From positions 96,259 through 160,258 of the forward strand of contig JAFEAM010000001.1 of assembly GCA_018266395.1 (NCBI GenBank): a DNA stretch of 64,000 bases, given 5' to 3'. The notes below the pieces were generated by a model. That model searched no databases, was not told the origin of the DNA, and saw only the letters and a list, made by a program, of their open reading frames with translations. A program made the position numbers and the translations under genes. Source of the stretch: Bacteroidota bacterium (GTDB taxonomy: Bacteria; Bacteroidota; Bacteroidia; Cytophagales; Cyclobacteriaceae). Below, piece after piece: positions 1 to 64,000 of this stretch. The number at the start of each line of letters is the position of its first letter. Within the stretch, counting starts at the first letter, position 1.

Positions 1-110
1 TCTTCTCATGACGTATGAATTTCAAAGATAATCCTGCAACATACTGGGTCCAACTGGCAGCAACGATAAGTTGCCTGAAGGCCCCAATGTAACGAAGAAT
101 GCTCCTCGAC

Positions 111-890
111 TTATTTGGAAAAGTTGGCCTTTTTGATGTAGAGCTCAATCGCTCCCGTCATTGACGGGGCATTTGGCAGCGGAGCCTCGATATCCAGAAA
201 CAAACCGGCATCCCTTACAGCCTGCGCAGTAGCAGGGCCAAATGCAGCGATCCTGGTATTGTTCTGCTTGAAATCCGGGAAGTTGGTATAGAGAGAATGA
301 ATTCCGGAAGGACTAAAGAACGCAAGTATGTCATAATAGACATCCTTGAGGTCAGATAGATCTGCTGCCACGGTATGGTGGGTAATGGCTTCCGTGAATT
401 GAAAATCGTTCTCACGAAGGAAATTAGGGATATCGTTCTTCCTGATGTCGGAGCACGGGAACAGGAATTTTTCGTTTTTGTGCTTCTTGATGATCTCCAG
501 CAAATCACGCGTATCCTTGAGTCCGGTGAATATTTTTCTCTTCCGGATGACGATATACTTTTGAAGATAGTTGGAGGTCTGCTCCGAAATGCAGAAATAT
601 TTCATATCGGGAGGCATCTCAATCTTCAACTCCCGGCAAAGGGTGAAAAAGTGATCGACCGCATTCCTGCTCGTGAAGATCACCGCTGAATAATTCAGGA
701 TTTCGATTTTCTGTTTCCTGAATTCCTTGACTGGGACGGCTTCCACCTGTATGAAAGGTCTGAAATCTACTTTCACACCATATTTCTCAACTATCTTAAA
801 GTAAGGTGAAGCCGGATCGGTGGGCGCTTCCTGTGTGACAAGAATGCTTTTTACTTTCCGCATCCTGTCAATAACAACCAGATCTGCCAT
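111..890 (-). CDS. hemD: Uroporphyrinogen-III synthase
   Basis: Cytoplasmic heme/siroheme pathway enzyme that cyclises hydroxymethylbilane with inversion of ring D. The 259-residue length fits the HemD family. Family-like stretches are the early SPYFKIVEKYG and VDFRPFIQVE, AVIFTSRNAVDHFF near residues 68-81, and the C-terminal FFSPSGIHSL and RIAAFGPATAQAV. These correspond to the two domains flanking the active cleft. The family is poorly conserved, so the call rests on these anchors plus context. An alternative ATG nine codons in (position 863) fits homologue N-termini about as well. It lies 25 bp after the DUF4271 gene on the same strand, a pairing common in Bacteroidota, so the two are probably cotranscribed. 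Confidence 0.88.
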   Translation of the reverse strand: MADLVVIDRMRKVKSILVTQEAPTDPASPYFKIVEKYGVKVDFRPFIQVEAVPVKEFRKQKIEILNYSAVIFTSRNAVDHFFTLCRELKIEMPPDMKYFCISEQTSNYLQKYIVIRKRKIFTGLKDTRDLLEIIKKHKNEKFLFPCSDIRKNDIPNFLRENDFQFTEAITHHTVAADLSDLKDVYYDILAFFSPSGIHSLYTNFPDFKQNNTRIAAFGPATAQAVRDAGLFLDIEAPLPNAPSMTGAIELYIKKANFSK

Positions 891-915
891 ATCTGCGCAA
901 CGTCTCGTTCAGGAG

Positions 916-2004
916 TTAAAAGAATATCTTGATGATGATGACCAACGGAATAATTTCCGAAGCACAAAGGTAGGAAAATAAATGAAACAAGGAGAAGGGC
1001 GCCCTCGGCAGAAGTTTTATCAACGCCATCACCGACCCAATGCCCAGCATGGTGAGGGCTAGCAGTATCATATTCCGGTAAAACACTGTCTCCTGTCCAC
1101 GAAAAATGAAATAGATCAGGCTAAGCACTGTTGTGAGAACTGCAGTGAACAGAACAAATCGCAGAAAGTTGAAAAACTGGAAACTTACAGACTCCCGGAA
1201 ACTGAACAGCGCTGAAAAAATGGACACCACTACGAGCTTTGCTGCCAGAAGGACCAGAACCCACAGTGATAATTTCACCCAAACTTCAAAAGCGCGGGCC
1301 ATGGAGTCTATATGGAACAGTTTTCCGACCGAAAAATATGTTCCCGAAAAATAAAAGACGTTGGTCAGAAGAAAGCCGGTAAGCAAAGCACAGAATAAAT
1401 AGAAGAGAAGATTCACACTCGACGTAATGCGTGAAACGAGCAGATTCTCATTTCGTTCCTGCACAGAAAAGATCTTCGTAAAAGAGAAGTAATCCAGTGT
1501 CAGTTGCGGGTTCGACCGGAACAGCATGAGGATGAACACGAGCAGAATCCCCGACACAAGAATGCTGAAGTCACGGAAAAAAGTTGCGCCCCTCACTAGG
1601 CGGTCCGGCATCAGTTCAGGAATTTCATATGGCGTTACAATTTGAGTCTTCAGATTCTCCAGCGACGTATTCCCGTGAACGGCAATGAAGAGATTGGGTG
1701 AATACAAATCTGAAAGACTGTCGAGGTTCAGGACAAGCGTTTTTCCGCTTGCAACCACCCGACCATTGATGAAAAGACTCCATGGACGATTTGAATCTAT
1801 GAGCAACTGCTGCCCCCTGTAAGATTCGGCAGCAATTGAAAAATATACTGTCCTGACGCTTTCCGCCTGATTACCTGACACGGGCTGATAATGCCCTCCT
1901 TCGTACGTTAACCACAACGATTTGCAGTCCTTGATGACATGACCACCCAGTACGGATGAACATATGGGCATCAGAAAGAGCAAAACCAAAATCCGGCTCA
2001 TCAT
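916..2004 (-). CDS. DUF4271 membrane protein
   Basis: About 362 residues. An N-terminal signal-like segment (ILVLLFLMPICSSVLGG) is followed by a roughly 120-residue soluble domain and then by five to seven hydrophobic segments from about residue 145 to the end. This architecture, and the position directly upstream of hemD, match DUF4271 proteins of Bacteroidota. No enzymatic motif is visible, so the function is unknown. The ATG at 2004 is preferred over the in-frame TTG at 2010. It probably forms an operon with hemD. The divergent hemW start lies 63 bp away, so the gap probably holds both promoters. Confidence 0.8.
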   Translation of the reverse strand: MMSRILVLLFLMPICSSVLGGHVIKDCKSLWLTYEGGHYQPVSGNQAESVRTVYFSIAAESYRGQQLLIDSNRPWSLFINGRVVASGKTLVLNLDSLSDLYSPNLFIAVHGNTSLENLKTQIVTPYEIPELMPDRLVRGATFFRDFSILVSGILLVFILMLFRSNPQLTLDYFSFTKIFSVQERNENLLVSRITSSVNLLFYLFCALLTGFLLTNVFYFSGTYFSVGKLFHIDSMARAFEVWVKLSLWVLVLLAAKLVVVSIFSALFSFRESVSFQFFNFLRFVLFTAVLTTVLSLIYFIFRGQETVFYRNMILLALTMLGIGSVMALIKLLPRAPFSLFHLFSYLCASEIIPLVIIIKIFF

Positions 2005-2067
2005 CCCCAAAATTATTTCAACTGGAAACGATTACCGAATAAGTGTGCAATTTTGCTCACAATTTTC

Positions 2068-3213
2068 ATGGCTGGGCTTTACTTACACATTCCTTTCTGC
2101 AAGCAGGCCTGCTATTACTGTGACTTTCACTTTTCAACGGACAGCAAGTATCGGATTGATCTGTTGAAAGCGATGGAGAAGGAACTTAGTCTGCAAAAAG
2201 ACTATCTCCGGGGCCAGGTGATGGGAACTGTCTATTTAGGCGGCGGAACACCATCCTTACTGACGTTCCAGGAGCTGAAGCACTTACTTGCCGCCATTCA
2301 TGAAAACTTTACCATAACCGCAGGTGCTGAGATCACGCTGGAGGCAAATCCGGACGATCTTCAACCTTGGAAACTGGAGGAGTTGAAGAGCCTTGGAATC
2401 AACCGCCTCAGCATCGGCATCCAGACTTTTGATGATCGACTACTCGAGTTCCTTCACCGCGCCCATAAGGGAGATGAAGCAGTGCAGTCTGTTCTCGACG
2501 CAAGGCGCTCAGGTTTTGATAACATCAGCATTGATCTTATTTACGGGATACCGGGACTTACCAATGAGTATTGGAAGGAGACAATCAGAAAAGCTCTGGC
2601 GCTTTCTCCAGAACATATTTCAGCCTATGCCCTCACTATTGAAGAGAGAACTGTATTCGGTCATCAGCTCAAAAAAGGAAAATTTCCCATGGCCGATGAG
2701 GAAATCGTTGCGCAGCAGTTTGAAATTCTCATGGATGAGATGGACACCGCTGGTTACCAGCATTACGAGATTTCGAATTTCTGCAAGCCAGGTCGGATGG
2801 CTGTGCACAACAGCAACTACTGGAAGCGTGAGCATTACCTCGGCATAGGTCCAAGCGCCCATTCGTACCGCGGTGACAGCCGGCAATTCAATGTGAAGAA
2901 CAATGCCATCTACATCCGGTCAATAGATCAGGGAGCCCTGCCATTTGAAAAGGAAATTTTGAGCCGTGAGGATCAGATTAATGACTATATACTCACCTCA
3001 CTCCGAACGTCGTGGGGCCTGAATGCCCTGACCCTCCTCGAAGAATGGAATGACGATCTTTGGACACGCTCATCGGCTCAATTGCACGGTTTGATTGACG
3101 CAGGCATGATCGAGTTTGCCGATCCAATTCTCCGGCTTACACGGAAAGGCAAACTGCTGGCAGATAAGATTGCGGAGGACCTTATGGTAGTCGCGGACCG
3201 CCAAACGAACTAG
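2068..3213 (+). CDS. hemW: Heme chaperone HemW (radical SAM)
   Basis: About 381 residues. The N-terminus GLYLHIPFCKQACYYCDF holds the radical-SAM CxxxCxxC cluster motif, and it is followed by VYLGGGTPSLL, EITLEANPDD, RLSIGIQTFDD and the C-terminal HemW region (YEISNFCKPG, HNSNYW, GIGPSAHSY). HemW proteins resemble oxygen-independent coproporphyrinogen oxidase HemN, but known members bind and transfer heme and lack the HemN activity. The motif spacing here fits HemW. The ATG at 2068 places the conserved GLYLHIPFC at the extreme N-terminus, as in the family; an upstream in-frame TTG at 2053 is less likely. It is divergent from the hemD operon. Confidence 0.93.
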   Translation: MAGLYLHIPFCKQACYYCDFHFSTDSKYRIDLLKAMEKELSLQKDYLRGQVMGTVYLGGGTPSLLTFQELKHLLAAIHENFTITAGAEITLEANPDDLQPWKLEELKSLGINRLSIGIQTFDDRLLEFLHRAHKGDEAVQSVLDARRSGFDNISIDLIYGIPGLTNEYWKETIRKALALSPEHISAYALTIEERTVFGHQLKKGKFPMADEEIVAQQFEILMDEMDTAGYQHYEISNFCKPGRMAVHNSNYWKREHYLGIGPSAHSYRGDSRQFNVKNNAIYIRSIDQGALPFEKEILSREDQINDYILTSLRTSWGLNALTLLEEWNDDLWTRSSAQLHGLIDAGMIEFADPILRLTRKGKLLADKIAEDLMVVADRQTN

Positions 3214-3294
3214 GCCTACGGGTGCTTTTTGAGCTGCAAAGTGACAGTCTTTGCGGGTTGCTCTGTTTGTGGCTATTTTTCGCCTCTCGTCAAT

Positions 3295-3660
3295 ATGACA
3301 TCAGAAGAAAAACAAGTCTACCTCCTTCTGAAGGCAGTCATCTTTTTCTATCATGGCCTTGACCAGGAAGAAAAAGAAGACCTCGAGGCTGCTGCAAGGA
3401 GAATGGATGCCGCAGAAGAATTGAAGTGGGCACTGGAGTTCATTGAGAAAGACTACATCACTTCATTTGAAAGAGCCCGCGCCTTTCTTAACGAGATCAT
3501 TGGCGACTACCCCAAAGACAAACGAGTGGATCTTATCAATATGGTGTGGGAATCCAACAACCTTAAAGGCTACGTAACCGAAATGGAAGCCACGGCCATG
3601 CTCAGGCTTGCCCGCGACTGGAATGTGGAGAAAGAGTTCGTGGAGCTGGTTTTAAAATGA
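3295..3660 (+). CDS. TerB-like helical protein
   Basis: A 121-residue all-helical acidic protein starting at MTSEEKQ. An upstream in-frame start at 3229 would add 22 Cys-rich residues that look unlike coding sequence. The C-terminal half (IIGDYPKDKRVDLINMVWE, GYVTEMEATAMLRLARDW) resembles TerB/DjlA-type helical domains, which carry acidic metal-binding positions. The TerB assignment is a pattern match from memory and does not imply tellurite resistance. It lies 81 bp after hemW on the same strand and may be cotranscribed. It converges on the LytTR regulator gene. Confidence 0.6.
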   Translation: MTSEEKQVYLLLKAVIFFYHGLDQEEKEDLEAAARRMDAAEELKWALEFIEKDYITSFERARAFLNEIIGDYPKDKRVDLINMVWESNNLKGYVTEMEATAMLRLARDWNVEKEFVELVLK

Positions 3661-3809
3661 CTTCTGTTCCCTTGCGATATCCTAAGTAAGTATCGGTCTC
3701 GTCAAGAGGCGATTCAATTGTGTACCCAGGCCTGCATCTGCCTGTGAGTCCTCCAGGGTTGGCACCACCTAAATTACCAATCGCCAAGTCAACAAATCAA
3801 CTAATGGCT

Positions 3810-4526
3810 CTACAGGCTCATCATGTCCTTGAACTTGGCTGCCTGCCTGCGGCTCACTTCCACCTTGTCTCCGCCTTTCAGTTTTACCATGAGTCCACCA
3901 TTGAACCAGGGCTCGATGCCCTCCACCCAGCTCAGATTGACAATATGCTTTCTGCTGGCCCTGAAGAAAGCGCGCTCATCCAGTTTCTCGTCCAGCGCGT
4001 TCAGCGACTTGTGAATCATCGGGCGGTTGTTATCAAAGTACACCTTGATGTAATTGCCATCTGACTCGAAGAGACGAATGTTTGCCAGGCTGACAAACCA
4101 GCAACGCTCTCCATCCTTCACAAAAACCTGATCCTCCAGTCCCAGCTTCTGATCGCGTCCCCTGCCAGAGCGGATGCGTTCCTTTTCCTGGATCTTGTGC
4201 ACTGCTTCTGCGAGACGTTCCGCCGTAATCGGCTTGAGCAGATAATCCAGGGCATTTACTTCAAACGCCTTCAGTGCAAATTCATCGTAGGCAGTGGTGA
4301 AGACAACCAAAGGCACGGAGTCAAGCGACTCCAGCAGCTGAAAACCGGTCCGGCCGGGCATCTGGATGTCAAGGAAGAGTAAATCCGGATTCAATTCCGT
4401 TATCATTTGCTCTGCCTCGTCGGCATTCTGTGCTTCACCTACAATTTCTATGGAAGGATGCTCCTCGAGCAATTTCATCAACTCTTTGCGCGCCAGGCGC
4501 TCGTCATCAACAATCAGAGCTTTCAT
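3810..4526 (-). CDS. LytTR-family response regulator
   Basis: 238 residues. The receiver domain spans residues 1-118, with acidic pocket VDDE, phosphoacceptor Asp53 in LLFLDIQMPG, a Thr in VVFTTAYDE and the conserved Lys in YLLKPI. The LytTR DNA-binding domain spans about 140-238 (FVKDGERCWFV, IRLFESDGNYIKVY, FFRASRKHIVNL). The protein acts as a phosphorylation-controlled transcription factor. The cognate kinase gene is 12 bp upstream on the same strand, giving a LytS/LytR-like pair. Confidence 0.93.
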   Translation of the reverse strand: MKALIVDDERLARKELMKLLEEHPSIEIVGEAQNADEAEQMITELNPDLLFLDIQMPGRTGFQLLESLDSVPLVVFTTAYDEFALKAFEVNALDYLLKPITAERLAEAVHKIQEKERIRSGRGRDQKLGLEDQVFVKDGERCWFVSLANIRLFESDGNYIKVYFDNNRPMIHKSLNALDEKLDERAFFRASRKHIVNLSWVEGIEPWFNGGLMVKLKGGDKVEVSRRQAAKFKDMMSL

Positions 4527-4538
4527 GTATTCTAAAAA

Positions 4539-5579
4539 TCAATGTAAATGTGGTATATCCAGTTCAGTAAGGACAAAAGTATCGGTTTCGTTCAGAATTC
4601 TAAACGAGGCCTTGTCTCCGTATGTAAGCTTGAGTCGCTGACGCGTATTCTCAAGGCCAAGCCCTGCATTCTGGCTCAGGCTGCCATTCAAATATTGGCC
4701 GCTGTTGCGGAGGCGGATATGCAATCGGTCATTTTTGACTTCTGTCTTTAACTGTACCAATCCTCCAGCCGTCAGCTTGGCTATGCCATGTTTGATTCCG
4801 TTTTCTACAAGGGTCTGGATCATAAGAGGCGGCACCAGGAAATCGAGTGACCGGGGATCAATGTCAAACTCAGTCTTCAAGCGCTCCTCAAAACGGATGG
4901 ACTCCAAGCCGAGATAATCCTTAACAATTTTCAATTCATCCTCGAATTTCGTGAGACCTGTCTTTCCGGTGCTGAGTGAATTGCGCAAAATATTGGAGAG
5001 TTGGTTGATCGCCTGCTTGGCTTTGAGTGGATTCTCGTCTACCAGGGCGCGAATACTGTTCATGGCATTGAAGATGAAGTGGGGATTGAGCTGCGATTTG
5101 AGATTGATCAGCTCAATTTCTCTTACTGAGGCTTCCAGCTTCAAAGAAGTGTTGTAGCGTTCAAAATAGTTGTAGATGAAATACAGCACACACCACAGGA
5201 AGAAGAAGAGCGCATAGATCAATGTCAATCCCATGATATTTCCAGGGTCAAAGGCCACTTTGGCATTAAACAGACCCAGTGGAATTGAAATAGGCATCCT
5301 GAGGAAGTACATGATCAGGCCCAGAACGACCACACTCAGTATTACGCGAGGGATCAGCACTGGCATGCTGGCACTGAGCCAACGCCAATGCGTAATGGAA
5401 TTCCTGAACAAGTGTGTCAGGAGCAGGCAAAATGCAGCTTCATAGGTGAAGAACACCACTCTCGCAGTACTGATGCCCTGGGTGCCAGAGACAAATGCTG
5501 AAAACGCAATCTGGAAAAGGGCGTATAGTGTCCAGCCGCCAATCTGCAAGGTCCAGTAAAGCCTCTTCTTGTTTACCAC
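4539..5579 (-). CDS. LytS-type sensor histidine kinase
   Basis: 346 residues with a GTG start. Four hydrophobic segments lie within residues 8-138. They are followed by a coiled linker and the His_kinase (PF06580-type) domain, with phosphoacceptor His167 in QLNPHFIFNAMNS. The C-terminal ATPase domain has MIQTLVENGIKHGI (N box) and GLGLENTRQRL (G box). No extracytoplasmic sensor domain is present, so the signal is probably sensed in the membrane. It is cotranscribed with the LytTR regulator. A TAATTTTG promoter element ends only five bases before the GTG, suggesting a nearly leaderless transcript. Confidence 0.92.
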   Translation of the reverse strand: MVNKKRLYWTLQIGGWTLYALFQIAFSAFVSGTQGISTARVVFFTYEAAFCLLLTHLFRNSITHWRWLSASMPVLIPRVILSVVVLGLIMYFLRMPISIPLGLFNAKVAFDPGNIMGLTLIYALFFFLWCVLYFIYNYFERYNTSLKLEASVREIELINLKSQLNPHFIFNAMNSIRALVDENPLKAKQAINQLSNILRNSLSTGKTGLTKFEDELKIVKDYLGLESIRFEERLKTEFDIDPRSLDFLVPPLMIQTLVENGIKHGIAKLTAGGLVQLKTEVKNDRLHIRLRNSGQYLNGSLSQNAGLGLENTRQRLKLTYGDKASFRILNETDTFVLTELDIPHLH

Positions 5580-5583
5580 CGGG

Positions 5584-5591
5584 CAAAATTA
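5584..5591 (-). promoter_or_regulatory. Candidate -7 element of the kinase-regulator operon
   Basis: On the minus strand the bases read TAATTTTG, matching the Bacteroidota -7 consensus TAnnTTTG. It lies immediately upstream of the GTG start of the sensor kinase, so transcription would begin at or near the start codon. I see no clear TTG -33 element at the right distance. Confidence 0.4.
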
Positions 5592-5637
5592 GATAATCGT
5601 GATAAGAATGACGCGGAGTTTGACGGGCGGCGATTCT

Positions 5638-8487
5638 TCAGGATAACTCTGCACGCAGGAACTTCCCTGTATAGCTTCCGCTAATGCGGGATACTTCATC
5701 CGGTGTTCCGCTCGCAATAATGCGGCCCCCTTCGTCGCCACCCTCAGGTCCAAGGTCCACGATGTAATCAGCGGATTTGATTATATCCATATTGTGCTCA
5801 ATCACCAGCACCGTATTTCCTTTGTTCACAAGTTTTTGGAGAACATCCAGCAGATGGGCTATGTCCTGAAAGTGCAGACCGGTTGTCGGCTCGTCCAGGA
5901 TATAAAAGGTCTTTCCTGTGTCACGTTTGGACAACTCAGTGGCAAGTTTCACCCGTTGCGCCTCTCCACCGGAAAGAGTCGTAGCATGCTGGCCAAGGGA
6001 AATGTATCCCAGGCCTACATCGTTGAGCGTCTCAATCTTCCGGAGAATCTTGGGCTGATTCTCAAAGAAGGTGACGGCCTCCTCAACGGTCATGTCCAGC
6101 ACATCGGCGATTGACTTGCCCTTGAACCTCACCTCCAGGGTCTCACGGTTGTAGCGCTTACCCTTGCACGTCTCGCATTGCACGTACACATCCGGCAGAA
6201 ATTCCATTTCAATGAGACGCAACCCTGCTCCTTCGCAAGTCTCGCATCGGCCTCCCTTCACATTAAAGGAGAATCTCCCGGGCTTGTAGCCTCTGATCTT
6301 TGCTTCAGGCAACTGTGCAAACAAATCGCGAATATCCGAGAACACCGTAGTATAAGTGGCAGGGTTGCTGCGGGGAGTGCGGCCTATCGGTGATTGATCA
6401 ACTTCTATCACCTTGTCGATATGCTTCAGCCCGTCAATCTTCTCAAAAGGTTTTGCATCCTGCCTTGAATTGAAAAAGTGACGGTTAAGGATCGGGAACA
6501 AGGTCTCGTGAATCAGTGTGGACTTACCGCTACCTGAAACACCGGTTATGCAGGTGAGGGCACCAAGCGGTACTTCAAGCGTAACCCCCTTCAGATTATT
6601 CCCCGACGCACCCGTCAATCGGAGGAAGTGCCCATTCCCTTTCCTCTTTTGCCTTACATAGGGAATGGTCAGTTTCCCGTTCAGGTATTTTGCTGTGGTG
6701 CTTTCGTTTTTCAGAAATTCTTTGGGTGTTCCTGCCGCAACCACCTGACCTCCATGCCGGCCTGCCCCTGGTCCCACATCTATCAGATAGTCACACTCGA
6801 GCATCATCTCCTTATCATGCTCGACCACGATGACTGAATTTCCGAGATCACGCAGATCCTTCAGGGCTTTGATGAGTTTCACATTGTCCCTCGCATGGAG
6901 CCCGATGCTGGGTTCATCCAATATATAGAGCACCCCTACCAGTTGGGTGCCGATCTGGGTAGCAAGGCGAATGCGTTGTGCTTCTCCGCCACTCAGGGTT
7001 CTCAGTGGTCGGTCCAGGTCCAGATAGTCCAGCCCAACATCAAGCATAAAGCCGATGCGCTTCCGTATTTCCTTCAGGACCTCCACTGCGATAACCCGCT
7101 GCTTATCGTCTAACCTGTTCTCCAGACCGTCGAACCAGTGATTCAACGAAACCATGTTAAGTTTGCTGAGCTCCGAAATGTTCTTGCCGTCGATTTTGAA
7201 ATGCAGCGATTCCTTTCTGAGCCTGTCCCCATTGCAATCCGGGCATGTTCGCGTAATGGTGAAATCCTCCGTCCACTTGCGGCCAAAGTCTGATCCCTCC
7301 TCCCGGATCTTCTCCAGAAAACTGATGATCCCTTCAAATTTTGTATTCCATTCCGTGCCGGGGTACTTTACCGAGGCTACGGCCACAGGAACATCGTCTC
7401 CATACAGAAGGACCTTGATAACCTCCTTCGGAATGTCGCCAACCGGGGTGGTGAGTGAAAGCTTGTAGCGTCTCAGGATGGCGTCAATCTTCTTGAAGAT
7501 CCAGATGTCCCGATATTCACCCAGCGGGAGAATGGCACCGCGCGCGATGCTCAGTTTCTTATCCGGGATCACAGACTCTTCTGTAATCTCTTCGATCACA
7601 CCGAGTCCATTGCAAGTTGGGCATGCCCCATAGGGGGAGTTGAAGGAGAACAAATTCGGGGCGGGCTCATCGTAAGAAAGACCCGTAGTTGGATCCATCA
7701 GGTACTTGGAAAAGTGATGCACTTTGCCGGATTCTTCCATCAGCATCATGACCCCTTTGCCTTCTTTCAAAGAGCGCGATACCGACTGACCGATCCTGAA
7801 GCGGTCCTTTTCATCCGCCAGAATTTTGTCGATCACTATTTCAATGTCATGGATCTTGTACCGGTCCACCTGCATCTTCGCCGTCAGCTCATGGATTTCG
7901 CCGTCAATGCGAACCTTTGTATAGCCGCTTTTCCTGATCTGGACAAATAATTCCCGATAGTGCCCTTTCCTTCCTTTTACAATCGGGGCCAGCAAGATCA
8001 ACCGCTTGCCATGAAAGTGCTGAAAAATCCCGTTGAGAATCTGCTCTTCACTCTGACGCACCATCTTGACGCCGGAGAGATATGAAAAGGCCTCTCCGGC
8101 ACGCGCGAACAAAAGCCGCATGAAGTCGTAAATCTCTGTCACCGTACCGACGGTGGACCTGGGATTGCGCGAGGTGGTTTTTTGTTCGATAGAGATTACT
8201 GGGCTCAGGCCATTGATTTTGTCAACATCAGGACGCTCTAGGTTCCCGATGAAACTTCTGGCATAAGCTGAGAAGCTCTCCATGTACCGGCGCTGACCTT
8301 CGGCATAAACGGTATCAAATGCCAGCGATGACTTTCCGCTGCCACTGATGCCGGTAATGACGACCAGCTGGTTGCGCGGGAAGGAAATGGAAATGTTCTT
8401 CAGGTTGTGCTCCCTCGCCCCAATCACTTCGATGAGTTCGAACCCTGTTGGATCTTTCAGTTTCTTTCTTAGTGCTGATTTGTCCAC
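5638..8487 (-). CDS. uvrA: Excinuclease ABC subunit A
   Basis: 949 residues, the usual UvrA length. It is the damage-recognition ATPase of nucleotide excision repair and acts as a dimer that loads UvrB. There are two ABC ATPase modules: Walker [15 protein letters not shown] with signature [13 protein letters not shown] in the first, and Walker [15 protein letters not shown] with [15 protein letters not shown] in the second. Zinc-finger cysteines appear in [16 protein letters not shown], and CETCEGAG with CETCKGK. The [11 protein letters not shown] stretch after the first Walker A is diagnostic. The start is GTG. It is probably monocistronic, with the kinase gene 58 bp downstream on the same strand. 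Confidence 0.98.
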
Positions 8488-8591
8488 TTCCTGCTTACAA
8501 CTGGGGGGCTAAAATAGTTCATCAAAATCGGATGCCGGCATCCTCTCCAAAATTCTTCTTATGACTATCTTGGGAAGACCAACCCTTGTTG

Positions 8592-10538
8592 ATGAAATTC
8601 CCCGAGATGGCAAACTTCAAAGGCCTGAGCCTGCTGGTTTTCATCATGGCACTGTCGTGGCCCGGCCGGACTCAGTCGCCCCTTTTGATCGATAGTCTTG
8701 AAAGAAATCTTTCCGGATTCAGTGAGGAACAAAGGGTGACTGCACTATACCGAATCATTTCATTCTACCAAAGATCCGACCTTCAGAAAGCAAAAGACTA
8801 CAGAAATCAAATGCTCCCTTATCTGAAAAGCCGGGACCCCAGAATGGTCACTTATGCGCGCATGACAGAAGGGATCATATCATCAAGTTCGGGATCCTTG
8901 GATAGTTCGATATACTGGTTTGAACAGGCAAAGGGTTCTGCTCAGGAAATAAGGGACCCCCATTTGAGTGCCTCCATTTGCAGCAGCTTGGGAAGGACAC
9001 TGATTGCAGCAGGCAAAGCTGAAAAGGCCGTATCTACCCTGCTGGAAGGACTGCGACTGACTGACCAGGCACCAGACCGTGAACAATCCATCCGCCTCCG
9101 CATCAACCTAATATGGGCTTACCTGGAGTTGAAGAGGTTCAGGGATGGAATTCACCTGGGCCGGCAAACGCTCGGACTTATCGACTCAACCCTTCAATGG
9201 ATGGCCCTTTACATTTATAATAATGTAGCGGTGTGCTATGGGGCCGAAAAGCAACTTGACTCAGCCCGGTATTTTGTTTCACTCGGAATTCGTGCCGCCG
9301 AAGCCAACAAAGATTACCACGCACTGGCTAATGGTCACTTCATATTGGGAAGCATCTATTCTGACGCAGGCCGGAACGACCTCGCCATTAAGGAATATGA
9401 GGCCGCCCGGCCATTTCGTGAAAAAGCAGGTGACCCCCTTTATATCGTTTCGGACCTTTATACCCTTGCGTCCCTGTACCAAAAGACAGGCAATTATGCC
9501 AAAGGAATCAAGACCGGACTTCAGGCCCTTTCAGTGGCACAGGAACATCACTTGCTATTAAAATTCGAGAATACATATCAGGTTCTTGCCATGAATTATG
9601 CCGGGGTCGGCGATTTTGTCAATGCAAGTAAATACTATGAATTATGGGCCGAGGCAAAGGACAGCGTATATCAGCAAGCCAATGCGCAAGCCATTGCTGA
9701 TATGGAGACGCGGTACGAGACGGAGAAGAAAGAACAACAAATAGCGTTACAGAACGCAACCATTGCCACGCAAAAGGCAAATATCCAGAGGGATTATATC
9801 CTTATTATTGGATTAGTGATTGTCGTCCTGCTGGTCGTCGCCATCCTGTTACTCCTGAGAAGCAGGATGCAACGCAGGCAGGAGATTCTGGCACGGGAAC
9901 ATGAGTTGGCCTTGCAGCGCACCTATTTGACTGCATCTCTTGAATCCCAGGAAACGGAACGCAAGCGGTTTGCGCAGGATATTCATGACGGTATGGGTCA
10001 ATTGATTTCTGCCTTGCATTTTATTGTGGGACGGTCGGCCGCTCAGGATGCATCGGGAGACCTCTCGAAAGCAACGAGTATTCTCAACGACATGCATCGC
10101 GAGATCCGGAACATCGCTTACAACCTGATGCCACAGGTACTGATCCGTGATGGGATTCTGGCTGCGCTTAAAGAAATGTCGGCGAGAGTAACCGAAACGG
10201 GTCAGCTTGCATTCACCGTATCAAGTTTTGAATGCCCTTCAAGATTCACCGAGTTGACAGAAATTTCCCTTTACAGGATTATCCAGGAGTGGGTTAACAA
10301 CATTCTGAAGTATGCTCACGCAGGAAAGATTGAACTGCAGATGGTTGGACACGAAGGAGAACTGACCATAACCATTGAAGATGATGGAGATGGATTCGAT
10401 GTCCTTACTCTGGATCAAAGTAAGGGGAACGGCTGGAAGAACATTCAGTCGCGCGTCAATCTGCTTGGAGCAACCATTGATGTTGATTCCATGCCGGGAA
10501 GGAAAGGAACTACCCTAACAGTTACCGTCTCGAAATAA
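8592..10538 (+). CDS. TPR-containing sensor histidine kinase (NarX-like)
   Basis: About 648 residues. A signal-like N-terminus is followed by roughly seven TPR-type helical repeats (residues ~40-380), a coiled coil, one membrane segment (YILIIGLVIVVLLVVAILLLL near 405-425), and a HisKA_3 dimerisation domain with phosphoacceptor His in RFAQDIHDGMGQ. An HATPase domain follows (WVNNILKYAHAG, ITIEDDGDGFD, GWKNIQSRV). The periplasmic TPR sensor with NarL-partner kinase layout is frequent in Bacteroidota. No NarL-type regulator is adjacent, so it is an orphan kinase in this window. ATG at 8592 or 8607 could start it; TTG at 8586 is less likely. It converges on the HisA-like gene with an 8-bp gap. 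Confidence 0.9.
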   Translation: MKFPEMANFKGLSLLVFIMALSWPGRTQSPLLIDSLERNLSGFSEEQRVTALYRIISFYQRSDLQKAKDYRNQMLPYLKSRDPRMVTYARMTEGIISSSSGSLDSSIYWFEQAKGSAQEIRDPHLSASICSSLGRTLIAAGKAEKAVSTLLEGLRLTDQAPDREQSIRLRINLIWAYLELKRFRDGIHLGRQTLGLIDSTLQWMALYIYNNVAVCYGAEKQLDSARYFVSLGIRAAEANKDYHALANGHFILGSIYSDAGRNDLAIKEYEAARPFREKAGDPLYIVSDLYTLASLYQKTGNYAKGIKTGLQALSVAQEHHLLLKFENTYQVLAMNYAGVGDFVNASKYYELWAEAKDSVYQQANAQAIADMETRYETEKKEQQIALQNATIATQKANIQRDYILIIGLVIVVLLVVAILLLLRSRMQRRQEILAREHELALQRTYLTASLESQETERKRFAQDIHDGMGQLISALHFIVGRSAAQDASGDLSKATSILNDMHREIRNIAYNLMPQVLIRDGILAALKEMSARVTETGQLAFTVSSFECPSRFTELTEISLYRIIQEWVNNILKYAHAGKIELQMVGHEGELTITIEDDGDGFDVLTLDQSKGNGWKNIQSRVNLLGATIDVDSMPGRKGTTLTVTVSK

Positions 10539-10546
10539 GAGCGCAA

Positions 10547-11284
10547 TCAGGCTTTTATAAGGAATCGTTCGAGATCTTTTAATTTGAGCACACCTTCATA
10601 ATATGCTTTGCCGAAGATCACAGCAAACACCCCCATGTCATTGAGTCGCTGAATGTCATCGACTCCGCGAATGCCGCCGCTGGCAAGAACTTTCAGGTCG
10701 GGAAAGGTGGTCAGAATTTCCTGGTAAAAATCGAATGCAGGTCCTTCCAGCACACCATCACGGGAGATGTCCGTGCACTTGGCATACTTCAGTCCCTTTT
10801 CATAAAAGAAACGGAGATGATCAAACAGGGTAAGCTCTGATATTTTCTGCCAACCCCGAAACGCAACTTTCTTTGACTTGATGTCTGTCACATCTGCACT
10901 CAAAGTAATTTTCTCGCGGCCAAAAGAAACGATCCAGGAAGCAAACAATTCCGGATTGGTAATCGCAACGCTTGAGGCAGTGATATAATCCGCACCAAAT
11001 TCATAAGCCGAACTGATGTCTCCATCGTTGCTGATGCCCCCGGTAAAGTCGATCTTCAGATCCGTGTGATTGGCGATAGCCTCCAATACGTGAAAATTCC
11101 TTGGACTGCCCTTCTCCGCGCCGTCAAGATCCACAAGGTGAATCACATCAATGCCATGATCTTCAAATCGCTTTGAGAGATCCAATGGATTCTCATCATA
11201 GGCCTTTTCGCTTGAGGGGTCGCCCTTCCGCATTTTGACCACTTTGCCCTTCCGGATGGCAATCGATGGGATAACTTGAATCAT
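10547..11284 (-). CDS. HisA-family isomerase with altered active site
   Basis: 245 residues, a complete (beta-alpha)8 barrel of the HisA/HisF family. True HisA isomerises ProFAR to PRFAR in histidine synthesis. HisA-like anchors are GKVVKMRKGD, IHLVDLDGA, VAFRGWQ, TDISRDGVLEGP, VLASGGI (second phosphate loop) and VIFGKAYYEG. The N-terminal motif, usually IPAIDL with catalytic Asp, here reads IPSIAI, with Ala9 in the Asp position. The second catalytic Asp (Asp131 in LSADVTD) and a Thr (Thr171) are kept. The first phosphate loop reads TGGI rather than GGGI. No other his gene is nearby. It could be a divergent HisA or a paralogue with a different substrate, so I leave the symbol blank. Confidence 0.8.
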   Translation of the reverse strand: MIQVIPSIAIRKGKVVKMRKGDPSSEKAYDENPLDLSKRFEDHGIDVIHLVDLDGAEKGSPRNFHVLEAIANHTDLKIDFTGGISNDGDISSAYEFGADYITASSVAITNPELFASWIVSFGREKITLSADVTDIKSKKVAFRGWQKISELTLFDHLRFFYEKGLKYAKCTDISRDGVLEGPAFDFYQEILTTFPDLKVLASGGIRGVDDIQRLNDMGVFAVIFGKAYYEGVLKLKDLERFLIKA

Positions 11285-11395
11285 CGCCTAAACTTACTCG
11301 AATTTTCCCAGCCTGTAAAGTCAGAACTGCGAATTACCGGCAACCCCGGCTCAACTTTTGATGCGAAGTGTCTCTGATTACTTATTTTTAGGAAT

Positions 11396-12970
11396 ATGCC
11401 TCCCAGATTACTTTTCCTGCTCATTTTTTCCTTTGTTCTGGGCACGTCTTATGGACAGTCACAGGTACGGAAATTGCCGCCTTCCATCAACCACCCGGGC
11501 TTTAACAACTTTGCGCCCTTCATTAGCCTGGATGGTACCGCACTCATCTATTTATCCAATGTCGGAGAGGATGACGCACTGGCACTCATGTACACGTCCA
11601 AAAATGGTCCCGATTGGAGAGACCCTGTTCAGTTGCCAAAATCAATAAACCATCACCTTAATTTCATTCGCGGCTTCGGCATCAGCGCTGACGGCAAGGC
11701 GGTTTATATCTCCAACCCAAAAGCCAATGGTGTGGGTGGATATGACCTGTATGTGAGCCGGTACAATGGAACCAGTTGGTCAGAGCCTGAGAATCTGACA
11801 CTCCCGATCAACACCAAAGACAATGAAGCTTGCCCCTCTTTCACAACGGATGGGAATACGATGTATTTCATGAGATGCGAAAGCATGGATACCTACAGAG
11901 CGGCCGGCTGCAGCCTTTGGATGGTCACCAAAAAACCTAATGGCCAATGGGGTGAACCCCAGGCATTCCCCTCTTTCATCAATACCGGCAATTCACAGGC
12001 CCCCAGGATTCTTGGTGACGGAGAAACGCTCATCTTTTCGTCTGACAAACTCAGCCCTAACCAGGGAGGCATGGATCTGTACATGACGAGGTGGTCCGCA
12101 GGACACTGGTCTTCACCGGTTCCGCTCACCTTTACAAACAGTTCTGGTGACGATCAATTTGCCAGTGCCAGCGCCCTGGGTATGTATCTTCTCCGCGATG
12201 CAAAGGGAACACGCAACCAGGAACTGATCGAAATGCTTTTCCCCGCCGGACTCAAACCAAAGGCTGTGATGAAGATTGAGGGTTCGGTCTCCATGGAGGG
12301 AGGAACAACTCCATTTGTGACGGTCTTCAACCTGAAGGATCAAACCAAGGTTGCCTCCACGCAACCGGGCAAAGACGGAAGATTCTTCCTGTATGTAGCC
12401 GAGGGGAATCGATATGAACTCTCCATCGAACCGGATCGTGATAATTGCACATACTACTCTAAAGTTTATGATCTCACGGAAGAAAGAATACCTCAGGTTG
12501 ATAGAGTTAATGCCGGCCTGCGCCCGCTCGCAGCGGGGGATGAATTAACACTGGAGGACATCCGCTTCAGGAAGAACTCATCTGAACTTGATCCGGAATC
12601 GTCACAGGAGATGCGCAGGCTCACGCGAATGCTGAAAGGAAACCCGTCAAGATATTTTGCTTTTGAGGTGCTAATGAAAGGTTATGTGGTCGACTCTGTC
12701 CGATCCGACTCTGATCTTACCGAAGTCAGGACCGATACGCTCAAAATTCCGGTTACCTACCGGATCGATTCAGTGACCAGCGGCACAAGGGACTCCATTG
12801 TACTCAAAACGAGTTATCACAATGACAGGACATTGAAGCAGGCACAAACCATCTCTCAGTACCTGATTCAGGAAGGAATTCCTTCAGCAAGGATTGCCGT
12901 TTCCGGCAAGGCAGAAGGGGAGGCGATCATTGAAAACAGAAAAACGCTTGTTAAGCTTATTGTGCACTGA
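11396..12970 (+). CDS. Exported PD40/OmpA-like envelope protein
   Basis: 524 residues. A signal peptide (LLFLLIFSFVLGTSYGQ) is followed by WD40-like PD40 beta-propeller blades with repeated patterns such as ISADGKAVYIS, FTTDGNTMYF and GDGETLIFSS (about residues 35-270). A short beta-sandwich region follows, then an OmpA-like C-terminus (LEDIRFRKNSSELDPES and, after about 100 residues, RTLKQAQTISQYL ending in NRKTLVKLIV). The OmpA part carries an extra segment of about 45 residues between its two halves, and the usual peptidoglycan-binding Asp/Arg pair is not evident. It is probably periplasmic or at the outer membrane. The end overlaps the convergent DUF2911 gene by 14 bp. Confidence 0.8.
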   Translation: MPPRLLFLLIFSFVLGTSYGQSQVRKLPPSINHPGFNNFAPFISLDGTALIYLSNVGEDDALALMYTSKNGPDWRDPVQLPKSINHHLNFIRGFGISADGKAVYISNPKANGVGGYDLYVSRYNGTSWSEPENLTLPINTKDNEACPSFTTDGNTMYFMRCESMDTYRAAGCSLWMVTKKPNGQWGEPQAFPSFINTGNSQAPRILGDGETLIFSSDKLSPNQGGMDLYMTRWSAGHWSSPVPLTFTNSSGDDQFASASALGMYLLRDAKGTRNQELIEMLFPAGLKPKAVMKIEGSVSMEGGTTPFVTVFNLKDQTKVASTQPGKDGRFFLYVAEGNRYELSIEPDRDNCTYYSKVYDLTEERIPQVDRVNAGLRPLAAGDELTLEDIRFRKNSSELDPESSQEMRRLTRMLKGNPSRYFAFEVLMKGYVVDSVRSDSDLTEVRTDTLKIPVTYRIDSVTSGTRDSIVLKTSYHNDRTLKQAQTISQYLIQEGIPSARIAVSGKAEGEAIIENRKTLVKLIVH

Positions 12971-13517
12971 CTTCCATTGGCACCGACACCAGTGTGTGGT
13001 CCCAGGCGAGAATCAATTCAATCATATCGTCGGCATGTTCAACGGAGATATTGAATTGCTCAAATTCCTTCTCAGAGTTCATGACGGGTACTTCAACAAC
13101 CAGAACATCAGTTGAAGCCTCACGTGCTGCCTCTCCATTGTTCATCACGTCAATACCCCAGCCAGGGATGGTGGAGTTGAATACAACTTGCCAACTCATT
13201 TCATTGGGAACTGTCCATAGGGAATACTCACCGGCAGGCAGAATCTTGTCATTGATTTTCAATGCCTTGGACGTCCGGAAAACCGTGGGCTCATTGGCGC
13301 CTGTCCTCCACGTCTTGCCATAGGGAACAAGACCGCCAAATATGACGCGACCTTTCTTATAGGGACGGTTGTAGGACACTGATATCTTCAAATCCCCATT
13401 TTCATAAACGGCGGTAGACTCCGGGCTATGGGATTTGGTTTCACGATATCCGACAAAGAGGATAACAGCAACCACTACTACAAGGAACAGACCGGACAGA
13501 ATGAGAACCTTTTTCAT
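12957..13517 (-). CDS. DUF2911 protein with N-terminal membrane anchor
   Basis: 186 residues. One N-terminal hydrophobic helix (LILSGLFLVVVVAVILFVGY) is an uncleaved anchor or signal. The exported domain has the DUF2911 hallmarks SVSYNRPYKKGR, GKTWRTGANEPTVF, LPAGEYSLWTVP and WQVVFN. DUF2911 is an uncharacterised beta-sandwich family, mostly in Bacteroidota and Acidobacteriota. Members are often full-length secreted proteins; this is a single-domain version. It is transcribed toward, and overlaps by 14 bp, the PD40 protein gene. Function unknown. Confidence 0.85.
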   Translation of the reverse strand: MKKVLILSGLFLVVVVAVILFVGYRETKSHSPESTAVYENGDLKISVSYNRPYKKGRVIFGGLVPYGKTWRTGANEPTVFRTSKALKINDKILPAGEYSLWTVPNEMSWQVVFNSTIPGWGIDVMNNGEAAREASTDVLVVEVPVMNSEKEFEQFNISVEHADDMIELILAWDHTLVSVPMEVSAQ

Positions 13518-13584
13518 TTTTTTACAAGCTCTAGGCTGCGATTTAACTCAAATTAGGGGATTAAGGTTTCCGTTGGTCTAAAAA

Positions 13585-13615
13585 TTGTCGGAAATGACAA
13601 AACGAGCTTAATTTG
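13585..13615 (+). promoter_or_regulatory. Candidate promoter for the 35-residue ORF and LOG gene
   Basis: TTG at 13585-13587 lies 20 bp before TTAATTTG (13608-13615), close to the Bacteroidota TTG / TAnnTTTG promoter with one mismatch. It lies 18 bp before the ATG at 13634. Confidence 0.35.
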
Positions 13616-13633
13616 GCCCTCAAATAATATACT

Positions 13634-13741
13634 ATGAGCGTTTTCGGTGTTGTTATCGCCCTTTTCCTCCTTGCCATTGCTTCCGTTTGGATCTTCCCCA
13701 ACAAATCCGTCAGCAATAACGAGCACGACATCAAGCACTGA
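13634..13741 (+). CDS. Tiny membrane protein (35 aa)
   Basis: ATG to TGA encodes 35 residues: an N-terminal hydrophobic helix (VFGVVIALFLLAIASVWIF) then a short polar tail rich in N, S, K, D and H. The hydrophobic run followed by polar tail is what a single-pass small membrane protein looks like. A plausible promoter precedes it, and the LOG-family gene starts 15 bp after its stop, so the pair could be one transcript. I do not recognise a family. It could also be a leader or a chance ORF. Confidence 0.45.
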   Translation: MSVFGVVIALFLLAIASVWIFPNKSVSNNEHDIKH

Positions 13742-13756
13742 CCACGATCTGTGGCC

Positions 13757-14299
13757 ATGAACGTCTGCGTTTTTTGCGGTTCCAGCACGGGCAAGGACCC
13801 CCTTTATGGTGACGTTGCCCGTGAAATGGGGCTAACCCTGGCCAAAGAAGGGCACACCCTGATCTATGGTGGTGGAGACATCGGCCTTATGGGCATTCTG
13901 GCCAATTCCTGCCTTGAAGGTGGCGGTAAGGTCATAGGCGTGATTCCAGACTTCCTTATGAAACGAGAGGTGGGACATTCCGGACTTACTGAACTCATCA
14001 TCGCAGATTCCATGCACCAGCGGAAGAAGAAAATGGCAGACCTCGCAGATGTATTCATCGCCCTGCCTGGTGGATGGGGGACCCTGGACGAACTTGCGGA
14101 AATTCTCACCTGGCGTCAACTTGGCCTGATTGACCAACCCATTGGTCTGCTCAACATCGACTCCTTCTTCAGCCCGCTGGTCGAGCAAATGAAGCGTATG
14201 TCAGAAAGAGGATTTCTTCAACCGACCAATCTGGAATTTCTGTCCGTAAGTAATTCTTCTCAAAAATTGCTCACCGCCTTGGGGGTAGTTACCGTTTAA
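13757..14299 (+). CDS. LOG-family phosphoribohydrolase (TIGR00730)
   Basis: About 181 residues. The Rossmann-like fold begins NVCVFCGSSTGKDP, then LIYGGGDIGLMG, then the catalytic and nucleotide-binding motif LPGGWGTLDELAEILTW (PGGxGTxxE). The family hydrolyses cytokinin riboside 5'-monophosphates or, more generally in bacteria, nucleoside monophosphates to base and ribose phosphate. The substrate here is not determinable. The ATG at 13757 is preferred over the GTG at 13751. A 35-codon ORF sits directly upstream. Confidence 0.9.
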   Translation: MNVCVFCGSSTGKDPLYGDVAREMGLTLAKEGHTLIYGGGDIGLMGILANSCLEGGGKVIGVIPDFLMKREVGHSGLTELIIADSMHQRKKKMADLADVFIALPGGWGTLDELAEILTWRQLGLIDQPIGLLNIDSFFSPLVEQMKRMSERGFLQPTNLEFLSVSNSSQKLLTALGVVTV

Positions 14300-14353
14300 G
14301 TATTTAAGGGTTCCCTACTTTTTATTTAGTTTTAAATCGGGGCCCCTCCCGTC

Positions 14354-15586
14354 ATGCGCGTTTTCTGGAATTTTATCTTTGGTTTGATCGTACTTGTGCC
14401 TTACCCATCCAAGGCACAACTTGGGTTTGCCTTAACCAATAACCAACATAAAGTCGAGTTCCCGGTTGAAATCATCAACAACATGGTGGTCCTTCCGGTC
14501 ATTCTCAACGGTCAGTTGCCCCTCAGGTTTATTCTCGACACGGGTGTGCGAACGACCATCCTCACTGAAAAGTCTTTCAGCGATATTCTTCGTCTTACTT
14601 ACAGCCGTCATTACCTGGTTGCCGGGCCTGGAGGAGAAAAACTCGTGGAAGCTTATGTTACCAATAATGTGACGCTGGACATTCCCGGCATTCATGGTGA
14701 AGGCCATGCCATGCTTGTGCTTGAAAAGGATTACCTGGAGCTAAGGAATTATCTGGGTACAGATGTGCAGGGTGTCCTGGGATATGAACTCTTCAGCCGG
14801 TTTGTCGTCTCTATTGATTACGAAAGAAGAAAGCTGATTGTGATGTCACCTGACTACTTCAAACCCAAGAGAGGTTTCCAGGCCCTGGACATTCTGATAC
14901 AGGACACAAAACCCTACCTCTATGCACCTGTAGTTTTTAAGGATGGAACTACCATCAATGCCAAATTCATGATTGACAGCGGCGCGAGTCACGGGCTCGT
15001 ATTGGATCCTCTTTCGGATCCTGTAATCAAGATCCCTGAAAAGCATGTAACCAGCCTGATCGGCCGCGGCCTTGGCGGCGCCATCACGGGGCAAATTGGA
15101 AGGATCCAGGCACTTCGCCTGGGCAATTACCAGATTGATAATGTGATTGCCAATTTCCCGGATGCCAACAGCTACATCGACACGCTGAAATCCAGCGACG
15201 TATTCAGAAATGGTGCCATCGGCGGAGAACTCCTCAGCCGGTTCACGGTTGTTTTCAATTTTCCGAAAGAAAAAATCTATCTCAAAAAGAACTCATCCTT
15301 AAAGAAGCCATTCAATTTCAACATGAGTGGAATTACACTCAAGGCGTTGGGTGCGCGGCTTCGCAAATATGAGGTCTCTGATGTACGCAAAGGCTCAGCC
15401 GCCGACAAGGCGGGGGTGCTGATGGGCGATGAACTTATTACCGTTAATGGAATGCCCTGTGATGAGCTGGAACTCTACATCATAAACGGCTTCTTCAACG
15501 CAAGGGCAGGCAAGAAGATCAGGCTGGAATTTCTGCGAGACGGCCAAAAGGTCACCAAAGTATTTGCACTCGAGAATCAAATCTGA
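14354..15586 (+). CDS. Exported retropepsin-like aspartyl protease with PDZ domain
   Basis: 410 residues with a signal peptide ending near AQLGF. There are two retropepsin-like units, each with a catalytic-type triplet: FILDTGVRTT (Asp62) and FMIDSGASHG (Asp208). Each is followed by a hydrophobic-Gly strand (VLGYELFSRF, IGGELLSRF). A C-terminal PDZ domain covers about 320-405 (SAADKAGVLMGDELITVNG). The two half-sites in one chain suggest a self-contained active site. It is probably a periplasmic or surface peptidase; the substrate is unknown. Its 3' end overlaps the convergent receiver gene by 35 bp. Confidence 0.85.
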   Translation: MRVFWNFIFGLIVLVPYPSKAQLGFALTNNQHKVEFPVEIINNMVVLPVILNGQLPLRFILDTGVRTTILTEKSFSDILRLTYSRHYLVAGPGGEKLVEAYVTNNVTLDIPGIHGEGHAMLVLEKDYLELRNYLGTDVQGVLGYELFSRFVVSIDYERRKLIVMSPDYFKPKRGFQALDILIQDTKPYLYAPVVFKDGTTINAKFMIDSGASHGLVLDPLSDPVIKIPEKHVTSLIGRGLGGAITGQIGRIQALRLGNYQIDNVIANFPDANSYIDTLKSSDVFRNGAIGGELLSRFTVVFNFPKEKIYLKKNSSLKKPFNFNMSGITLKALGARLRKYEVSDVRKGSAADKAGVLMGDELITVNGMPCDELELYIINGFFNARAGKKIRLEFLRDGQKVTKVFALENQI

Positions 15587-16031
15587 GCAACCCGCTCAGT
15601 GTTCCCTTTTTTTGACTTTGCATCCGCCCCCACTTCGTTATGGTCTGGACAAATCGCTGAGAGTTGAGCAACTCCAGGTAAAGGTGCTGGCTTGTCAGGT
15701 TGTGCTTCATCACATAATTTGAGACTCCCCAAATCCCGACTTCCTCATAATTTGAGTTCTTCAAAACAGTAACCGGCACTCTGCCCGGGCGTTTCATCCT
15801 CATTATCATTTCGTTGATGCTGGCGCGCCCGACATTATCGTCAATAAGGACATGCTCGGGAACAAAGGAGCCGATCCTTTCATAAACAGTAAGGGCATCA
15901 AATGCCATTTCGGTCAGCACGGTCTTGTGTCTGATGGATTTGAGCTTTTCCTGAACCATGCTCATCTCCATGGGATTATTCCCCACCAACAATATCTTCC
16001 ACTGTTCCAAAGGCCTTCCGTTAGTGCTCAT
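15552..16031 (-). CDS. Degenerate receiver-domain protein
   Basis: 159 residues. The fold follows a response-regulator receiver: strand 1 WKILLVGNNPMEMSMV, phosphoacceptor-like VLIDDNVG (Asp64/65), helix with MIMRMKR, strand 4 VPVTVLKNSN, and Lys in NYVMKHNL. The acidic pair that normally follows strand 1 and binds Mg is replaced by Gly-Asn-Asn, so ordinary phosphorylation is doubtful. There is no output domain; the C-terminal 35 residues are basic and overlap the protease gene. No kinase is adjacent. It could be a stand-alone pseudo-receiver acting by protein-protein contact. Confidence 0.65.
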   Translation of the reverse strand: MSTNGRPLEQWKILLVGNNPMEMSMVQEKLKSIRHKTVLTEMAFDALTVYERIGSFVPEHVLIDDNVGRASINEMIMRMKRPGRVPVTVLKNSNYEEVGIWGVSNYVMKHNLTSQHLYLELLNSQRFVQTITKWGRMQSQKKGTLSGLLRFDSRVQILW

Positions 16032-16098
16032 ATAACGTTGGTGTCTTTTCTATCTGGTATGTAACCCATCAATTTTTTGTTTCTGCTAGCTTCGTCTT

Positions 16099-17217
16099 AT
16101 GGGCCAAACGGCTGTCATCATACTTGGAGGAGGATTGGCTGGCATCACATCAGCCCTTCACCTCACCCGCGCCGGGGTGGCATGTGCCGTAATAGAACGC
16201 AAACGTTACCCTTTCCACCGCGTATGCGGCGAGTACATATCCAATGAGGTACTGCCCTACTTGCACGAACTCCGGGTGGATCCATTTGAATTGGGACCTT
16301 CAAGAATCAGCAGATTTCAGCTTACTTCCACCAACGGACGTTCTGTTATCATGCCGCTGGATCTGGGCGGATTTGGCATCAGTCGTTATGCATTTGATTA
16401 TTTCCTCTACCAAAAGGCGGTCAGCGCAGGGGTAACATTCTATCTTGAATCAGAAGTCAAGAAAATTGTATTCGGCCGTGATGAATTCCTTGTTGAAACA
16501 GAAAAGGGGTCACTTACCTCCCCGGTAGTGATCGGGGCTTTTGGAAAACGGTCACATATCGACTATCAATTATCCAGGAAGTTTCTCCAAAGTCGATCCC
16601 CGTATGTCGGCGTGAAATATCACATCCGTTTGCGGGGCTTCCCCAATGACCTGATCGCACTTCACAACTTTGAGTTGGGTTATTGCGGCATCAGTCACGT
16701 CGAGGACAATAAGCTCAATCTCTGCTACCTCACCCATCGCGATCACCTGCGCAGGTATCGCAGTGTAAAAACCATGGAGGAGCAAATTCTGTGTCAAAAC
16801 CCGTTTCTGAAAAGCATACTGAATGATTCCGAATTCCTGACTGAAGCGGAAACCATCAATGAGGTCACCTTTGAAGCGAAGTCTCCCGTTGAACAACACA
16901 TATTGATGGCGGGCGATGCCGCCGGCATGATCACCCCGCTTTGCGGTAATGGAATGGCCATGGCGATTCATGGTGCCAAAATGGTCAGTGAACACATCCT
17001 GAAATTCCTGAATCAACCCGGCTATTCCAGGCAACAGATGGAGTCTGATTATGCAAAGGCATGGGAACAGCAGTTTGCACAGCGTCTTTGGATAGGGAGG
17101 CGCGTGCAGCGACTCTTCGGCTCTTCTACAGCCTCAAACTTTGCGGTTGATCTCGCGAGACATCTGCCTACTGCTGCCAACTGGATGATGCGCCAAACGC
17201 ACGGGAAGCCTTTTTGA
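16099..17217 (+). CDS. FAD-dependent oxidoreductase of a type III PKS cluster
   Basis: 372 residues of the geranylgeranyl-reductase/monooxygenase group: FAD-binding ILGGGLAGITSALHL at the N-terminus, RYPFHRVCGEYIS near residue 40, and the second FAD motif MAGDAAGMITPLCGNGMAMA near 270. Proteins with this CGEYIS plus PLCGNGMAMA combination are commonly encoded next to type III polyketide synthases and probably oxidise or hydroxylate the polyketide ring. Two genes further on lie a UbiA-like prenyltransferase (convergent, 9 bp gap) and the synthase, which supports that role. Substrate inferred, not shown. Confidence 0.82.
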   Translation: MGQTAVIILGGGLAGITSALHLTRAGVACAVIERKRYPFHRVCGEYISNEVLPYLHELRVDPFELGPSRISRFQLTSTNGRSVIMPLDLGGFGISRYAFDYFLYQKAVSAGVTFYLESEVKKIVFGRDEFLVETEKGSLTSPVVIGAFGKRSHIDYQLSRKFLQSRSPYVGVKYHIRLRGFPNDLIALHNFELGYCGISHVEDNKLNLCYLTHRDHLRRYRSVKTMEEQILCQNPFLKSILNDSEFLTEAETINEVTFEAKSPVEQHILMAGDAAGMITPLCGNGMAMAIHGAKMVSEHILKFLNQPGYSRQQMESDYAKAWEQQFAQRLWIGRRVQRLFGSSTASNFAVDLARHLPTAANWMMRQTHGKPF

Positions 17218-17226
17218 AGTTTATAC

Positions 17227-18120
17227 TCAAAAAAGGACCTGCCCCACCTGCGTTGAATCAAGGAAGAACCAGATAAAGAAAATATTAAGGCAGGTGGCTG
17301 ATGTGAAGTTCAGCCACATGGTGCTCCTGAAAGAAGCCCTTGAAGCATCATGGTATACGCGCCAGAACCAAGCACCAAAAAACAGTACCACCGGAAGCAA
17401 AGCCGCGAGAAACCAGGTTGCATACCTGGCCTGGTAGAAATTGAGAAAGTAGGCTTCAAATCCCAGGGCGGAAAGCATGAAAAATGCAGTGGAAAAAATG
17501 AACGTTCCCCTTATACCTAACACCATGCTCAAAGTATGATCACCGTGAAGCCGGTCTTCATCGTGCTGGTATACTTGGGTCATCGGGTAGTTGGCCCACA
17601 ACATCAGGCTGGTGAGCATCGCCGGCACCATCACTTTCAACTTCATGAGGTTAAGCATGTCAAAGTCATTGATGCCGATGTAACACATGGCGAAGGTGAA
17701 TGCCCCTTGAAAGAATCCGGTTACGAGCCAGCCTGTCCATGCCAGCTTCTTCAAACGGATCGAGGGGTGACTGTATGCCTTTGACACCAATCCGTAAATC
17801 AACAGCATCAATGCAAAGCGCCATGAGATTTGAATCCAGCCCAGGATAATAGCCGCAACATCGAGCAGCAAGGCAGCCCAATACAATCCTCTTCGAACCG
17901 GCGGCGGGTTCTTCAGTCCTCCAATGCTGCCGGTATCCTTGTCAAAATAGCTGTTGTATCCGTTGCTGGCCGGATACAACAGAAAATGCAGGATGATAAA
18001 CACCCATTGAACCCTTGGCCCATTAAGATTGGGCGATACCGAAAGGGCAAACAAAAAGACCGGTAGCAGAAAGTAAGAGAATGGAAAACGAAGGTGAAGA
18101 AGAGTGGACTTCGAAAACAT
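17227..18120 (-). CDS. UbiA-family prenyltransferase-like membrane protein
   Basis: 297 residues with about eight membrane helices. The first Asp-rich motif appears as SNGYNSYFDKDTGSIGG (NxxxDxxxD type, near residues 54-70). The second appears as QVYQHDEDRLHGDHTLS near 190-206. Both are the Mg-diphosphate binding sites of UbiA enzymes, which transfer prenyl chains onto aromatic or quinone acceptors. It is divergent from the type III PKS with a 45-bp shared promoter gap and convergent with the FAD oxidoreductase. A role in prenylating the polyketide product is inferred from this arrangement. Confidence 0.82.
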   Translation of the reverse strand: MFSKSTLLHLRFPFSYFLLPVFLFALSVSPNLNGPRVQWVFIILHFLLYPASNGYNSYFDKDTGSIGGLKNPPPVRRGLYWAALLLDVAAIILGWIQISWRFALMLLIYGLVSKAYSHPSIRLKKLAWTGWLVTGFFQGAFTFAMCYIGINDFDMLNLMKLKVMVPAMLTSLMLWANYPMTQVYQHDEDRLHGDHTLSMVLGIRGTFIFSTAFFMLSALGFEAYFLNFYQARYATWFLAALLPVVLFFGAWFWRVYHDASRASFRSTMWLNFTSATCLNIFFIWFFLDSTQVGQVLF

Positions 18121-18165
18121 GCGTGAAACTAAGGAATTAGGGTCAACCTTTACTTATATTGAAAG

Positions 18166-19269
18166 ATGGGGTTTATTACTTCGATCGGCACGGCTACGCC
18201 CATCCACCGCCTCTCTCAAAATGCAGTGGCTGAATTCATGACCCGGGCGATGCAGGCAAACAGTGTGGATGCCCGCAAACTAAAAACGATATTTAAGGCT
18301 ACAGGAATTGAGACACGCTATTCTGTCATCGATGATTATGGCCGTTCTTCAGGGTTTGAGTTTTATGAGAATACACCTGATATGCAGCCCTTTCCCTCAA
18401 CCCGGCAAAGACTCGAGTTGTATAAGAAGCACGCTTTGGCCATCAGCCTGGAGGCTGTTCAACGGTGCCTTGACCAGCGCAAAGACATCAGAAAGGACAC
18501 TATAACCCACCTGGTCGTGGTGAGTTGTACAGGGATGTATGCACCCGGGTTGGACATTGACATCGTAAAGTCTGCCGGGCTCTACTCAGGTATTGAGCGA
18601 ACCTGTATCAATTTCATGGGATGCTATGCGGCCTTCAACGCCCTGAAGATTGCCGATCAGGCATGCGCCCGCCATCGCAATGCCAAAGTGCTGATTGTAT
18701 GTGCTGAACTGTGCAGCATCCATTTTCAAAAAGAGTTTACCGAAGACAATGTTCTGGCCAATGCACTCTTCGGAGACGGCGCTGCAGCAGTGCTGGTGGA
18801 ATCACATCCCCAGGAAGGCATCAATCTCAGGATGGAGAGCTTCCATTGCGACCTTGCCACAGAGGGTGAACACGATATGACCTGGTCCATCGGAGACTTT
18901 GGTTTTGAAATGCGGTTGTCATCTTACGTGCCTGAAATCATCCGGCAGGGAATCCGGCGACTGACCCGATCACTCTTAAGCAGGATCAAGGACGGCACCT
19001 CTCATATAGATTACTATGCCATCCATCCTGGCGGGAGAAAAATTCTCACTGCGATCGAAACCGAGTTGGGCATGACCCGTGAGCAGAATGAGGCAGCATA
19101 TAAGGTTCTGAGGAACTATGGCAACATGTCATCTCCCACCGTCCTGTTCGTCATCAATGAAATATCCCGCCAGCTGAAATCTTCTGAAAACGGCAAGCAA
19201 ATACTCAGCTTTGCCTTTGGGCCTGGGCTTACATTGGAAAGCATGATATTACGGATACAGTTTTGCTGA
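18166..19269 (+). CDS. Type III polyketide synthase
   Basis: 367 residues, a chalcone/alkylresorcinol-synthase-type homodimeric ketosynthase. The thiolase-fold catalytic triad is visible: Cys153 in NFMGCYAAFNALK, His287 in YYAIHPGGRKIL and Asn320 in LRNYGNMSSPTVLF. The FGDGAAAVLV and FAFGPGLTLE motifs are also typical. It would extend a fatty acyl starter with malonyl-CoA to an alkylpyrone or alkylresorcinol, probably membrane-associated. It is flanked by a UbiA-like gene and an FAD oxidoreductase. The methyltransferase that often completes such clusters appears 21 kb away at 40272-40991. The exact product cannot be read from the sequence. Confidence 0.93.
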   Translation: MGFITSIGTATPIHRLSQNAVAEFMTRAMQANSVDARKLKTIFKATGIETRYSVIDDYGRSSGFEFYENTPDMQPFPSTRQRLELYKKHALAISLEAVQRCLDQRKDIRKDTITHLVVVSCTGMYAPGLDIDIVKSAGLYSGIERTCINFMGCYAAFNALKIADQACARHRNAKVLIVCAELCSIHFQKEFTEDNVLANALFGDGAAAVLVESHPQEGINLRMESFHCDLATEGEHDMTWSIGDFGFEMRLSSYVPEIIRQGIRRLTRSLLSRIKDGTSHIDYYAIHPGGRKILTAIETELGMTREQNEAAYKVLRNYGNMSSPTVLFVINEISRQLKSSENGKQILSFAFGPGLTLESMILRIQFC

Positions 19270-19309
19270 ACGTTTGTCTTGCTCCATAGGTTTTATTGAA
19301 ATTAGCGCA

Positions 19310-19789
19310 ATGTCTCCCGTCAAAACGCTCACGCCAGACCAAGCCCTTGTCCGAATTTCGAGATACTGCGCCTACCAGGAACGTTCCCACGGGGAAGTGC
19401 GCGATAAACTTTACTCCTTCGGCCTGAAGTCAGGTGACGTGGAGGCCCTCCTGTCCAGGATGATCACGGAAGGGTTCCTGAATGAAGAGCGGTTCGCCAG
19501 GGCTTTTGCAGGCGGGAAATTCCGGCTTCAGAAATGGGGCCGCAACAAAATCATTCATGAGCTGGAGGCACGCCATATTTCATCAAGATGCATCCGAAGC
19601 GGACTCGCTGAAATAGATAACGGCAGTTACCGCAAAACGCTAATCAGCTTGTTGAGAAAGAAATTTCAGAGCTTAAATGAACCCAACCTTTTCCGCAAGC
19701 GTGACAAGACTGCGCGTTTTGCAATCGGAAAAGGATACGAGCCTCAACTGGTCTGGGAGGTGGTGCAGGAAATATTTCAGGACTCATAG
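19310..19789 (+). CDS. recX: Regulatory protein RecX
   Basis: 159 residues of helical three-repeat RecX architecture: YCAYQERSHGEVRDKLY, LLSRMITEGFLNEERFARAFAGGKF and the RKWGRNKI-like QKWGRNKIIHELEARHIS, then a third degenerate repeat. RecX binds RecA filaments and modulates recombinase activity. The ATG at 19310 gives the usual N-terminus; the longer frame from 19274 is unlikely. It follows the type III PKS gene by 40 bp on the same strand, away from recA. Confidence 0.9.
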   Translation: MSPVKTLTPDQALVRISRYCAYQERSHGEVRDKLYSFGLKSGDVEALLSRMITEGFLNEERFARAFAGGKFRLQKWGRNKIIHELEARHISSRCIRSGLAEIDNGSYRKTLISLLRKKFQSLNEPNLFRKRDKTARFAIGKGYEPQLVWEVVQEIFQDS

Positions 19790-19826
19790 GGATGGAAGCA
19801 CTCCATTCAACAACCCCAAATCTCTT

Positions 19827-20324
19827 ATGTCATATCAATTCCTTTCTCAAATGAAAAGACGGCTTAACAGTGACATGCTTCTCCTGTTTTTCTTACTGGC
19901 ATCCGTACAGCCTGTCCTGGGGCAGGACGAGGATGTTCGAAAGCGAACCTTCAACATCAGGAAGAACATTGCCATTGAGGGCTATGACCCTGTCAGCTAT
20001 TTCGACCAAAAGCCTGCTCCCGGCGATGCCAAATATCAGTTCAACTATAAAGGAGTCACGTATCAATTTTCATCGCAGGAAAACCTCACAAAATTCAGGT
20101 CTTCCCCTGAAAAATATGAACCCGCTTATGGAGGCTGGTGTGCCTATGCCATGGCCGACACCGGCGAAAAGGTCAAAATCGACCCTGAAACCTACAAGAT
20201 CGTGGACGGCAGGCTGTGCTTGTTCTACAACTTTTGGGGCAACAATACGTTGGTGACATGGAACAAGGATGAGAAAGCACTCAAGTCCAAAGCTGAACTG
20301 CACTGGAGAATGATTCAGCATTAG
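19827..20324 (+). CDS. Exported YHS-domain protein
   Basis: About 165 residues, or 157 if the ATG at 19851 is used. A signal peptide (LLLFFLLASVQPVLGQ) precedes a YHS domain: IAIEGYDPVSYF, YQFNYKGVTYQFSS, FRSSPEKYEPAYGGWCAYAM. YHS domains are small and Cys/His-containing and are associated with metal binding. Exported single-domain versions are common in Proteobacteria and Bacteroidota with no settled function. A longer in-frame reading from 19677 overlaps recX and is not credible. Confidence 0.82.
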   Translation: MSYQFLSQMKRRLNSDMLLLFFLLASVQPVLGQDEDVRKRTFNIRKNIAIEGYDPVSYFDQKPAPGDAKYQFNYKGVTYQFSSQENLTKFRSSPEKYEPAYGGWCAYAMADTGEKVKIDPETYKIVDGRLCLFYNFWGNNTLVTWNKDEKALKSKAELHWRMIQH

Positions 20325-20363
20325 AGGATAAAGGAACTCTGCTCTTATTTCTTAATTTGCCCC

Positions 20364-20879
20364 ATGCAATTGCACCTGGCCGCCCACAACATACTTGATC
20401 AGCTCAAATCCGTAGTCGCAGACCTTACCGATGCGGATTATGTGAACCCGGCCTCATCGCTCAACGGCGCTACCATGGGACAACATGTTCGCCACACGCT
20501 GGAATTCTTTTTGTGTCTTGAGGAGGGACTTCCGGGGCGGGTGATCAATTACGACAACAGGAATCACGACTACGTAATCGAGTCCGACCGCTACGTCGCT
20601 TTGGCCACCATCAGCAGGATCGTAGAATTTCTCCGGGAACACACGCAGGATTTGCCACTCACTTTGGAAGTGGGTTATCACCGGCATAGCCCTGAACCTC
20701 TTGAGATCGCAACAAACTTCAATCGGGAACTCGCTTATAATATTGAGCACGCCGTTCACCATATGGCCATCATGAAGATCGGATTGCGTGAAGTGGCTCC
20801 TTACATCAACCTTACTCCGGAATTCGGGGTCGCTGTGAGCACCCTTCGTTACCGCGAATCCGTTGAGGTTGGGCACTAA
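20364..20879 (+). CDS. DinB-like four-helix-bundle protein
   Basis: 171 residues. A DinB/YfiT-type metal-dependent helical bundle is suggested by the His residues in GQHVRHTLEFF (near residue 36-45) and in IEHAVHHMAIMKIGL (near 128-140), placed to form the three-His metal site. The family covers thiol-dependent transferases and proteins of unknown function. It starts 39 bp after the YHS gene and is followed after 6 bp by an ATP-grasp gene and then a LysE-type exporter, an apparent three-gene operon. Confidence 0.72.
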   Translation: MQLHLAAHNILDQLKSVVADLTDADYVNPASSLNGATMGQHVRHTLEFFLCLEEGLPGRVINYDNRNHDYVIESDRYVALATISRIVEFLREHTQDLPLTLEVGYHRHSPEPLEIATNFNRELAYNIEHAVHHMAIMKIGLREVAPYINLTPEFGVAVSTLRYRESVEVGH

Positions 20880-20885
20880 AGCAGC

Positions 20886-21929
20886 ATGAGCAGCCGTTCT
20901 GGGTTATTCTACAGTGATTTTATTATCAAACTGAAAAGCTGGGAGTACTGGCCCTTCGGAATAATCCAGGCGCCTCTGTTTCTCTACTGGCTGTGGCTAT
21001 CTCTAAAGGCCAGGTCACTCGTGTTCTTTTCCGCATCCAACCCCGGCATCCTGATGGGCGGAATGTTCGGTGAATCCAAATACGAAGTGCTGATGAAGGT
21101 ACCGGCTTCCCTTCGTCCCCGAACCTTACGCTGCAATGAACATGATACCATTGAGAAAATCATGTCCATGATCAACACCGGGGGCCTGAAGTTTCCGCTC
21201 ATTCTTAAACCGGATTTGGGAGAAAGGGGAAGGCTGGTGAAAAAAGTCTGGAATGAGTCCGACATCGCGATCTATCTCACGCTTATTCGCGGGGATTTCC
21301 TTATTCAGGAGTTTGTGGGGCTGGAACTCGAATACGGAGTGTTCTATGTCAGGTACCCTGAAGAGTCATACGGAAGAGTCGTTTCCATTACCGGGAAGGA
21401 GATGCTCACAGTTACAGGCGACGGTCATAAGTCGCTCAGTCAACTCATTTACGAAAAGGAGCGGGCCAAATTACAATGGAACGCTTTGCACTCGATCTAT
21501 CGCGAACAATGGGATGAGGTCATTGGAAATGGTGAGACGTTGGAACTGATCTCGATCGGAAATCATTGCCTGGGCACCAAGTTTCTGAACGCGAATCATC
21601 TCATCACACCTAGGCTTTCCCAATCATTTGACCAAATCAGCAAACAGATTGACGGATTCTATTTCGGCCGGTTTGATTTGAGAACGGGCTCCCTTGAAGA
21701 TCTGGAGAACGGCAAGGTGATGATTATGGAGTTGAACGGTTGTGGTGCAGAACCGGCCCACATTTACCATCCGGGGTTCCCGTTGCGGGAGGCCATGAAA
21801 GTACTTTTTCAGCACTGGTCTGACATATATCATATCAGCTCCCAGAATCACAGGAAGGGAGTTCCGTATATTTCCTTCGCCGAAGCCAGCCGGATTTACC
21901 GGCACTTCAGAACACTGGCGGCCTATTAA
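20886..21929 (+). CDS. ATP-grasp ligase, D-Ala-D-Ala ligase-like
   Basis: 347 residues. A hydrophobic N-terminal stretch (IIQAPLFLYWLWLSL) and the segment GMFGESKYEVL precede an ATP-grasp core: FPLILKPDLGERGR (ATP-binding Lys), DFLIQEFVGLELEYGVFYVRYP, and the metal-binding end FGRFDLRTG ... VMIMELNGCGAEPAHIY with the Glu-x-Asn pair. Such enzymes join a carboxylate to an amine via an acyl phosphate. The substrate is unknown. It sits between a DinB-like gene (6 bp) and a LysE exporter (2 bp), so the product may be exported by the neighbour. The N-terminal hydrophobic helix suggests membrane association. Confidence 0.75.
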   Translation: MSSRSGLFYSDFIIKLKSWEYWPFGIIQAPLFLYWLWLSLKARSLVFFSASNPGILMGGMFGESKYEVLMKVPASLRPRTLRCNEHDTIEKIMSMINTGGLKFPLILKPDLGERGRLVKKVWNESDIAIYLTLIRGDFLIQEFVGLELEYGVFYVRYPEESYGRVVSITGKEMLTVTGDGHKSLSQLIYEKERAKLQWNALHSIYREQWDEVIGNGETLELISIGNHCLGTKFLNANHLITPRLSQSFDQISKQIDGFYFGRFDLRTGSLEDLENGKVMIMELNGCGAEPAHIYHPGFPLREAMKVLFQHWSDIYHISSQNHRKGVPYISFAEASRIYRHFRTLAAY

Positions 21930-21931
21930 CC

Positions 21932-22543
21932 ATGGACTATCTTCAGGTATTCCTGTTTGGCTTTTTTTTCAGCTTCGTGGGCTCAATCCCGCCGGGAACT
22001 TTAAACGTCTCCGTCCTTCAGCTGGGCCTGGAAGGAAAGATCAATACGGCAATTAAGTTTGCGCTCGCCGTTTCCATTGTCGAATATCCCTATGCCTGGA
22101 TCGGCATTCAGTTTGAATATATCATTTCCCAGTCTCCGTGGATGACGGAAAATTTCCAGCTGGTCGCAGCCCTCGTCATGACCATCATTGGGATCGTTAA
22201 TCTTATACCACCCAGGAACAAGAAAGGCTTTGCCAAGAAGTTTGTTGAAAGCGGGTTCAGGCGCGGGCTGGTGCTGAGTTTGCTGAATCCAATGGCCATC
22301 CCGTATTGGATGGCTTTTACTGCATACCTCAAGGCCCAGGGCTGGATTGATCTTTCCACAGTCGGTCTCCTCCATAGCTACGTGTTTGGAACCGCTGTCG
22401 GTACAATGGCCTTGCTGAGCCTTCTCATTTTCTTTGCCAGGAGACTGGCCCCATACGTTGCGGGAAGCAAATACATCCGGATTGTTCCGGGGTTGGTGTT
22501 GCTCTCCCTGGGATTGTACAGCTGGTGGAAGTACTTCTTCTGA
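21932..22543 (+). CDS. LysE-family exporter
   Basis: 203 residues with six membrane segments. The N-terminus FSFVGSIPPGTLNVSVLQ matches the G-x-x-x-P-G-P/T-x2 motif of LysE/RhtB amino-acid exporters, and the central LLNPMAIPYWMAF is also family-typical. It starts 2 bp after the ATP-grasp gene, so translation is probably coupled. The substrate is not predictable from sequence; the neighbour suggests an amide- or peptide-like product. Confidence 0.82.
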   Translation: MDYLQVFLFGFFFSFVGSIPPGTLNVSVLQLGLEGKINTAIKFALAVSIVEYPYAWIGIQFEYIISQSPWMTENFQLVAALVMTIIGIVNLIPPRNKKGFAKKFVESGFRRGLVLSLLNPMAIPYWMAFTAYLKAQGWIDLSTVGLLHSYVFGTAVGTMALLSLLIFFARRLAPYVAGSKYIRIVPGLVLLSLGLYSWWKYFF

Positions 22544-22556
22544 CGAAGCCTCACGA

Positions 22557-23135
22557 CTATTTGTTTACTTCCCGGTATCGCCAGCAATCAACAAGGTGAT
22601 CATTGATAAGTCCGCAGGCTTGAAGGTGCGCATAGATCACCGTGCTGCCCACAAACTTGAATCCTCGTTTGATAAGATCCTTACTGAGTGCATCCGATAC
22701 TTTCGATGTCGGCGGGATTTGACCCAGCTCTTTCCATTTGTTCACAATCGGTTTGTTTTTCACAAACGACCATATATAGTTGTCAAAGGATTTGAACTCT
22801 TCCTGTACCTCCAGGAATTTCTTCGCATTGTTGACTGCCGAATAGACCTTGAGCCGGTTCCGCACAATGCCCGGATCTTGTAGAATCTTTTGCAGTCTTG
22901 TCTCAGTGAACTTCGCAACCTTGCCAGGATCAAAATCAGCAAAAGCTTTCCGGTACCCCTCTCTCTTATTCAGAATTGTACTCCAGCTAAGGCCGGCCTG
23001 GGCGCCTTCCAGGATGAGGAATTCAAAATGCTTGCGGTCATCATGTACAGGCACACCCCACTCCTCATCATGATAACGCATGTATAATTCCGATTTGAGG
23101 CACCACGGGCACCGGGGCTTTTCTTTTATGGCCAT
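22557..23135 (-). CDS. tag: DNA-3-methyladenine glycosylase I
   Basis: 192 residues, the usual length. Zinc ligands are RCPWCLKS at the N-terminus and HLQACGLINDHLVDCWRY at the C-terminus. The YHDEEWGVPVHDD and LEGAQAGLSWSTIL motifs and the catalytic-region Glu are all present. It removes 3-methyladenine from alkylated DNA as the first step of base excision repair. It converges on the LysE operon (13 bp gap) and is divergent from the exported RidA-like gene. Confidence 0.96.
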   Translation of the reverse strand: MAIKEKPRCPWCLKSELYMRYHDEEWGVPVHDDRKHFEFLILEGAQAGLSWSTILNKREGYRKAFADFDPGKVAKFTETRLQKILQDPGIVRNRLKVYSAVNNAKKFLEVQEEFKSFDNYIWSFVKNKPIVNKWKELGQIPPTSKVSDALSKDLIKRGFKFVGSTVIYAHLQACGLINDHLVDCWRYREVNK

Positions 23136-23197
23136 GAATCAGTGCAATTGGTTGTTTACGCTATTTCGGAATTTTAACTTACACCAAAATCATCACC

Positions 23198-23716
23198 ATG
23201 AAGAACATTGCCATTTTCGCACTTATCCTGACCTCCGCTTGCGCTGCCATGGGACAGGATGTTGAAAAGAAACTCACTGAACTGGGAATCAAGCTGCCCC
23301 CCACCCAAAAGCCCATCGCCAATTATGTTAAGGCCGTCAGAACCGGCAACCTGGTTTTTCTTGCAGGCCACGGCCCCTCCACCCCGGATGGCAAGGATAT
23401 CACCGGAAAGGTGGGCAAAGATCTGACTGTCCAGCAGGGTTATGACGCCGCGAAAAGTGTCGGCCTCAACTTGCTTTCATCACTCAAGGCTGAGATTGGC
23501 GATCTGAACAAGGTCAAAAGAATTGTCAAAGTACTCGGGATGGTCAACTGCGCCGAGAACTTTACCGAACAGCCCAAAGTCATCAACGGGTTCTCTGATC
23601 TGATGGTGAGCATCTTTGGCGAGAAAGGGAAACACGCCCGCTCCGCAGTTGGCATGTATGCACTTCCCAACAACATCGCTGTTGAGATTGAGATGATTGT
23701 AGAGGTGGAGAACTGA
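23198..23716 (+). CDS. Exported RidA/YjgF-family protein
   Basis: 172 residues: a signal peptide (IAIFALILTSACAAMGQ) followed by a RidA fold (NLVFLAGHGPSTPDGKD, VGLNLLSSLKAEIGDL, RIVKVLGMVNCAENF, HARSAVGMYALPNNIAVEIEMIVEV). Cytosolic RidA enzymes deaminate enamine/imine intermediates and use an Arg near the C-terminus. Here the position reads HARSAVG, so an Arg is present. Exported versions with an N-terminal signal peptide are a known but uncharacterised subset. It is followed by prmA after 26 bp. Confidence 0.83.
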   Translation: MKNIAIFALILTSACAAMGQDVEKKLTELGIKLPPTQKPIANYVKAVRTGNLVFLAGHGPSTPDGKDITGKVGKDLTVQQGYDAAKSVGLNLLSSLKAEIGDLNKVKRIVKVLGMVNCAENFTEQPKVINGFSDLMVSIFGEKGKHARSAVGMYALPNNIAVEIEMIVEVEN

Positions 23717-23742
23717 TCACCGGGTAGTTCAACGCGGATACT

Positions 23743-24573
23743 GTGCATTACACACGCTTAAGGGTTGTGTGCGACCCTGACTTTACTGAAATCCTGATTG
23801 CCGAGGTGGCTGAAGCAGGCTTCGACATGTTCATGGAAAATGAAAATGGCTTTGAAGCACATGCCGAGGAAACGGGTGTGGATCAGAAGCTGCTCGATGA
23901 GATAAAGAAAAAGTATGAACATGTTAACCCGCTAATCTTCTACCAGGACAAGATTCAGAAGGAGAACTGGAACGAGGAATGGGAGAAGAACGTCGAGCCG
24001 ATCATAGTGGAAGATCAGTGCCTGGTGAGGGCCGCTTTCCACAACATCGAAAAGAAGTATCCCTACGAAATCGTCATCACGCCCAAGATGTCGTTTGGCA
24101 CGGGCCATCACCAGACTACCTACTTGATGCTCAAACATCAGTTGACTTTGGATCACCGGGCAAAGCGCGTGATGGACGCAGGCTGCGGTACCGCCATTCT
24201 CTCCGTCATGGCCTGCAAGCGCGGCGCCGCATTTGTCGATGCATTTGATATCGACGAGTGGAGCATCGAGAACGGCAAAGAAAATGCGGAACTCAATGGT
24301 TGTCCCGCCATCCGCATCCGGCGGGGAACGATCCGCGATTTTCAATGGAACGAGCCGTTTGACATCGTGCTGGCCAATATCAATAAGAATATCCTGCTTT
24401 CAGAAATGGATGCCTATGCCGCAGCCTTACTCCGTGGCGGGCAATTGCTCCTCAGCGGCTTCTATGAAAAAGACATTTCTGAATTAGCCGATGCCGCCAG
24501 TAAACTGGGTCTGCAGCGCACAAGTTCCTCTACCCGCGAATCCTGGGCAGTCCTTGAATTGACCAAGGTGTAA
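23743..24573 (+). CDS. prmA: Ribosomal protein L11 methyltransferase
   Basis: 276 residues with a GTG start. It methylates L11 lysines/N-terminus using SAM. The N-terminal substrate domain is followed by the catalytic domain: MSFGTGHHQTTYLML, SAM motif I VMDAGCGTAILSVMACKRGA near residue 143, AFDIDEWSIENGKENAE, and the NPPY-like FDIVLANINKNIL. The NENWNEEWEKN segment is characteristic of PrmA. It may be cotranscribed with the upstream RidA gene. Confidence 0.95.
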   Translation: MHYTRLRVVCDPDFTEILIAEVAEAGFDMFMENENGFEAHAEETGVDQKLLDEIKKKYEHVNPLIFYQDKIQKENWNEEWEKNVEPIIVEDQCLVRAAFHNIEKKYPYEIVITPKMSFGTGHHQTTYLMLKHQLTLDHRAKRVMDAGCGTAILSVMACKRGAAFVDAFDIDEWSIENGKENAELNGCPAIRIRRGTIRDFQWNEPFDIVLANINKNILLSEMDAYAAALLRGGQLLLSGFYEKDISELADAASKLGLQRTSSSTRESWAVLELTKV

Positions 24574-24676
24574 TAATCACGTTGCCCATTCATGCTGATA
24601 CTCCCCTCGCGGCCGTTATAGAGTATTCAGTTCCAGGTGAATACCAATTAATTTTACGAATTTCAGGGTTTGCAAG

Positions 24677-27600
24677 GTGAAAACGCGCATTACAGTCATC
24701 CTCTTGGCCCTCCTGAACGCCGCCAACACGCTCGGGCAGGTGAAGACTGCCTATCGCCTTGCCTACCAGGATAGCATCAGGGTAGTGCTCGAAACCAACA
24801 CCAATACGGAAACCTCCATGGTTGGCGGGGTCTTCGCCACTGCCTGGCATAAGCTGAGCCTGGATCAGCAGGAAATGGTGAAGGAGCAGGCCGACATCCT
24901 GAGGCGAAGAAAGTTTCCTGTATTCCCGGTCCTCACCGACTATTACGGCGCAGTCGCCTTCGCAGTTGAAAAGGAAGGTGCGGATGAGAAGAAGATGAAC
25001 TCCTTCCTGAAGCTGGCTCGCAAAGTCATTGAGAAGGAAAACAACAAAGGCATTGCATCATTCTTTCTCTATTGCAGGGACTTCTTTGAATATCATGCGC
25101 TCCACTATGAACGCAAGGCCTTCCGTTTATATGCAAAAGAGGATGACTACCATTTTGAATACATAGAAGAGCCGGGATCGGTGCCTGCTGATACCACCCA
25201 GCTGACTGATAAGTTCAATCAGTGGGATCAACCCAAGCAGGACAACAATACCGTGTGGCAGGAAGATACCACGCAGGTGAAGATGGACACTTCACCCTAC
25301 ATGCAGCCTGCACCTCAGCCGGTGCTGTCAGGCCCAGTGCTGGTGTTTGACGTTGTCACTTTTCAATTCTCAACAGGTTATGACTCTGCCTTTCTGCGGA
25401 ACACCCGTGGCCGGATGTCGCTGAGAGACGGCACTTTTGTCGGAGAGAAAGGTTCGTTTGACTGGTCCTCGGCAGGATTATCTCCTGACAGCGTCAATTT
25501 TGAGTTTATCAAATACAACTTCAATGTCAACCGACCAGAAGTCACCGCAGAACAGGGTCGCCTCAAATATGAAGGACGGGTTCCGGGAAAAGTGGATGGC
25601 ATCTTCGCATTCAAGGCCACACGGCACAAAGACAAGAAGTCTGCATCTTACCCGCGCTTCATGTCATTTCAGAGCAATGTGCCCATCATGGGATTCACTA
25701 ATGACAACATGAAGTACACCGGAGGATTCGCCTTGAATGGAAGGAGGATCTTCAGTTCATCGGTTAACGGCGGTTACAGCCGTCTCGAAGTGAGCGGCGC
25801 AGAAGACAAGAAGTTTGTTGCCCTCTCAACCCTGTTTGAATTCGGCGACTCCGTCATCACCGCGTCACGCGCCATGATCCGGATATTTCAGGACAATGAT
25901 TCCATCTTCCATCCCGCCGTACAGTTCCGCTACGACTATGGCAAGAAACAGCTGTCGCTCCTAAAAGATAAGAGCTACCTGGGAGACGCTCCCTTTACCT
26001 CCTCCTTCTTCAATATGGATTTCAATGCAGACTTGCTGCGTTGGAATCTGAAATCAGACAGCATGAATCTTTCTGTCTTTGGAGGTGGAAGCCAGGCGCC
26101 TATGGTGATAGAGTCTGCTGACTACTACAGTCCGGAGGACTTCCAACGTCTGCGCGGGCTTGGATTTTCATTTGAGCCATTGGGAATGGTGGTGAATTAT
26201 GCCCGGAAGAACGGCACGCAGGATTTTTATTCTGATGACGTGGCCATGAAGAACGGAAAGAAGACGGAAGAAGTACGCATGGCAATGAGCTTCCTTGCGC
26301 AAAAGGGTATGATCAATTTTGATCCCGCCACCGGCAGGGTGCATGTCAAAGACAAGGCCATGCACTTCCAGGATGCAAGCAGGGGAAGGGAGGACTATGA
26401 CAATCTCAAGATCCATTCCATCACCTACCGGAAGGCCAATGCCACGGTCAATTTCCCAAGGAGAAGGATGACCGTTCGCGGAGTGGATGAAGTGAACGTG
26501 AGCGATTCACTCAATGTGATCATCAAGCCCGACAGCAGTGTCATAACCATCATGCAGAACCGGGACATCAAGTTCAACGGAAAGATCGTTGCAGGCAATT
26601 TCGAAATCAACGGCAAGGATTTCACATTCAAGTACGACAGCTTTTTTGTCAACCTGAATAAAATCGACTCGATCAGGTTCTACGTAAACGAGACGAACGC
26701 CAAAGGTCAAAAGGTGCGGAGGAGGGTAAACAATGCGATGGTTGGTGCCGATTCCACGGCTGCCGCTGCTGCAGGACTACAAACCAGTGATAAAAAGACT
26801 GCCGGCACCCTGTACATCAATCTCCCCAACAACAAGTCGGGGAAAACAAAGTATCCCAACTATCCACGCCTTGATGCCAGCGCGGGAGGGGTCATTTATT
26901 TTGACCGCAGTGAAGTGCTGGATGGTGCCTACGACCGTTCCGTTTTTTTTGTTGTGCCTCCATTCAAATTGGACAGCCTGAATGACGCTGACCCTGGTTC
27001 CATTAATTTCAATGGTACCTTCGTGTCCAGCGGTATGTTCCCCAGCTTCAAGGAGAAGCTGCATACCATGCCGGATAAATCACTTGGCTTTACTCACATT
27101 ATTCCACCGGCCGGATACCAGTTGTTCAAAGCGGACGGCAAAGTGTACGGAGGCATCAATCTCGATAATGCCGGCATCCGCGTAACAGGAAAAATTGAAT
27201 ACCTGGCCGCCACCGTTCAGTCCAGTGACTTTGTCTTCTATCCTGACTCCGTTATCGGCAGGGGAAAGATCGGAGAGTTGAAGGAAAAGCAATTCGGGCA
27301 GGTGTGGTTCCCGCAGGCCAACCTCGGAGAGTTCGAACTAAATTGGAAACCACGGCAGGATCATTTCAACCTGAGGAACCTTAAGGACCCGTTCAATCTG
27401 TACAGCAGTACAGCCCAACTGGACGGAAGCATGACGGTTTCCAAGACAGGAGTGACAGGCCAGGGGAAACTTATCACCAGGGGCTCTGAAGCGAAGTCAA
27501 AAGAACTGTCCTTCTCCGCAAAGGAATTCGCCGCGCGACATGCGAGTTTCCAGGTGAAGACCACCAATCCGGATAAACCCGCACTCGCCGGTGAAGACAT

Positions 27601-29425
27601 CCGGTTAAAGTTCAACCTGGCACAGAACTATGCCGAGATCAGCCCGGAAATCGAAGGGGTTGCTGCCATTGATTTCCCGTACGCACAATTCAAGACTTCC
27701 ATCCCTACGGCCCGCTGGGACCTTACCACCCAGAAAATCACCATGACCAAAGATGCAGCCATCCCCATCGAGAACTCTTACTTCTACACCACACGCAAAG
27801 ATCTCGATTCGCTCTCTTTTAATGCAGAAAAGGCTGAGTATGACATCAAGCAACAGCAATTGAAAGTAAGCGGTATCCCATACATCGTGGTCGCAGATGC
27901 CAAGATAACGCCACAGAACAATGAAGTCCTCATACTGGAGAACGCCAAGATTGGTCAGCTTAAGAATACCACCATTGTGCTGGACACCCTCAACGGCTAT
28001 CACCGTCTCACCGATGGCGTCGTGGATATTGTGTCCAGGAAGGAGTTCTCGGGATATGCTACTTACCAGTATGTAAATGCCAGCAACGACACCTTCAGGA
28101 TCAAGATGACGGACTTTCACCTGGCACCCATTGAGGCTGCTGAATCCAAAACCAGGCACAGCAAGGGTGGAGCAAAAATGCAGACGGTGGCCAATGGCGC
28201 CGTTGACGAAACGGCCAAGCTGCTGGTGGCGCCGCGCATCTTCTACAAAGGCAAAATGGAGTTGTTTGCCACACGCCCTGCCCTGCAACTCGACGGCTAT
28301 GTGAAACTGGATCTGAGGAAAATCAAGAACTACAACACCTGGCTGAAGTACAACCAGTCAGGGGATGAAAAGGATGTGTACTTTGATTTTGACCACGCCC
28401 TCACGGAAGACGGCACAAAAGCCGAAGCGGGGTTGCACTTCACCGTCGACAACGATCTCTACATCACCTTTGTCTCTGACAAAAAGAATCCGGACGACGA
28501 AGATTTCTTCCTGCCCAGCGGCTCTCTCTTCTTTGACAAGGAAAGCGGTGAATTCAAAATTGAGGACCGGCAAAAAGCAGCGGGTGAGAAGTTATCAGGC
28601 AAAGTCTTCGACTATAACGAGGAGAAACAGGAAGTGAAGTTCGAAGGGCCCGTCAACTTCTTCAAAGGCTTTAAAGAGTTTAACATCACGGCCACCGCAC
28701 TCGGCTCTGGCAACCTCGAAACGGATGAAATCAAGATGAACAGTTTCATCATGACAGACATGGGCGCCCCTGAACAAGCCTACCAATTCATGGCCACCGA
28801 TCTGCAGGCGATAGTAAAGAACGAGAATCTGATGGAAGGGCTGGGAGAACAATCTGAACTGCTTTACAAAATTGCTGACATCGTTGGGGAGAGGACAGTG
28901 AAAGATTTTGAACAGCGCTCCCAGCAGGGTTATGTGCCTCTTGGCACCCTCCCTCAACTGGCTAAGCCCCTCGTCTTCTCCAATGTCAACCTCAAGTGGT
29001 CGCAGAAGTATAAGGCCTTCTACAGCATGGGCAGCATCGGGCTCAGTAACATTCTTCGCAACGATATCAACGGCGCCTTCGAGGGGTATATGGAAATAAA
29101 GAAAAACGAAGACGGCGCTCCCGTCTTCCACGTTTTCCTCAAAGGCTCACCTGAATCCTGGTATTACTTCGGTTATGAAGACAACCGCCTTATGATTCAA
29201 TCTTCCAACCAGGACTTCAACGGGGTAATTGTAAAACGAAGCAATGCAGGCAAAGCCAAAGTAGGTGAGTTGGTCTTCATCCCCGGCAGCGATGAAGAGA
29301 CTTTGGCATTCATCAACCGGTTCCGCCAGAATTATCTTGGCCTGGAAGCCCCCTACGATCTCAGCTCCCCTTCTGCAAAAAAGAAAGACAAGAAGAAGGA
29401 TGACAAAGGGGATGACGGCTTCTAA
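24677..29425 (+). CDS. 1582-residue exported protein of unknown function
   Basis: GTG start and signal peptide (ITVILLALLNAANTLGQ). The first 150 residues are helical with a region rich in Lys/Glu. From about residue 180 to 1500 the protein is a long series of beta-strand-rich segments with recurring patterns such as FNGKIVAGNFEI and SPEIEGVAAIDFPY. One segment (near 1050-1110) with NNEVLILENAKIG and YIVVADAKI resembles OstA/LptD-type beta-taco repeats, but I cannot confirm it. There is no catalytic motif and no C-terminal T9SS signal domain; the tail is K/D-rich (KKKDKKKDDKGDDGF). It is probably periplasmic or outer-membrane-attached. The gene is unusually long for the window. Confidence 0.8.
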   Translation: MKTRITVILLALLNAANTLGQVKTAYRLAYQDSIRVVLETNTNTETSMVGGVFATAWHKLSLDQQEMVKEQADILRRRKFPVFPVLTDYYGAVAFAVEKEGADEKKMNSFLKLARKVIEKENNKGIASFFLYCRDFFEYHALHYERKAFRLYAKEDDYHFEYIEEPGSVPADTTQLTDKFNQWDQPKQDNNTVWQEDTTQVKMDTSPYMQPAPQPVLSGPVLVFDVVTFQFSTGYDSAFLRNTRGRMSLRDGTFVGEKGSFDWSSAGLSPDSVNFEFIKYNFNVNRPEVTAEQGRLKYEGRVPGKVDGIFAFKATRHKDKKSASYPRFMSFQSNVPIMGFTNDNMKYTGGFALNGRRIFSSSVNGGYSRLEVSGAEDKKFVALSTLFEFGDSVITASRAMIRIFQDNDSIFHPAVQFRYDYGKKQLSLLKDKSYLGDAPFTSSFFNMDFNADLLRWNLKSDSMNLSVFGGGSQAPMVIESADYYSPEDFQRLRGLGFSFEPLGMVVNYARKNGTQDFYSDDVAMKNGKKTEEVRMAMSFLAQKGMINFDPATGRVHVKDKAMHFQDASRGREDYDNLKIHSITYRKANATVNFPRRRMTVRGVDEVNVSDSLNVIIKPDSSVITIMQNRDIKFNGKIVAGNFEINGKDFTFKYDSFFVNLNKIDSIRFYVNETNAKGQKVRRRVNNAMVGADSTAAAAAGLQTSDKKTAGTLYINLPNNKSGKTKYPNYPRLDASAGGVIYFDRSEVLDGAYDRSVFFVVPPFKLDSLNDADPGSINFNGTFVSSGMFPSFKEKLHTMPDKSLGFTHIIPPAGYQLFKADGKVYGGINLDNAGIRVTGKIEYLAATVQSSDFVFYPDSVIGRGKIGELKEKQFGQVWFPQANLGEFELNWKPRQDHFNLRNLKDPFNLYSSTAQLDGSMTVSKTGVTGQGKLITRGSEAKSKELSFSAKEFAARHASFQVKTTNPDKPALAGEDIRLKFNLAQNYAEISPEIEGVAAIDFPYAQFKTSIPTARWDLTTQKITMTKDAAIPIENSYFYTTRKDLDSLSFNAEKAEYDIKQQQLKVSGIPYIVVADAKITPQNNEVLILENAKIGQLKNTTIVLDTLNGYHRLTDGVVDIVSRKEFSGYATYQYVNASNDTFRIKMTDFHLAPIEAAESKTRHSKGGAKMQTVANGAVDETAKLLVAPRIFYKGKMELFATRPALQLDGYVKLDLRKIKNYNTWLKYNQSGDEKDVYFDFDHALTEDGTKAEAGLHFTVDNDLYITFVSDKKNPDDEDFFLPSGSLFFDKESGEFKIEDRQKAAGEKLSGKVFDYNEEKQEVKFEGPVNFFKGFKEFNITATALGSGNLETDEIKMNSFIMTDMGAPEQAYQFMATDLQAIVKNENLMEGLGEQSELLYKIADIVGERTVKDFEQRSQQGYVPLGTLPQLAKPLVFSNVNLKWSQKYKAFYSMGSIGLSNILRNDINGAFEGYMEIKKNEDGAPVFHVFLKGSPESWYYFGYEDNRLMIQSSNQDFNGVIVKRSNAGKAKVGELVFIPGSDEETLAFINRFRQNYLGLEAPYDLSSPSAKKKDKKKDDKGDDGF

Positions 29426-29477
29426 CTCACTACCTACCACTCACCTCTTACTTTTCACTTTCTCACCTCTCACCCAC

Positions 29478-29504
29478 CTTCGCTGAAGCTCCGGCGGGGC
29501 GAAG
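29478..29504. repeat. Inverted repeat between convergent genes
   Basis: CTTCGC and GCGAAG form six-base arms around a 15-base GC-rich centre. It lies between the convergent 1582-residue gene and the oxoprolinase gene. It could be a bidirectional terminator or a dispersed palindrome; the flanks are pyrimidine-rich but lack a clear T-run. Confidence 0.4.
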
Positions 29505-29508
29505 CCTC

Positions 29509-32500
29509 TCACTTTTCACCACGCACCACACCCCATCCCCCTCCTCCCGGCGTCATTATCACAAGATGATCAGCCGGTCCTACTTCCACCGTATCCATCC
29601 CTTTCAGTTTTTCCTTCTTGCCATTGGCGCGAACCAGGTACTGTTCTCCCGTTTTGCCAGGCTCGCCTCCTTTCTTGCCGTAGGGACTCTCCACGCGATG
29701 CTGTGTTAGGAGATTAACGAGCAACGGCTCGAGGAATTCCACTTCACGTATCACGCCGTCCCCTCCTTTCCACTTGCCCTTACCCCCAGATCCCTTCCTT
29801 AGTTCAAATCGTATCACCCGCACGGGATAACGGAGTTCCATCAATTCCGCATCTGTAATTCTCGTGTTGGTCATGTGCTGGTGAACAGCCTCTGCGCCAT
29901 CAAATCCCGGACTGGCACCGGTACCCCCGCAAATGGTTTCATAGAACCCGAACTGGTTGTTGCCAAAAAGGAAGTTGTTCATGGTACCCTGGCTGCACGC
30001 GGCCAGATCCAGCGCCTTGATCACCGTGTCTGTAAGACGCTGACTCACCTCGGTGTTGCCGCCCACGACCGCGGGAAGAGTTTTCTTAAAGTCCGGATTC
30101 AACAACCCCTCCGGCAAAATCAGCCTAACGTGCTTCATCAGTCCCTCATTCATGGGAAGAGGACGGTCGACCCAAAGTCTCAGACAGTAGAGTACCACGC
30201 TCTGAACGATTGCATACGTCGCATTGAGATTGCCTGGATGAACAGCACCCGACCCGGTAAAGTCCACCGTCATCATTCCCTGCCGTGCAGAGATCTTAAC
30301 ACTCAAGGGCGTGCCATCGTCGAGTTTCTCTGTGGCCTTCTTGAAACCCTTTAGCGATTTCATTCTTTCCGAAAGCAGACGGTCGGCATGAAGCCGAAGC
30401 TCATTCATGTAGCGAACCACTTCGCCTACACCGTACTTCTCGCACAACTCCGTCAACGCTTTCTCACCCATGTTGACGGAAGCGAGTGCGCCATTCAGAT
30501 CGGCAAGGTTTTCATCCACACTCCGCGTTGGATATCGCGCAGTCGTCAAAAGTTTCTTGATTTCTCCCCAGGCGGCCTTGCCCTTTTGAACGAGGTACAT
30601 GGGAGGAATGATAACTCCCTCCTCCTCGAGACTTTTGGCATCGGATGGCATGGAGCCGGGTTGGCGCCCTCCGATTTCTGCATGGTGAGCACGGTTGGCG
30701 ACGTAGCCAATCAGTTTCTTCCGGTGGAATACAGGCTTGATCAACGTTACATCCGGCAAATGCGATCCGCCATAGGCCGGGTGGTTGGTGATGACCACAT
30801 CTCCTTCATTCATGGCGATCGCCCTCTTCACCGCCCGCACACAAACACCCATGCTGCCCAGGTGTACCGGTATGTGCGGAGCATTCACAATAAGTGAACC
30901 CTTCGCATCGAGAAGTGCGCATGAAAAGTCAAGCCGCTCTTTGACATTAACAGAGAATGAAGTGCGCTGCAGTAAGGCACCCATTTCCTGCGCGATGGCT
31001 GTAAACCTGTTCGTGAACAACTCTAGCGCTGCCTGCCTGGAATGGCTGACACGCCGAACTGAAGTGGCTTTCTTTACCAGACGAGCATTATTTCTTTCAT
31101 CCAGTCGCGCTTCCCATCCTGGCGCTACATAAGTCGTAGAGTTGTTGCTGACAATCAGTGCCGGAGCTTTTATGTGCGCCCCGGTGCGAAGGGTCTCCCA
31201 CCTGTAAACCTTGCACTTGGTTTTCCGACCCTCCGCGAGAATGGAGAGAGATCGTACCGCTTCCGGCTGATAGGGTTTCCCGGGAACCGGCAGATCATCC
31301 TGGTGCGTTGCTTCAACCGATGCAATGACGCGCACCGACTCGATCTCGATATCGCGTGTGAGCCAGTGACCAAAGATATCCTCGTACTTCTGTCGGAAGC
31401 GCTCCACCACATCTTCCGCCTTTGCAGCCTCCACTTCAATGGAACTCTCCTGTCCCTTGAACCGCAGGAAGGCAAAACATTTCGTGAGCTTCACGCGATC
31501 CGCAGATACTCCTTCTCCGACAAATTGCTTCTTCGCTTTCTCAAATAACTCCCGGCAGACGCCTTCATATTTCAATTGGAAGTCCGTCCACTTCTGCATC
31601 ACAAGCTGCTCCTGGAAACGCTCCATGGATGCGTGACCAATTCCATAGGCACTTAGGAGGCCGGCGTCATAGGGTACCAACACTTGCTTCATGGACAGGA
31701 TTTCAGCGAGTGCGCAGGCATGCTGTCCGCCAGCACCGCCAAAACTCAGGAGTGCAAATTCAGCCGGATCATAACCCTGCTGAATTGAAATCTTCCGGAT
31801 GGCCTCGGCCATCTTTTCGTTTGCAATCTGAACAAGCGACTCAAGAACACCCTGGGCACTCATCTTCTTGCCCGTCCGCTTCTTCACGTCATTCAACAAT
31901 GCGTTCAAAGCCTGCGCGGACTTGTCAGGATAAACTGGAATGGCAAACTCCGCCGGGTCAATCCGACCCAGCAGCAGGTTAACGTCCGTGATCGTAAGCG
32001 GTCCGCCTGCACCATAGCAGGCCGGCCCGGGCCGCGCGCCCGCGCTGTGAGGGCCGACAAAAAATCGATGGCCGTCAAATCCACAGATGGAGCCCCCGCC
32101 TGCAGCGATGGTTTCGATAGCCAATGAAGGCGATAAAATCTTGAAGTTGGCAACCCTGGATTCAAAGCGATAATCAAACCGGCCATTATATAAAGACACA
32201 TCCGTGCTGGTTCCTCCCATGTCAAAGGCAATGATGTGCTCGAGTCCGGATAGTGTGGCCTGCCGTGCAGCGCCAACAACGCCACCCGCAGGACCGCTCA
32301 GCAGACTATCCTTTGGATGGAATGATCCTGACGGCAGAAGACTTCCCGCGCTGGTCATGATCTGCAAATTCGGTGCAGAGAGCCCTGCCTTGATGCCATC
32401 CAGGTAGCGATGAATGATCGGGTCCAGGTAGGCATTGGCAACCGTGGTCTCTGCCCGTTGAAGAATCTTGATCTGCGAAGAAAGCTGATGCGAAGCGGAG

Positions 32501-33279
32501 ACGTAGCTGAATCCAGAATCCATAAGGTGATGCTTCACCATCAACTCGTGTTCCGGGTTCCGGTAACTGTTTAGAAACGCTATGGCGACAGACTCCACTC
32601 CTCTTTTGCGCAATTGTGCTGCAACAGTGCGTAACTCTTTCATGTCAGGCTGACGGAGAGGCTTTCCGTGCGCATCCACGCGCTCATCAATCTCCATCAC
32701 CACATCATACAGCGGCAAATCCTTTTTGATGCTGACGGTGAAGAGATCGTTTCGCTGCTGGGTGCCGATGACCAGCAGGTCTTTGAATCCTTTTGTCACC
32801 AGAAGCGCTGTGCGCGCGCCCTTTCGTTCCAGGATGGCGTTGGTGCCACGGGTGGAACCCAACTTCATCATCAGTGGCGGAAGCGGCTGGCCCAGGGGAG
32901 TCCGGGTAAGAATGCGCGCAGCCAACACCGGCACCTCTTCACCTGTTGTTATTTCAAACGTGTCGCCAGCCCTGAGGCCGGAGAGATTGCTGGACAGTAC
33001 GATTTCCGATGTGGCGGGATTGGTATCGAGGACAAGAGTCTCTTTCGGAGAGGCTACTTTCCTGAACGTATATCCTTTGAAAACATCTTTGTCCGACGGC
33101 CAGCTTAGCTGAACGCGAAACCTGGCAGGTCCCGTCCTTTCCAGTATAACTCCTCGCAGCACACTGCTGCTGAGAATCTTTTGGCGGTGTAGATGCCCGG
33201 CAGGGTCCAGTCCGAGGCAGTCGGTAAAAGTGCCACCCGTATCAATCCAGATTTCCCAGTTCGCACGCACAAAAGACAC
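29509..33279 (-). CDS. 5-oxoprolinase, fused HyuA-HyuB form
   Basis: 1256 residues, near the length of eukaryotic-type 5-oxoprolinase (about 1290). The N-terminal HyuA part has the ATP-binding IWIDTGGTFTDCLG, VTKGFKDLLVIGTQ, GGTSTDVSLYNG and the hydantoinase A core. The HyuB part runs from about residue 735: FTAIAQEMGALLQRTSFS, GDVVITNHPAYGGSHLPD, VANRAHHAEIGG, GGTGASPGFDG and the final MTPGGGGWG. The enzyme hydrolyses 5-oxo-L-proline to glutamate with ATP, or possibly a hydantoin. The substrate cannot be told apart from sequence alone. GTG start, 12 bp after an upstream lipoprotein-like gene on the same strand. Confidence 0.9.
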   Translation of the reverse strand: MSFVRANWEIWIDTGGTFTDCLGLDPAGHLHRQKILSSSVLRGVILERTGPARFRVQLSWPSDKDVFKGYTFRKVASPKETLVLDTNPATSEIVLSSNLSGLRAGDTFEITTGEEVPVLAARILTRTPLGQPLPPLMMKLGSTRGTNAILERKGARTALLVTKGFKDLLVIGTQQRNDLFTVSIKKDLPLYDVVMEIDERVDAHGKPLRQPDMKELRTVAAQLRKRGVESVAIAFLNSYRNPEHELMVKHHLMDSGFSYVSASHQLSSQIKILQRAETTVANAYLDPIIHRYLDGIKAGLSAPNLQIMTSAGSLLPSGSFHPKDSLLSGPAGGVVGAARQATLSGLEHIIAFDMGGTSTDVSLYNGRFDYRFESRVANFKILSPSLAIETIAAGGGSICGFDGHRFFVGPHSAGARPGPACYGAGGPLTITDVNLLLGRIDPAEFAIPVYPDKSAQALNALLNDVKKRTGKKMSAQGVLESLVQIANEKMAEAIRKISIQQGYDPAEFALLSFGGAGGQHACALAEILSMKQVLVPYDAGLLSAYGIGHASMERFQEQLVMQKWTDFQLKYEGVCRELFEKAKKQFVGEGVSADRVKLTKCFAFLRFKGQESSIEVEAAKAEDVVERFRQKYEDIFGHWLTRDIEIESVRVIASVEATHQDDLPVPGKPYQPEAVRSLSILAEGRKTKCKVYRWETLRTGAHIKAPALIVSNNSTTYVAPGWEARLDERNNARLVKKATSVRRVSHSRQAALELFTNRFTAIAQEMGALLQRTSFSVNVKERLDFSCALLDAKGSLIVNAPHIPVHLGSMGVCVRAVKRAIAMNEGDVVITNHPAYGGSHLPDVTLIKPVFHRKKLIGYVANRAHHAEIGGRQPGSMPSDAKSLEEEGVIIPPMYLVQKGKAAWGEIKKLLTTARYPTRSVDENLADLNGALASVNMGEKALTELCEKYGVGEVVRYMNELRLHADRLLSERMKSLKGFKKATEKLDDGTPLSVKISARQGMMTVDFTGSGAVHPGNLNATYAIVQSVVLYCLRLWVDRPLPMNEGLMKHVRLILPEGLLNPDFKKTLPAVVGGNTEVSQRLTDTVIKALDLAACSQGTMNNFLFGNNQFGFYETICGGTGASPGFDGAEAVHQHMTNTRITDAELMELRYPVRVIRFELRKGSGGKGKWKGGDGVIREVEFLEPLLVNLLTQHRVESPYGKKGGEPGKTGEQYLVRANGKKEKLKGMDTVEVGPADHLVIMTPGGGGWGVVRGEK

Positions 33280-33291
33280 TGTGAAAAGCGA

Positions 33292-33780
33292 TCAGGGTTG
33301 AGGCATCGAAAGAACAATGGTCTTCACCGCCATTTTGATGGCAATGGCATGCGTGAATTCCTGTGAACCATCCGGGTGTTCCCTGAATACCGGCTTGGTG
33401 AACAAAATGGAGTCCGTTCCGATCTTTTGAATGTTCTCGCCTCCTACACCTTCCTGCGCGCCGGACACATAAGCTTCGACAAGCTGCTGTTCTATCTGGG
33501 CCAGCTCATTGCCGGTCGGTATCAGCGGGTAGATCTTGACCTGATAGGCAGAACCAATGGAATCGATTTTTGATTTCTGGTTGAGGTATTTGTCCGTTTT
33601 CTCCACCGCTTCCAGGACACGCTTACCATAGGACAAAGCTGCCTCCTGCAACTCCGCATCTGTCACGCGCTTGATATCCTGCGAAGACATGCCTTCGTGC
33701 AGTTTCTTTCTCTCTTCGTTGCTGAGTTTTCCTCCGCAGGCCGCACTGACCAGCAGGAGAAGAAATAGAAATCGTTTCAT
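33292..33780 (-). CDS. Lipoprotein of unknown function
   Basis: 162 residues starting MKRFLFLLLLVSAACGG, a lipobox-type signal peptide with the cysteine at residue 15. The mature part is mainly helical with a final beta hairpin (SQEFTHAIAIKMAVKTIVLSM). I do not recognise a domain with confidence; a faint resemblance to DUF3365 sensor-type domains is not enough to assign. A longer frame to 33819 lacks a signal. A TAACTTTG promoter element lies 15 bp upstream of the ATG. It precedes the oxoprolinase gene by 12 bp, suggesting an operon. Confidence 0.7.
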   Translation of the reverse strand: MKRFLFLLLLVSAACGGKLSNEERKKLHEGMSSQDIKRVTDAELQEAALSYGKRVLEAVEKTDKYLNQKSKIDSIGSAYQVKIYPLIPTGNELAQIEQQLVEAYVSGAQEGVGGENIQKIGTDSILFTKPVFREHPDGSQEFTHAIAIKMAVKTIVLSMPQP

Positions 33781-33794
33781 AGAAATGGACTTTT

Positions 33795-33802
33795 CAAAGT
33801 TA
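33795..33802 (-). promoter_or_regulatory. Candidate -7 promoter element, lipoprotein-oxoprolinase operon
   Basis: The minus strand reads TAACTTTG, an exact match to TAnnTTTG. It lies 15 bp upstream of the lipoprotein start at 33780. No convincing -33 TTG is visible. Confidence 0.45.
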
Positions 33803-33841
33803 CTCCCAAAAATGAACACTTATTACTGAAGGCTATTTTTC

Positions 33842-33849
33842 TAAATTTG
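33842..33849 (+). promoter_or_regulatory. Candidate -7 promoter element of prfA
   Basis: TAAATTTG matches the Bacteroidota -7 consensus exactly, 16 bp before the prfA ATG. No TTG is seen at the expected -33 distance. Confidence 0.45.
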
Positions 33850-33865
33850 CCGGGCCAAAAGCACT

Positions 33866-34933
33866 ATGTTAGAAAAACTCGAAGAGATAAGGCTGCGTTT
33901 CGAAGAAGTAGGTCAGTTACTGGGGCAACAGGATATCGTCAAGGACATTAAAAAGTTCACCCAGCTGAGCAAGGAATACCGCGACCTGGAGAAAGTTGTC
34001 GTGCGTTACAAGGAATTTATTAAAGTGCAGGAGGGCCTGGATCACGCCAAGGAGGTGCTGGAAAAGGAGAAGGATGCCGAATTGCGTGAGCTCGCCAAAA
34101 TGGAACTCGACGAGCTGACACCCAAGCGCGAGGCGCTGGAGAAGGAACTGAAAGATCTCCTGATGCCCAAAGACCCCAATGACGACCGCAACTGCATCCT
34201 GGAAATTCGGGCCGGCACCGGTGGCGACGAAGCTGCCATTTTCGCCGGCGATTTGTGGCGCATGTACCAGCGCTTCTGCGACCGTAAGGGACTTAAGATG
34301 TCCGTGATGGACGTTACCGAAGGGTCGGCAGGCGGCTACAAGGAAGTGATCAGTCTCGTGGAAGGCGAAGGCGCCTTTGGCATTTTCAAATATGAATCCG
34401 GTGTACACCGCGTGCAGCGCGTGCCCGAAACAGAGCAGCAGGGTCGTGTGCACACTTCAGCGGCATCCGTGGTGGTGTTGCCCGAGGCCGAGGAAGTTGA
34501 CGTCACAATCAATCCTGCCGATCTCGAATATCAGACTGCGCGAAGCAGTGGTGCCGGTGGTCAGAACGTGAATAAAGTGGAAACCAAGGTGCAGTTGACC
34601 CACAAGCCCACCGGCATTGTGATCACCTGCCAGATCGAGCGTTCACAGCATGCCAACCGGGAGCGGGCACTGCAGATGCTCCGCACCAAGTTGTATGAGA
34701 TGGAAGTGGAGAAGCAAAATGCCGAAATCGGCGCATCGAGGAGGTCGCAGGTGAGAAGCGGCGATCGCTCAGAGAAGATCAGGACTTACAATTATCCGCA
34801 GAGTCGTGTCACCGATCATCGCATCGGCTTTACACAACACAATCTCCCCGCCATTATGAACGGGGAGATCGATGATTTCATAGAGCAACTCCGCATTGCC
34901 GACAACGCGGAGAAGATGTTGGAAGGGAAGTAA
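33866..34933 (+). CDS. prfA: Peptide chain release factor 1
   Basis: 355 residues, the normal RF1 length. It terminates translation at UAA/UAG. The catalytic GGQ motif lies near residue 230 in [14 protein letters not shown]. The preceding domain contains [16 protein letters not shown], with the codon-recognition PxT-type region, and the C-terminus has [13 protein letters not shown]. It is probably monocistronic with its own promoter and converges on the following lipoprotein gene with no gap. Confidence 0.97.
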
Positions 34934-35482
34934 TCAGTTCTTGTCTTCGGCATCAGCCTTCTTCTCCTCTTCATCGAGGATCTTCTGGATCAGCGCCTGC
35001 TGCTTTTCATTGATCGTGTTATCCAGTTTGGCCTGCTTCTTCATGAAGCGGAACATCGCATTCTTCTTGATCTCATAGGCCATGAACACCGTGTACTTCT
35101 TTTCCTTCTCGTTGTAGTACTTCTGTTCGCCGATCTTGCGCAGATCTGCCATGTCCGTGTTCATCACCTGACGTGACAGGCTCTGGAATTTTTCTGCCAC
35201 ATCAGCTGCGCGCTCATTCTCCGTCTGACCCATATAGTTGTCCGCCACCTGTTTCATGGTAGTATTGATCTGGCCGGCCAGCATTGTCTTCGCATCGATG
35301 TCCGCCTTGCCGCGGGCGATATTGTCCGAGCTGCTCTCTCCTTTGCCCGTGGCGCGGAAAAAGCGGTTATTGGACTCATAAGCCGATCCGCGGAAGGGCT
35401 CTTTTACCTTGGTACCGAATGGACTGGACGCGCATCCCGTTACGAACAAAAGGACGGCGATCTTCAGAATCGTGGTTTTCAT
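34934..35482 (-). CDS. Lipoprotein with LPP20-like domain
   Basis: 182 residues. The signal ends in the lipobox VTGCASS with Cys16 as the lipidated residue. The mature part starts with FRGSAYESNNRFFRATGKGESS and continues ARGKADIDAKTMLAGQINTTMKQVAD, similar to LPP20/LPP-type lipoprotein domains (DUF with ARxxA helices), then YTVFMAYEIKKNAMFRFM, and a charged C-terminal coiled coil. Function unknown; probably anchored to the outer membrane. Tail to tail with prfA, stop codons adjacent. It precedes the accessory repeat region. Confidence 0.7.
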   Translation of the reverse strand: MKTTILKIAVLLFVTGCASSPFGTKVKEPFRGSAYESNNRFFRATGKGESSSDNIARGKADIDAKTMLAGQINTTMKQVADNYMGQTENERAADVAEKFQSLSRQVMNTDMADLRKIGEQKYYNEKEKKYTVFMAYEIKKNAMFRFMKKQAKLDNTINEKQQALIQKILDEEEKKADAEDKN

Positions 35483-35590
35483 GATTGAAATGTTAATACG
35501 GCCTGTCGGGGCCACTCTCAAAATTACCAAAACTGTGCCAAAGTAATTGGGTTGAATTCATTCTGATTCCGGCACATTGAAGTAAATCAA

Positions 35591-35722
35591 ATTTCATATT
35601 TCATATCCCATGCGGCCACAGATAGTCTACCTCTTAATTCGGGCTGTATGCCATCTCCGGATGGTCCACTGCCACTTCAACGTTCAGAATTCCTTGTTCA
35701 GCATTCTACATTCGATCCATAC
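35591..35722. repeat. Direct repeat copy 1 (~130 bp) flanking the tandem array
   Basis: This block aligns with 36121-36246, with shared segments such as ATTTCATAT, CACTGCCACTTC/CCCTGCCACTTC and TTCAGCATTCTACATTCGAT. The last 45 bp form the dispersed repeat also found at 36297-36340 and 37893-37936. Non-coding. Confidence 0.7.
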
Positions 35723-35745
35723 GGTCAAGCCTTGAACTGCACTTC

Positions 35746-35959
35746 TCCCACACATTTCTCACACCTTTCTCAGACTTTTCTCCGACTCCTCTCAGACGTT
35801 TCTCAGACTTTCTCAGACGTTTCTCAGACTTTCTCAGTCAGTTCTCAGACTCCTCTCCGACAGTTCTCAGACTCCTCTCCGACAGTTCTCAGACTCTTCT
35901 CCGACAGATCTCAGACTCCTTTCCGACAGATCTCAGACTCCTTTCCGACAGATCTCAGA
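35746..35959. repeat. Tandem repeat array, 11/22-bp units
   Basis: Five consecutive 22-bp units (35841-35862, 35863-35884, 35885-35906, 35907-35928, 35929-35950) plus a partial sixth start with GTTCTCAGACT or GATCTCAGACT and end CTCCGACA or TTCCGACA. Upstream, from about 35770, shorter 10-12-bp units TTCTCAGACGT / TTCTCAGACT repeat in the same phase, so the basic period is about 11 bp. The plus strand is strongly pyrimidine-rich. An open frame across it (35648-35971) has repeat-derived S/F/L-rich content and is not a gene. There are no spacers, so it is not a CRISPR. Confidence 0.85.
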
Positions 35960-36120
35960 GCTTGCTTCTAGTCACTTTAGACTTTGTTTCGACTTACATT
36001 ACACGTTGCTTCGACTTACTATAGACAGGGTCCAGTCGTTTCCATAGGGTATTAAGTCTTGTCCACACGTTCGCCTGGGCCGGGGGGCGCGACTCAAGGA
36101 CTCAAATATCTCAGATCTCA

Positions 36121-36246
36121 GATTTCATATCTCATGCGTCCACCGATAGTATTCCTCATATGTCCGGCTGAATGCTATCTTCAGGTGGTCCCCTGCCACT
36201 TCGACATTCAGAGTTCCCTGTTCAGCATTCTACATTCGATCCCATA
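36121..36246. repeat. Direct repeat copy 2 flanking the tandem array
   Basis: Pairs with 35591-35722 in the same orientation at about 80% identity by eye. Together they bracket the 11/22-bp tandem array and 160 bp of unique sequence. Contains the dispersed TTCAGCATTCTACATTC segment. Confidence 0.65.
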
Positions 36247-36296
36247 CTGATCTTGCATCAACCCTTAGATCGCCTGCTCCCATCGTGCAACCCGCC

Positions 36297-36340
36297 GCTT
36301 CGACATTCAAAATTCCTTGTTCAACATTCTACATTCATCT
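36297..36340. repeat. Dispersed repeat (ATTCCTTGTTCA family), copy 3
   Basis: Reads GCTTCGACATTC, then AATTCCTTGTTCAAC and ATTCTACATTCATCT. The same core occurs at the ends of both 130-bp repeats and at 37893-37936. It ends exactly where the RAYT-like remnant begins. Confidence 0.6.
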
Positions 36341-36428
36341 AGCCTGCGCAATGTCAAGTCGCACTCGCTAACCACACATCCGCAACTGGGACAAAAGGTC
36401 CCAGTCAGTCTTGTTGCATAGATGGAAT
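36341..36428 (-). pseudogene. Remnant of RAYT 3' end with REP flank
   Basis: AGCCTGCGCAATGTCAAG and the following bases match the flank of the palindromes at 38529 and 39379, and continue into sequence matching the last ~55 bp of the RAYT gene at 39434-39979. On the minus strand the remnant reads SIYATRLTGTF where the intact RAYT has GFYLCNRTEWDF. No palindrome remains next to it. It looks like a decayed copy of the same element. Confidence 0.5.
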
Positions 36429-36713
36429 CCTGTACCGGCAGACCACCTGATTCCAATTCGACAGTGAGTTGGATCTTTCGGAGATATTGAAACCCGCTGC
36501 CCAATATTTTGGTTGGCAAATTGTTACGCGCGGCAATCCTGACATAAAGTGATCACGTCTTCCGGTCAACGGTAAACAGTCTTTTACACTTTAGATTTGT
36601 AACTTTGAACCATTGAATGGGGTGAAGGATTATATCACTATTGAAAACTTCTTTACCCAAGAAACGATCCGTTGAACTCTGAAAAGGAAACCAAATTGAA
36701 TTAATTTAGATCA

Positions 36714-36947
36714 ATGAGCACAACTGAAATCAGAGCAGACCTGCATAAGATCGTCGACCGGATTGAAGATGAGCGTCTTCTGAGGGTTATCCATGATTTC
36801 CTGGAGGTAAGAGAAAAATCGACTGAAGGGAAACTCTGGAAAGAGCTTTCGCCTGAACAACAACAGGAGGTGCTTCAAGCTTATGAGGAATCAGAAGATG
36901 ACTCCAACCTGGTTGATGACAAAGAGGTTTGGAAGAATCTGAAATGA
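36714..36947 (+). CDS. Antitoxin of a ParE/RelE-type module
   Basis: 77 residues, acidic. The N-terminus STTEIRADLHKIVDRIEDERLLRVIHDFL is a helical segment of the kind seen in Bacteroidota antitoxins of RelE/ParE pairs, and the acidic C-terminal half is expected to wrap around the toxin. The stop TGA overlaps the toxin ATG (ATGA at 36944-36947), so the two are translationally coupled. The antitoxin and complex probably repress the operon; no operator is evident. Lies in the repeat-rich island. Confidence 0.75.
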   Translation: MSTTEIRADLHKIVDRIEDERLLRVIHDFLEVREKSTEGKLWKELSPEQQQEVLQAYEESEDDSNLVDDKEVWKNLK

Positions 36948-37234
36948 GACTGGTTTGGGCGAAGAAAGCCCAGCGAAGATTGGATGAGATTCTTGAATAC
37001 ATTGAAAAGGAATTTGGGACGACAGCAAGGCAATCTTTCCGCGACAAAGCCCGGAACTTCACGCGAATCCTGATTGAGTTTCCAGAAATAGGGACACTTG
37101 AAATCAAGGAAAAGAGTCTTAGGGCATTCCAGCTGACGAAGCAAACCAGGGTATTTTATCGAGTCAAGAAAGACAGAATCGTCATTTTGACTCTATTTGA
37201 TTCACGTCAGGATCCAAAGAAGAAACCGAAGTAA
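36944..37234 (+). CDS. ParE/RelE-superfamily toxin
   Basis: 96 residues, basic. The fold markers are VWAKKAQRRLDEILEYIEKEFG, KARNFTRILIEFPEIGTLE, and the C-terminal strand pair TRVFYRVKKDRIVILTLFDSRQDPKK. The RVFYRV plus LTLFDSRQDP ending is typical of ParE-type toxins. ParE members poison DNA gyrase and RelE members cut mRNA; which applies is not clear here. The ATG at 36944 overlaps the antitoxin stop, so the longer frame from 36929 is not used. Confidence 0.8.
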   Translation: MRLVWAKKAQRRLDEILEYIEKEFGTTARQSFRDKARNFTRILIEFPEIGTLEIKEKSLRAFQLTKQTRVFYRVKKDRIVILTLFDSRQDPKKKPK

Positions 37235-37276
37235 CCCACTTTATTGAATTCAGCCCTGGCTGGCATCAACAATCTT

Positions 37277-37747
37277 ATGAGAAAGCAACTAATCGGACTT
37301 TTTCTCCTGGGAGTGTGTGGATGTAACCATCCAAATACCTTTCGAATTGAATTTGATCAAGTCGACATATTGACCACGGGGGGCATCGTCACACTCAACA
37401 AGGAAAAAGTCGGGGTGGTTAGAGACTTCAAACTCAACGCTGATAAAAGTACACTCGCGACCATTCAGTTGCACAAACCTCTAAGCATACCAGAAGATTC
37501 CTATTTCATTTTGACTTACAATATTCTTAGAGATCCGGAGATTGTTATTGAGTCTGGCCATAGCGAAAAACCAATGGACTTCAATGTGATCCAAAAAGGT
37601 CAAACAAGAAAAATCCATTTTGACACGACTGAAAATGAGTTATCCAAAGCAAAGTATGACAACTTGTTCCAACGCGACTCGTCATTCAGAGTTATCGACT
37701 CAATCACAAGGGCAGTTTTTCCTGTTAAAGAAGAAATTAAGAAATAG
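37277..37747 (+). CDS. MCE/MlaD-like lipoprotein
   Basis: 156 residues. A signal peptide with possible lipidated Cys (LFLLGVCGCNH) is followed by an MCE-like domain: VDILTTGGIVTLNKEKVGVV, then LATIQLHKPLSIPEDSYFIL and DPEIVIESGHSEKPM, matching the strand pattern of MlaD (the L..G..V.l.g..VG motif). Full-length MlaD proteins are longer and have a membrane helix and partner ABC genes, which are absent here. It is 42 bp after the toxin gene on the same strand. Domain assignment by pattern only. Confidence 0.55.
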   Translation: MRKQLIGLFLLGVCGCNHPNTFRIEFDQVDILTTGGIVTLNKEKVGVVRDFKLNADKSTLATIQLHKPLSIPEDSYFILTYNILRDPEIVIESGHSEKPMDFNVIQKGQTRKIHFDTTENELSKAKYDNLFQRDSSFRVIDSITRAVFPVKEEIKK

Positions 37748-37892
37748 CCTCAGTAAGTTATACCACGTGACCAAAACAGACTTCCTCCGCCCTTGTTGCT
37801 CTTCTCGGCCAATGGAACCCCCGTCCGCCCTTGTAGCCAAGTGGGTATACGGTTTTACCCAATCAGTTTCCCATCTGAGGGTGGCTTCCGTC

Positions 37893-37936
37893 CCTTCGGC
37901 ATTCAGAATTCCTTGTTCAAAATTCTTCATTCATCT
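37893..37936. repeat. Dispersed repeat (ATTCCTTGTTCA family), copy 4
   Basis: Reads CCTTCGGCATTCAGAATTCC, then TTGTTCAAAATTCTTCATTC. Same core as 35680-35712, 36200-36237 and 36297-36340, in the same orientation. Confidence 0.6.
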
Positions 37937-37939
37937 AAA

Positions 37940-38037
37940 TAGTAAGCCAAAAGGTGTACTCGGTAAAGGAGTTGAGCTTGATGTTGTGAAATGGTGAAGG
38001 CTCGGAGTAAATTCACAGAAGTGGATGTAATCAACAA
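37940..38037. repeat. ~97-bp direct repeat, copy 1
   Basis: Begins TAGTAAGCCAAAAGG, has GATGTTGTGAAAT in the middle and GGAGTAAATTCACAGA near the end. Copy 2 is at 38637-38733. Both copies lie just upstream of a small protein gene and share orientation. Confidence 0.65.
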
Positions 38038-38053
38038 ACCAAACACGACTCTT

Positions 38054-38515
38054 ATGAGAAATGTATTCCCCGTTGTTATTCTTTTGCTTTTGACCAGTTG
38101 CGGACAACAAAGTGTAGATATTAAGAACGAAGAAGAAAAAATTCTTCAATGCTGGACAGACTGGCCAAAGAAAGCAGTCAGCGGCAGCCCGGAATATTAC
38201 TTTGCAGACGATGCGATAATGATGGGGCAGGAACAACCTACTTTTAAAGGGAAAGCAGAAATCGCAAAGTTCTATGCAGGGATGCCTAAAATACCCGGAC
38301 TTCAAATTAAGTGGAACGACAGACCGAACATCATTGAGTTTTCGCAAGACGGACGAATGGCATATTCCGTTGACACCCTAAAATTTTCTATGACAGACAC
38401 AACTGGCACGGTTCAAACAAAAATCAACCAGGGGCTTCACGTTTGGAGAAAAGACAATGAGGGAAATTGGAGGGTTTCACTATTGTCAATATACCCTGCG
38501 CCCCTTTCGAAATAG
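38054..38515 (+). CDS. NTF2-like (SnoaL/DUF4440-type) lipoprotein
   Basis: 153 residues starting MRNVFPVVILLLLTSCGQQ, with lipidated Cys after the lipobox LTSC. The mature domain is a cone-shaped NTF2-like fold: EEEKILQCWTDWPKKAVSG, YFADDAIMMGQEQPTFKG, EIAKFYAGMPKIPG, HVWRKDNEGNWRVSLLSIYP. This is typical of SnoaL/DUF4440 proteins, which bind or isomerise small molecules or have structural roles. The longer frame to 37991 lacks a signal. Downstream of the 97-bp direct repeat. Confidence 0.72.
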   Translation: MRNVFPVVILLLLTSCGQQSVDIKNEEEKILQCWTDWPKKAVSGSPEYYFADDAIMMGQEQPTFKGKAEIAKFYAGMPKIPGLQIKWNDRPNIIEFSQDGRMAYSVDTLKFSMTDTTGTVQTKINQGLHVWRKDNEGNWRVSLLSIYPAPLSK

Positions 38516-38528
38516 CACTCACCCCGCC

Positions 38529-38553
38529 CTTGTTGGTTTTTAGAACCAACAAG
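38529..38553. repeat. REP palindrome A
   Basis: Ten-base arms CTTGTTGGTT and AACCAACAAG around TTTAG. Preceded by CACCCCGCC and followed by CCTGCGCACTATCAAGTCGC, the flank shared with palindromes B-D. The flank continues into an ~55-bp stretch resembling the RAYT 3' end (38570-38634). Confidence 0.85.
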
Positions 38554-38636
38554 CCTGCGCACTATCAAGTCGCACGCACTAATCACCCATCCGCGTGTGA
38601 CAATAAACCATTCGGTCTTTGCATAGATAATCCAGT

Positions 38637-38733
38637 TAGTAAGCCAAAAGGAGTATTTGGTAAGGGGTTGAGGATGATGTTGTGAAATAGCGGGAGCGCG
38701 GAGTAAATTCACAGATGGAGGATGAATCAACAA
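38637..38733. repeat. ~97-bp direct repeat, copy 2
   Basis: TAGTAAGCCAAAAGG through GAGTAAATTCACAGATGG, matching 37940-38037. It directly abuts the RAYT-end-like segment following palindrome A. Confidence 0.65.
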
Positions 38734-38787
38734 CAAAATTTCGGATACACTAAACGCTGTAAGTGACTCAGTTAACAGATCATTACA

Positions 38788-39018
38788 ATGGCAATTCATT
38801 TAGGACACGGTTCCACAAAAAGGGAAAAACCCAGGAAAGCATTTGAGTCAACTAAAGAGAATTATTCTAAAAGGTTGAGTTTTGGAGAATCCTCTATCCC
38901 TGAAGGAAAAGTCTACAGAAAACGATGGTCGAGAAACGAGTCCTGGTTTTGGACAAGTGTTAAGATTCTCATATTGATCTTTGCTCTATTTATAATGTAT
39001 AAGGTATTTACTGAATGA
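38788..39018 (+). CDS. Small basic membrane protein
   Basis: 76 residues. A basic, polar N-terminal 50 residues (HGSTKREKPRKAF, KVYRKRWSRNES) precede one C-terminal membrane helix (SVKILILIFALFIMYKVF). No family recognised. It lies in the repeat-rich island, beyond the second 97-bp repeat. The composition is consistent with a real small membrane protein. Low confidence that it is expressed. Confidence 0.45.
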   Translation: MAIHLGHGSTKREKPRKAFESTKENYSKRLSFGESSIPEGKVYRKRWSRNESWFWTSVKILILIFALFIMYKVFTE

Positions 39019-39095
39019 AATCAATTGCACTGCGCGTCCGAAGCCGCAGTCCTTATGTAAACTCCTCTTAACTTCAGCCGGTCAAAAATTGCACT

Positions 39096-39308
39096 ATGGC
39101 AAAAAACATTGTAATCAACGCGTTGGCAGTTGTGACCTTGATGTCACTGCTATATGGATTCACACAATCGACAGAAGCCGCCATTCAAAGGCGTCATGTA
39201 GACAAAGCCCAGGAAGAAATACTCAAACAGAGGGCGATCATATCAGACCTGGAAAAGAAACTTCAAGAGCAAAGTCAGTTGATAGAATCAATTCAAAAAG
39301 CTAAATAA
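39096..39308 (+). CDS. Small coiled-coil membrane-anchored protein
   Basis: 70 residues: an N-terminal membrane helix (NALAVVTLMSLLYGFTQ) and a long charged coiled coil (KAQEEILKQRAIISDLEKKLQEQ). No family recognised. The hydrophobic-then-coiled-coil pattern resembles small signalling or structural membrane proteins. Located between two RAYT/REP elements. Confidence 0.45.
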   Translation: MAKNIVINALAVVTLMSLLYGFTQSTEAAIQRRHVDKAQEEILKQRAIISDLEKKLQEQSQLIESIQKAK

Positions 39309-39378
39309 GCAAACGATGGACCTTTCCACCCTGCGGGTTCCTCCCTTGCTGCCTTCTCAATATAGCACCCACCCTGCC

Positions 39379-39404
39379 CTTGTTGGTTTCTAAGAACCAA
39401 CAAG
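39379..39404. repeat. REP palindrome B
   Basis: CTTGTTGGTT and AACCAACAAG around TCTAAG, same orientation as palindrome A, 30 bp downstream of the RAYT stop codon. Flank CCTACGCACTGTCAAGTCGC continues into the RAYT 3' end. Confidence 0.85.
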
Positions 39405-39433
39405 CCTACGCACTGTCAAGTCGCACTCACTAA

Positions 39434-39979
39434 TCACCCATCCGCGTGGGATAAAAAGTCCCACTCAGTCCTATTGCAGAGATAAAACCCCGCACTGGAA
39501 TATTTGTAGTCCTCCGGATACTTGCACAGCCCGGCGCGAACAGGATTATCATGGATATAGTCCAATTTCTGATCAAAAACCTTGGGTGTCCACAGCGAAA
39601 TACTCAACGCATTTCTTTTCCACACCTGACGATTGCGATCTTTTGCATTAACAATCAAAGAATCGTAAAGGGCATCATCGTCTGCTTTCAGTGCTTCTAA
39701 TATTCTCTGGGATGTAAACCTCAGGAAGTCCCGTTGAGCATCGCTGCGCTTGTGCTCACCCAACATTTGCCATATGATGTGGATATGATTGTTCATCAAT
39801 ACAAATGCATAGATCAACAATCGTTCGTTCCTGGTCAGAAACCTCATACTTTCTATGAGGATATCCTTGTTCCGATCTAAGGAAAGAATTGGCTTCCAAT
39901 CAAGACAAGTGGCTGTGATGAAATCCGGATGTTCACGAGCATAGATCACAAACACAAGGTGACTAGCTAAGCAATTCAA
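39434..39979 (-). CDS. REP-associated tyrosine transposase (RAYT, Y1_Tnp)
   Basis: Up to 181 residues of the IS200-like Y1 transposase superfamily. The HUH motif is His65-Ile-His67 in VLMNNHIHIIW. The likely catalytic Tyr141 is in YIHDNPVRAGLC, followed by PEDYKYSSA, which is diagnostic of RAYTs. Such proteins nick single-stranded DNA at REP palindromes and are usually domesticated single-copy genes. There is no ATG near the N-terminus: TTG at 39979, or GTG at residues 9 or 11, must be used, or the 5' end is eroded. It is bracketed by matching palindromes: A and B on its 3' side, C and D in opposite orientation on its 5' side. Confidence 0.88.
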   Translation of the reverse strand: MNCLASHLVFVIYAREHPDFITATCLDWKPILSLDRNKDILIESMRFLTRNERLLIYAFVLMNNHIHIIWQMLGEHKRSDAQRDFLRFTSQRILEALKADDDALYDSLIVNAKDRNRQVWKRNALSISLWTPKVFDQKLDYIHDNPVRAGLCKYPEDYKYSSAGFYLCNRTEWDFLSHADG

Positions 39980-40046
39980 ATCAATCTGGAATTCCTGATC
40001 ATTTTATTTGGCTAGAACTATTATGGCGGCCAGCATACAAAAAGAG

Positions 40047-40113
40047 CGTGGGGTTTGTGCTGCTTGAAAGTGTGCAGGCTTGTTGGTTCTAAAAACCAAC
40101 AAGGGCGAGGGGT
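40047..40113. repeat. REP unit C (67 bp) with palindrome 40079-40103
   Basis: Contains CTTGTTGGTT CTAAA AACCAACAAG in the orientation opposite to A and B. A near-identical unit starts 118 bp later (40164-40231). Shares GGGGTTTGTGCTGCTTGAAA on its left. Located upstream (5') of the RAYT gene. Confidence 0.85.
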
Positions 40114-40163
40114 ACCGGCCTAGGACCTATTGTACACCATTTACTCGAGGTAAATAGAAAAAG

Positions 40164-40231
40164 TGTCGGGGTTTGTGCTGCTTGAAAATGCGTAGGCTTG
40201 TTGGTTCTAAAAACCAACAAGGGCGAGGGGT
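40164..40231. repeat. REP unit D (68 bp) with palindrome 40197-40221
   Basis: Direct repeat of unit C with 118-bp spacing; palindrome identical to that in C. It lies about 40 bp from the stop codon of the methyltransferase gene on the minus strand. Confidence 0.85.
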
Positions 40232-40271
40232 GTGTGGTCCGAAGGCATTTACAACCGGGGCAAAGCGATCG

Positions 40272-40991
40272 CTAACCCTTCCCCCCCAACTCCACCACCA
40301 CCTGCCACCGAAATGCCCACTTCCACTTTAGCGTGTAGGCGCGAATCCCCGCCTCCTCAAGGATGCTTTTCAATTCACCACGCGTAAATGCTCGCCGTAC
40401 ACTCAACGGCGCGTCGAAGCGGACCATGGATGAGCGCGAGAACAGCCGTGTGAGGAGGGCGATGGAACCCCAGGCCAGCCAGTGGCGGTGAATGTCGTTG
40501 ATGACGATGCCCAGGCGGGTCTGTGCGCTGGCCTGCCTGAAAAAGTTGACGAGATCGGCGCTGCTGAAATGATGAAAGAACAAGGTGCCGAGCAGCACGT
40601 CGTACTGCTTCTCATGAAACGCGTCGGAGAAAATGCTGACGGCCTCCCACTGGATCTCCGGGAAATCTGTGCTGTGCGCCTTCGCATATTCAATGATGTG
40701 GGGATTGGCGTCGATGCCGGTGAGCTTCAGCACCAGCCCCCTGCCCTTGCCCCACACGGCCAGCCGGCGCAGCATGTCGCCGCTGCCGCAGCCGAGGTCG
40801 GCAATGGAAACCTCTGTGCTATTGGGAAGATCAGAGAGTAATTTCTCCACGGCACTCAGCGTGACGGCGTTTCCGCCCAGCCAATGGTTGATGAAGTCGA
40901 GCTCCCGCAGCGTCTGCTCCACCACCTCGCCTCTGCACTGGAGATCGTCCATGATCTCCTGCGCATCCGACCGGGTGGACCAATCCGACAT
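40272..40991 (-). CDS. SAM methyltransferase of the type III PKS-associated kind
   Basis: 239 residues. SAM motif I is IADLGCGSGDMLRRLA, with acidic post-motif LTGIDANP, and FHHFSSADLVNFFRQA further on. The N-terminal EIMDDLQCRGEVVEQTLRELDFINHWLGG resembles the MDD...DL..VN..LGG signature of methyltransferases encoded next to type III polyketide synthases. They are thought to methylate the polyketide ring oxygen or carbon. Here it is the last gene of an apparent DUF4783-nadC-YcxB-methyltransferase operon, 21 kb from the type III PKS cluster. The link is inferred from family resemblance. Confidence 0.78.
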   Translation of the reverse strand: MSDWSTRSDAQEIMDDLQCRGEVVEQTLRELDFINHWLGGNAVTLSAVEKLLSDLPNSTEVSIADLGCGSGDMLRRLAVWGKGRGLVLKLTGIDANPHIIEYAKAHSTDFPEIQWEAVSIFSDAFHEKQYDVLLGTLFFHHFSSADLVNFFRQASAQTRLGIVINDIHRHWLAWGSIALLTRLFSRSSMVRFDAPLSVRRAFTRGELKSILEEAGIRAYTLKWKWAFRWQVVVELGGKG

Positions 40992-40999
40992 GGAGGAAT

Positions 41000-41473
41000 T
41001 TACTTAATGAGGCCTTTCGTCTTCAGGATGCTGCCCACAAACTTCCGCTCGTTCTCGGTGTTGAAAATCTTGAACGGCAGATGAATGAGCTGCGCCTTGT
41101 TCACGAACAGGAGATAAAAGTCCTTGCCCGCCTTGGCCCTTTTGATCTGGTCCCACTTCAGCGGCATGCCTTCCCTGGCGTTGATCTTCATGAGGATCTG
41201 CTGGCTGTTGATCTCGTAGGAAAAACGCTCGAACAACATCTTCCCCTGGTCGAGCTGCGTGACGCCGTAGAACTGGATGAGCCAGAACAACACATACAAT
41301 CCATAGGCCAGCACGCCGGTGATGATCCACCACAGGCTGGGTATCCACAGGTACAACAGGCAAATCGCGACCGCGATGGGAATGGTCCACCATTGCTGCT
41401 TCAATACACTGGCCAGGGCCATTTTGATGTAGGCGGACTTTTCGAGCCGGTAATTCCGGGTTTTAACGATCAT
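41000..41473 (-). CDS. YcxB-like membrane protein
   Basis: 157 residues: two adjacent membrane helices (WWTIPIAVAICLLYLWI and WIITGVLAYGLYVLFWL) and a C-terminal domain with LFERFSYEINSQQILMKI, MPLKWDQIKRAKAGKDFYLLFV, AQLIHLPFKIF, a pattern of YcxB/DUF-type proteins. Function unknown. It ends 8 bp before the methyltransferase start and 49 bp after nadC, in the same operon. Confidence 0.75.
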   Translation of the reverse strand: MIVKTRNYRLEKSAYIKMALASVLKQQWWTIPIAVAICLLYLWIPSLWWIITGVLAYGLYVLFWLIQFYGVTQLDQGKMLFERFSYEINSQQILMKINAREGMPLKWDQIKRAKAGKDFYLLFVNKAQLIHLPFKIFNTENERKFVGSILKTKGLIK

Positions 41474-41522
41474 AGCAAGACAAGTAAATGGGGCGCAAAG
41501 TTAACAGCCCGTTTGAATTTAT

Positions 41523-42389
41523 CTACTGCGGCGCATCCACCTTCAGGCTGAGGTCCAGGCTCCTCACGGAATGCGTGAGCGCACCTATGGAGATGAAATC
41601 GACACCGGTCTCGGCCACGGCCCTCAGGTTATGCTCGTTGATGCCGCCGCTGGCTTCCAGTTTCCACCGGCCACCCACGAGCTCCACCGCCTCCTTCATC
41701 TGCGCGGTGGACATGTTGTCGAGCATGATCACGTCGGCGCCGCCGGCAGCGATCACGGCCTTTACTTCATCCAGGTTGCGGGTTTCGATTTCCACGCGGA
41801 GTGACTTGCCGAGTTTGCTCAGGTATTGCCTTGCGGTCTCCAGCGCGGGCTTCACACCGCCCGCCATGTCTACATGATTGTCCTTGATGAGGATCTGGTC
41901 GTAGAGGGCGAATCGGTGGTTCGTACCTCCTCCTATTGCCACCGCCCATTTTTCAGGCAGGCGGAAGTTGGGTGTGGTCTTGCGCGTATCTGTGATCTGT
42001 GCCTTTGTGCCCTCGATGATTTTCCGGAGCCGCGAAGTGTAGGTGGCCACGCCGCTCATGCGCTGCATGCAATTCAACACGAGCCGTTCGGCCGTCAGAA
42101 TGGAACGCATCGGACCGGTCACTTTGAAAGCCACCTCTCCGCGCATGACGATGTCGCCGTCGCGTTTGAACTCTTGTAATACAATGGCGGGATCCGCAAA
42201 CGAAAATATCCCGCGTGCCATCTCCACGCCTGCCAGCACGCCGTCATCTTTTACGAGCAGCGTCGCCTGTCCCTGCTGATCTTTTGAAATGACGGCAAGG
42301 GTGGTGTGATCCCCTTCTCCCACGTCCTCTTTCCACGCCGAAGAAATGAACTCTCGTATTGCCTCTGGTGTAACGTAGGGTGGATGCAT
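41523..42389 (-). CDS. nadC: Nicotinate-nucleotide pyrophosphorylase (carboxylating)
   Basis: 288 residues from the ATG at 42389 (TTG two codons upstream is less likely). It converts quinolinate and PRPP to nicotinate mononucleotide in NAD synthesis. Motifs: EDVGEGDHTT, LNCMQRMSGVATYT, TRKTTPNFR, GGGTNHR, LIKDNHVD, EIETRNLDE, ADVIMLDNM and EASGGI. A PRPP-linked (alpha/beta)6 barrel is expected. Part of an operon with DUF4783, YcxB-like and the methyltransferase. Confidence 0.97.
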   Translation of the reverse strand: MHPPYVTPEAIREFISSAWKEDVGEGDHTTLAVISKDQQGQATLLVKDDGVLAGVEMARGIFSFADPAIVLQEFKRDGDIVMRGEVAFKVTGPMRSILTAERLVLNCMQRMSGVATYTSRLRKIIEGTKAQITDTRKTTPNFRLPEKWAVAIGGGTNHRFALYDQILIKDNHVDMAGGVKPALETARQYLSKLGKSLRVEIETRNLDEVKAVIAAGGADVIMLDNMSTAQMKEAVELVGGRWKLEASGGINEHNLRAVAETGVDFISIGALTHSVRSLDLSLKVDAPQ

Positions 42390-42416
42390 GATCAAGAATC
42401 CGGCGGTACCGATCTT

Positions 42417-42815
42417 CTATTCCTTGACAAAGCTGATTTCGTGTACGAGGTAATCTGTGCCTACCTGCCTTACGCGCATCAGTACATTGTAGCTCTCTTT
42501 TCCGCTGAGGTACCTGCCGATGGCGAACTGAAGGCCTCCCTTGGAGGAGCCGGTATGAACAATGGAGAAATCGCTGACGGGATGTTTCTTGAAAAACTCT
42601 TTCAGTACAAATTCTGACTGGGCCTTGCTGTAGGTGCTGATGTTGCCTTCCAGGTTGATGTCCACAGCCTGAGCGAATGTGCGGGTGAGCTGGCTCGCGT
42701 CGCCAGCCTTGATGGCCTCCTTCATAGGGGCAAAAATCTCCGTTTGCGCGTAAGCCGTAAGGCTCAGGCCCAAAAGGAAAGTCCACAAAACCAGCAAGTG
42801 CCGCATCGCGATCAT
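42417..42815 (-). CDS. DUF4783 exported protein
   Basis: 132 residues: signal peptide (LLVLWTFLLGLSLTAYAQ), then a compact NTF2-like domain (APMKEAIKAGDASQLTRTFA, SEFVLKEFFKKHPVSDFSIVH, GRYLSGKESYNVLMRVRQVG). DUF4783 is found near nadC in many Bacteroidota genomes. Function unknown. 27 bp before nadC on the same strand. The start could be the ATG at 42815 or the one at 42806. Its upstream region is divergent from gpmI. Confidence 0.85.
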   Translation of the reverse strand: MIAMRHLLVLWTFLLGLSLTAYAQTEIFAPMKEAIKAGDASQLTRTFAQAVDINLEGNISTYSKAQSEFVLKEFFKKHPVSDFSIVHTGSSKGGLQFAIGRYLSGKESYNVLMRVRQVGTDYLVHEISFVKE

Positions 42816-42882
42816 TTCGCGCCAAAATTATGCCATTATGCCTTCCCACCCAAAGCGGGCACCAAAACGGGCCCCCCGCCGT

Positions 42883-42890
42883 TATATTTG
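42883..42890 (+). promoter_or_regulatory. Candidate -7 promoter element of gpmI
   Basis: TATATTTG matches TAnnTTTG, 18 bp before the gpmI ATG. The shared divergent gap with the DUF4783 operon is about 93 bp. Confidence 0.45.
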
Positions 42891-42908
42891 AGCCATAATT
42901 TGAGTCAA

Positions 42909-44438
42909 ATGAACAAGAAGGTATTGCTGATGATTCTGGACGGATGGGGCATCGCCGCAAATAAGAAGGTTTCGGCGGTGGACCAGGCCCGCACGCCCTA
43001 TTATCATCAGTTGTTGCAGAAATATCCCCACAGTCAGCTCGATGCATCGGGTCTGGCTGTCGGGCTCCCCGCCGGACAAATGGGCAACTCGGAAGTGGGT
43101 CATATGAATATTGGTGCAGGACGCGTGGTGTACCAGGACCTGGTGAGGATCAACAAGGCGGTGGAAGAGAAGGAACTTGATCATAATCCTGTGCTGGAGG
43201 ATGCGCTCCGCTATGCGAAGGAAAACAACAAGGCCCTGCATCTTATGGGTCTCCTTTCTGACGGTGGTGTGCACTCTCATATTGTCCATCTCAAGGGACT
43301 CTGCACCATCGCCGGGAATGCAGGATTGTCCAATGTATTTGTGCACGCCTTCATGGACGGCCGTGACACAGACCCCAAGAGCGGTTTGGGTTTTCTTGAA
43401 GACCTGCAGCGTCACATGCAAAAAAGCACCGGGGCTGTGGCGTCGGTGATCGGAAGATATTATGCGATGGATCGCGACAAGCGATGGGAACGCGTGAAGC
43501 TCGCCTACGACCTCCTCGTCAATGGCACCGGTGAGAAGAGCAACGATCCCGTCAAGGCAGTGAAGGCATCGTATGATGCGGGCGTGACCGATGAGTTCAT
43601 AAAGCCTATTGTGATCACCGATGCATCGGGCAAACCGAAGGCCACCATCAAGGAAGGTGACGTGGTGATTTGTTTCAACTTCCGGACCGACCGCGGCAGG
43701 GAGATTACGCAAGTGCTCACACAGCAGGATTTCCCCGATCACGGGATGAAGAAGATGAAGCTGTACTACGTGACGATGGCCAACTATGACGATACGTTCA
43801 AGGATGTCAAAGTGATCTTCGATAAAGACAATCTTGAAAATACATTGGGCGAGGTGCTGGCCAGGGCCGGTCGCAAGCAGATTCGCATTGCGGAGACGGA
43901 GAAATATCCGCACGTGACTTTCTTCTTTTCCGGAGGTCGGGAAGAGCCCTTCAGCGGAGAGAGCCGGATTCTTTGTCCTTCACCCAAAGTGGCGACCTAC
44001 GACCTCAAGCCGGAGATGAGCGCCGCCGACATTCGCGACAAGATCATTCCTGAACTGGAAAAGAAATCCGCAGACTTCATCTGCCTCAACTTCGCCAACC
44101 CTGACATGGTGGGCCACACCGGAATTTTTGAAGCAGCCGTGAAGGCTTGTGAAACCGTGGATCAGTGCAACCAGGCTGTCACCGAGATTGCGCGCAAGAA
44201 CGGCTACTCCATTATTATCATCGCGGATCACGGAAACTCAGAACTGATGATTAACGACGACGGAACGCCCAACACTGCTCACACAACCAACCCAGTTCCT
44301 TGCATCCTGGTGGACGATGCCTACAAAGGCAGCATCCACAATGGTAAACTGGGTGACCTGGCCCCCACCATCCTGACGATGATGGGTGTGCCTATTCCGA
44401 AAGAAATGACAGGGAAGATTTTGATAGACACTAACTGA
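42909..44438 (+). CDS. gpmI: 2,3-bisphosphoglycerate-independent phosphoglycerate mutase
   Basis: 509 residues. A glycolytic Mn-dependent mutase interconverting 3- and 2-phosphoglycerate. The N-terminus LLMILDGWGIA and the phosphoserine-site PAGQMGNSEVGHMNIGAGRV (nucleophile Ser near residue 61) are diagnostic. Metal ligands are in LSDGGVHSH, FMDGRDTDP and ADHGNSE. The ATG at 42909 is chosen, not the longer upstream reading. The opposite strand carries a long antisense frame that I reject. It is followed after 6 bp by the 44445 gene. Confidence 0.97.
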   Translation: MNKKVLLMILDGWGIAANKKVSAVDQARTPYYHQLLQKYPHSQLDASGLAVGLPAGQMGNSEVGHMNIGAGRVVYQDLVRINKAVEEKELDHNPVLEDALRYAKENNKALHLMGLLSDGGVHSHIVHLKGLCTIAGNAGLSNVFVHAFMDGRDTDPKSGLGFLEDLQRHMQKSTGAVASVIGRYYAMDRDKRWERVKLAYDLLVNGTGEKSNDPVKAVKASYDAGVTDEFIKPIVITDASGKPKATIKEGDVVICFNFRTDRGREITQVLTQQDFPDHGMKKMKLYYVTMANYDDTFKDVKVIFDKDNLENTLGEVLARAGRKQIRIAETEKYPHVTFFFSGGREEPFSGESRILCPSPKVATYDLKPEMSAADIRDKIIPELEKKSADFICLNFANPDMVGHTGIFEAAVKACETVDQCNQAVTEIARKNGYSIIIIADHGNSELMINDDGTPNTAHTTNPVPCILVDDAYKGSIHNGKLGDLAPTILTMMGVPIPKEMTGKILIDTN

Positions 44439-44444
44439 TTTGTT

Positions 44445-44948
44445 ATGTACATCCCATTTGATCAAATGCCTGCCGAGTCACGTGTCTGGATTTACCAGTC
44501 CAGCAGGCTGCTGTCCGGGCAGGAAGTTGCCCTCCTTGAGAAGGGCCTCAGAGATTTGTGTGACAAGTGGGCCGCCCATGGATGGCCGCTGCACGCATCT
44601 TATCGCGTTGCAGATAACCTGTTTGTGATCCTGTCAGTGAACGAAACTATGACAGGTGCCAGTGGGTGCTCCATCGACAGTAGTGTGAATGCACTTAAAC
44701 TTATCCAGAAACAATTGGGTGTTGATTTCTTTGACCGCAGCCTGGTGGCCTTCGCCACCACCGAAGGCGTGAAGCAATATCCGCTTACCGAATTGAAGTC
44801 CCTTTTTCAGAACCAGATACTATCCGCTTCGTCCGTTGCGTTCAATAATCTGGTATCAACAAAAGGTGAGTGGGAAAGGTCGTGGAAGACATCCGTCGCC
44901 GATTCCTGGCTATCGCGCTATTTACCTAAAAGTACGGTAGCGGGCTAA
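44445..44948 (+). CDS. Conserved Bacteroidota protein (often mislabelled ABC ATPase)
   Basis: 167 residues. Characteristic stretches are PFDQMPAESRVWIYQS, KWAAHGWPLHASYRVADN, FVILSVNE, and GASGCSIDSSVNALKLIQK. It has no Walker motifs and no ABC signature, so the common database label ABC transporter ATPase is unsupported. The Cys in GASGCSIDSS is conserved in the family. Function unknown. Probably cotranscribed with gpmI (6 bp gap); an intrinsic terminator follows. Confidence 0.75.
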   Translation: MYIPFDQMPAESRVWIYQSSRLLSGQEVALLEKGLRDLCDKWAAHGWPLHASYRVADNLFVILSVNETMTGASGCSIDSSVNALKLIQKQLGVDFFDRSLVAFATTEGVKQYPLTELKSLFQNQILSASSVAFNNLVSTKGEWERSWKTSVADSWLSRYLPKSTVAG

Positions 44949-44970
44949 ATCCCGCTCTTTTGGGTTTTTT
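44939..44970 (+). terminator. Rho-independent terminator after the gpmI operon
   Basis: AGCGGG (44939-44944) pairs with CCCGCT (44951-44956) across a CTAAAT loop, followed by a T-rich run ending TTTTTTG. It overlaps the last codons of the 44445 gene. Confidence 0.7.
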
Positions 44971-44971
44971 G

Positions 44972-44979
44972 TACCTTTC
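44972..44979 (+). promoter_or_regulatory. Candidate -7 element of the PorE-like gene
   Basis: TACCTTTC is one mismatch from TAnnTTTG, 6 bp before the ATG at 44986. Confidence 0.3.
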
Positions 44980-44985
44980 GATCTT

Positions 44986-46980
44986 ATGAATTCTGTGATG
45001 GGGCATCGTCTGGCTATTCTCTTTCTGCTGGTTGCAGCCGTGTCTTGCAACTCGGAGAAGAAGACGCTGCGCAATTTCCGTTACGGCAATTTCGATTACG
45101 TTCTGAACTACTACCAGAATGTGCTGAAAGGCCAGCCCAATAATGGGAAGGCGAACTATTACATCGCTGAATGCTACCGCCAATCCAACAGGATAAAGGA
45201 ATCCGAGAAATACTATGCGAAGGCCGGCGGTCAGGGTGTGAACCATGATTCCGTTTTGTTTTACCTCGCTAAGGCACAGCACGCCAACGGAAAATATGAG
45301 GAAGCCCGGAAGACATTGGAAGACCTCGTCTCAAGCTCAGAAATTGAAGGGATCAAGGACATGGCCAAGAAAGAACTCGACGGCCTCACCTACATTGATC
45401 AGCTGAATGAGAAGAAGAACTATTACAGGGTAAAGAATCTCGAGGCGTTGAATTCCAACTACAGCGAGTATTCTCCGGCTTATCTCAACAGTGAACTCTA
45501 CTTCACCTCCGCCCGCGGAAACGAAAAGATATACGCCACCACCGGCACGCCCTACACGGAGCTGTTCAAAGTAACCACCAAGGGCGCCAACGTCGATGTG
45601 AACACCGTCAAGCCTTTACCCGACGGCATCAACTCCCCCAATGTGAACGTGGGCACCGTCACCTTCTCCCCTGACGGCAAGACCATGGTGTTTGCCAAAG
45701 GCAATACAGGCAAGCGCAAGGGAACCAATGACGTTGACCTTTATATTTCAAGGTACAGGAACAACCAGTGGAGCGAGGCCACACAAATCAATATCAATCA
45801 GCCTGACTCGTGGGAGTCATCGCCGGCATTCAGTCCTGACGGCAGAACACTCTACTTCTCTTCCAACCGGAAGGGTGGATACGGGGGACTTGATCTCTAC
45901 AGTGCGCAGATGGATTCACGCGGCAGGTTTTCCAGAGTGAGGAACCTGGGGCCGGAAATCAACACAAGCGGGAATGAAATGTTCCCCTATGTTTCCGAAA
46001 ACGGGAAGTTCTATTTCTCATCTGACGGTCATCCGGGATACGGCATGCTCGACATTTTCGTAGTCAACCGTATCAACGGCAAAACGGTTATCGATAACCT
46101 CGGCCAACCCATGAATTCCACCGCGGATGATTTCGGCCTGTTTCTGTTCCGTGTCGACCGCGGCTTCTTTACTTCCAACCGCGACGGCGGCAAAGGCGAC
46201 GATGACATTTACACGTTCATAAATGAGGATCCCAACCTGAAGGTGGTCAATTATTATCTACAAGGCATCACCTACATGTGGCGCAAGGACAGCACGAAGG
46301 AGATCCTGCCGGAAACAAAAGTCACCATGCTTGACGGTAAGGGCGATGTGATGCAGGACTATGTGACAGGCAACGACGGCAAATTCCTGTTCCGGGTGTA
46401 TGAGAATGAAAATTACACGCTGATCGGTGAGACCGACGGCTTCCTGGTGAAGCGCGGACCTTATACCACCATCGGGAAATCCATCCGCCTCGATACATTG
46501 AAAGAACTCATCACCAACGTCACGCTTGATACCCTGCTGGTGCTGGACCGCCTGCAGAAAGACGTCGTGTTTGAGTTGAAGAATATTTACTTCGGATATG
46601 ACAGCGCCAATATCCGGCCCGAGTCGGCCCGAGAGTTGGATAAGCTGGTCGACATCCTAAACGACAATCCCGAGATCAAGATCGAGATGGGTTCCCACAC
46701 GGACAGCGTGGGTTCCGTGGCATTCAATATCAACCTCTCGCAACGTCGCGCCGAGGCTACTGTCAATTACCTGATCAAGAAAGGCATCGCCCCCGAGCGA
46801 ATGGTGGCGAAAGGGTATGGCGAGTCAAAACCGATTGCACGCAACACCAATCCCGACGGAACCGACAACCCTATTGGTCGTCAACGCAACCGCCGTACCG
46901 AGTTCAAGATCCTTGAAATCGGCGTCCGCAAAGAGAAGAAAGAAGAGGACGACGACGACAAGTATTTCAGGGATCACTAA
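44986..46980 (+). CDS. PorE-like OmpA/PD40/TPR outer-membrane-associated protein
   Basis: 664 residues with a lipoprotein signal (LFLLVAAVSCNSEK). Domains in order: TPRs (about 30-125), PD40 beta-propeller (about 150-420, e.g. FSPDGKTMVFAKG, SPAFSPDGRTLYFSS, YVSENGKFYFSS), a carboxypeptidase-regulatory-like beta-sandwich (about 430-510), and a C-terminal OmpA domain (IYFGYDSANIRPESAREL, IEMGSHTDSVGS, NINLSQRRAEATVNYL, GRQRNRRTEFKI). This order matches PorE of type IX secretion, where it links the machinery to peptidoglycan; the identification is by architecture. The ATG at 44998 is an alternative start. Confidence 0.85.
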   Translation: MNSVMGHRLAILFLLVAAVSCNSEKKTLRNFRYGNFDYVLNYYQNVLKGQPNNGKANYYIAECYRQSNRIKESEKYYAKAGGQGVNHDSVLFYLAKAQHANGKYEEARKTLEDLVSSSEIEGIKDMAKKELDGLTYIDQLNEKKNYYRVKNLEALNSNYSEYSPAYLNSELYFTSARGNEKIYATTGTPYTELFKVTTKGANVDVNTVKPLPDGINSPNVNVGTVTFSPDGKTMVFAKGNTGKRKGTNDVDLYISRYRNNQWSEATQININQPDSWESSPAFSPDGRTLYFSSNRKGGYGGLDLYSAQMDSRGRFSRVRNLGPEINTSGNEMFPYVSENGKFYFSSDGHPGYGMLDIFVVNRINGKTVIDNLGQPMNSTADDFGLFLFRVDRGFFTSNRDGGKGDDDIYTFINEDPNLKVVNYYLQGITYMWRKDSTKEILPETKVTMLDGKGDVMQDYVTGNDGKFLFRVYENENYTLIGETDGFLVKRGPYTTIGKSIRLDTLKELITNVTLDTLLVLDRLQKDVVFELKNIYFGYDSANIRPESARELDKLVDILNDNPEIKIEMGSHTDSVGSVAFNINLSQRRAEATVNYLIKKGIAPERMVAKGYGESKPIARNTNPDGTDNPIGRQRNRRTEFKILEIGVRKEKKEEDDDDKYFRDH

Positions 46981-46989
46981 CTACCGGAT

Positions 46990-49800
46990 CTAATATCCTG
47001 TAGTAATTCCTTTTTCAATGGCCGGCACTCCTTTGATCATCCATTCCGGTGCAGGTGCGCCCTTGAGGTAGTGATCAAAGAACTGCATCATCCTTTTCTG
47101 GAAATCAATCTTGTTCTCGCGCTTCACCGGCCAGTGCGGTTCGCCATTGTAGTTCAGCATCCACACTGGCTTGTTTAACCTGCGCATCGCCATGTACATT
47201 TCTATTCCCTGGTACCAGGGCACTGCGCCATCGGCATCGTTATGCAAAAGCAGGAGTGGAGTCTGGATCTTGTCGGCAAAGAAGATGGGAGAGTTTTCGA
47301 TGTAGAGCATGGGCTTCTCCCACAAGGAGCCGCCGATCCTGCTTTGCGTATGTTCATACTGGAACATTCTGCTGATGCCTGTCTCCCACCGTATGCCGCC
47401 GTACGCGCTGATCATGTTCGCAACAGGTGCGCCTGCTTCGGCGGCTTTGAAAAGATTAGTGCGGGTGACGAGGTAGGCGGTCTGATAGCCTCCCCAGCTG
47501 TGGCCCTGCACACCGATGTTCTTCTCATCCACAAAGCCTTTCGCTATCAGAGAGGTAACACCGGGGAGGATGCAATTGTGAGCGCTCTCGCCAGGAAACC
47601 CGATTTTATAAACAATGTCCGGCACGAAGACGAGGTAGCCATTGCTGGTGTACACACTCCTGTTGATAGCGGAGCGCAAGGGCTCGGGACGGATATGCTG
47701 GTGAAGATTATCGCTCTCCTTCTCGTAGAAGTATACAATCATGGGATACTTCTTTGCAGGATCAAATCCCTCAGGCTTGTACAGCAGGCCGTTTAATGGA
47801 ATATTATCGAGGCTCCTCCAGTTCACCATCTCCACAGAACCCCAGTAAAAGTTCTTCATTTGAGGATTGGCATCTGACAACTTTTTCATTCCTGTCAAAG
47901 ACATGTCGGCTGTCCACACGTCAGGGAATTCACGGAAACTTTCCCTGGTAAACAGCAGCTGGTTCGCCTGCTTGGCTTTAATGGTTCCGCTGAAGCGGAA
48001 GTTGTCCATGAGCAGCGGCGTAAGCTTTCCATCTTTCAAAGTGAGTCTGTAATAACCCGAAGCTTTTGTGCTTTCATCAAAAGCGGAGAGCAGTAAATCC
48101 TTGTCGGGATCGATGAATCGCTCTTCAGGGTCCAGGCGCAAGTAGCGGAAAACGATCTTTTTATCTCTCCCTATTCGTGTGATATTAACCGGCGCCGAAT
48201 TCGCATTCGGATCGAATGACCAGATGTCATACCGGTCGTAGATCAACATGCGGTCATCCCCTTTTATGAAACCGGCCACACCGTAAGGGGCAGGAAAATC
48301 AGGTGAATCATTTTCCTCATCGGCGAACAGAATGTGCTGTCCCTGGTTCAACCTCACTGCCTTGTCTTTTTCAACTGAGTATGCATACCAGGCTGAGTCG
48401 GTGAGGCTATACCAGTAAACAAATTTTGCCGAGGGCGACAAGCTGGCGTTGCCCCTGACCCTGGACGCCACACTCTTCCGCATCTGGGCTTTTAGATCAA
48501 ACAAGTAGATGTCACGGTAGGATGACTGATCCCAGGTAGTCATCTTCCTGTAAGGCACATTGGACTCTCCGAGAACAACACCTGCATTGCCCTCATCACC
48601 CAGGGTAATCTCAGGCACTTCACGGTCACCCAGCTGCAGAACGTTGCTGGCCGCGAGGTCAATCAAAGCCAGGTAAGAACGTTTCTTTTCAGTATCGAGC
48701 TGCTTGTTCTGCTGCGGATAGATGTAGGGGTCTTCCCCGCCCCAAACTTCCACACTTACAATCTCCTCCGGTAATCTCGTCGTATCGCCCACCACGGGTT
48801 GGGGGGAGGTGCCCACAAAGAGTTTACTCCCGTCTTTCGAGAATAGCGGTGTGTAATTCTCGTTGAGGATCCAGTTCTGAGGAATCCCCATGGACTTCTC
48901 CACGTCTAGTTGACGGGCAGTCTGGTTTCCTGCCTTCCAGGTGTAGAGTTGATAGTGTCGAATGAGGGCCTTCGTGGTGTCGGTGTCAACGAGAAAGCTC
49001 ACCTGGTCGCCGCCTTCAGCCACAGCCAGTCCCTTGAATTTGAACTTGCTTTTTCCCGTATACAACTGCGCCAGCTGGTCGTTCTTCGTGTCATACCAAT
49101 AGACGCCCGCTTTCATCGTGCTGTCGTTTCCAGAAGTGGAGAATAGCAGTCCCTGGCCATACTTTGCAAAAACATATTCTCTCACATACCCGAACGTGAG
49201 ACTCTTGCCGCTGGGAAGTTGTCTCACCACCAGTGAGTGGCCATTCTCGTCATTATTGGGTTTTACCTTCTTAGGCTTCTTCTCCTTGTCTTCTGCCTTA
49301 GGCTTGGCTTCTTTCTTTGCTTCGAGTTGATAGGCCAGCCAGCCGCCTGCCTTCTCCGGTATCCTGAATGACTTCACTTCCGGCACCTTCTCTGTCTTCC
49401 GGGTTGCGATGGAATAAATGCCGAGGCTGTCCTTGGGTAGGTCCTCCTTCTTTTTCTTCTGACGTCTCAGATCCCTGATCAGTTTTTGCTGAGGCCTGAT
49501 CTTGAAGATGGCATAGCGACTGTCGAAGGTGAGCGATGCCGCATCTCCCCTTCTGATAGAATCAATTGCCCCTGTTTTGAGGTGGTGCATGACAAGCTTG
49601 CCATCGCCATCCTGGGGCACGATGGTATAGGCCGCCACACTTCCGTCCGGTGTCAGCGCCCTGAAGGGTATATCCTTCCAGCTGTCATACACAGCATGAC
49701 TCAACGGTTTCTTCTGGATGGGTGCCGTTTGCTGCTTCTTCTGTGCGAATGAAGCAGTGGAGATGGCAAGGACAAAAAGTATGAGGCATCGATTCATCAT
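46990..49800 (-). CDS. Exported S9 prolyl-oligopeptidase-family peptidase
   Basis: 936 residues with a signal peptide (CLILFVLAISTASFAQ). An N-terminal beta-propeller of ~600 residues is followed by an alpha/beta-hydrolase domain: nucleophile Ser near residue 768 in GVQGHSWGGYQTAYL, Asp in LLLHNDADGAVPW, His in NGEPHWPVK. A Lys/Glu-rich insert (KKEAKPKAEDKEKKPKKV) lies near residue 160. It is probably periplasmic or secreted and involved in peptide degradation. The gap to the PorE-like gene (46980-46990) contains an inverted repeat CTAC...GTAG. Confidence 0.92.
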   Translation of the reverse strand: MMNRCLILFVLAISTASFAQKKQQTAPIQKKPLSHAVYDSWKDIPFRALTPDGSVAAYTIVPQDGDGKLVMHHLKTGAIDSIRRGDAASLTFDSRYAIFKIRPQQKLIRDLRRQKKKKEDLPKDSLGIYSIATRKTEKVPEVKSFRIPEKAGGWLAYQLEAKKEAKPKAEDKEKKPKKVKPNNDENGHSLVVRQLPSGKSLTFGYVREYVFAKYGQGLLFSTSGNDSTMKAGVYWYDTKNDQLAQLYTGKSKFKFKGLAVAEGGDQVSFLVDTDTTKALIRHYQLYTWKAGNQTARQLDVEKSMGIPQNWILNENYTPLFSKDGSKLFVGTSPQPVVGDTTRLPEEIVSVEVWGGEDPYIYPQQNKQLDTEKKRSYLALIDLAASNVLQLGDREVPEITLGDEGNAGVVLGESNVPYRKMTTWDQSSYRDIYLFDLKAQMRKSVASRVRGNASLSPSAKFVYWYSLTDSAWYAYSVEKDKAVRLNQGQHILFADEENDSPDFPAPYGVAGFIKGDDRMLIYDRYDIWSFDPNANSAPVNITRIGRDKKIVFRYLRLDPEERFIDPDKDLLLSAFDESTKASGYYRLTLKDGKLTPLLMDNFRFSGTIKAKQANQLLFTRESFREFPDVWTADMSLTGMKKLSDANPQMKNFYWGSVEMVNWRSLDNIPLNGLLYKPEGFDPAKKYPMIVYFYEKESDNLHQHIRPEPLRSAINRSVYTSNGYLVFVPDIVYKIGFPGESAHNCILPGVTSLIAKGFVDEKNIGVQGHSWGGYQTAYLVTRTNLFKAAEAGAPVANMISAYGGIRWETGISRMFQYEHTQSRIGGSLWEKPMLYIENSPIFFADKIQTPLLLLHNDADGAVPWYQGIEMYMAMRRLNKPVWMLNYNGEPHWPVKRENKIDFQKRMMQFFDHYLKGAPAPEWMIKGVPAIEKGITTGY

Positions 49801-49872
49801 GATGATTCGGTTTTCAATAAAATTAAGTAAATACTTTCCGACCCCGTGAAGGGTTGTGACAAATGGTCGGCT

Positions 49873-51039
49873 CTAGCGATAACTGAATTCGCCTTCTGAG
49901 GATTTGATCGTCAGCATCTTCTCTGAAGAAGCCTCGACTCGTCCCACAATTTGGGCAGGGACACCCCATTCGCGGGAGAGTTCGATGACACGCCCAGCAT
50001 GTTTTTCCGGGAGATAGATTTCCATCCGGTGCCCCATGTTGAAGACCTTGTACATTTCCTCCCACGACGTGGCACTGTGCTCATAGATGAGGGAAAAGAG
50101 GGGCGGGATCGGGAAGAGATTGTCCTTTATGATATGGTGTTTGTTCACGAAGTGCAGCACCTTGGTCTGCGCTCCGCCGCTGCAATGCACAATGCCGTGA
50201 ATCTCCTTCCTGAGCTCTTTCAACAGGGGAAGAATAATGGGAGTGTATGTCCTGGTCGGTGACAAAACCAGCTGGCCAAGATTCACCGGAACATCCGGAA
50301 GCGTGTCGGTAACCCTGAACTTGCCTGAGTAGATAAGATCTTCAGGAACTTCTGCATTATATGACTCAGGATATTTGACGGCATAGTCCTTTAAGAATAT
50401 GTCGTGCCTTGCCGACGTGAGTCCATTGCTCCCCATGCCTCCGTTGTAAACCGTCTCATAGGAAGCCTTGCCATAGGACGAGAGCCCGACGATCACATCG
50501 CCTGCTTGTATCCTGCCGTTGTCGATCACATCCTGGCGCTTCATTCTCGCCGCAACCGTGCTGTCGACAATAATGGTCCGAACCAGGTCCCCCACGTCTG
50601 CCGTTTCACCACCCGTACTGTAAATCGGGAGTCCGTGGCGTCTCAGCAGCTCGAGGAACTCTTCCGTTCCATGGATGATGGCAGAGATTACTTCACCGGG
50701 AATCCTGTTCTTGTTTCTTCCTATGGTGGATGAAAGCGTGATGGGGCCCGTGACACCGGCGCAAAGGAGGTCATCCACATTCATGACCACGGCATCCTGC
50801 GCAATGCCTTTCCAAACTGAAAGGTCTCCAGTCTCCTTCCAATAGATATAAGCAAGGGAGGATTTCGTGCCCGCCCCGTCGGCATGCATCACCGTGCACC
50901 AGTCGGGATCACCAGCTAAAAGGTCAGGAACGATCTTGCAAAAAGCGGTGGGGAAAAGTCCCTTTTCGAGTTGGGCAATTGCCTTGTGAACATCTTCCTT
51001 CGATGCAGATACTCCCCTCTGCTGGTATCGTTCCGACAT
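49873..51039 (-). CDS. purM: Phosphoribosylformylglycinamidine cyclo-ligase
   Basis: 388 residues of the long Bacteroidota form. PurM converts FGAM to AIR in purine synthesis, using ATP. Motifs: GVSASKEDVHKAIAQL at the N-terminus, MHADGAGTKSSLAYIY, AQDAVVMNVDDLLCAGV, STGGETADVGDLVRT, VGLSSYGKASYET, IVHCSGGAQTKVLHFV, MGHRMEIYLP. Standard PurM is about 340-350 residues and is read without the extra strands here. It is 15 bp after the 51055 gene on the same strand. Confidence 0.92.
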   Translation of the reverse strand: MSERYQQRGVSASKEDVHKAIAQLEKGLFPTAFCKIVPDLLAGDPDWCTVMHADGAGTKSSLAYIYWKETGDLSVWKGIAQDAVVMNVDDLLCAGVTGPITLSSTIGRNKNRIPGEVISAIIHGTEEFLELLRRHGLPIYSTGGETADVGDLVRTIIVDSTVAARMKRQDVIDNGRIQAGDVIVGLSSYGKASYETVYNGGMGSNGLTSARHDIFLKDYAVKYPESYNAEVPEDLIYSGKFRVTDTLPDVPVNLGQLVLSPTRTYTPIILPLLKELRKEIHGIVHCSGGAQTKVLHFVNKHHIIKDNLFPIPPLFSLIYEHSATSWEEMYKVFNMGHRMEIYLPEKHAGRVIELSREWGVPAQIVGRVEASSEKMLTIKSSEGEFSYR

Positions 51040-51054
51040 TAGTGAATGATTGCG

Positions 51055-51876
51055 TTATTTCATTTTGAGTGATGTCCACACACTGCTGGCGGAACTCATT
51101 TCAGGATTGGCCTGCACGCCCCTGTACCCCTGTCCCCTGCTCATGTCATTGGCACCCCCCGTTCCGCCTGTGCCCATTTGGCGTCCCTGGCCTGGGCCCT
51201 TTTTCGATGATGATGACGGCTGGGAAGACGAAGTGAACTTACCGGTCTCAAATCCGACACCAAGCACATCAAGTGATGCCCTGGACATCCTGAAAGATTT
51301 GAACGGAATGATGGCCTCATAAACATACGTTCCGTCATCAGCCACTCCTATGGCGACTTTGATACCGGTGGTGATGCCGCTCCGCGTGCTGGTGATGGGA
51401 TCATCGGCAAGGCCCTCCAATTCAATTACTTCAAGATCGGCGACCAGGCTCTTATTCATCTCCTTCTGGAACTGGGCACGTTCGGCTGAGGACATCTTCT
51501 GCTGTTCCTCGCGGTTCATGGTATTCCTGATCGCTTCCATCCGTTCCTTGCCTTCCACTCCGGAGGGAAATCTCAGTCCGAGTTTCTTTTTCTTCTTTCC
51601 TGCAGGATCCATCCATAGCGTAAGTCCGAACAGCGCTATTTTCCTGCGAACATACTCATCGCTGGTCTTCATTCGCGCATAGAGATTGCCGGCATCCACG
51701 CAGAAATTGTAACTGAATTTTTTGTCATCATCCTGGATCCACTCCATCGGCCATTCATTGGCCTGGCCATCGACAACAATCACCGAAGCCAAATCACAAT
51801 TCACTCCCGCCTCCTGGGCGTACATCAGCGTTGCCGTAAGGGACAGCACAGCTGCGACTACACATTTCCTTATCAT
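51055..51876 (-). CDS. Exported protein with DOMON/CBM9-like domain
   Basis: 273 residues with a signal peptide (VVAAVLSLTATLMYAQ). The mature N-terminal half resembles CBM9/DOMON-type beta-sandwiches: IVVDGQANEWPMEWI, FSYNFCVDAGNLYARMKTSDEY, LTLWMDPAGKKKKKLGLRFP. The rest has IELEGLADDP, YVYEAIIPFKSF, then a low-complexity S/G/Q-rich tail (SSSSQPSSSSKKG, TGGTGGANDM). Such domains bind sugars or heme; the ligand here is unknown. Same strand as purM. Confidence 0.65.
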   Translation of the reverse strand: MIRKCVVAAVLSLTATLMYAQEAGVNCDLASVIVVDGQANEWPMEWIQDDDKKFSYNFCVDAGNLYARMKTSDEYVRRKIALFGLTLWMDPAGKKKKKLGLRFPSGVEGKERMEAIRNTMNREEQQKMSSAERAQFQKEMNKSLVADLEVIELEGLADDPITSTRSGITTGIKVAIGVADDGTYVYEAIIPFKSFRMSRASLDVLGVGFETGKFTSSSQPSSSSKKGPGQGRQMGTGGTGGANDMSRGQGYRGVQANPEMSSASSVWTSLKMK

Positions 51877-51924
51877 ACTGGTCGTGGTTTTAAGCGAGAG
51901 GCAAAGTTATCAAATAATTGCCCT

Positions 51925-52452
51925 TTAGCGTACCTGGCGGAAAAGCTCCCAGCATATGATGCCCGCACAAACTGATACATTCAATGAATGTTTTGTTCCC
52001 TCCTGGGGTATCTCGATGGCTAGATCAGCTTTGTCCACCACCGACTCACTGACGCCGTTGACTTCGTTTCCAAACACCAGGCACCACTTTTCACCCGGTG
52101 CGAATTGTACTTCATCCAGTCGCTTACTCTCATTGGTTTGTTCCACTATCACAAGGCGGTAGCCTGCCGCTTTCAGTTCCTCCGCTGCAATGGCAGCATT
52201 TTCACGATATTCCCATGCAACGGTTTCAGTAGACCCAAGTGCTGTCTTGTGAATTTCCCGGTGCGGAGGAATGCCGGTGATTCCCGTAAGCACAATCCGC
52301 TCCAGGCGAAATGCGTCTGCCACCCGGAAGATGGAACCCACATTATGCAAACTGCGGATGTTGTCCAGCAGCACCACTACGGGGAGCTTGGCTGTATTTT
52401 TAAATTCTTCAGCCGAAACCCTTCCAAGTTCCTCCAGTTTCAGTTTCTTCAT
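51925..52452 (-). CDS. TrmH/SpoU-family RNA methyltransferase
   Basis: 175 residues of SPOUT fold: VVLLDNIRSLHNVGSIFRVADAF, LTGITGIPPHREIHKTALG, CLVFGNEVNGVSESVVD, IEIPQEGTKHSLNVSVCAGI, typical of 2'-O-ribose methyltransferases of tRNA (TrmH/TrmL) or rRNA. The short form lacks the RNA-binding N-terminal L30-like domain. Position within tRNA target not assignable. Ends convergent toward 51876. Confidence 0.9.
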   Translation of the reverse strand: MKKLKLEELGRVSAEEFKNTAKLPVVVLLDNIRSLHNVGSIFRVADAFRLERIVLTGITGIPPHREIHKTALGSTETVAWEYRENAAIAAEELKAAGYRLVIVEQTNESKRLDEVQFAPGEKWCLVFGNEVNGVSESVVDKADLAIEIPQEGTKHSLNVSVCAGIICWELFRQVR

Positions 52453-52527
52453 GGTGCGAAATTAACGAGATAAACCAGGTTAATACCCTGAAACTTTCAA
52501 ACACTGCTGACCGTTTTGAAATAACGT

Positions 52528-53190
52528 ATGAGATGGGCCATACTTCTGCTGTTCACCTGGGTCACTGCTGCCGCGCAGGATCAATGGAAGAATGTGTACA
52601 CAGAAAGTGCGTGGAAAGATCGGGACCGTTGGCAAAAGCCGGAGGAACTGATCCGCATGCTGAACCTGAAAAAGGACAGTGAAGTTGCAGACCTTGGCTG
52701 CCATGAAGGTTACATGACCGTCAAGCTCGCAGGCGTTGTTACGTCAGGTCATGTACACGCCGTGGATCTGAATGCCACAAGATTGTCGCAGTTAAAGTCC
52801 CACCTCGCATCACGCCAGATCAGTAATGTAGAGACTATTCAGGGTGATGTCAGTGATCCGCATCTCCCCACTGGGAAATTGGATGCAGTAGTAATCCTGG
52901 ACGCTTATCACGAGATGACTTCCCATCAGGAAATACTTGCACATATTAAGCGTGCATTGAAGCCGGGAGGCAGACTGTTGATCTGTGAGCCTATAGCTGA
53001 TGAAAGAAGAAAGCTTACCAGGACTGAACAGCAAGGCAAGCACGAAATCGGGCTCTCCTTTGTGTTGGAAGATCTTGCCAAAGCTGGATTCAAGGTTGTG
53101 AAACAAGCAGACCCGTTTATCGATCGGTCCCGTGAGAAGGGAGACATGATGTGGGTCATTCTCGCCACGCCGGTTCCTGATCCAAAATAG
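52528..53190 (+). CDS. Exported class I SAM methyltransferase
   Basis: 220 residues. The first 17 residues (ILLLFTWVTAAAQDQW) look like a cleavable signal peptide, unusual for a SAM-dependent enzyme because SAM is cytosolic. The catalytic domain is intact: motif I VADLGCHEGYMTVKLA, HAVDLNATRLSQL, LDAVVILDAYHEM, LKPGGRLLICEP. Secreted-looking methyltransferases of this type are frequent in Bacteroidota. The hydrophobic N-terminus could instead be a membrane anchor. It is divergent from the TrmH gene. Confidence 0.8.
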   Translation: MRWAILLLFTWVTAAAQDQWKNVYTESAWKDRDRWQKPEELIRMLNLKKDSEVADLGCHEGYMTVKLAGVVTSGHVHAVDLNATRLSQLKSHLASRQISNVETIQGDVSDPHLPTGKLDAVVILDAYHEMTSHQEILAHIKRALKPGGRLLICEPIADERRKLTRTEQQGKHEIGLSFVLEDLAKAGFKVVKQADPFIDRSREKGDMMWVILATPVPDPK

Positions 53191-53283
53191 GCATTCAGCA
53201 TGCCTGCAAGTGCATCAGACAGAATTTCCGTATCATTTTAAAACGTCTCTGTCCTTATTTAAGCAATGTTCTAAATTGCCGTG

Positions 53284-55881
53284 ATGTCTGCGGCTCCTGA
53301 TACCCCATTGATGAAACAGTACAACGCCATCAAGGCGAAGTACCCGGGCGCCCTTTTGCTGTTTCGTGTGGGCGACTTTTACGAAACCTTTGGCCAGGAC
53401 GCAGTACAGGCCAGCAGGGTACTGGACATCGTGCTCACCAAAAGAGGAAACGGTTCGGCTTCCGAAATGGAGTTGGCGGGCTTCCCCCATCATGCACTGG
53501 ACACTTATCTTCCAAAACTTGTGCGCGCCGGCCACCGCGTAGCAATTTGCGACCAGCTGGAAGATCCGCGCATGGTCAAGGGCATTGTCAAACGCGGCGT
53601 CACCGAGCTTGTCACACCCGGCGTTTCATACAATGACAATGTGCTGGAGCGAAAGCGGAACAATTTTCTTGCCTCCGTTTACAGCAATAAGAATTCCTGG
53701 GGAATAGCATTACTCGATATCAGCACCGGAGAATTCTATTGTGCCCAGGGAACGGAGAGCTATGTCTTTAAACTCATACAGAGCCTGAACCCATCGGAGC
53801 TCATCTTCTCAAAGGGTCAAAGGGGAATCATGGAACCACATGTGGGCGACGATTGGGCCACCTTCGCCGTGGATGACTGGGCTTTCGCCTACGACTTCGC
53901 CGAGGAAAAACTGTTGTCCCAATTCAAGACCGCGTCACTCAAAGGTTTCGGTATCGACGGATTGCATGAAGCGATCATTGCTGCAGGTGCCATCCTGCAT
54001 TACCTCGAAGTAACTGAACATAAAGACGCCCGACACGTCTCCGCCATCGCCCGCATCGACGAGGAGACGTATGTGTGGCTGGATAAGTTCACCATCCGCA
54101 ACCTCGAACTGGTCATACCGCAGCAGGAAGGCGGTGTTCCCCTGCTGCAAATCCTGGACCATACCGTGACGCCCATGGGTTCACGTCTTCTGAGGAAATG
54201 GATGGTTCTTCCCTTGCGGAGTCAGCAGGCCATCGAGGAGAGGCACAGGATTGTCGAAAAGGTTTTTGCTGATGAAGATCTGTTTGATTCAATTGTCAAT
54301 CAGCTGAGACACATTGCTGACTTGGAACGGCTCATCTCGAAAGTTGCAGTCGGTCGGATTAATCCCAGGGAGATGCTTCAACTGAAGCGGTCGCTCACGG
54401 CCATTATCCCCGTCAAGGAAGCGCTAAGTGCTTCAGGCGTACCTGAGCTGCAGAAGCATGCCGATCAGCTGAATCCCTGCAGTTTCCTCCTGGACAAGCT
54501 GGAAAAAGAATTGCGCGAAGATGCCCCGATGTTGATCCACCAGGGAGGCATCATCCGCGACGGCGTGAATAGCGAGTTGGATGAACTTCGCTCCATCGCC
54601 TTTTCAGGGAAAGACTACCTCGTTCAGATACAGAAGCGTGAAGTGGAACGAACCGGCATCCAGTCGCTGAAGATCTCCTATAACAAAGTGTTCGGGTATT
54701 ACCTCGAGGTAAGCAATGCCAACAAAGACAAGGTGCCAGCCGACTGGATCCGAAAACAGACCCTTGTCAACGCAGAACGCTACATTACTGAAGAGCTGAA
54801 AACCTACGAGGAGAAGATTCTGCATGCAGAAGAGCGATTGTCCGTGATAGAGCAACGGCTCTTCAGTGAACTGATCCATCATGCTGCCGGGTTTACCTCA
54901 CCCATTCAACAAAATGCACGCACCATTGGTGAGATGGATTGCCTTCTTTCTTTCGCACATGCCGCACGCCTGAACCGGTATGTAAAGCCGGAGATGAATG
55001 ACACCACCCGCATTGAAATACGCGACGGCAGGCACCCGGTCATCGAGAAGCAACTCCCTCCCGGAGAATCTTATGTCCCCAACGACATTCTCCTCGACAA
55101 CGACACCCAGCAGATACTGATCATTACCGGGCCGAACATGGCCGGAAAATCAGCGTTGCTGAGACAGACTGCCTTGATCGTATTGATGGCTCAGATGGGA
55201 AGCTTTGTTCCTGCCACTTCCGCCCGCCTGGGCATGGTGGACAAGGTGTTCACGCGCGTTGGCGCGTCAGACAATCTCTCCAGGGGAGAATCCACCTTCA
55301 TGGTGGAAATGATCGAGACGGCGAGTATTCTCAACAACCTCAGTGACCGCAGTCTGATCCTCATGGATGAAATCGGACGGGGCACGAGCACGTATGACGG
55401 CGTGTCCATCGCCTGGGCCATCGTCGAGTATTTGCATCAGCACAAAGAATTCCGGCCGAAGACACTCTTTGCCACCCATTATCACGAGCTCAACCAGCTG
55501 GCCGAAGACTTTGTGCGGGTGAAGAATTTCAACGTGAGTGTCAGGGAAGTGGGTGACAAGATCCTGTTCATGCGTAAACTCAAGGAGGGAGGCAGTGAAC
55601 ACAGCTTTGGTATTCACGTTGCGCAAATGGCCGGCATGCCCAACAAGATTGTGCTTCGCGCCAATGAGATCCTGCACTTCCTCGAAAAGGACAAGCATAA
55701 GAATGAATCCAGCCAGCGCATGAAAGATGTGCCGAAGGAGAATTTCCAGATGAGCCTCTTCGACGCCGATCCGCGCATGAAGGAAATTCAGAGTCTCCTC
55801 GGTAAGGTCGACATCAACACCATGAGCCCGGTGGAGGCGTTGCTGAAGCTGAACGAGGTGATGGCTATTCTGAAGAAGTAA
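53284..55881 (+). CDS. mutS: DNA mismatch repair protein MutS
   Basis: 865 residues from ATG (GTG at 53281 adjacent). Mismatch-binding motif GDFYETFGQDA at the N-terminus, clamp and lever domains, and an ABC-type ATPase with Walker A GPNMAGKSALLRQTALI (near residue 616), RGESTFMVEM, DEIGRGTSTYDG, FATHYHELNQL. MutS recognises mismatches and recruits MutL. The C-terminal acidic-basic tail lacks the beta-clamp motif, which I could not see. Probably monocistronic. Confidence 0.98.
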   Translation: MSAAPDTPLMKQYNAIKAKYPGALLLFRVGDFYETFGQDAVQASRVLDIVLTKRGNGSASEMELAGFPHHALDTYLPKLVRAGHRVAICDQLEDPRMVKGIVKRGVTELVTPGVSYNDNVLERKRNNFLASVYSNKNSWGIALLDISTGEFYCAQGTESYVFKLIQSLNPSELIFSKGQRGIMEPHVGDDWATFAVDDWAFAYDFAEEKLLSQFKTASLKGFGIDGLHEAIIAAGAILHYLEVTEHKDARHVSAIARIDEETYVWLDKFTIRNLELVIPQQEGGVPLLQILDHTVTPMGSRLLRKWMVLPLRSQQAIEERHRIVEKVFADEDLFDSIVNQLRHIADLERLISKVAVGRINPREMLQLKRSLTAIIPVKEALSASGVPELQKHADQLNPCSFLLDKLEKELREDAPMLIHQGGIIRDGVNSELDELRSIAFSGKDYLVQIQKREVERTGIQSLKISYNKVFGYYLEVSNANKDKVPADWIRKQTLVNAERYITEELKTYEEKILHAEERLSVIEQRLFSELIHHAAGFTSPIQQNARTIGEMDCLLSFAHAARLNRYVKPEMNDTTRIEIRDGRHPVIEKQLPPGESYVPNDILLDNDTQQILIITGPNMAGKSALLRQTALIVLMAQMGSFVPATSARLGMVDKVFTRVGASDNLSRGESTFMVEMIETASILNNLSDRSLILMDEIGRGTSTYDGVSIAWAIVEYLHQHKEFRPKTLFATHYHELNQLAEDFVRVKNFNVSVREVGDKILFMRKLKEGGSEHSFGIHVAQMAGMPNKIVLRANEILHFLEKDKHKNESSQRMKDVPKENFQMSLFDADPRMKEIQSLLGKVDINTMSPVEALLKLNEVMAILKK

Positions 55882-55894
55882 ACAACACAGTGAA

Positions 55895-56629
55895 GTGAAC
55901 CTGATCGGTATCATCAGCTCTGTTATCCTGATCCAACTGGTTCTGCTAAGTGCATTTCTCTTTACCAGCGGTCAAGGAAAGAAACTGAGCAACCGTATCC
56001 TCGCATGCTTTTTCATCTGGATGGCACTCAATATTATTGACGGGTTGCTGACTTATTCTGGTTTTTATACAGACCATCCTGCACTTGCACATTGGGAAGA
56101 CGGACTTGTTCTGCTGGTCGGCCCCCTTCTCTACTTCTATACGCAGTCAGTAGTGTACAAGGATTTCTCTTTCTCATCGCGGGATCTCCTTCACCTTGCT
56201 CCTTTCGTGACCATTCTGTTTCAGTTGATTTATCACTATCAGACTGCCGATTATCAAAAGATGATAGAGGCCGCCGTGGCATATCAAACTCTTCCCACAG
56301 GATATTACCTGGCCATCACGGTGGTTTATGCTCAGATTACCCTGTACTTCGTTTTGTCCTTTAAGGTTTTTATCAGAGTATCGCACAAGAATCAAGGAAG
56401 TCTTTTCCACGGTCACAAAAGTGAATTTGGACTGGCTCAGCCTTTATGCTCGGTTCCGTGCTGGTCATATTTGCCGACGGCATACCTGCCTTTAAATGGC
56501 ACAAAAACACTATATGTATTGCTCGGAGATTTTGTAGTGTACGCTTGCGCGTTTGCGCTGACCGCGATAGCTGCTTTGTCATACCTCGCCAGTCCCAGGA
56601 AGGAACCGGCATCGCTTATCTCCGCCTGA
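55895..56629 (+). pseudogene. Frameshifted N-terminal domain of an AraC-type membrane sensor
   Basis: The open reading frame (244 residues, GTG start) has five to seven membrane helices of the sort found at the N-terminus of Bacteroidota AraC regulators, but it is interrupted. Reading the right frames in turn, the natural sequence continues FKV-LSEYRTRIKEVFSTVTKVNLDWL in frame 3, then MLGSVLVIFADGIPAF in frame 1, then NGTKTLYVLLGDF in frame 2. Each switch needs one extra base in a homopolymer: T-run 56367-56371, T-run 56443-56445, A-run 56494-56496. The usual C-terminal helix-turn-helix domain is missing. Either a decaying gene or sequencing insertions. Its end overlaps the convergent helicase by 14 bp. 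Confidence 0.6.
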
Positions 56630-57851
56630 AGTGGCGCTTCTGGCCCTTGGGGTGTGAGCCACGGCCTTGCGGACGGCCGTGTACCTTCTTCCTTTTCTCC
56701 GGTTCGTAGGCCGGGCCGGCGCCAAGAAATTCCGGCAAAGGCATCTTGGGGACTTCTTTGCCAATGAGGTTTTCGATCGTATAGAATTTCCGTTGATCGG
56801 CCTCGTTGATAAAGGTGATCGCCGTTCCGGTTGTTTCGGCCCTCGCGGTGCGCCCTACCCGGTGAACGTAATCTTCGGGATCAGGCGGCACGTCATAGTT
56901 GATGACGGCGCTGATGCCTTCCACATCAATGCCGCGTGAGAGCACATCCGTCCCGATGAGAATGTTGAGCTGTCGGGCTTTGAATGCTCTCATGATGTCC
57001 TCGCGCTCTGCCTGCTCCAGGTCAGAATGAAATGCCCGTGAAGAACGACCCGCTTTCGCGAAAGCATGGCCGAGTTTCTTCACCATCTCCTTGGTGGACG
57101 CAAATATGATGACACTGTTCCAGTTGTGCGTCTTCAGCAGGTGGTCCATCAAGGCAGTCTTCTGTGCATCATGAACCACATAGGCCTGTTGCAAAATGCC
57201 TTCTGCAGGTTTGGCAATAGCGATATTGATCTCTGCGGGGTTGTCAAGAATCTTGTTCGCCAGTTGCCGGATCTTGGGAGGCATCGTGGCGGAGAAGAGT
57301 AGCGTCTGCCGCTTCTTGGGCAGGTAGCTGATAATCCTGACGATGTCCTCGAAGAAGCCCATATCCAGCATGCGGTCGGCTTCGTCGAGAATCAGGTGCT
57401 TCAAATGATCAAACACAACGGTGCCTCCTGCCAGCAAAGCAATCAGTCGGCCAGGGGTGGCGATGACTATATCCGCTCCCTGCTCCAACGCTTTCCTTTG
57501 CTGATCCCACGCCGCACCGTCACCGCCTCCGTAAACCGGAATGGAACTGACACCAGTGAAGTAAGCGAAACCTTCAATCTGCTGATCAATCTGCTGAGCC
57601 AATTCGCGGGTAGGGGCAATTATTAGGGCATTGAGATGGCGGTGATCTGTGTGAATGATCTCATTAATAACTGGCAACAGGTACGCTGCTGTCTTTCCGG
57701 TACCGGTCTGTGCACAGGCGATCATGTCCCTGCCCTGCATAATAACAGGGATCGCCTGATCCTGGATAGGTGTGGGCTTCAAATATCCCATTGAAGACAG
57801 GCCGTCGGAAAGCGCCTGGTCGAAATGAAAATCATCAAAAGTCTGCGGCAT
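56616..57851 (-). CDS. DEAD-box RNA helicase (RhlE-like)
   Basis: 411 residues. Motif order: Q-motif TPIQDQAIP, I AQTGTGKT, Ia PTRELAQQ, II DEADRMLDMG, III SATMP, V TDVLSRGID, VI HRVGRTAR. A basic C-terminal tail (PEKRKKVHGRPQGRG, KGQKRHFRRR) probably binds RNA. It unwinds RNA or remodels RNPs in the cytoplasm. Located 11 bp after serS on the same strand. Confidence 0.95.
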   Translation of the reverse strand: MPQTFDDFHFDQALSDGLSSMGYLKPTPIQDQAIPVIMQGRDMIACAQTGTGKTAAYLLPVINEIIHTDHRHLNALIIAPTRELAQQIDQQIEGFAYFTGVSSIPVYGGGDGAAWDQQRKALEQGADIVIATPGRLIALLAGGTVVFDHLKHLILDEADRMLDMGFFEDIVRIISYLPKKRQTLLFSATMPPKIRQLANKILDNPAEINIAIAKPAEGILQQAYVVHDAQKTALMDHLLKTHNWNSVIIFASTKEMVKKLGHAFAKAGRSSRAFHSDLEQAEREDIMRAFKARQLNILIGTDVLSRGIDVEGISAVINYDVPPDPEDYVHRVGRTARAETTGTAITFINEADQRKFYTIENLIGKEVPKMPLPEFLGAGPAYEPEKRKKVHGRPQGRGSHPKGQKRHFRRR

Positions 57852-57862
57852 GTCGAATTATC

Positions 57863-59137
57863 TCAGGATATCCTCTCAAATTTTGTGTAGGCATGAAGCA
57901 CTTTGGGAATGTTGATGCCCGATTCTGTCTGGTTGTTTTCAAGAATGGCGGCCACAATTCTTGGAAGAGCCAGGGCGCTGCCGTTGAGGGTGTGCAGCAA
58001 ATTGATCTTACCCTCCTTGTTGCGATAGCGGAGCTTCATCCGGTTGGCCTGGAAGGTTTCAAAATTGCTTACTGAACTTACCTCCAGCCAGCGCTGCTGC
58101 GCGGCCGAATAGACCTCCATATCAAATGTCATGGCAGAGTTGAATCCCATGTCTCCTCCGCACAACAGCAACTTGCGGTATGGAAGTTCCAGTTTCTCCA
58201 GAAGTCCCTGCACATAACTGCACATGTCTTCCAGTGCCTGATAAGATTCTTCAGGCTTCATGATCTGAACAATCTCCACCTTATCAAATTGGTGAAGCCG
58301 GTTAAGGCCCCTGACGTGGGCACCCCAACTGCCAGCTTCTCTTCTGAAACAGGGTGTGTACCCTACGTTCTTAATCGGCAATTCTTCCTCATTAATGATG
58401 AGGTCCCGGTAGAGGTTGGTGATGGGCACTTCTGCCGTAGGGATGAGGTAGAGTCCGTCGGCATTCACGAAGTACATCTGACCTTCCTTGTCGGGAAGCT
58501 GACCAGTTCCATAGCCGCTGGCTTCGTTGATTACGATGGGTGGCTGTATTTCCTTATAGCCACGGGCAGCTGCTTCATCCAGGAAGAAGTTGATGAGCGC
58601 GCGCTGCAACTTGGCGCCCTTCCCCTTGTACACAGGGAAGCCCGCGCCGGAAATCTTTACACCAAGGTCAAAGTCGATGATGTCATACTTCTTGATCAAT
58701 TCCCAGTGAGGCAGGGCACCAGCGTGAAGCCTGGGCTCCTCTCCGTGTTTGTGAACAGTGAGGTTATCTTCAGCGCCTTTGCCGTGGGGAACATTGTCGG
58801 CAGGAACATTGGGGATCCGGTAAAGGATCTCCTGCAACGCCGCTTCTTCAGCCTTCAGTTCCTCCTCCAGTTTCTTGATGGTTTCCTTCTTGCCGGACAC
58901 CTGCTGCTTGACCTGGTCGGCCTCCTCACGCTTCCCCTCCTTTATTAAAGTGCCAATTTTGGCTGAAAGGCTGTTTATTTCGCTGCTGGCTTCATCACGG
59001 CTTACTTGTATTCTGCGTCGATCCTTATCCAGATCCAGTGCTTTGGTGACCAATTCCCGTGCATCCTTAAGATTTCGTTTGTTTAGTCCTTCGATGATCT
59101 TTTCAGGGTTTTCCCGGATAACACTCAATTGCAGCAT
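57863..59137 (-). CDS. serS: Seryl-tRNA synthetase
   Basis: 424 residues, class II synthetase. Long helical N-terminal tRNA-binding arm (residues ~30-105, charged coiled coil), then motif 2 CFRREAGSWGAHVRGLNRLHQF near 260, and motif 3 NGSALALPRI with conserved Arg. It charges tRNA-Ser. It probably forms an operon with the downstream DEAD-box helicase. A TAATTTTG element lies 20 bp upstream. Confidence 0.98.
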   Translation of the reverse strand: MLQLSVIRENPEKIIEGLNKRNLKDARELVTKALDLDKDRRRIQVSRDEASSEINSLSAKIGTLIKEGKREEADQVKQQVSGKKETIKKLEEELKAEEAALQEILYRIPNVPADNVPHGKGAEDNLTVHKHGEEPRLHAGALPHWELIKKYDIIDFDLGVKISGAGFPVYKGKGAKLQRALINFFLDEAAARGYKEIQPPIVINEASGYGTGQLPDKEGQMYFVNADGLYLIPTAEVPITNLYRDLIINEEELPIKNVGYTPCFRREAGSWGAHVRGLNRLHQFDKVEIVQIMKPEESYQALEDMCSYVQGLLEKLELPYRKLLLCGGDMGFNSAMTFDMEVYSAAQQRWLEVSSVSNFETFQANRMKLRYRNKEGKINLLHTLNGSALALPRIVAAILENNQTESGINIPKVLHAYTKFERIS

Positions 59138-59157
59138 GGTGGCGTAATTTGCGCGGG

Positions 59158-59165
59158 CAAAATTA
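59158..59165 (-). promoter_or_regulatory. Candidate -7 element of serS
   Basis: Minus strand reads TAATTTTG, an exact TAnnTTTG match, 20 bp before the serS ATG. Confidence 0.45.
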
Positions 59166-59443
59166 CAATCTTCTTTTCAAGATCATTTTTGGACCCAAAA
59201 ACCTCGATGGCCGGGATCAGAAATTCCTTACCAAGTTTTGAAAATGTGAGGATTAGGGCCTATTATTGCATCGTCAATCAGGCCTCCCGGCCGTTTCTGA
59301 TAGATAATTCGAGATTTGCTGGTCCTACTTACTGAAATTCTTTGATCGCCATATTTCGCGGGTTTCTCAGGAATGCTGACTTCCATTTTGACTTTTCTTT
59401 ATTGACTTATTGATTCATTTAATTCACAACTACTAGTCCAATC
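59166..59443 (+). promoter_or_regulatory. Long leader region upstream of rho
   Basis: About 280 bp without a gene between serS and rho. It contains an inverted-repeat-rich middle (GGCCTATTATTGC ... GGCCTCCCGGCC near 59260-59295) and ends AT-rich just before the ATG. Long, structured leaders are typical of autoregulated rho genes in other bacteria. No named riboswitch motif is recognisable. Nothing else is seen here. Confidence 0.35.
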
Positions 59444-61012
59444 ATGTACACTATCGACGACCTGAATGTCAGGCTTTTATCGGAGTTGAAGGAAATTGCC
59501 GAGGGCATGGGCATCAAGAATGCCAAGAAACTGGCCAAGCAGGAACTGGTTTACAAAATCCTCGACCAGCAGGCTGTCGCCGGCGAACCCGAGCCTGCGA
59601 AGAAGGAAAAAGGTGAAAAGCAGGACGAGAATCATGACCGTCGCATGCGACCCCGCCGCAGGGAAAATGTAGCGCCGGCTCATGCTGCAGAAAAGAAATC
59701 AGCACCTGCTGAACCTGCAGCTCCGGTGATTGCCGTAACTCCGGCACCCGCGCCTGAACGCATCCCTCAGCCGGTAGCCGAAGAGCCTCGTTCATATCAG
59801 CCTGCACCTGTACAAAATGGAGCAGAGGGTGCTCCCAGAAATGAAGGCGGCGCACCGGAACGACAGCAGCCTTCCAGGATTTTCAACATCAAGGATTTCG
59901 ACGGCGCCGTGACCAATGAAGGCGTGCTGGAACTGATGCAGGACGGCTACGGATTCCTCCGCTCCTCCGACTATAACTATCTGGCCAGCCCCGACGATAT
60001 TTATGTTTCACCTTCGCAGATAAAATTGCTGGGACTCAAAACCGGTGATACGGTAAGGGGAACCATCCGACCGCCTAAAGAGGGAGAAAAATACTTTGCA
60101 CTTCTCAAGGTCGACAATGTTAACGGCAAGACCACCGAAGAAATCAGGGATCGTGTGGCTTTCGAATACCTGACGCCTCTCTTCCCGAACGAGAAACTGA
60201 AGCTGAGCACTACGGCGGACAACATGTCCACCCGGATCCTCGATCTTTTCTCACCCATTGGAAAGGGTCAGCGGGGTATGATTGTAGCCCAGCCCAAGAC
60301 CGGTAAGACGGTTCTGCTGAAGCAAATCGCCAACGCCATTGCGGAGAACCATCCTGAAGTGTACCTCATCGTTCTTCTCATTGACGAGCGTCCCGAAGAG
60401 GTGACCGACATGGCCCGCAGCGTGAAGGCTGAAGTGGTTGCATCCACTTTCGATGAGCAGGCTGAAAGACACGTAAAGGTGGCCAGTATCGTTCTGGAAA
60501 AAGCAAAGCGACTAACCGAATGCGGTCATGATGTGGTAATTCTCCTGGATTCTATCACGCGACTTGCACGTGCCCATAACACCGTGGTACCTTCAAGCGG
60601 AAAGATCCTTTCCGGCGGTGTCGACGCGAATGCCTTGCACAAACCCAAGCGTTTCTTCGGCGCAGCACGCAAAATTGAGAATGGCGGTTCACTGACCATC
60701 ATTGCAACAGCGCTCATCGATACGGGCTCCAAAATGGATGAGGTGATCTTTGAAGAATTCAAGGGTACGGGTAACATGGAATTGCAGCTCGACCGCAAAC
60801 TTACCAACCGCAGAATTTATCCTTCTATTGACGTACCGGCGTCCGGAACACGTCGCGAGGATCTCCTCATGAAGGAGGAGGAACTGCAGCGCGTGTGGAT
60901 TCTCCGTAAGTTCATGAGCGACATGAACTCTGTCGAAGCCATGGAATTCCTGCAAAGCAAAATGAAAGGAACACGCAACAACGAAGAGTTCCTTATATCA
61001 ATGAATGGATAA
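59444..61012 (+). CDS. rho: Transcription termination factor Rho
   Basis: 522 residues, longer than the ~420 of E. coli Rho because of a P/A/E-rich, low-complexity insert (about residues 45-150: [22 protein letters not shown]) between the N-terminal helical Rho_N domain and the cold-shock RNA-binding domain ([23 protein letters not shown]). The ATPase core has Walker [17 protein letters not shown] near residue 284, [14 protein letters not shown], and the Q/R-loop region [13 protein letters not shown]. Such insertions are common in Bacteroidota. It is followed by an intrinsic terminator. Confidence 0.97.
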
Positions 61013-61036
61013 GCCTGCAGAAGGCCACTGATTTAG

Positions 61037-61067
61037 AAAACCACGTCCAACGGCGTGGTTTTTTTAT
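61037..61067. terminator. Bidirectional terminator between rho and the helicase gene
   Basis: AACCACG (61039-61045) pairs with CGTGGTT (61054-61060) across an 8-base loop. The hairpin is preceded by A-rich and followed by T-rich sequence on the plus strand (TTTTTTTATTT), so it can terminate both converging transcripts. Confidence 0.75.
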
Positions 61068-62320
61068 TTCTTCTTCCTTTCGTGAAATGCTCCCTGATAT
61101 TCGGGGTCTTCCAACCTCTTCTGGCGGTCTATTTCGCGCGCCATTTCCTGGCTCTCCTCCCAGGAAGTATCTTCAACACTGACTTCCTTCGGCAGTGGCA
61201 TCGAAGAGATCTTCTCTTTCATAAGCGCCTCAATTTTCCGGATGTGAAACATCTCGGCTTCCGTTACGAAGCTGATTGCTTTGCCGGTATGGAAGGCCCG
61301 GCCTGTTCTGCCAATGCGGTGGATGTAATCGTCATATACGAGCGGGACATCGAAGTTGATTACATGCGACACTTCGGCAACATCAATGCCCCGCGCTGAG
61401 ACGTCCGTCGATACCAGGACCCGCAGCCCCCCCTGCCTGAACTCATTCATTGCATTGATCCTGGCATTCTGTCCTTTGTTGGAGTGTATCACCCTTACGG
61501 GGCCCTGCCCCATCCTCTCAACAAACTTGGTAATATCGTCTGCTGCTGATTTCGTCCTGACAAATATGATAACGCGATGAAAACTCTCGTCGGCAAGCAG
61601 GTGATGAAGCAGGTTGATCTTGGTTTTGAAGTTGGGCACCTTGTAGAGATTCTGCTCAACGGTACTGGCTGCTGTGAATTGCGGAGTGATCTCCACCTTC
61701 ACCGGAAAGTCTATGAATTCCTGCGACATCTTCTCCACCCGCGGGGAAAATGTTGCAGAGAAGAGCAGGTTTTGGCGCTTGGGCGGAATCACTTCAAACA
61801 CACGGCGTAGTTGGGGCATAAATCCCATATCCATCATGCGGTCCGCCTCATCCAATACCAGTGTGCGAATCAGTTTGACCTGAATCTCATTCTTTAGATA
61901 AAGCTCCATGAACCTTCCGGGTGTTGCGACAATCAAATCACTGCCCGCTTTCAATTGTTCGATCTGAGACTTCGGCCCGATCCCTCCATAGAGTTCGATG
62001 ATGCGGATATCAGAATGTCCTGCCAACTGCCTGGCATGAGAGGCTATCTGCACAACCAACTCCTTCGTCGGTGCAAGAACAAGGGCACGCGGCATAGTGC
62101 CCTGGGCATAGTGTACTTTTTTCAGGATGGGCAGAAGATAGGCAGCTGTCTTTCCTGTGCCCGTCTGGGCAATTCCAATCACCTGTTGTCCTCCAAGAAC
62201 CAGCGGGATGACTTTCTCCTGGATCTCGGTAGGTGGGCCAAATCCGGCATCCTGGACCCCTTTGAGCAAAGTCGGATTTAACTTTAGTGATTCCCAGCCA
62301 GTCGGGTCAGAAGCTTCCAA
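61064..62320 (-). CDS. DEAD-box RNA helicase
   Basis: About 418 residues from an in-frame TTG at 62320. The only in-frame ATG, at 62419, would extend 75 bp into the divergent pyrC and reads as its antisense. Motifs: TEIQEKVIP, AQTGTGKT, PTKELVVQ, DEADRMMDMG, SATFSPR, STDVSARGID, HRIGRTGRAFHTG. It unwinds or remodels RNA. A second DEAD-box gene lies 4 kb upstream; the two share only the family core. Confidence 0.9.
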   Translation of the reverse strand: MEASDPTGWESLKLNPTLLKGVQDAGFGPPTEIQEKVIPLVLGGQQVIGIAQTGTGKTAAYLLPILKKVHYAQGTMPRALVLAPTKELVVQIASHARQLAGHSDIRIIELYGGIGPKSQIEQLKAGSDLIVATPGRFMELYLKNEIQVKLIRTLVLDEADRMMDMGFMPQLRRVFEVIPPKRQNLLFSATFSPRVEKMSQEFIDFPVKVEITPQFTAASTVEQNLYKVPNFKTKINLLHHLLADESFHRVIIFVRTKSAADDITKFVERMGQGPVRVIHSNKGQNARINAMNEFRQGGLRVLVSTDVSARGIDVAEVSHVINFDVPLVYDDYIHRIGRTGRAFHTGKAISFVTEAEMFHIRKIEALMKEKISSMPLPKEVSVEDTSWEESQEMAREIDRQKRLEDPEYQGAFHERKKK

Positions 62321-62332
62321 AGGTTTTGGATT

Positions 62333-62340
62333 TATCTTTG
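62333..62340 (+). promoter_or_regulatory. Candidate -7 promoter element of pyrC
   Basis: TATCTTTG matches TAnnTTTG, with its G only four bases before the pyrC ATG, implying a leaderless or nearly leaderless mRNA. Confidence 0.45.
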
Positions 62341-62344
62341 CGCA

Positions 62345-63679
62345 ATGAATACGCTCATTGTCAACGCGAAGATAGTAAACGAAGGTAAGGTCACGGAAAG
62401 CGACCTGCTTATCCGGCACGAGCGGATCGAAAAGATCGGCAGTGGGCTCGCTCCCTCAGGAGCAGTTCAGGTGATAGACGCCGGAGGCAACCTTCTGCTC
62501 CCCGGCATCATAGACGACCAGGTGCATTTTCGCGAGCCGGGGTTGACACATAAGGGAGACATCCACTCAGAATCAAGGGCCGCGGTTGCAGGGGGAATTA
62601 CTTCCTATATGGAGATGCCCAACACGGTACCGCAGACACTGACGCAGGAAAAGCTGGAAGAAAAATACCAGATCGCGGCTGCCCGTTCGATGGCCAACTA
62701 TTCCTTTTACATGGGAACGTCAAACGATAACCTGGAAGAGTTGCTGAAGACGGACCTCGAAAATACATGCGGACTTAAAATCTTTATGGGCGCATCCACC
62801 GGCAACATGCTGGTCGACAATCCAAATACACTTGAAAATGTATTCTCCAGATTCCCCGGTCTGATCGCCGTTCATTGCGAAGACGAATCCGTCATACGCG
62901 CAAACTCAGAGTTGTATCGTCAGCAGTTCGGCGAAGAGGTGCCCGTCCGTTTTCATCCTTTGATTCGCAGCGAAGAGGCGTGCTTCCGGTCTTCATCCTT
63001 TGCCATCAGCCTGGCGAAAAAGCACGGTACGAGGCTGCACATCCTCCACATCTCGACAGGAAAAGAGACGCAGTTGTTTGAAGTGGGGCCGCCCGACAAG
63101 AAACAAATTACCTCGGAGGCATGTATTCATCACCTTTGGTTCAACGATCAGGATTATGATAAGCTGGGAAGCAAGATCAAATGGAATCCGGCCATCAAGA
63201 CCCGGGCAGACCAGGAAGCAGTACTGCAGGCGGTGCTCCACGACAGAATTGACGTGATCGCCACAGACCACGCGCCACACACGCTGGAGGAAAAAAGCAG
63301 AACCTATTTCAAAACACCGTCAGGAGGTCCGTTGGTACAGCATGCGTTGCCCGCCATGCTTGATTTTTTCCACCAGGGCAAGATTAGCCTGGAGCGAATT
63401 GTCGAGAAGATGAGTCATGCCCCGGCCAGGATGTTTCGCATCAGGGAGCGGGGTTTCATCCGTGAAGGATATTTCGCAGATCTCGTCATAGTGAATCTGA
63501 CTGCACCATGGAAAGTGCAGCAGGAGAATATCCTGGCCAAGTGCGGATGGTCGCCCTTTGAGGGGCATACATTCCGGTCGGCGGTAACGCATACGTTCGT
63601 GTCAGGCCGGCTTGCATGGAAGGAAGGCAAATTGGTGGAGGGCGGCACCGGCCAACGGCTGAAATTCGATCGGCGCTGA
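62345..63679 (+). CDS. pyrC: Dihydroorotase (type I)
   Basis: 444 residues. A zinc amidohydrolase cyclising carbamoyl-aspartate in pyrimidine synthesis. N-terminal metal site IIDDQVHFREPG (near residue 60), carboxylated-Lys region LKIFMGASTGN (near 148), VHCEDES, LHILHIST and the substrate-binding VIATDHAPHT. The 440-residue type I length, rather than the short type II, fits Bacteroidota. It is divergent from the DEAD-box gene. Confidence 0.96.
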   Translation: MNTLIVNAKIVNEGKVTESDLLIRHERIEKIGSGLAPSGAVQVIDAGGNLLLPGIIDDQVHFREPGLTHKGDIHSESRAAVAGGITSYMEMPNTVPQTLTQEKLEEKYQIAAARSMANYSFYMGTSNDNLEELLKTDLENTCGLKIFMGASTGNMLVDNPNTLENVFSRFPGLIAVHCEDESVIRANSELYRQQFGEEVPVRFHPLIRSEEACFRSSSFAISLAKKHGTRLHILHISTGKETQLFEVGPPDKKQITSEACIHHLWFNDQDYDKLGSKIKWNPAIKTRADQEAVLQAVLHDRIDVIATDHAPHTLEEKSRTYFKTPSGGPLVQHALPAMLDFFHQGKISLERIVEKMSHAPARMFRIRERGFIREGYFADLVIVNLTAPWKVQQENILAKCGWSPFEGHTFRSAVTHTFVSGRLAWKEGKLVEGGTGQRLKFDRR

Positions 63680-63910
63680 AATAACGTCAGATAAACCCAG
63701 CCGTTACAGGGCTTCTTCAAATCGCTAACCTTAGCGGTGCGCGGTGCGCACCACTAAATAAACAAAGCCCCTCAGGGCATGTAAACCTATTCCAGGACAA
63801 GACACAAAGCCCTTCAGAGCTTAACGATACAAGCTTGTTAAGGATGTTATCCAGCGGATCGCATGACCAACGGATTGCGCGACGTGATATCGGTGATGCA
63901 GGACATCTTT

Positions 63911-63938
63911 ACTTGCCCTGAAGGGGCAAGGTTTTTTA
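63911..63938 (+). terminator. Intrinsic terminator-like hairpin
   Basis: CTTGCCC (63912-63918) and GGGCAAG (63924-63930) pair across a TGAAG loop and are followed by GTTTTTT. It is ~230 bp downstream of pyrC. Confidence 0.5.
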
Positions 63939-63959
63939 ACGGCACGCAATGCGTGCCGT
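63939..63959. repeat. Perfect inverted repeat
   Basis: ACGGCACGCA and TGCGTGCCGT are perfect complements around a single A. It is immediately downstream of the terminator-like hairpin. Confidence 0.75.
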
Positions 63960-63980
63960 AATACGCTCTGGCATTCAAGG

Positions 63981-64000
63981 GGCTGTCTCAAAAGGGCAGC
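63981..64000. mobile_element. Possible insertion-sequence end
   Basis: GGCTGTCTCAAAAGGGCAGC resembles terminal repeats of IS1182/IS5-type elements in Bacteroidota (GGCTGTCTCAAAA). The element, if real, continues beyond the window; no transposase is seen here. Confidence 0.35.

Follow-up and report, generated by a model that had tools for sequence, protein, structure and literature searches.

A RAYT gene amid a family of short palindromic repeats: a probable REPtron of non-canonical type in Bacteroidota

The 64,000-nt stretch of DNA analysed in this study, here called the window, contains a gene for a REP-associated tyrosine transposase (RAYT) among four near-identical palindromes, and this locus raises the question of whether the enzyme and the palindromes form one system. 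We put the probability at roughly 85% that they do, as a REPtron in which a Y1/HUH single-strand DNA transposase, the RAYT, is accompanied by its own family of short palindromic repeats, which would spread by the mechanism proposed below. A first-pass annotation of the same DNA had already suggested a Bacteroidota REP family with its cognate enzyme. The RAYT gene occupies 39434..39979 on the minus strand as an intact open reading frame of 181 aa with a TTG start, between the second and the third palindrome of the window. Its HUH motif is NHIH (H65, H67) and its catalytic tyrosine, Tyr141, lies in YIHDNP; all three residues are the same in every sequence of two alignments, of 20 and 67 members, each including the window protein. 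The protein scores 90 bits against the curated RAYT model of NCBIfam, NF047646, which has a cut-off of 80, and the gene and active-site residues named in the first-pass annotation are borne out. Since Pfam PF01797 gives 14.3 bits, below its cut-off of 23, Pfam proved a weak guide, and it was NCBIfam that settled the family. The combination of NHIH with YIHDNP is the class-2 form, Y---NP, as this signature is given in the class descriptions of Quentin et al. 2018 (PMC6006769). Membership of the IS200/IS605 family (class 1) was considered and rejected, since the IS200 model NF033573 does not match the protein at E ≤ 1, PF01797 stays below threshold, and YIHDNP stands in place of Y---Q. The AlphaFold2 model of the RAYT has a mean pLDDT of 92.9, and the top Foldseek match of this predicted structure is 4er8, the E. 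coli RAYT-REP complex (E 6e-9, TM 0.61/0.66, 18% identity); the same entry, E. coli TnpAREP, is the sole PDB sequence match of a 20-member profile (E 7e-6).

The four perfect palindromes lie at 38529-38553, 39379-39404, 40079-40103 and 40197-40221, exactly as first annotated, and the pattern used for them, CTTGTTGGTTN{3,8}AACCAACAAG, matches four times in the window and not at all in 100 dinucleotide shuffles. Each of them is part of a longer REP-like element. On the 3' side of the RAYT gene, the nearer element (39357..39426, minus strand; model R1 84.0 bits, plus the pattern) contains the palindrome 39379-39404 and turns GTAGG toward the RAYT and GGC to the far side. The second 3'-side element (38507..38630, minus strand; R1 92.7 bits), around the palindrome 38529-38553, reaches a length of about 120 nt, as the homology continues into the 3' end of the RAYT coding sequence, with about 50 nt homologous to that end (blastn to unit positions 759-882, 85%). 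On the 5' side, the element at 40057..40125 (plus strand; R1 79.0 bits, plus the pattern) contains the palindrome 40079-40103 in the orientation opposite to that of the 3' side, and the element at 40175..40243 (plus strand; R1 84.1 bits) contains the palindrome 40197-40221; these two elements share a 64-nt direct repeat (95%). The strands assigned by model R1 also agree with the earlier description of two palindromes in one orientation 3' of the gene and two in the opposite orientation 5' of it. A degenerate fifth element, which has no stem, lies at about 36321..36395 on the minus strand (R1 23.3 bits, E 1e-4; repeat at 71%), and just past it the segment 36386-36436 is possibly a remnant of a RAYT 3' end, to judge from its weak similarity to RAYT residues 162-178 (tblastn, E 0.1).

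In the orientation used here, the repeat unit extends over 69 positions of a covariance model built from the 13 perfect copies in the genome and reads GTGC..CTTGATAGTGCGYAGG-stem-GGGCGG.GTGGGTGC, that is, a stem of 10 bp plus loop with CTTGATAGTGCGYAGG before it and GGGCGG.GTGGGTGC after it. The extended conserved flank described in the first-pass annotation is real, but conserved sequence flanks the stem on both sides. The foot, one base before the stem, is GTAG in seven of the 13 perfect copies and GCAG in the other six, and every one of the 13 has GGC after the stem; whichever side of the RAYT an element is on, its GYAG end faces the gene and its GGC end points away. The canonical REP foot GT[AG]G is accordingly present in only those seven copies. 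We had read G[TC]AG as this canonical GTAG foot and dropped the reading because the foot is not common to the relatives. Hairpins of this kind could also act as intrinsic terminators or in host regulation, with a transposase gene nearby only by chance. The copies do lie mostly outside ORFs, and the single strands of six window stretches form stable folds (z -2.5 to -4.8), as such hairpins would. However, neither strand of any of the 13 perfect copies has a run of T after the stem, and for this reason the terminator reading was rejected; the conservation of about 69 nt around the stems, the restriction of the exact stem to its own genome and the way in which stems track the RAYT tree speak against host hairpins in general, which leaves chance proximity a highly improbable explanation.

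The palindrome is not confined to the neighbourhood of this gene. The genome from which the window comes (G000; a 4.43-Mb assembly in 56 contigs) contains 13 perfect copies on eight contigs, compared with none of a reversed control pattern. A search with the covariance model returned 46 rows at E ≤ 1, and after 17 mirror-strand stem-only rows and four full-length rows with E > 1e-3 had been dropped, 25 elements remained. Three of these flank the intact RAYT, two flank a decayed RAYT on contig C44, and the other 20, among them the copy at 38529 about 0.9 kb from the RAYT, are solo copies that flank neither. The decayed second unit on C44 (about 2788-3434; L029) has stops and an internal deletion, and it retains the same palindromes in the same inverted layout. 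Four of the 25 elements lie inside ORFs of at least 80 aa and 21 outside, against 529 of 600 random window positions that fall inside by the same procedure, a simple ORF procedure rather than a gene caller, with the window alone as baseline. In the broad sense of a REP family, with many dispersed and mainly intergenic copies, these repeats qualify, and their copy number, only about 25, is low for such a family. The dispersed copies might be passengers of larger segmental duplications instead of products of the RAYT. The left flanks of three copies on contig C24 agree over 110 nt or more, and five elements at C31:54000-61000 (L192) form an array in one direction with a spacing of about 0.9 kb, which would suit such duplications. 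Apart from those on C24 and C31, however, the copies share little beyond the element itself when 110 nt to the left and 90 nt to the right are compared, and blastn matches of solo copies to the RAYT unit stop within about 70-160 nt, so that we regard passenger copies as quite improbable. In the C31 array, the loop of two elements contains a second palindrome of the type TGCCTGCCTGACGGCAGTCAGGCA. The same genome also carries a second intact RAYT-like gene on C7 (about 2847-3307; L030), 37% identical to the window RAYT, and a further, split RAYT-like gene at C35:17434-17905.

Genes related to the RAYT are common in the family. In a scan of 78 family genomes, one per genus except for two from the window's own genus, RAYT homologues were found in 59 and elements resembling those of the window (E ≤ 1e-5) in five, both counts including the window's genome; in one relative, G074, such elements immediately follow a RAYT and a RAYT fragment. 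Named genomes were also scanned, and the best 80 loci of at least 562 relatives were considered; the titles of these 80 are Bacteroidota groups with one exception labelled Ignavibacteria. L125, found in a Cyclobacteriaceae assembly, turned out to be identical with the locus of G014. The flanks of the relatives' RAYT genes frequently contain perfect hairpins, commonly with 10-bp arms, loops of 4-6 nt and GGC on the outer side, and their stems, such as CTTGTTGGTG, ATGGTCGGTG, CTGGTTCGTG, AATGTCAGTG and others, differ from the stem of the window. When three loci with short flanks and two duplicates (L064 = L125, L066 = L136) are removed from 110 loci, 105 remain, of which 64 have a hairpin with arms of at least 9 bp in the 5' flank and 63 in the 3' flank, against 1/59 and 1/59 distal controls; these counts take in stems of G and T only, for example TTTGTTGGTG. 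At least one flank carries such a hairpin in 77 of the 105 loci, and GGC occupies the outer side at 54 loci, compared with 11 for the inner side. The two flanks have matching stems at 39 of the best 80 loci of at least 562 relatives and at none of 59 controls; 33 of the 39 pairs are inverted and six run in the same direction. A GGC-tagged perfect hairpin is absent at 51 of 108 non-duplicate RAYT loci, including all nine of a more distant subgroup, where other hairpins lie nearby and none has the GGC tag. In G014 (L176-L182) most stems are followed by GGG instead of GGC, which indicates that the outer tag varies by lineage. Within the window's own genus, RAYT homologues are present in 48 of 62 genomes (E ≤ 1e-5; the window's genome included), the best being 50-59% identical. 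Among the 11 best other loci of the genus, six have perfect hairpins of the GTTGGTG-AAGAA-CACCAAC type, related to the hairpin of the window and different from it, and at the remaining five no clear perfect hairpin of this kind was found, either because there was none or because those present were imperfect or unrelated.

The exact palindrome of the window is found in 0 of 389 other family genomes, and hence in one of 390 with its own genome included, so it does not occur at equal frequency where this RAYT is missing. Relatives carry variants of their own, and the type of stem follows the RAYT tree, as would be expected of a repeat family specific to its RAYT. For example, among the 77 other family genomes, the palindrome TTGTTGGTG is present in eight of the 10 with a RAYT match at E ≤ 1e-40, the strictest of three thresholds tried, and in seven of the 67 others (p 1.1e-5). 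At E ≤ 1e-28 the corresponding figures are 10/18 and 5/59 (p 7e-5), and with any RAYT match (E ≤ 1e-5) the co-occurrence is not significant (14/58 and 1/19, p 0.06). For a second palindrome type, TGGTTCGTG, the p value is 0.58 at E ≤ 1e-40, 0.002 at 1e-28 and 0.17 at 1e-5. Over 57 RAYTs, the distance between stems correlates with the distance between proteins (Spearman 0.48; none of 2000 permutations as high). On a tree of the same 57, whose rows were chosen by stem pairing and the GGC tag so that neither of these is independent evidence there, the stem types need 21 label changes against 28.3 when shuffled (none of 200 shuffles as low). Shared descent alone could yield part of this congruence, given the physical linkage of stem and gene. 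Even so, the enzyme and its repeats appear to be one co-evolving unit.

Taken together, the dispersed copies, a palindrome found in its own genome only and stems that track the RAYT tree identify this locus as a genuine RAYT/REP system of a non-canonical Bacteroidota type, in which binding, cutting and movement are attributed to the enzyme from its family membership and from the copy patterns. We propose that when the region becomes single-stranded, probably as the lagging strand, the palindrome would fold into a hairpin of 10 bp with a loop of 4-6 nt, which the RAYT would recognise together with the bases of the foot. Tyr141 would then cut nearby and form a 5'-phosphotyrosine link, and the released strand would be joined to another site, by which copies would accumulate mostly in intergenic DNA. 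Among the foot signals, the one that the clade shares most widely is not GTAG but GGC adjoining the stem at its RAYT-distal side (5'-GCC in the complementary strand), and it may serve in this recognition.

Some of the repeats preserve traces of the gene itself. In eight of the 20 solo copies, 15 nt or more are homologous to the 3' end of the RAYT coding sequence; a search of 400 nt to either side found the 5' coding end at none of the 20. The F.FL.H motif at the C-terminus of the RAYT protein also occurs in relatives that have different repeats. As this motif is kept where the repeats differ, solo copies with the RAYT 3' end most likely come from the RAYT unit and not the reverse. Fourteen C-terminal RAYT fragments were picked by hand in relatives: eight are followed by a perfect palindrome after 13-37 nt, and for the other six the next 200 nt contain none; an upstream palindrome was found for two of four N-terminal fragments. 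Two genus mates, G330 and G304, carry miniature elements that consist of a palindrome, RAYT residues of about 108-179 and a second palindrome, that is, internally deleted units comprising the 3' half of the RAYT gene (G330:C30 448-769, L218; G304:C45 about 215-535, L222). There are four complete copies, the three others being 96-98% identical to the query copy, and several partial copies lie at contig ends in G304. In the three copies that were compared base by base, the similarity stops sharply in unrelated flanks. Of 14 distinct left ends, 12 start with TAGTTG. Of the three bases that precede it in these 12, the first is always C, the second is C in 11 and the third is C or T in all 12; these bases may belong either to the target or to the end of the element. 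With their RAYT origin and sharp ends, the miniature elements suggest an insertion-sequence-like mobility of such units.

These observations bear on a different reading of the locus, in which the RAYT unit is still a mobile element resembling an insertion sequence, with the flanking palindromes as its ends and with solo palindromes and 3'-end fragments as its decayed or one-ended copies, rather than a domesticated REP population. The decayed full unit on C44 with both of its palindromes, the solo copies with a 3' end and no 5' end, and the sharp and recurring ends of the miniature elements would all agree with it. The miniature elements, however, belong to another RAYT subclade, with the stem ATTGTTGGTC, only one intact RAYT of the window's type exists in its genome, a single joined-flank search for an empty site gave no match across the join in 62 genomes, and six of the 14 C-terminal fragments have no palindrome in the expected place. 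We consider this reading a serious possibility that falls somewhat short of being probable. A bolder version, which we think rather unlikely, is that the RAYT is not domesticated here at all: the unit, from hairpin to hairpin, would still transpose single-stranded and insert after NCCY, with a GCC/GGC foot in place of GTAG, and by continuing to make miniature and 3'-end copies it would give rise to a REP-like population. If this were true, REP families would arise directly from the ends of RAYT units. The presence of solo repeats with a RAYT 3' end and of miniature elements from RAYT units in the same genus points to a direct route from transposon to REP.

The association of such enzymes with hairpins is not new in Bacteroidetes. 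In the subclass descriptions of Quentin et al. 2018 (PMC6006769), RAYT-like proteins are divided into subclasses, of which subclass 2.6 (Bertels group 5) is mainly from Bacteroidetes and has atypical hairpins without GT[AG]G that are copied elsewhere in the genome. Since this subclass is already in print, the window system is a REPtron of a kind already reported; the REP family with a cognate enzyme proposed in the first-pass annotation is supported. The window system, a possible member of subclass 2.6, shares with it a length of about 180 aa (median 179 in that paper), NH[LIV]H, Y---NP, its occurrence in Bacteroidetes and flanking non-GTAG hairpins with copies elsewhere. When the published motifs of the subclass signature (NH[LIV]H, WQ, YIH[QN]NP and a 21-aa insertion) are compared, the HuH motif fits and the W and Y motifs are each one residue off, the window protein having WK and YIHDNP where the table of that paper gives WQ and YIH[QN]NP. 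The hairpins of the subclass are called weaker there, whereas those of the window are perfect 10-bp stems. With the E. coli REPtron (TnpAREP, REP/BIME; 4er8) the window system has in common the fold and the catalytic motifs, and also the palindromes in both orientations around the gene and the intergenic copies, as outlined in PMC6006769 and PMC8266576. It differs from it in its unconserved GTAG foot, its stem without a bulge, the 18% identity of the proteins and its copy number of about 25, against about six hundred given in PMC8266576. IS200/IS605 elements such as IS608 and ISDra2 share the Y1/HUH enzyme and hairpin ends, and the genus miniature elements resemble them in their fixed ends and recurring left-flank sequence; apart from the protein differences noted above, they differ from the window locus in that its hairpins are inverted on two sides. 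The relative G074 has two inverted palindrome pairs about 120 bp apart with no RAYT between them (C3, L172, 657-776 and 4224-4344), which resemble REPINs (Bertels and Rainey 2011, PMC3116915), but outside the RAYT loci the window's genome, with its 25 elements, has no tight inverted pair of this sort.

In the survey parts of Di Nocera et al. 2013 (PMC3733652), GTAG repeats are named for Proteobacteria, Cyanobacteria, Chloroflexi and the PVC superphylum, a list without Bacteroidetes, and CGTC repeats are placed in Bacteroidetes among others and not linked to transposase genes. The present repeats resemble both as tagged palindromic repeats, and CGTC repeats also in their phylum, but neither tag is the one shared here. 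According to the passages of Corneloup et al. 2021 (PMC8266576) on this subject, the spread of REPs is still to be elucidated and the mobility of tnpAREP is without evidence. Our additions to this picture are the pattern of a stem plus GGC, the co-evolution of stem and enzyme, the solo copies with a RAYT 3' end and the RAYT-derived miniature elements of genus mates. For the GGC-foot rule, phylum-wide co-evolution and RAYT-derived miniature elements, we found no prior report in the main text of the open-access papers searched. The dozens of co-diverged RAYT-palindrome pairs are ready-made material for swap tests of what a RAYT reads in its hairpin.

Two other features lie near the RAYT locus in the window. 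A gene at 36929-37234 encodes a ParE-type toxin (Pfam PF05016, 47 bits), and a small ORF upstream that overlaps it (36714-37234 together) has no family match above cut-off and may be its antitoxin. Positions 35745-35984 contain an array of units of about 11 nt, of the type TTCTCAGACTC / CTCTCCGACAG.
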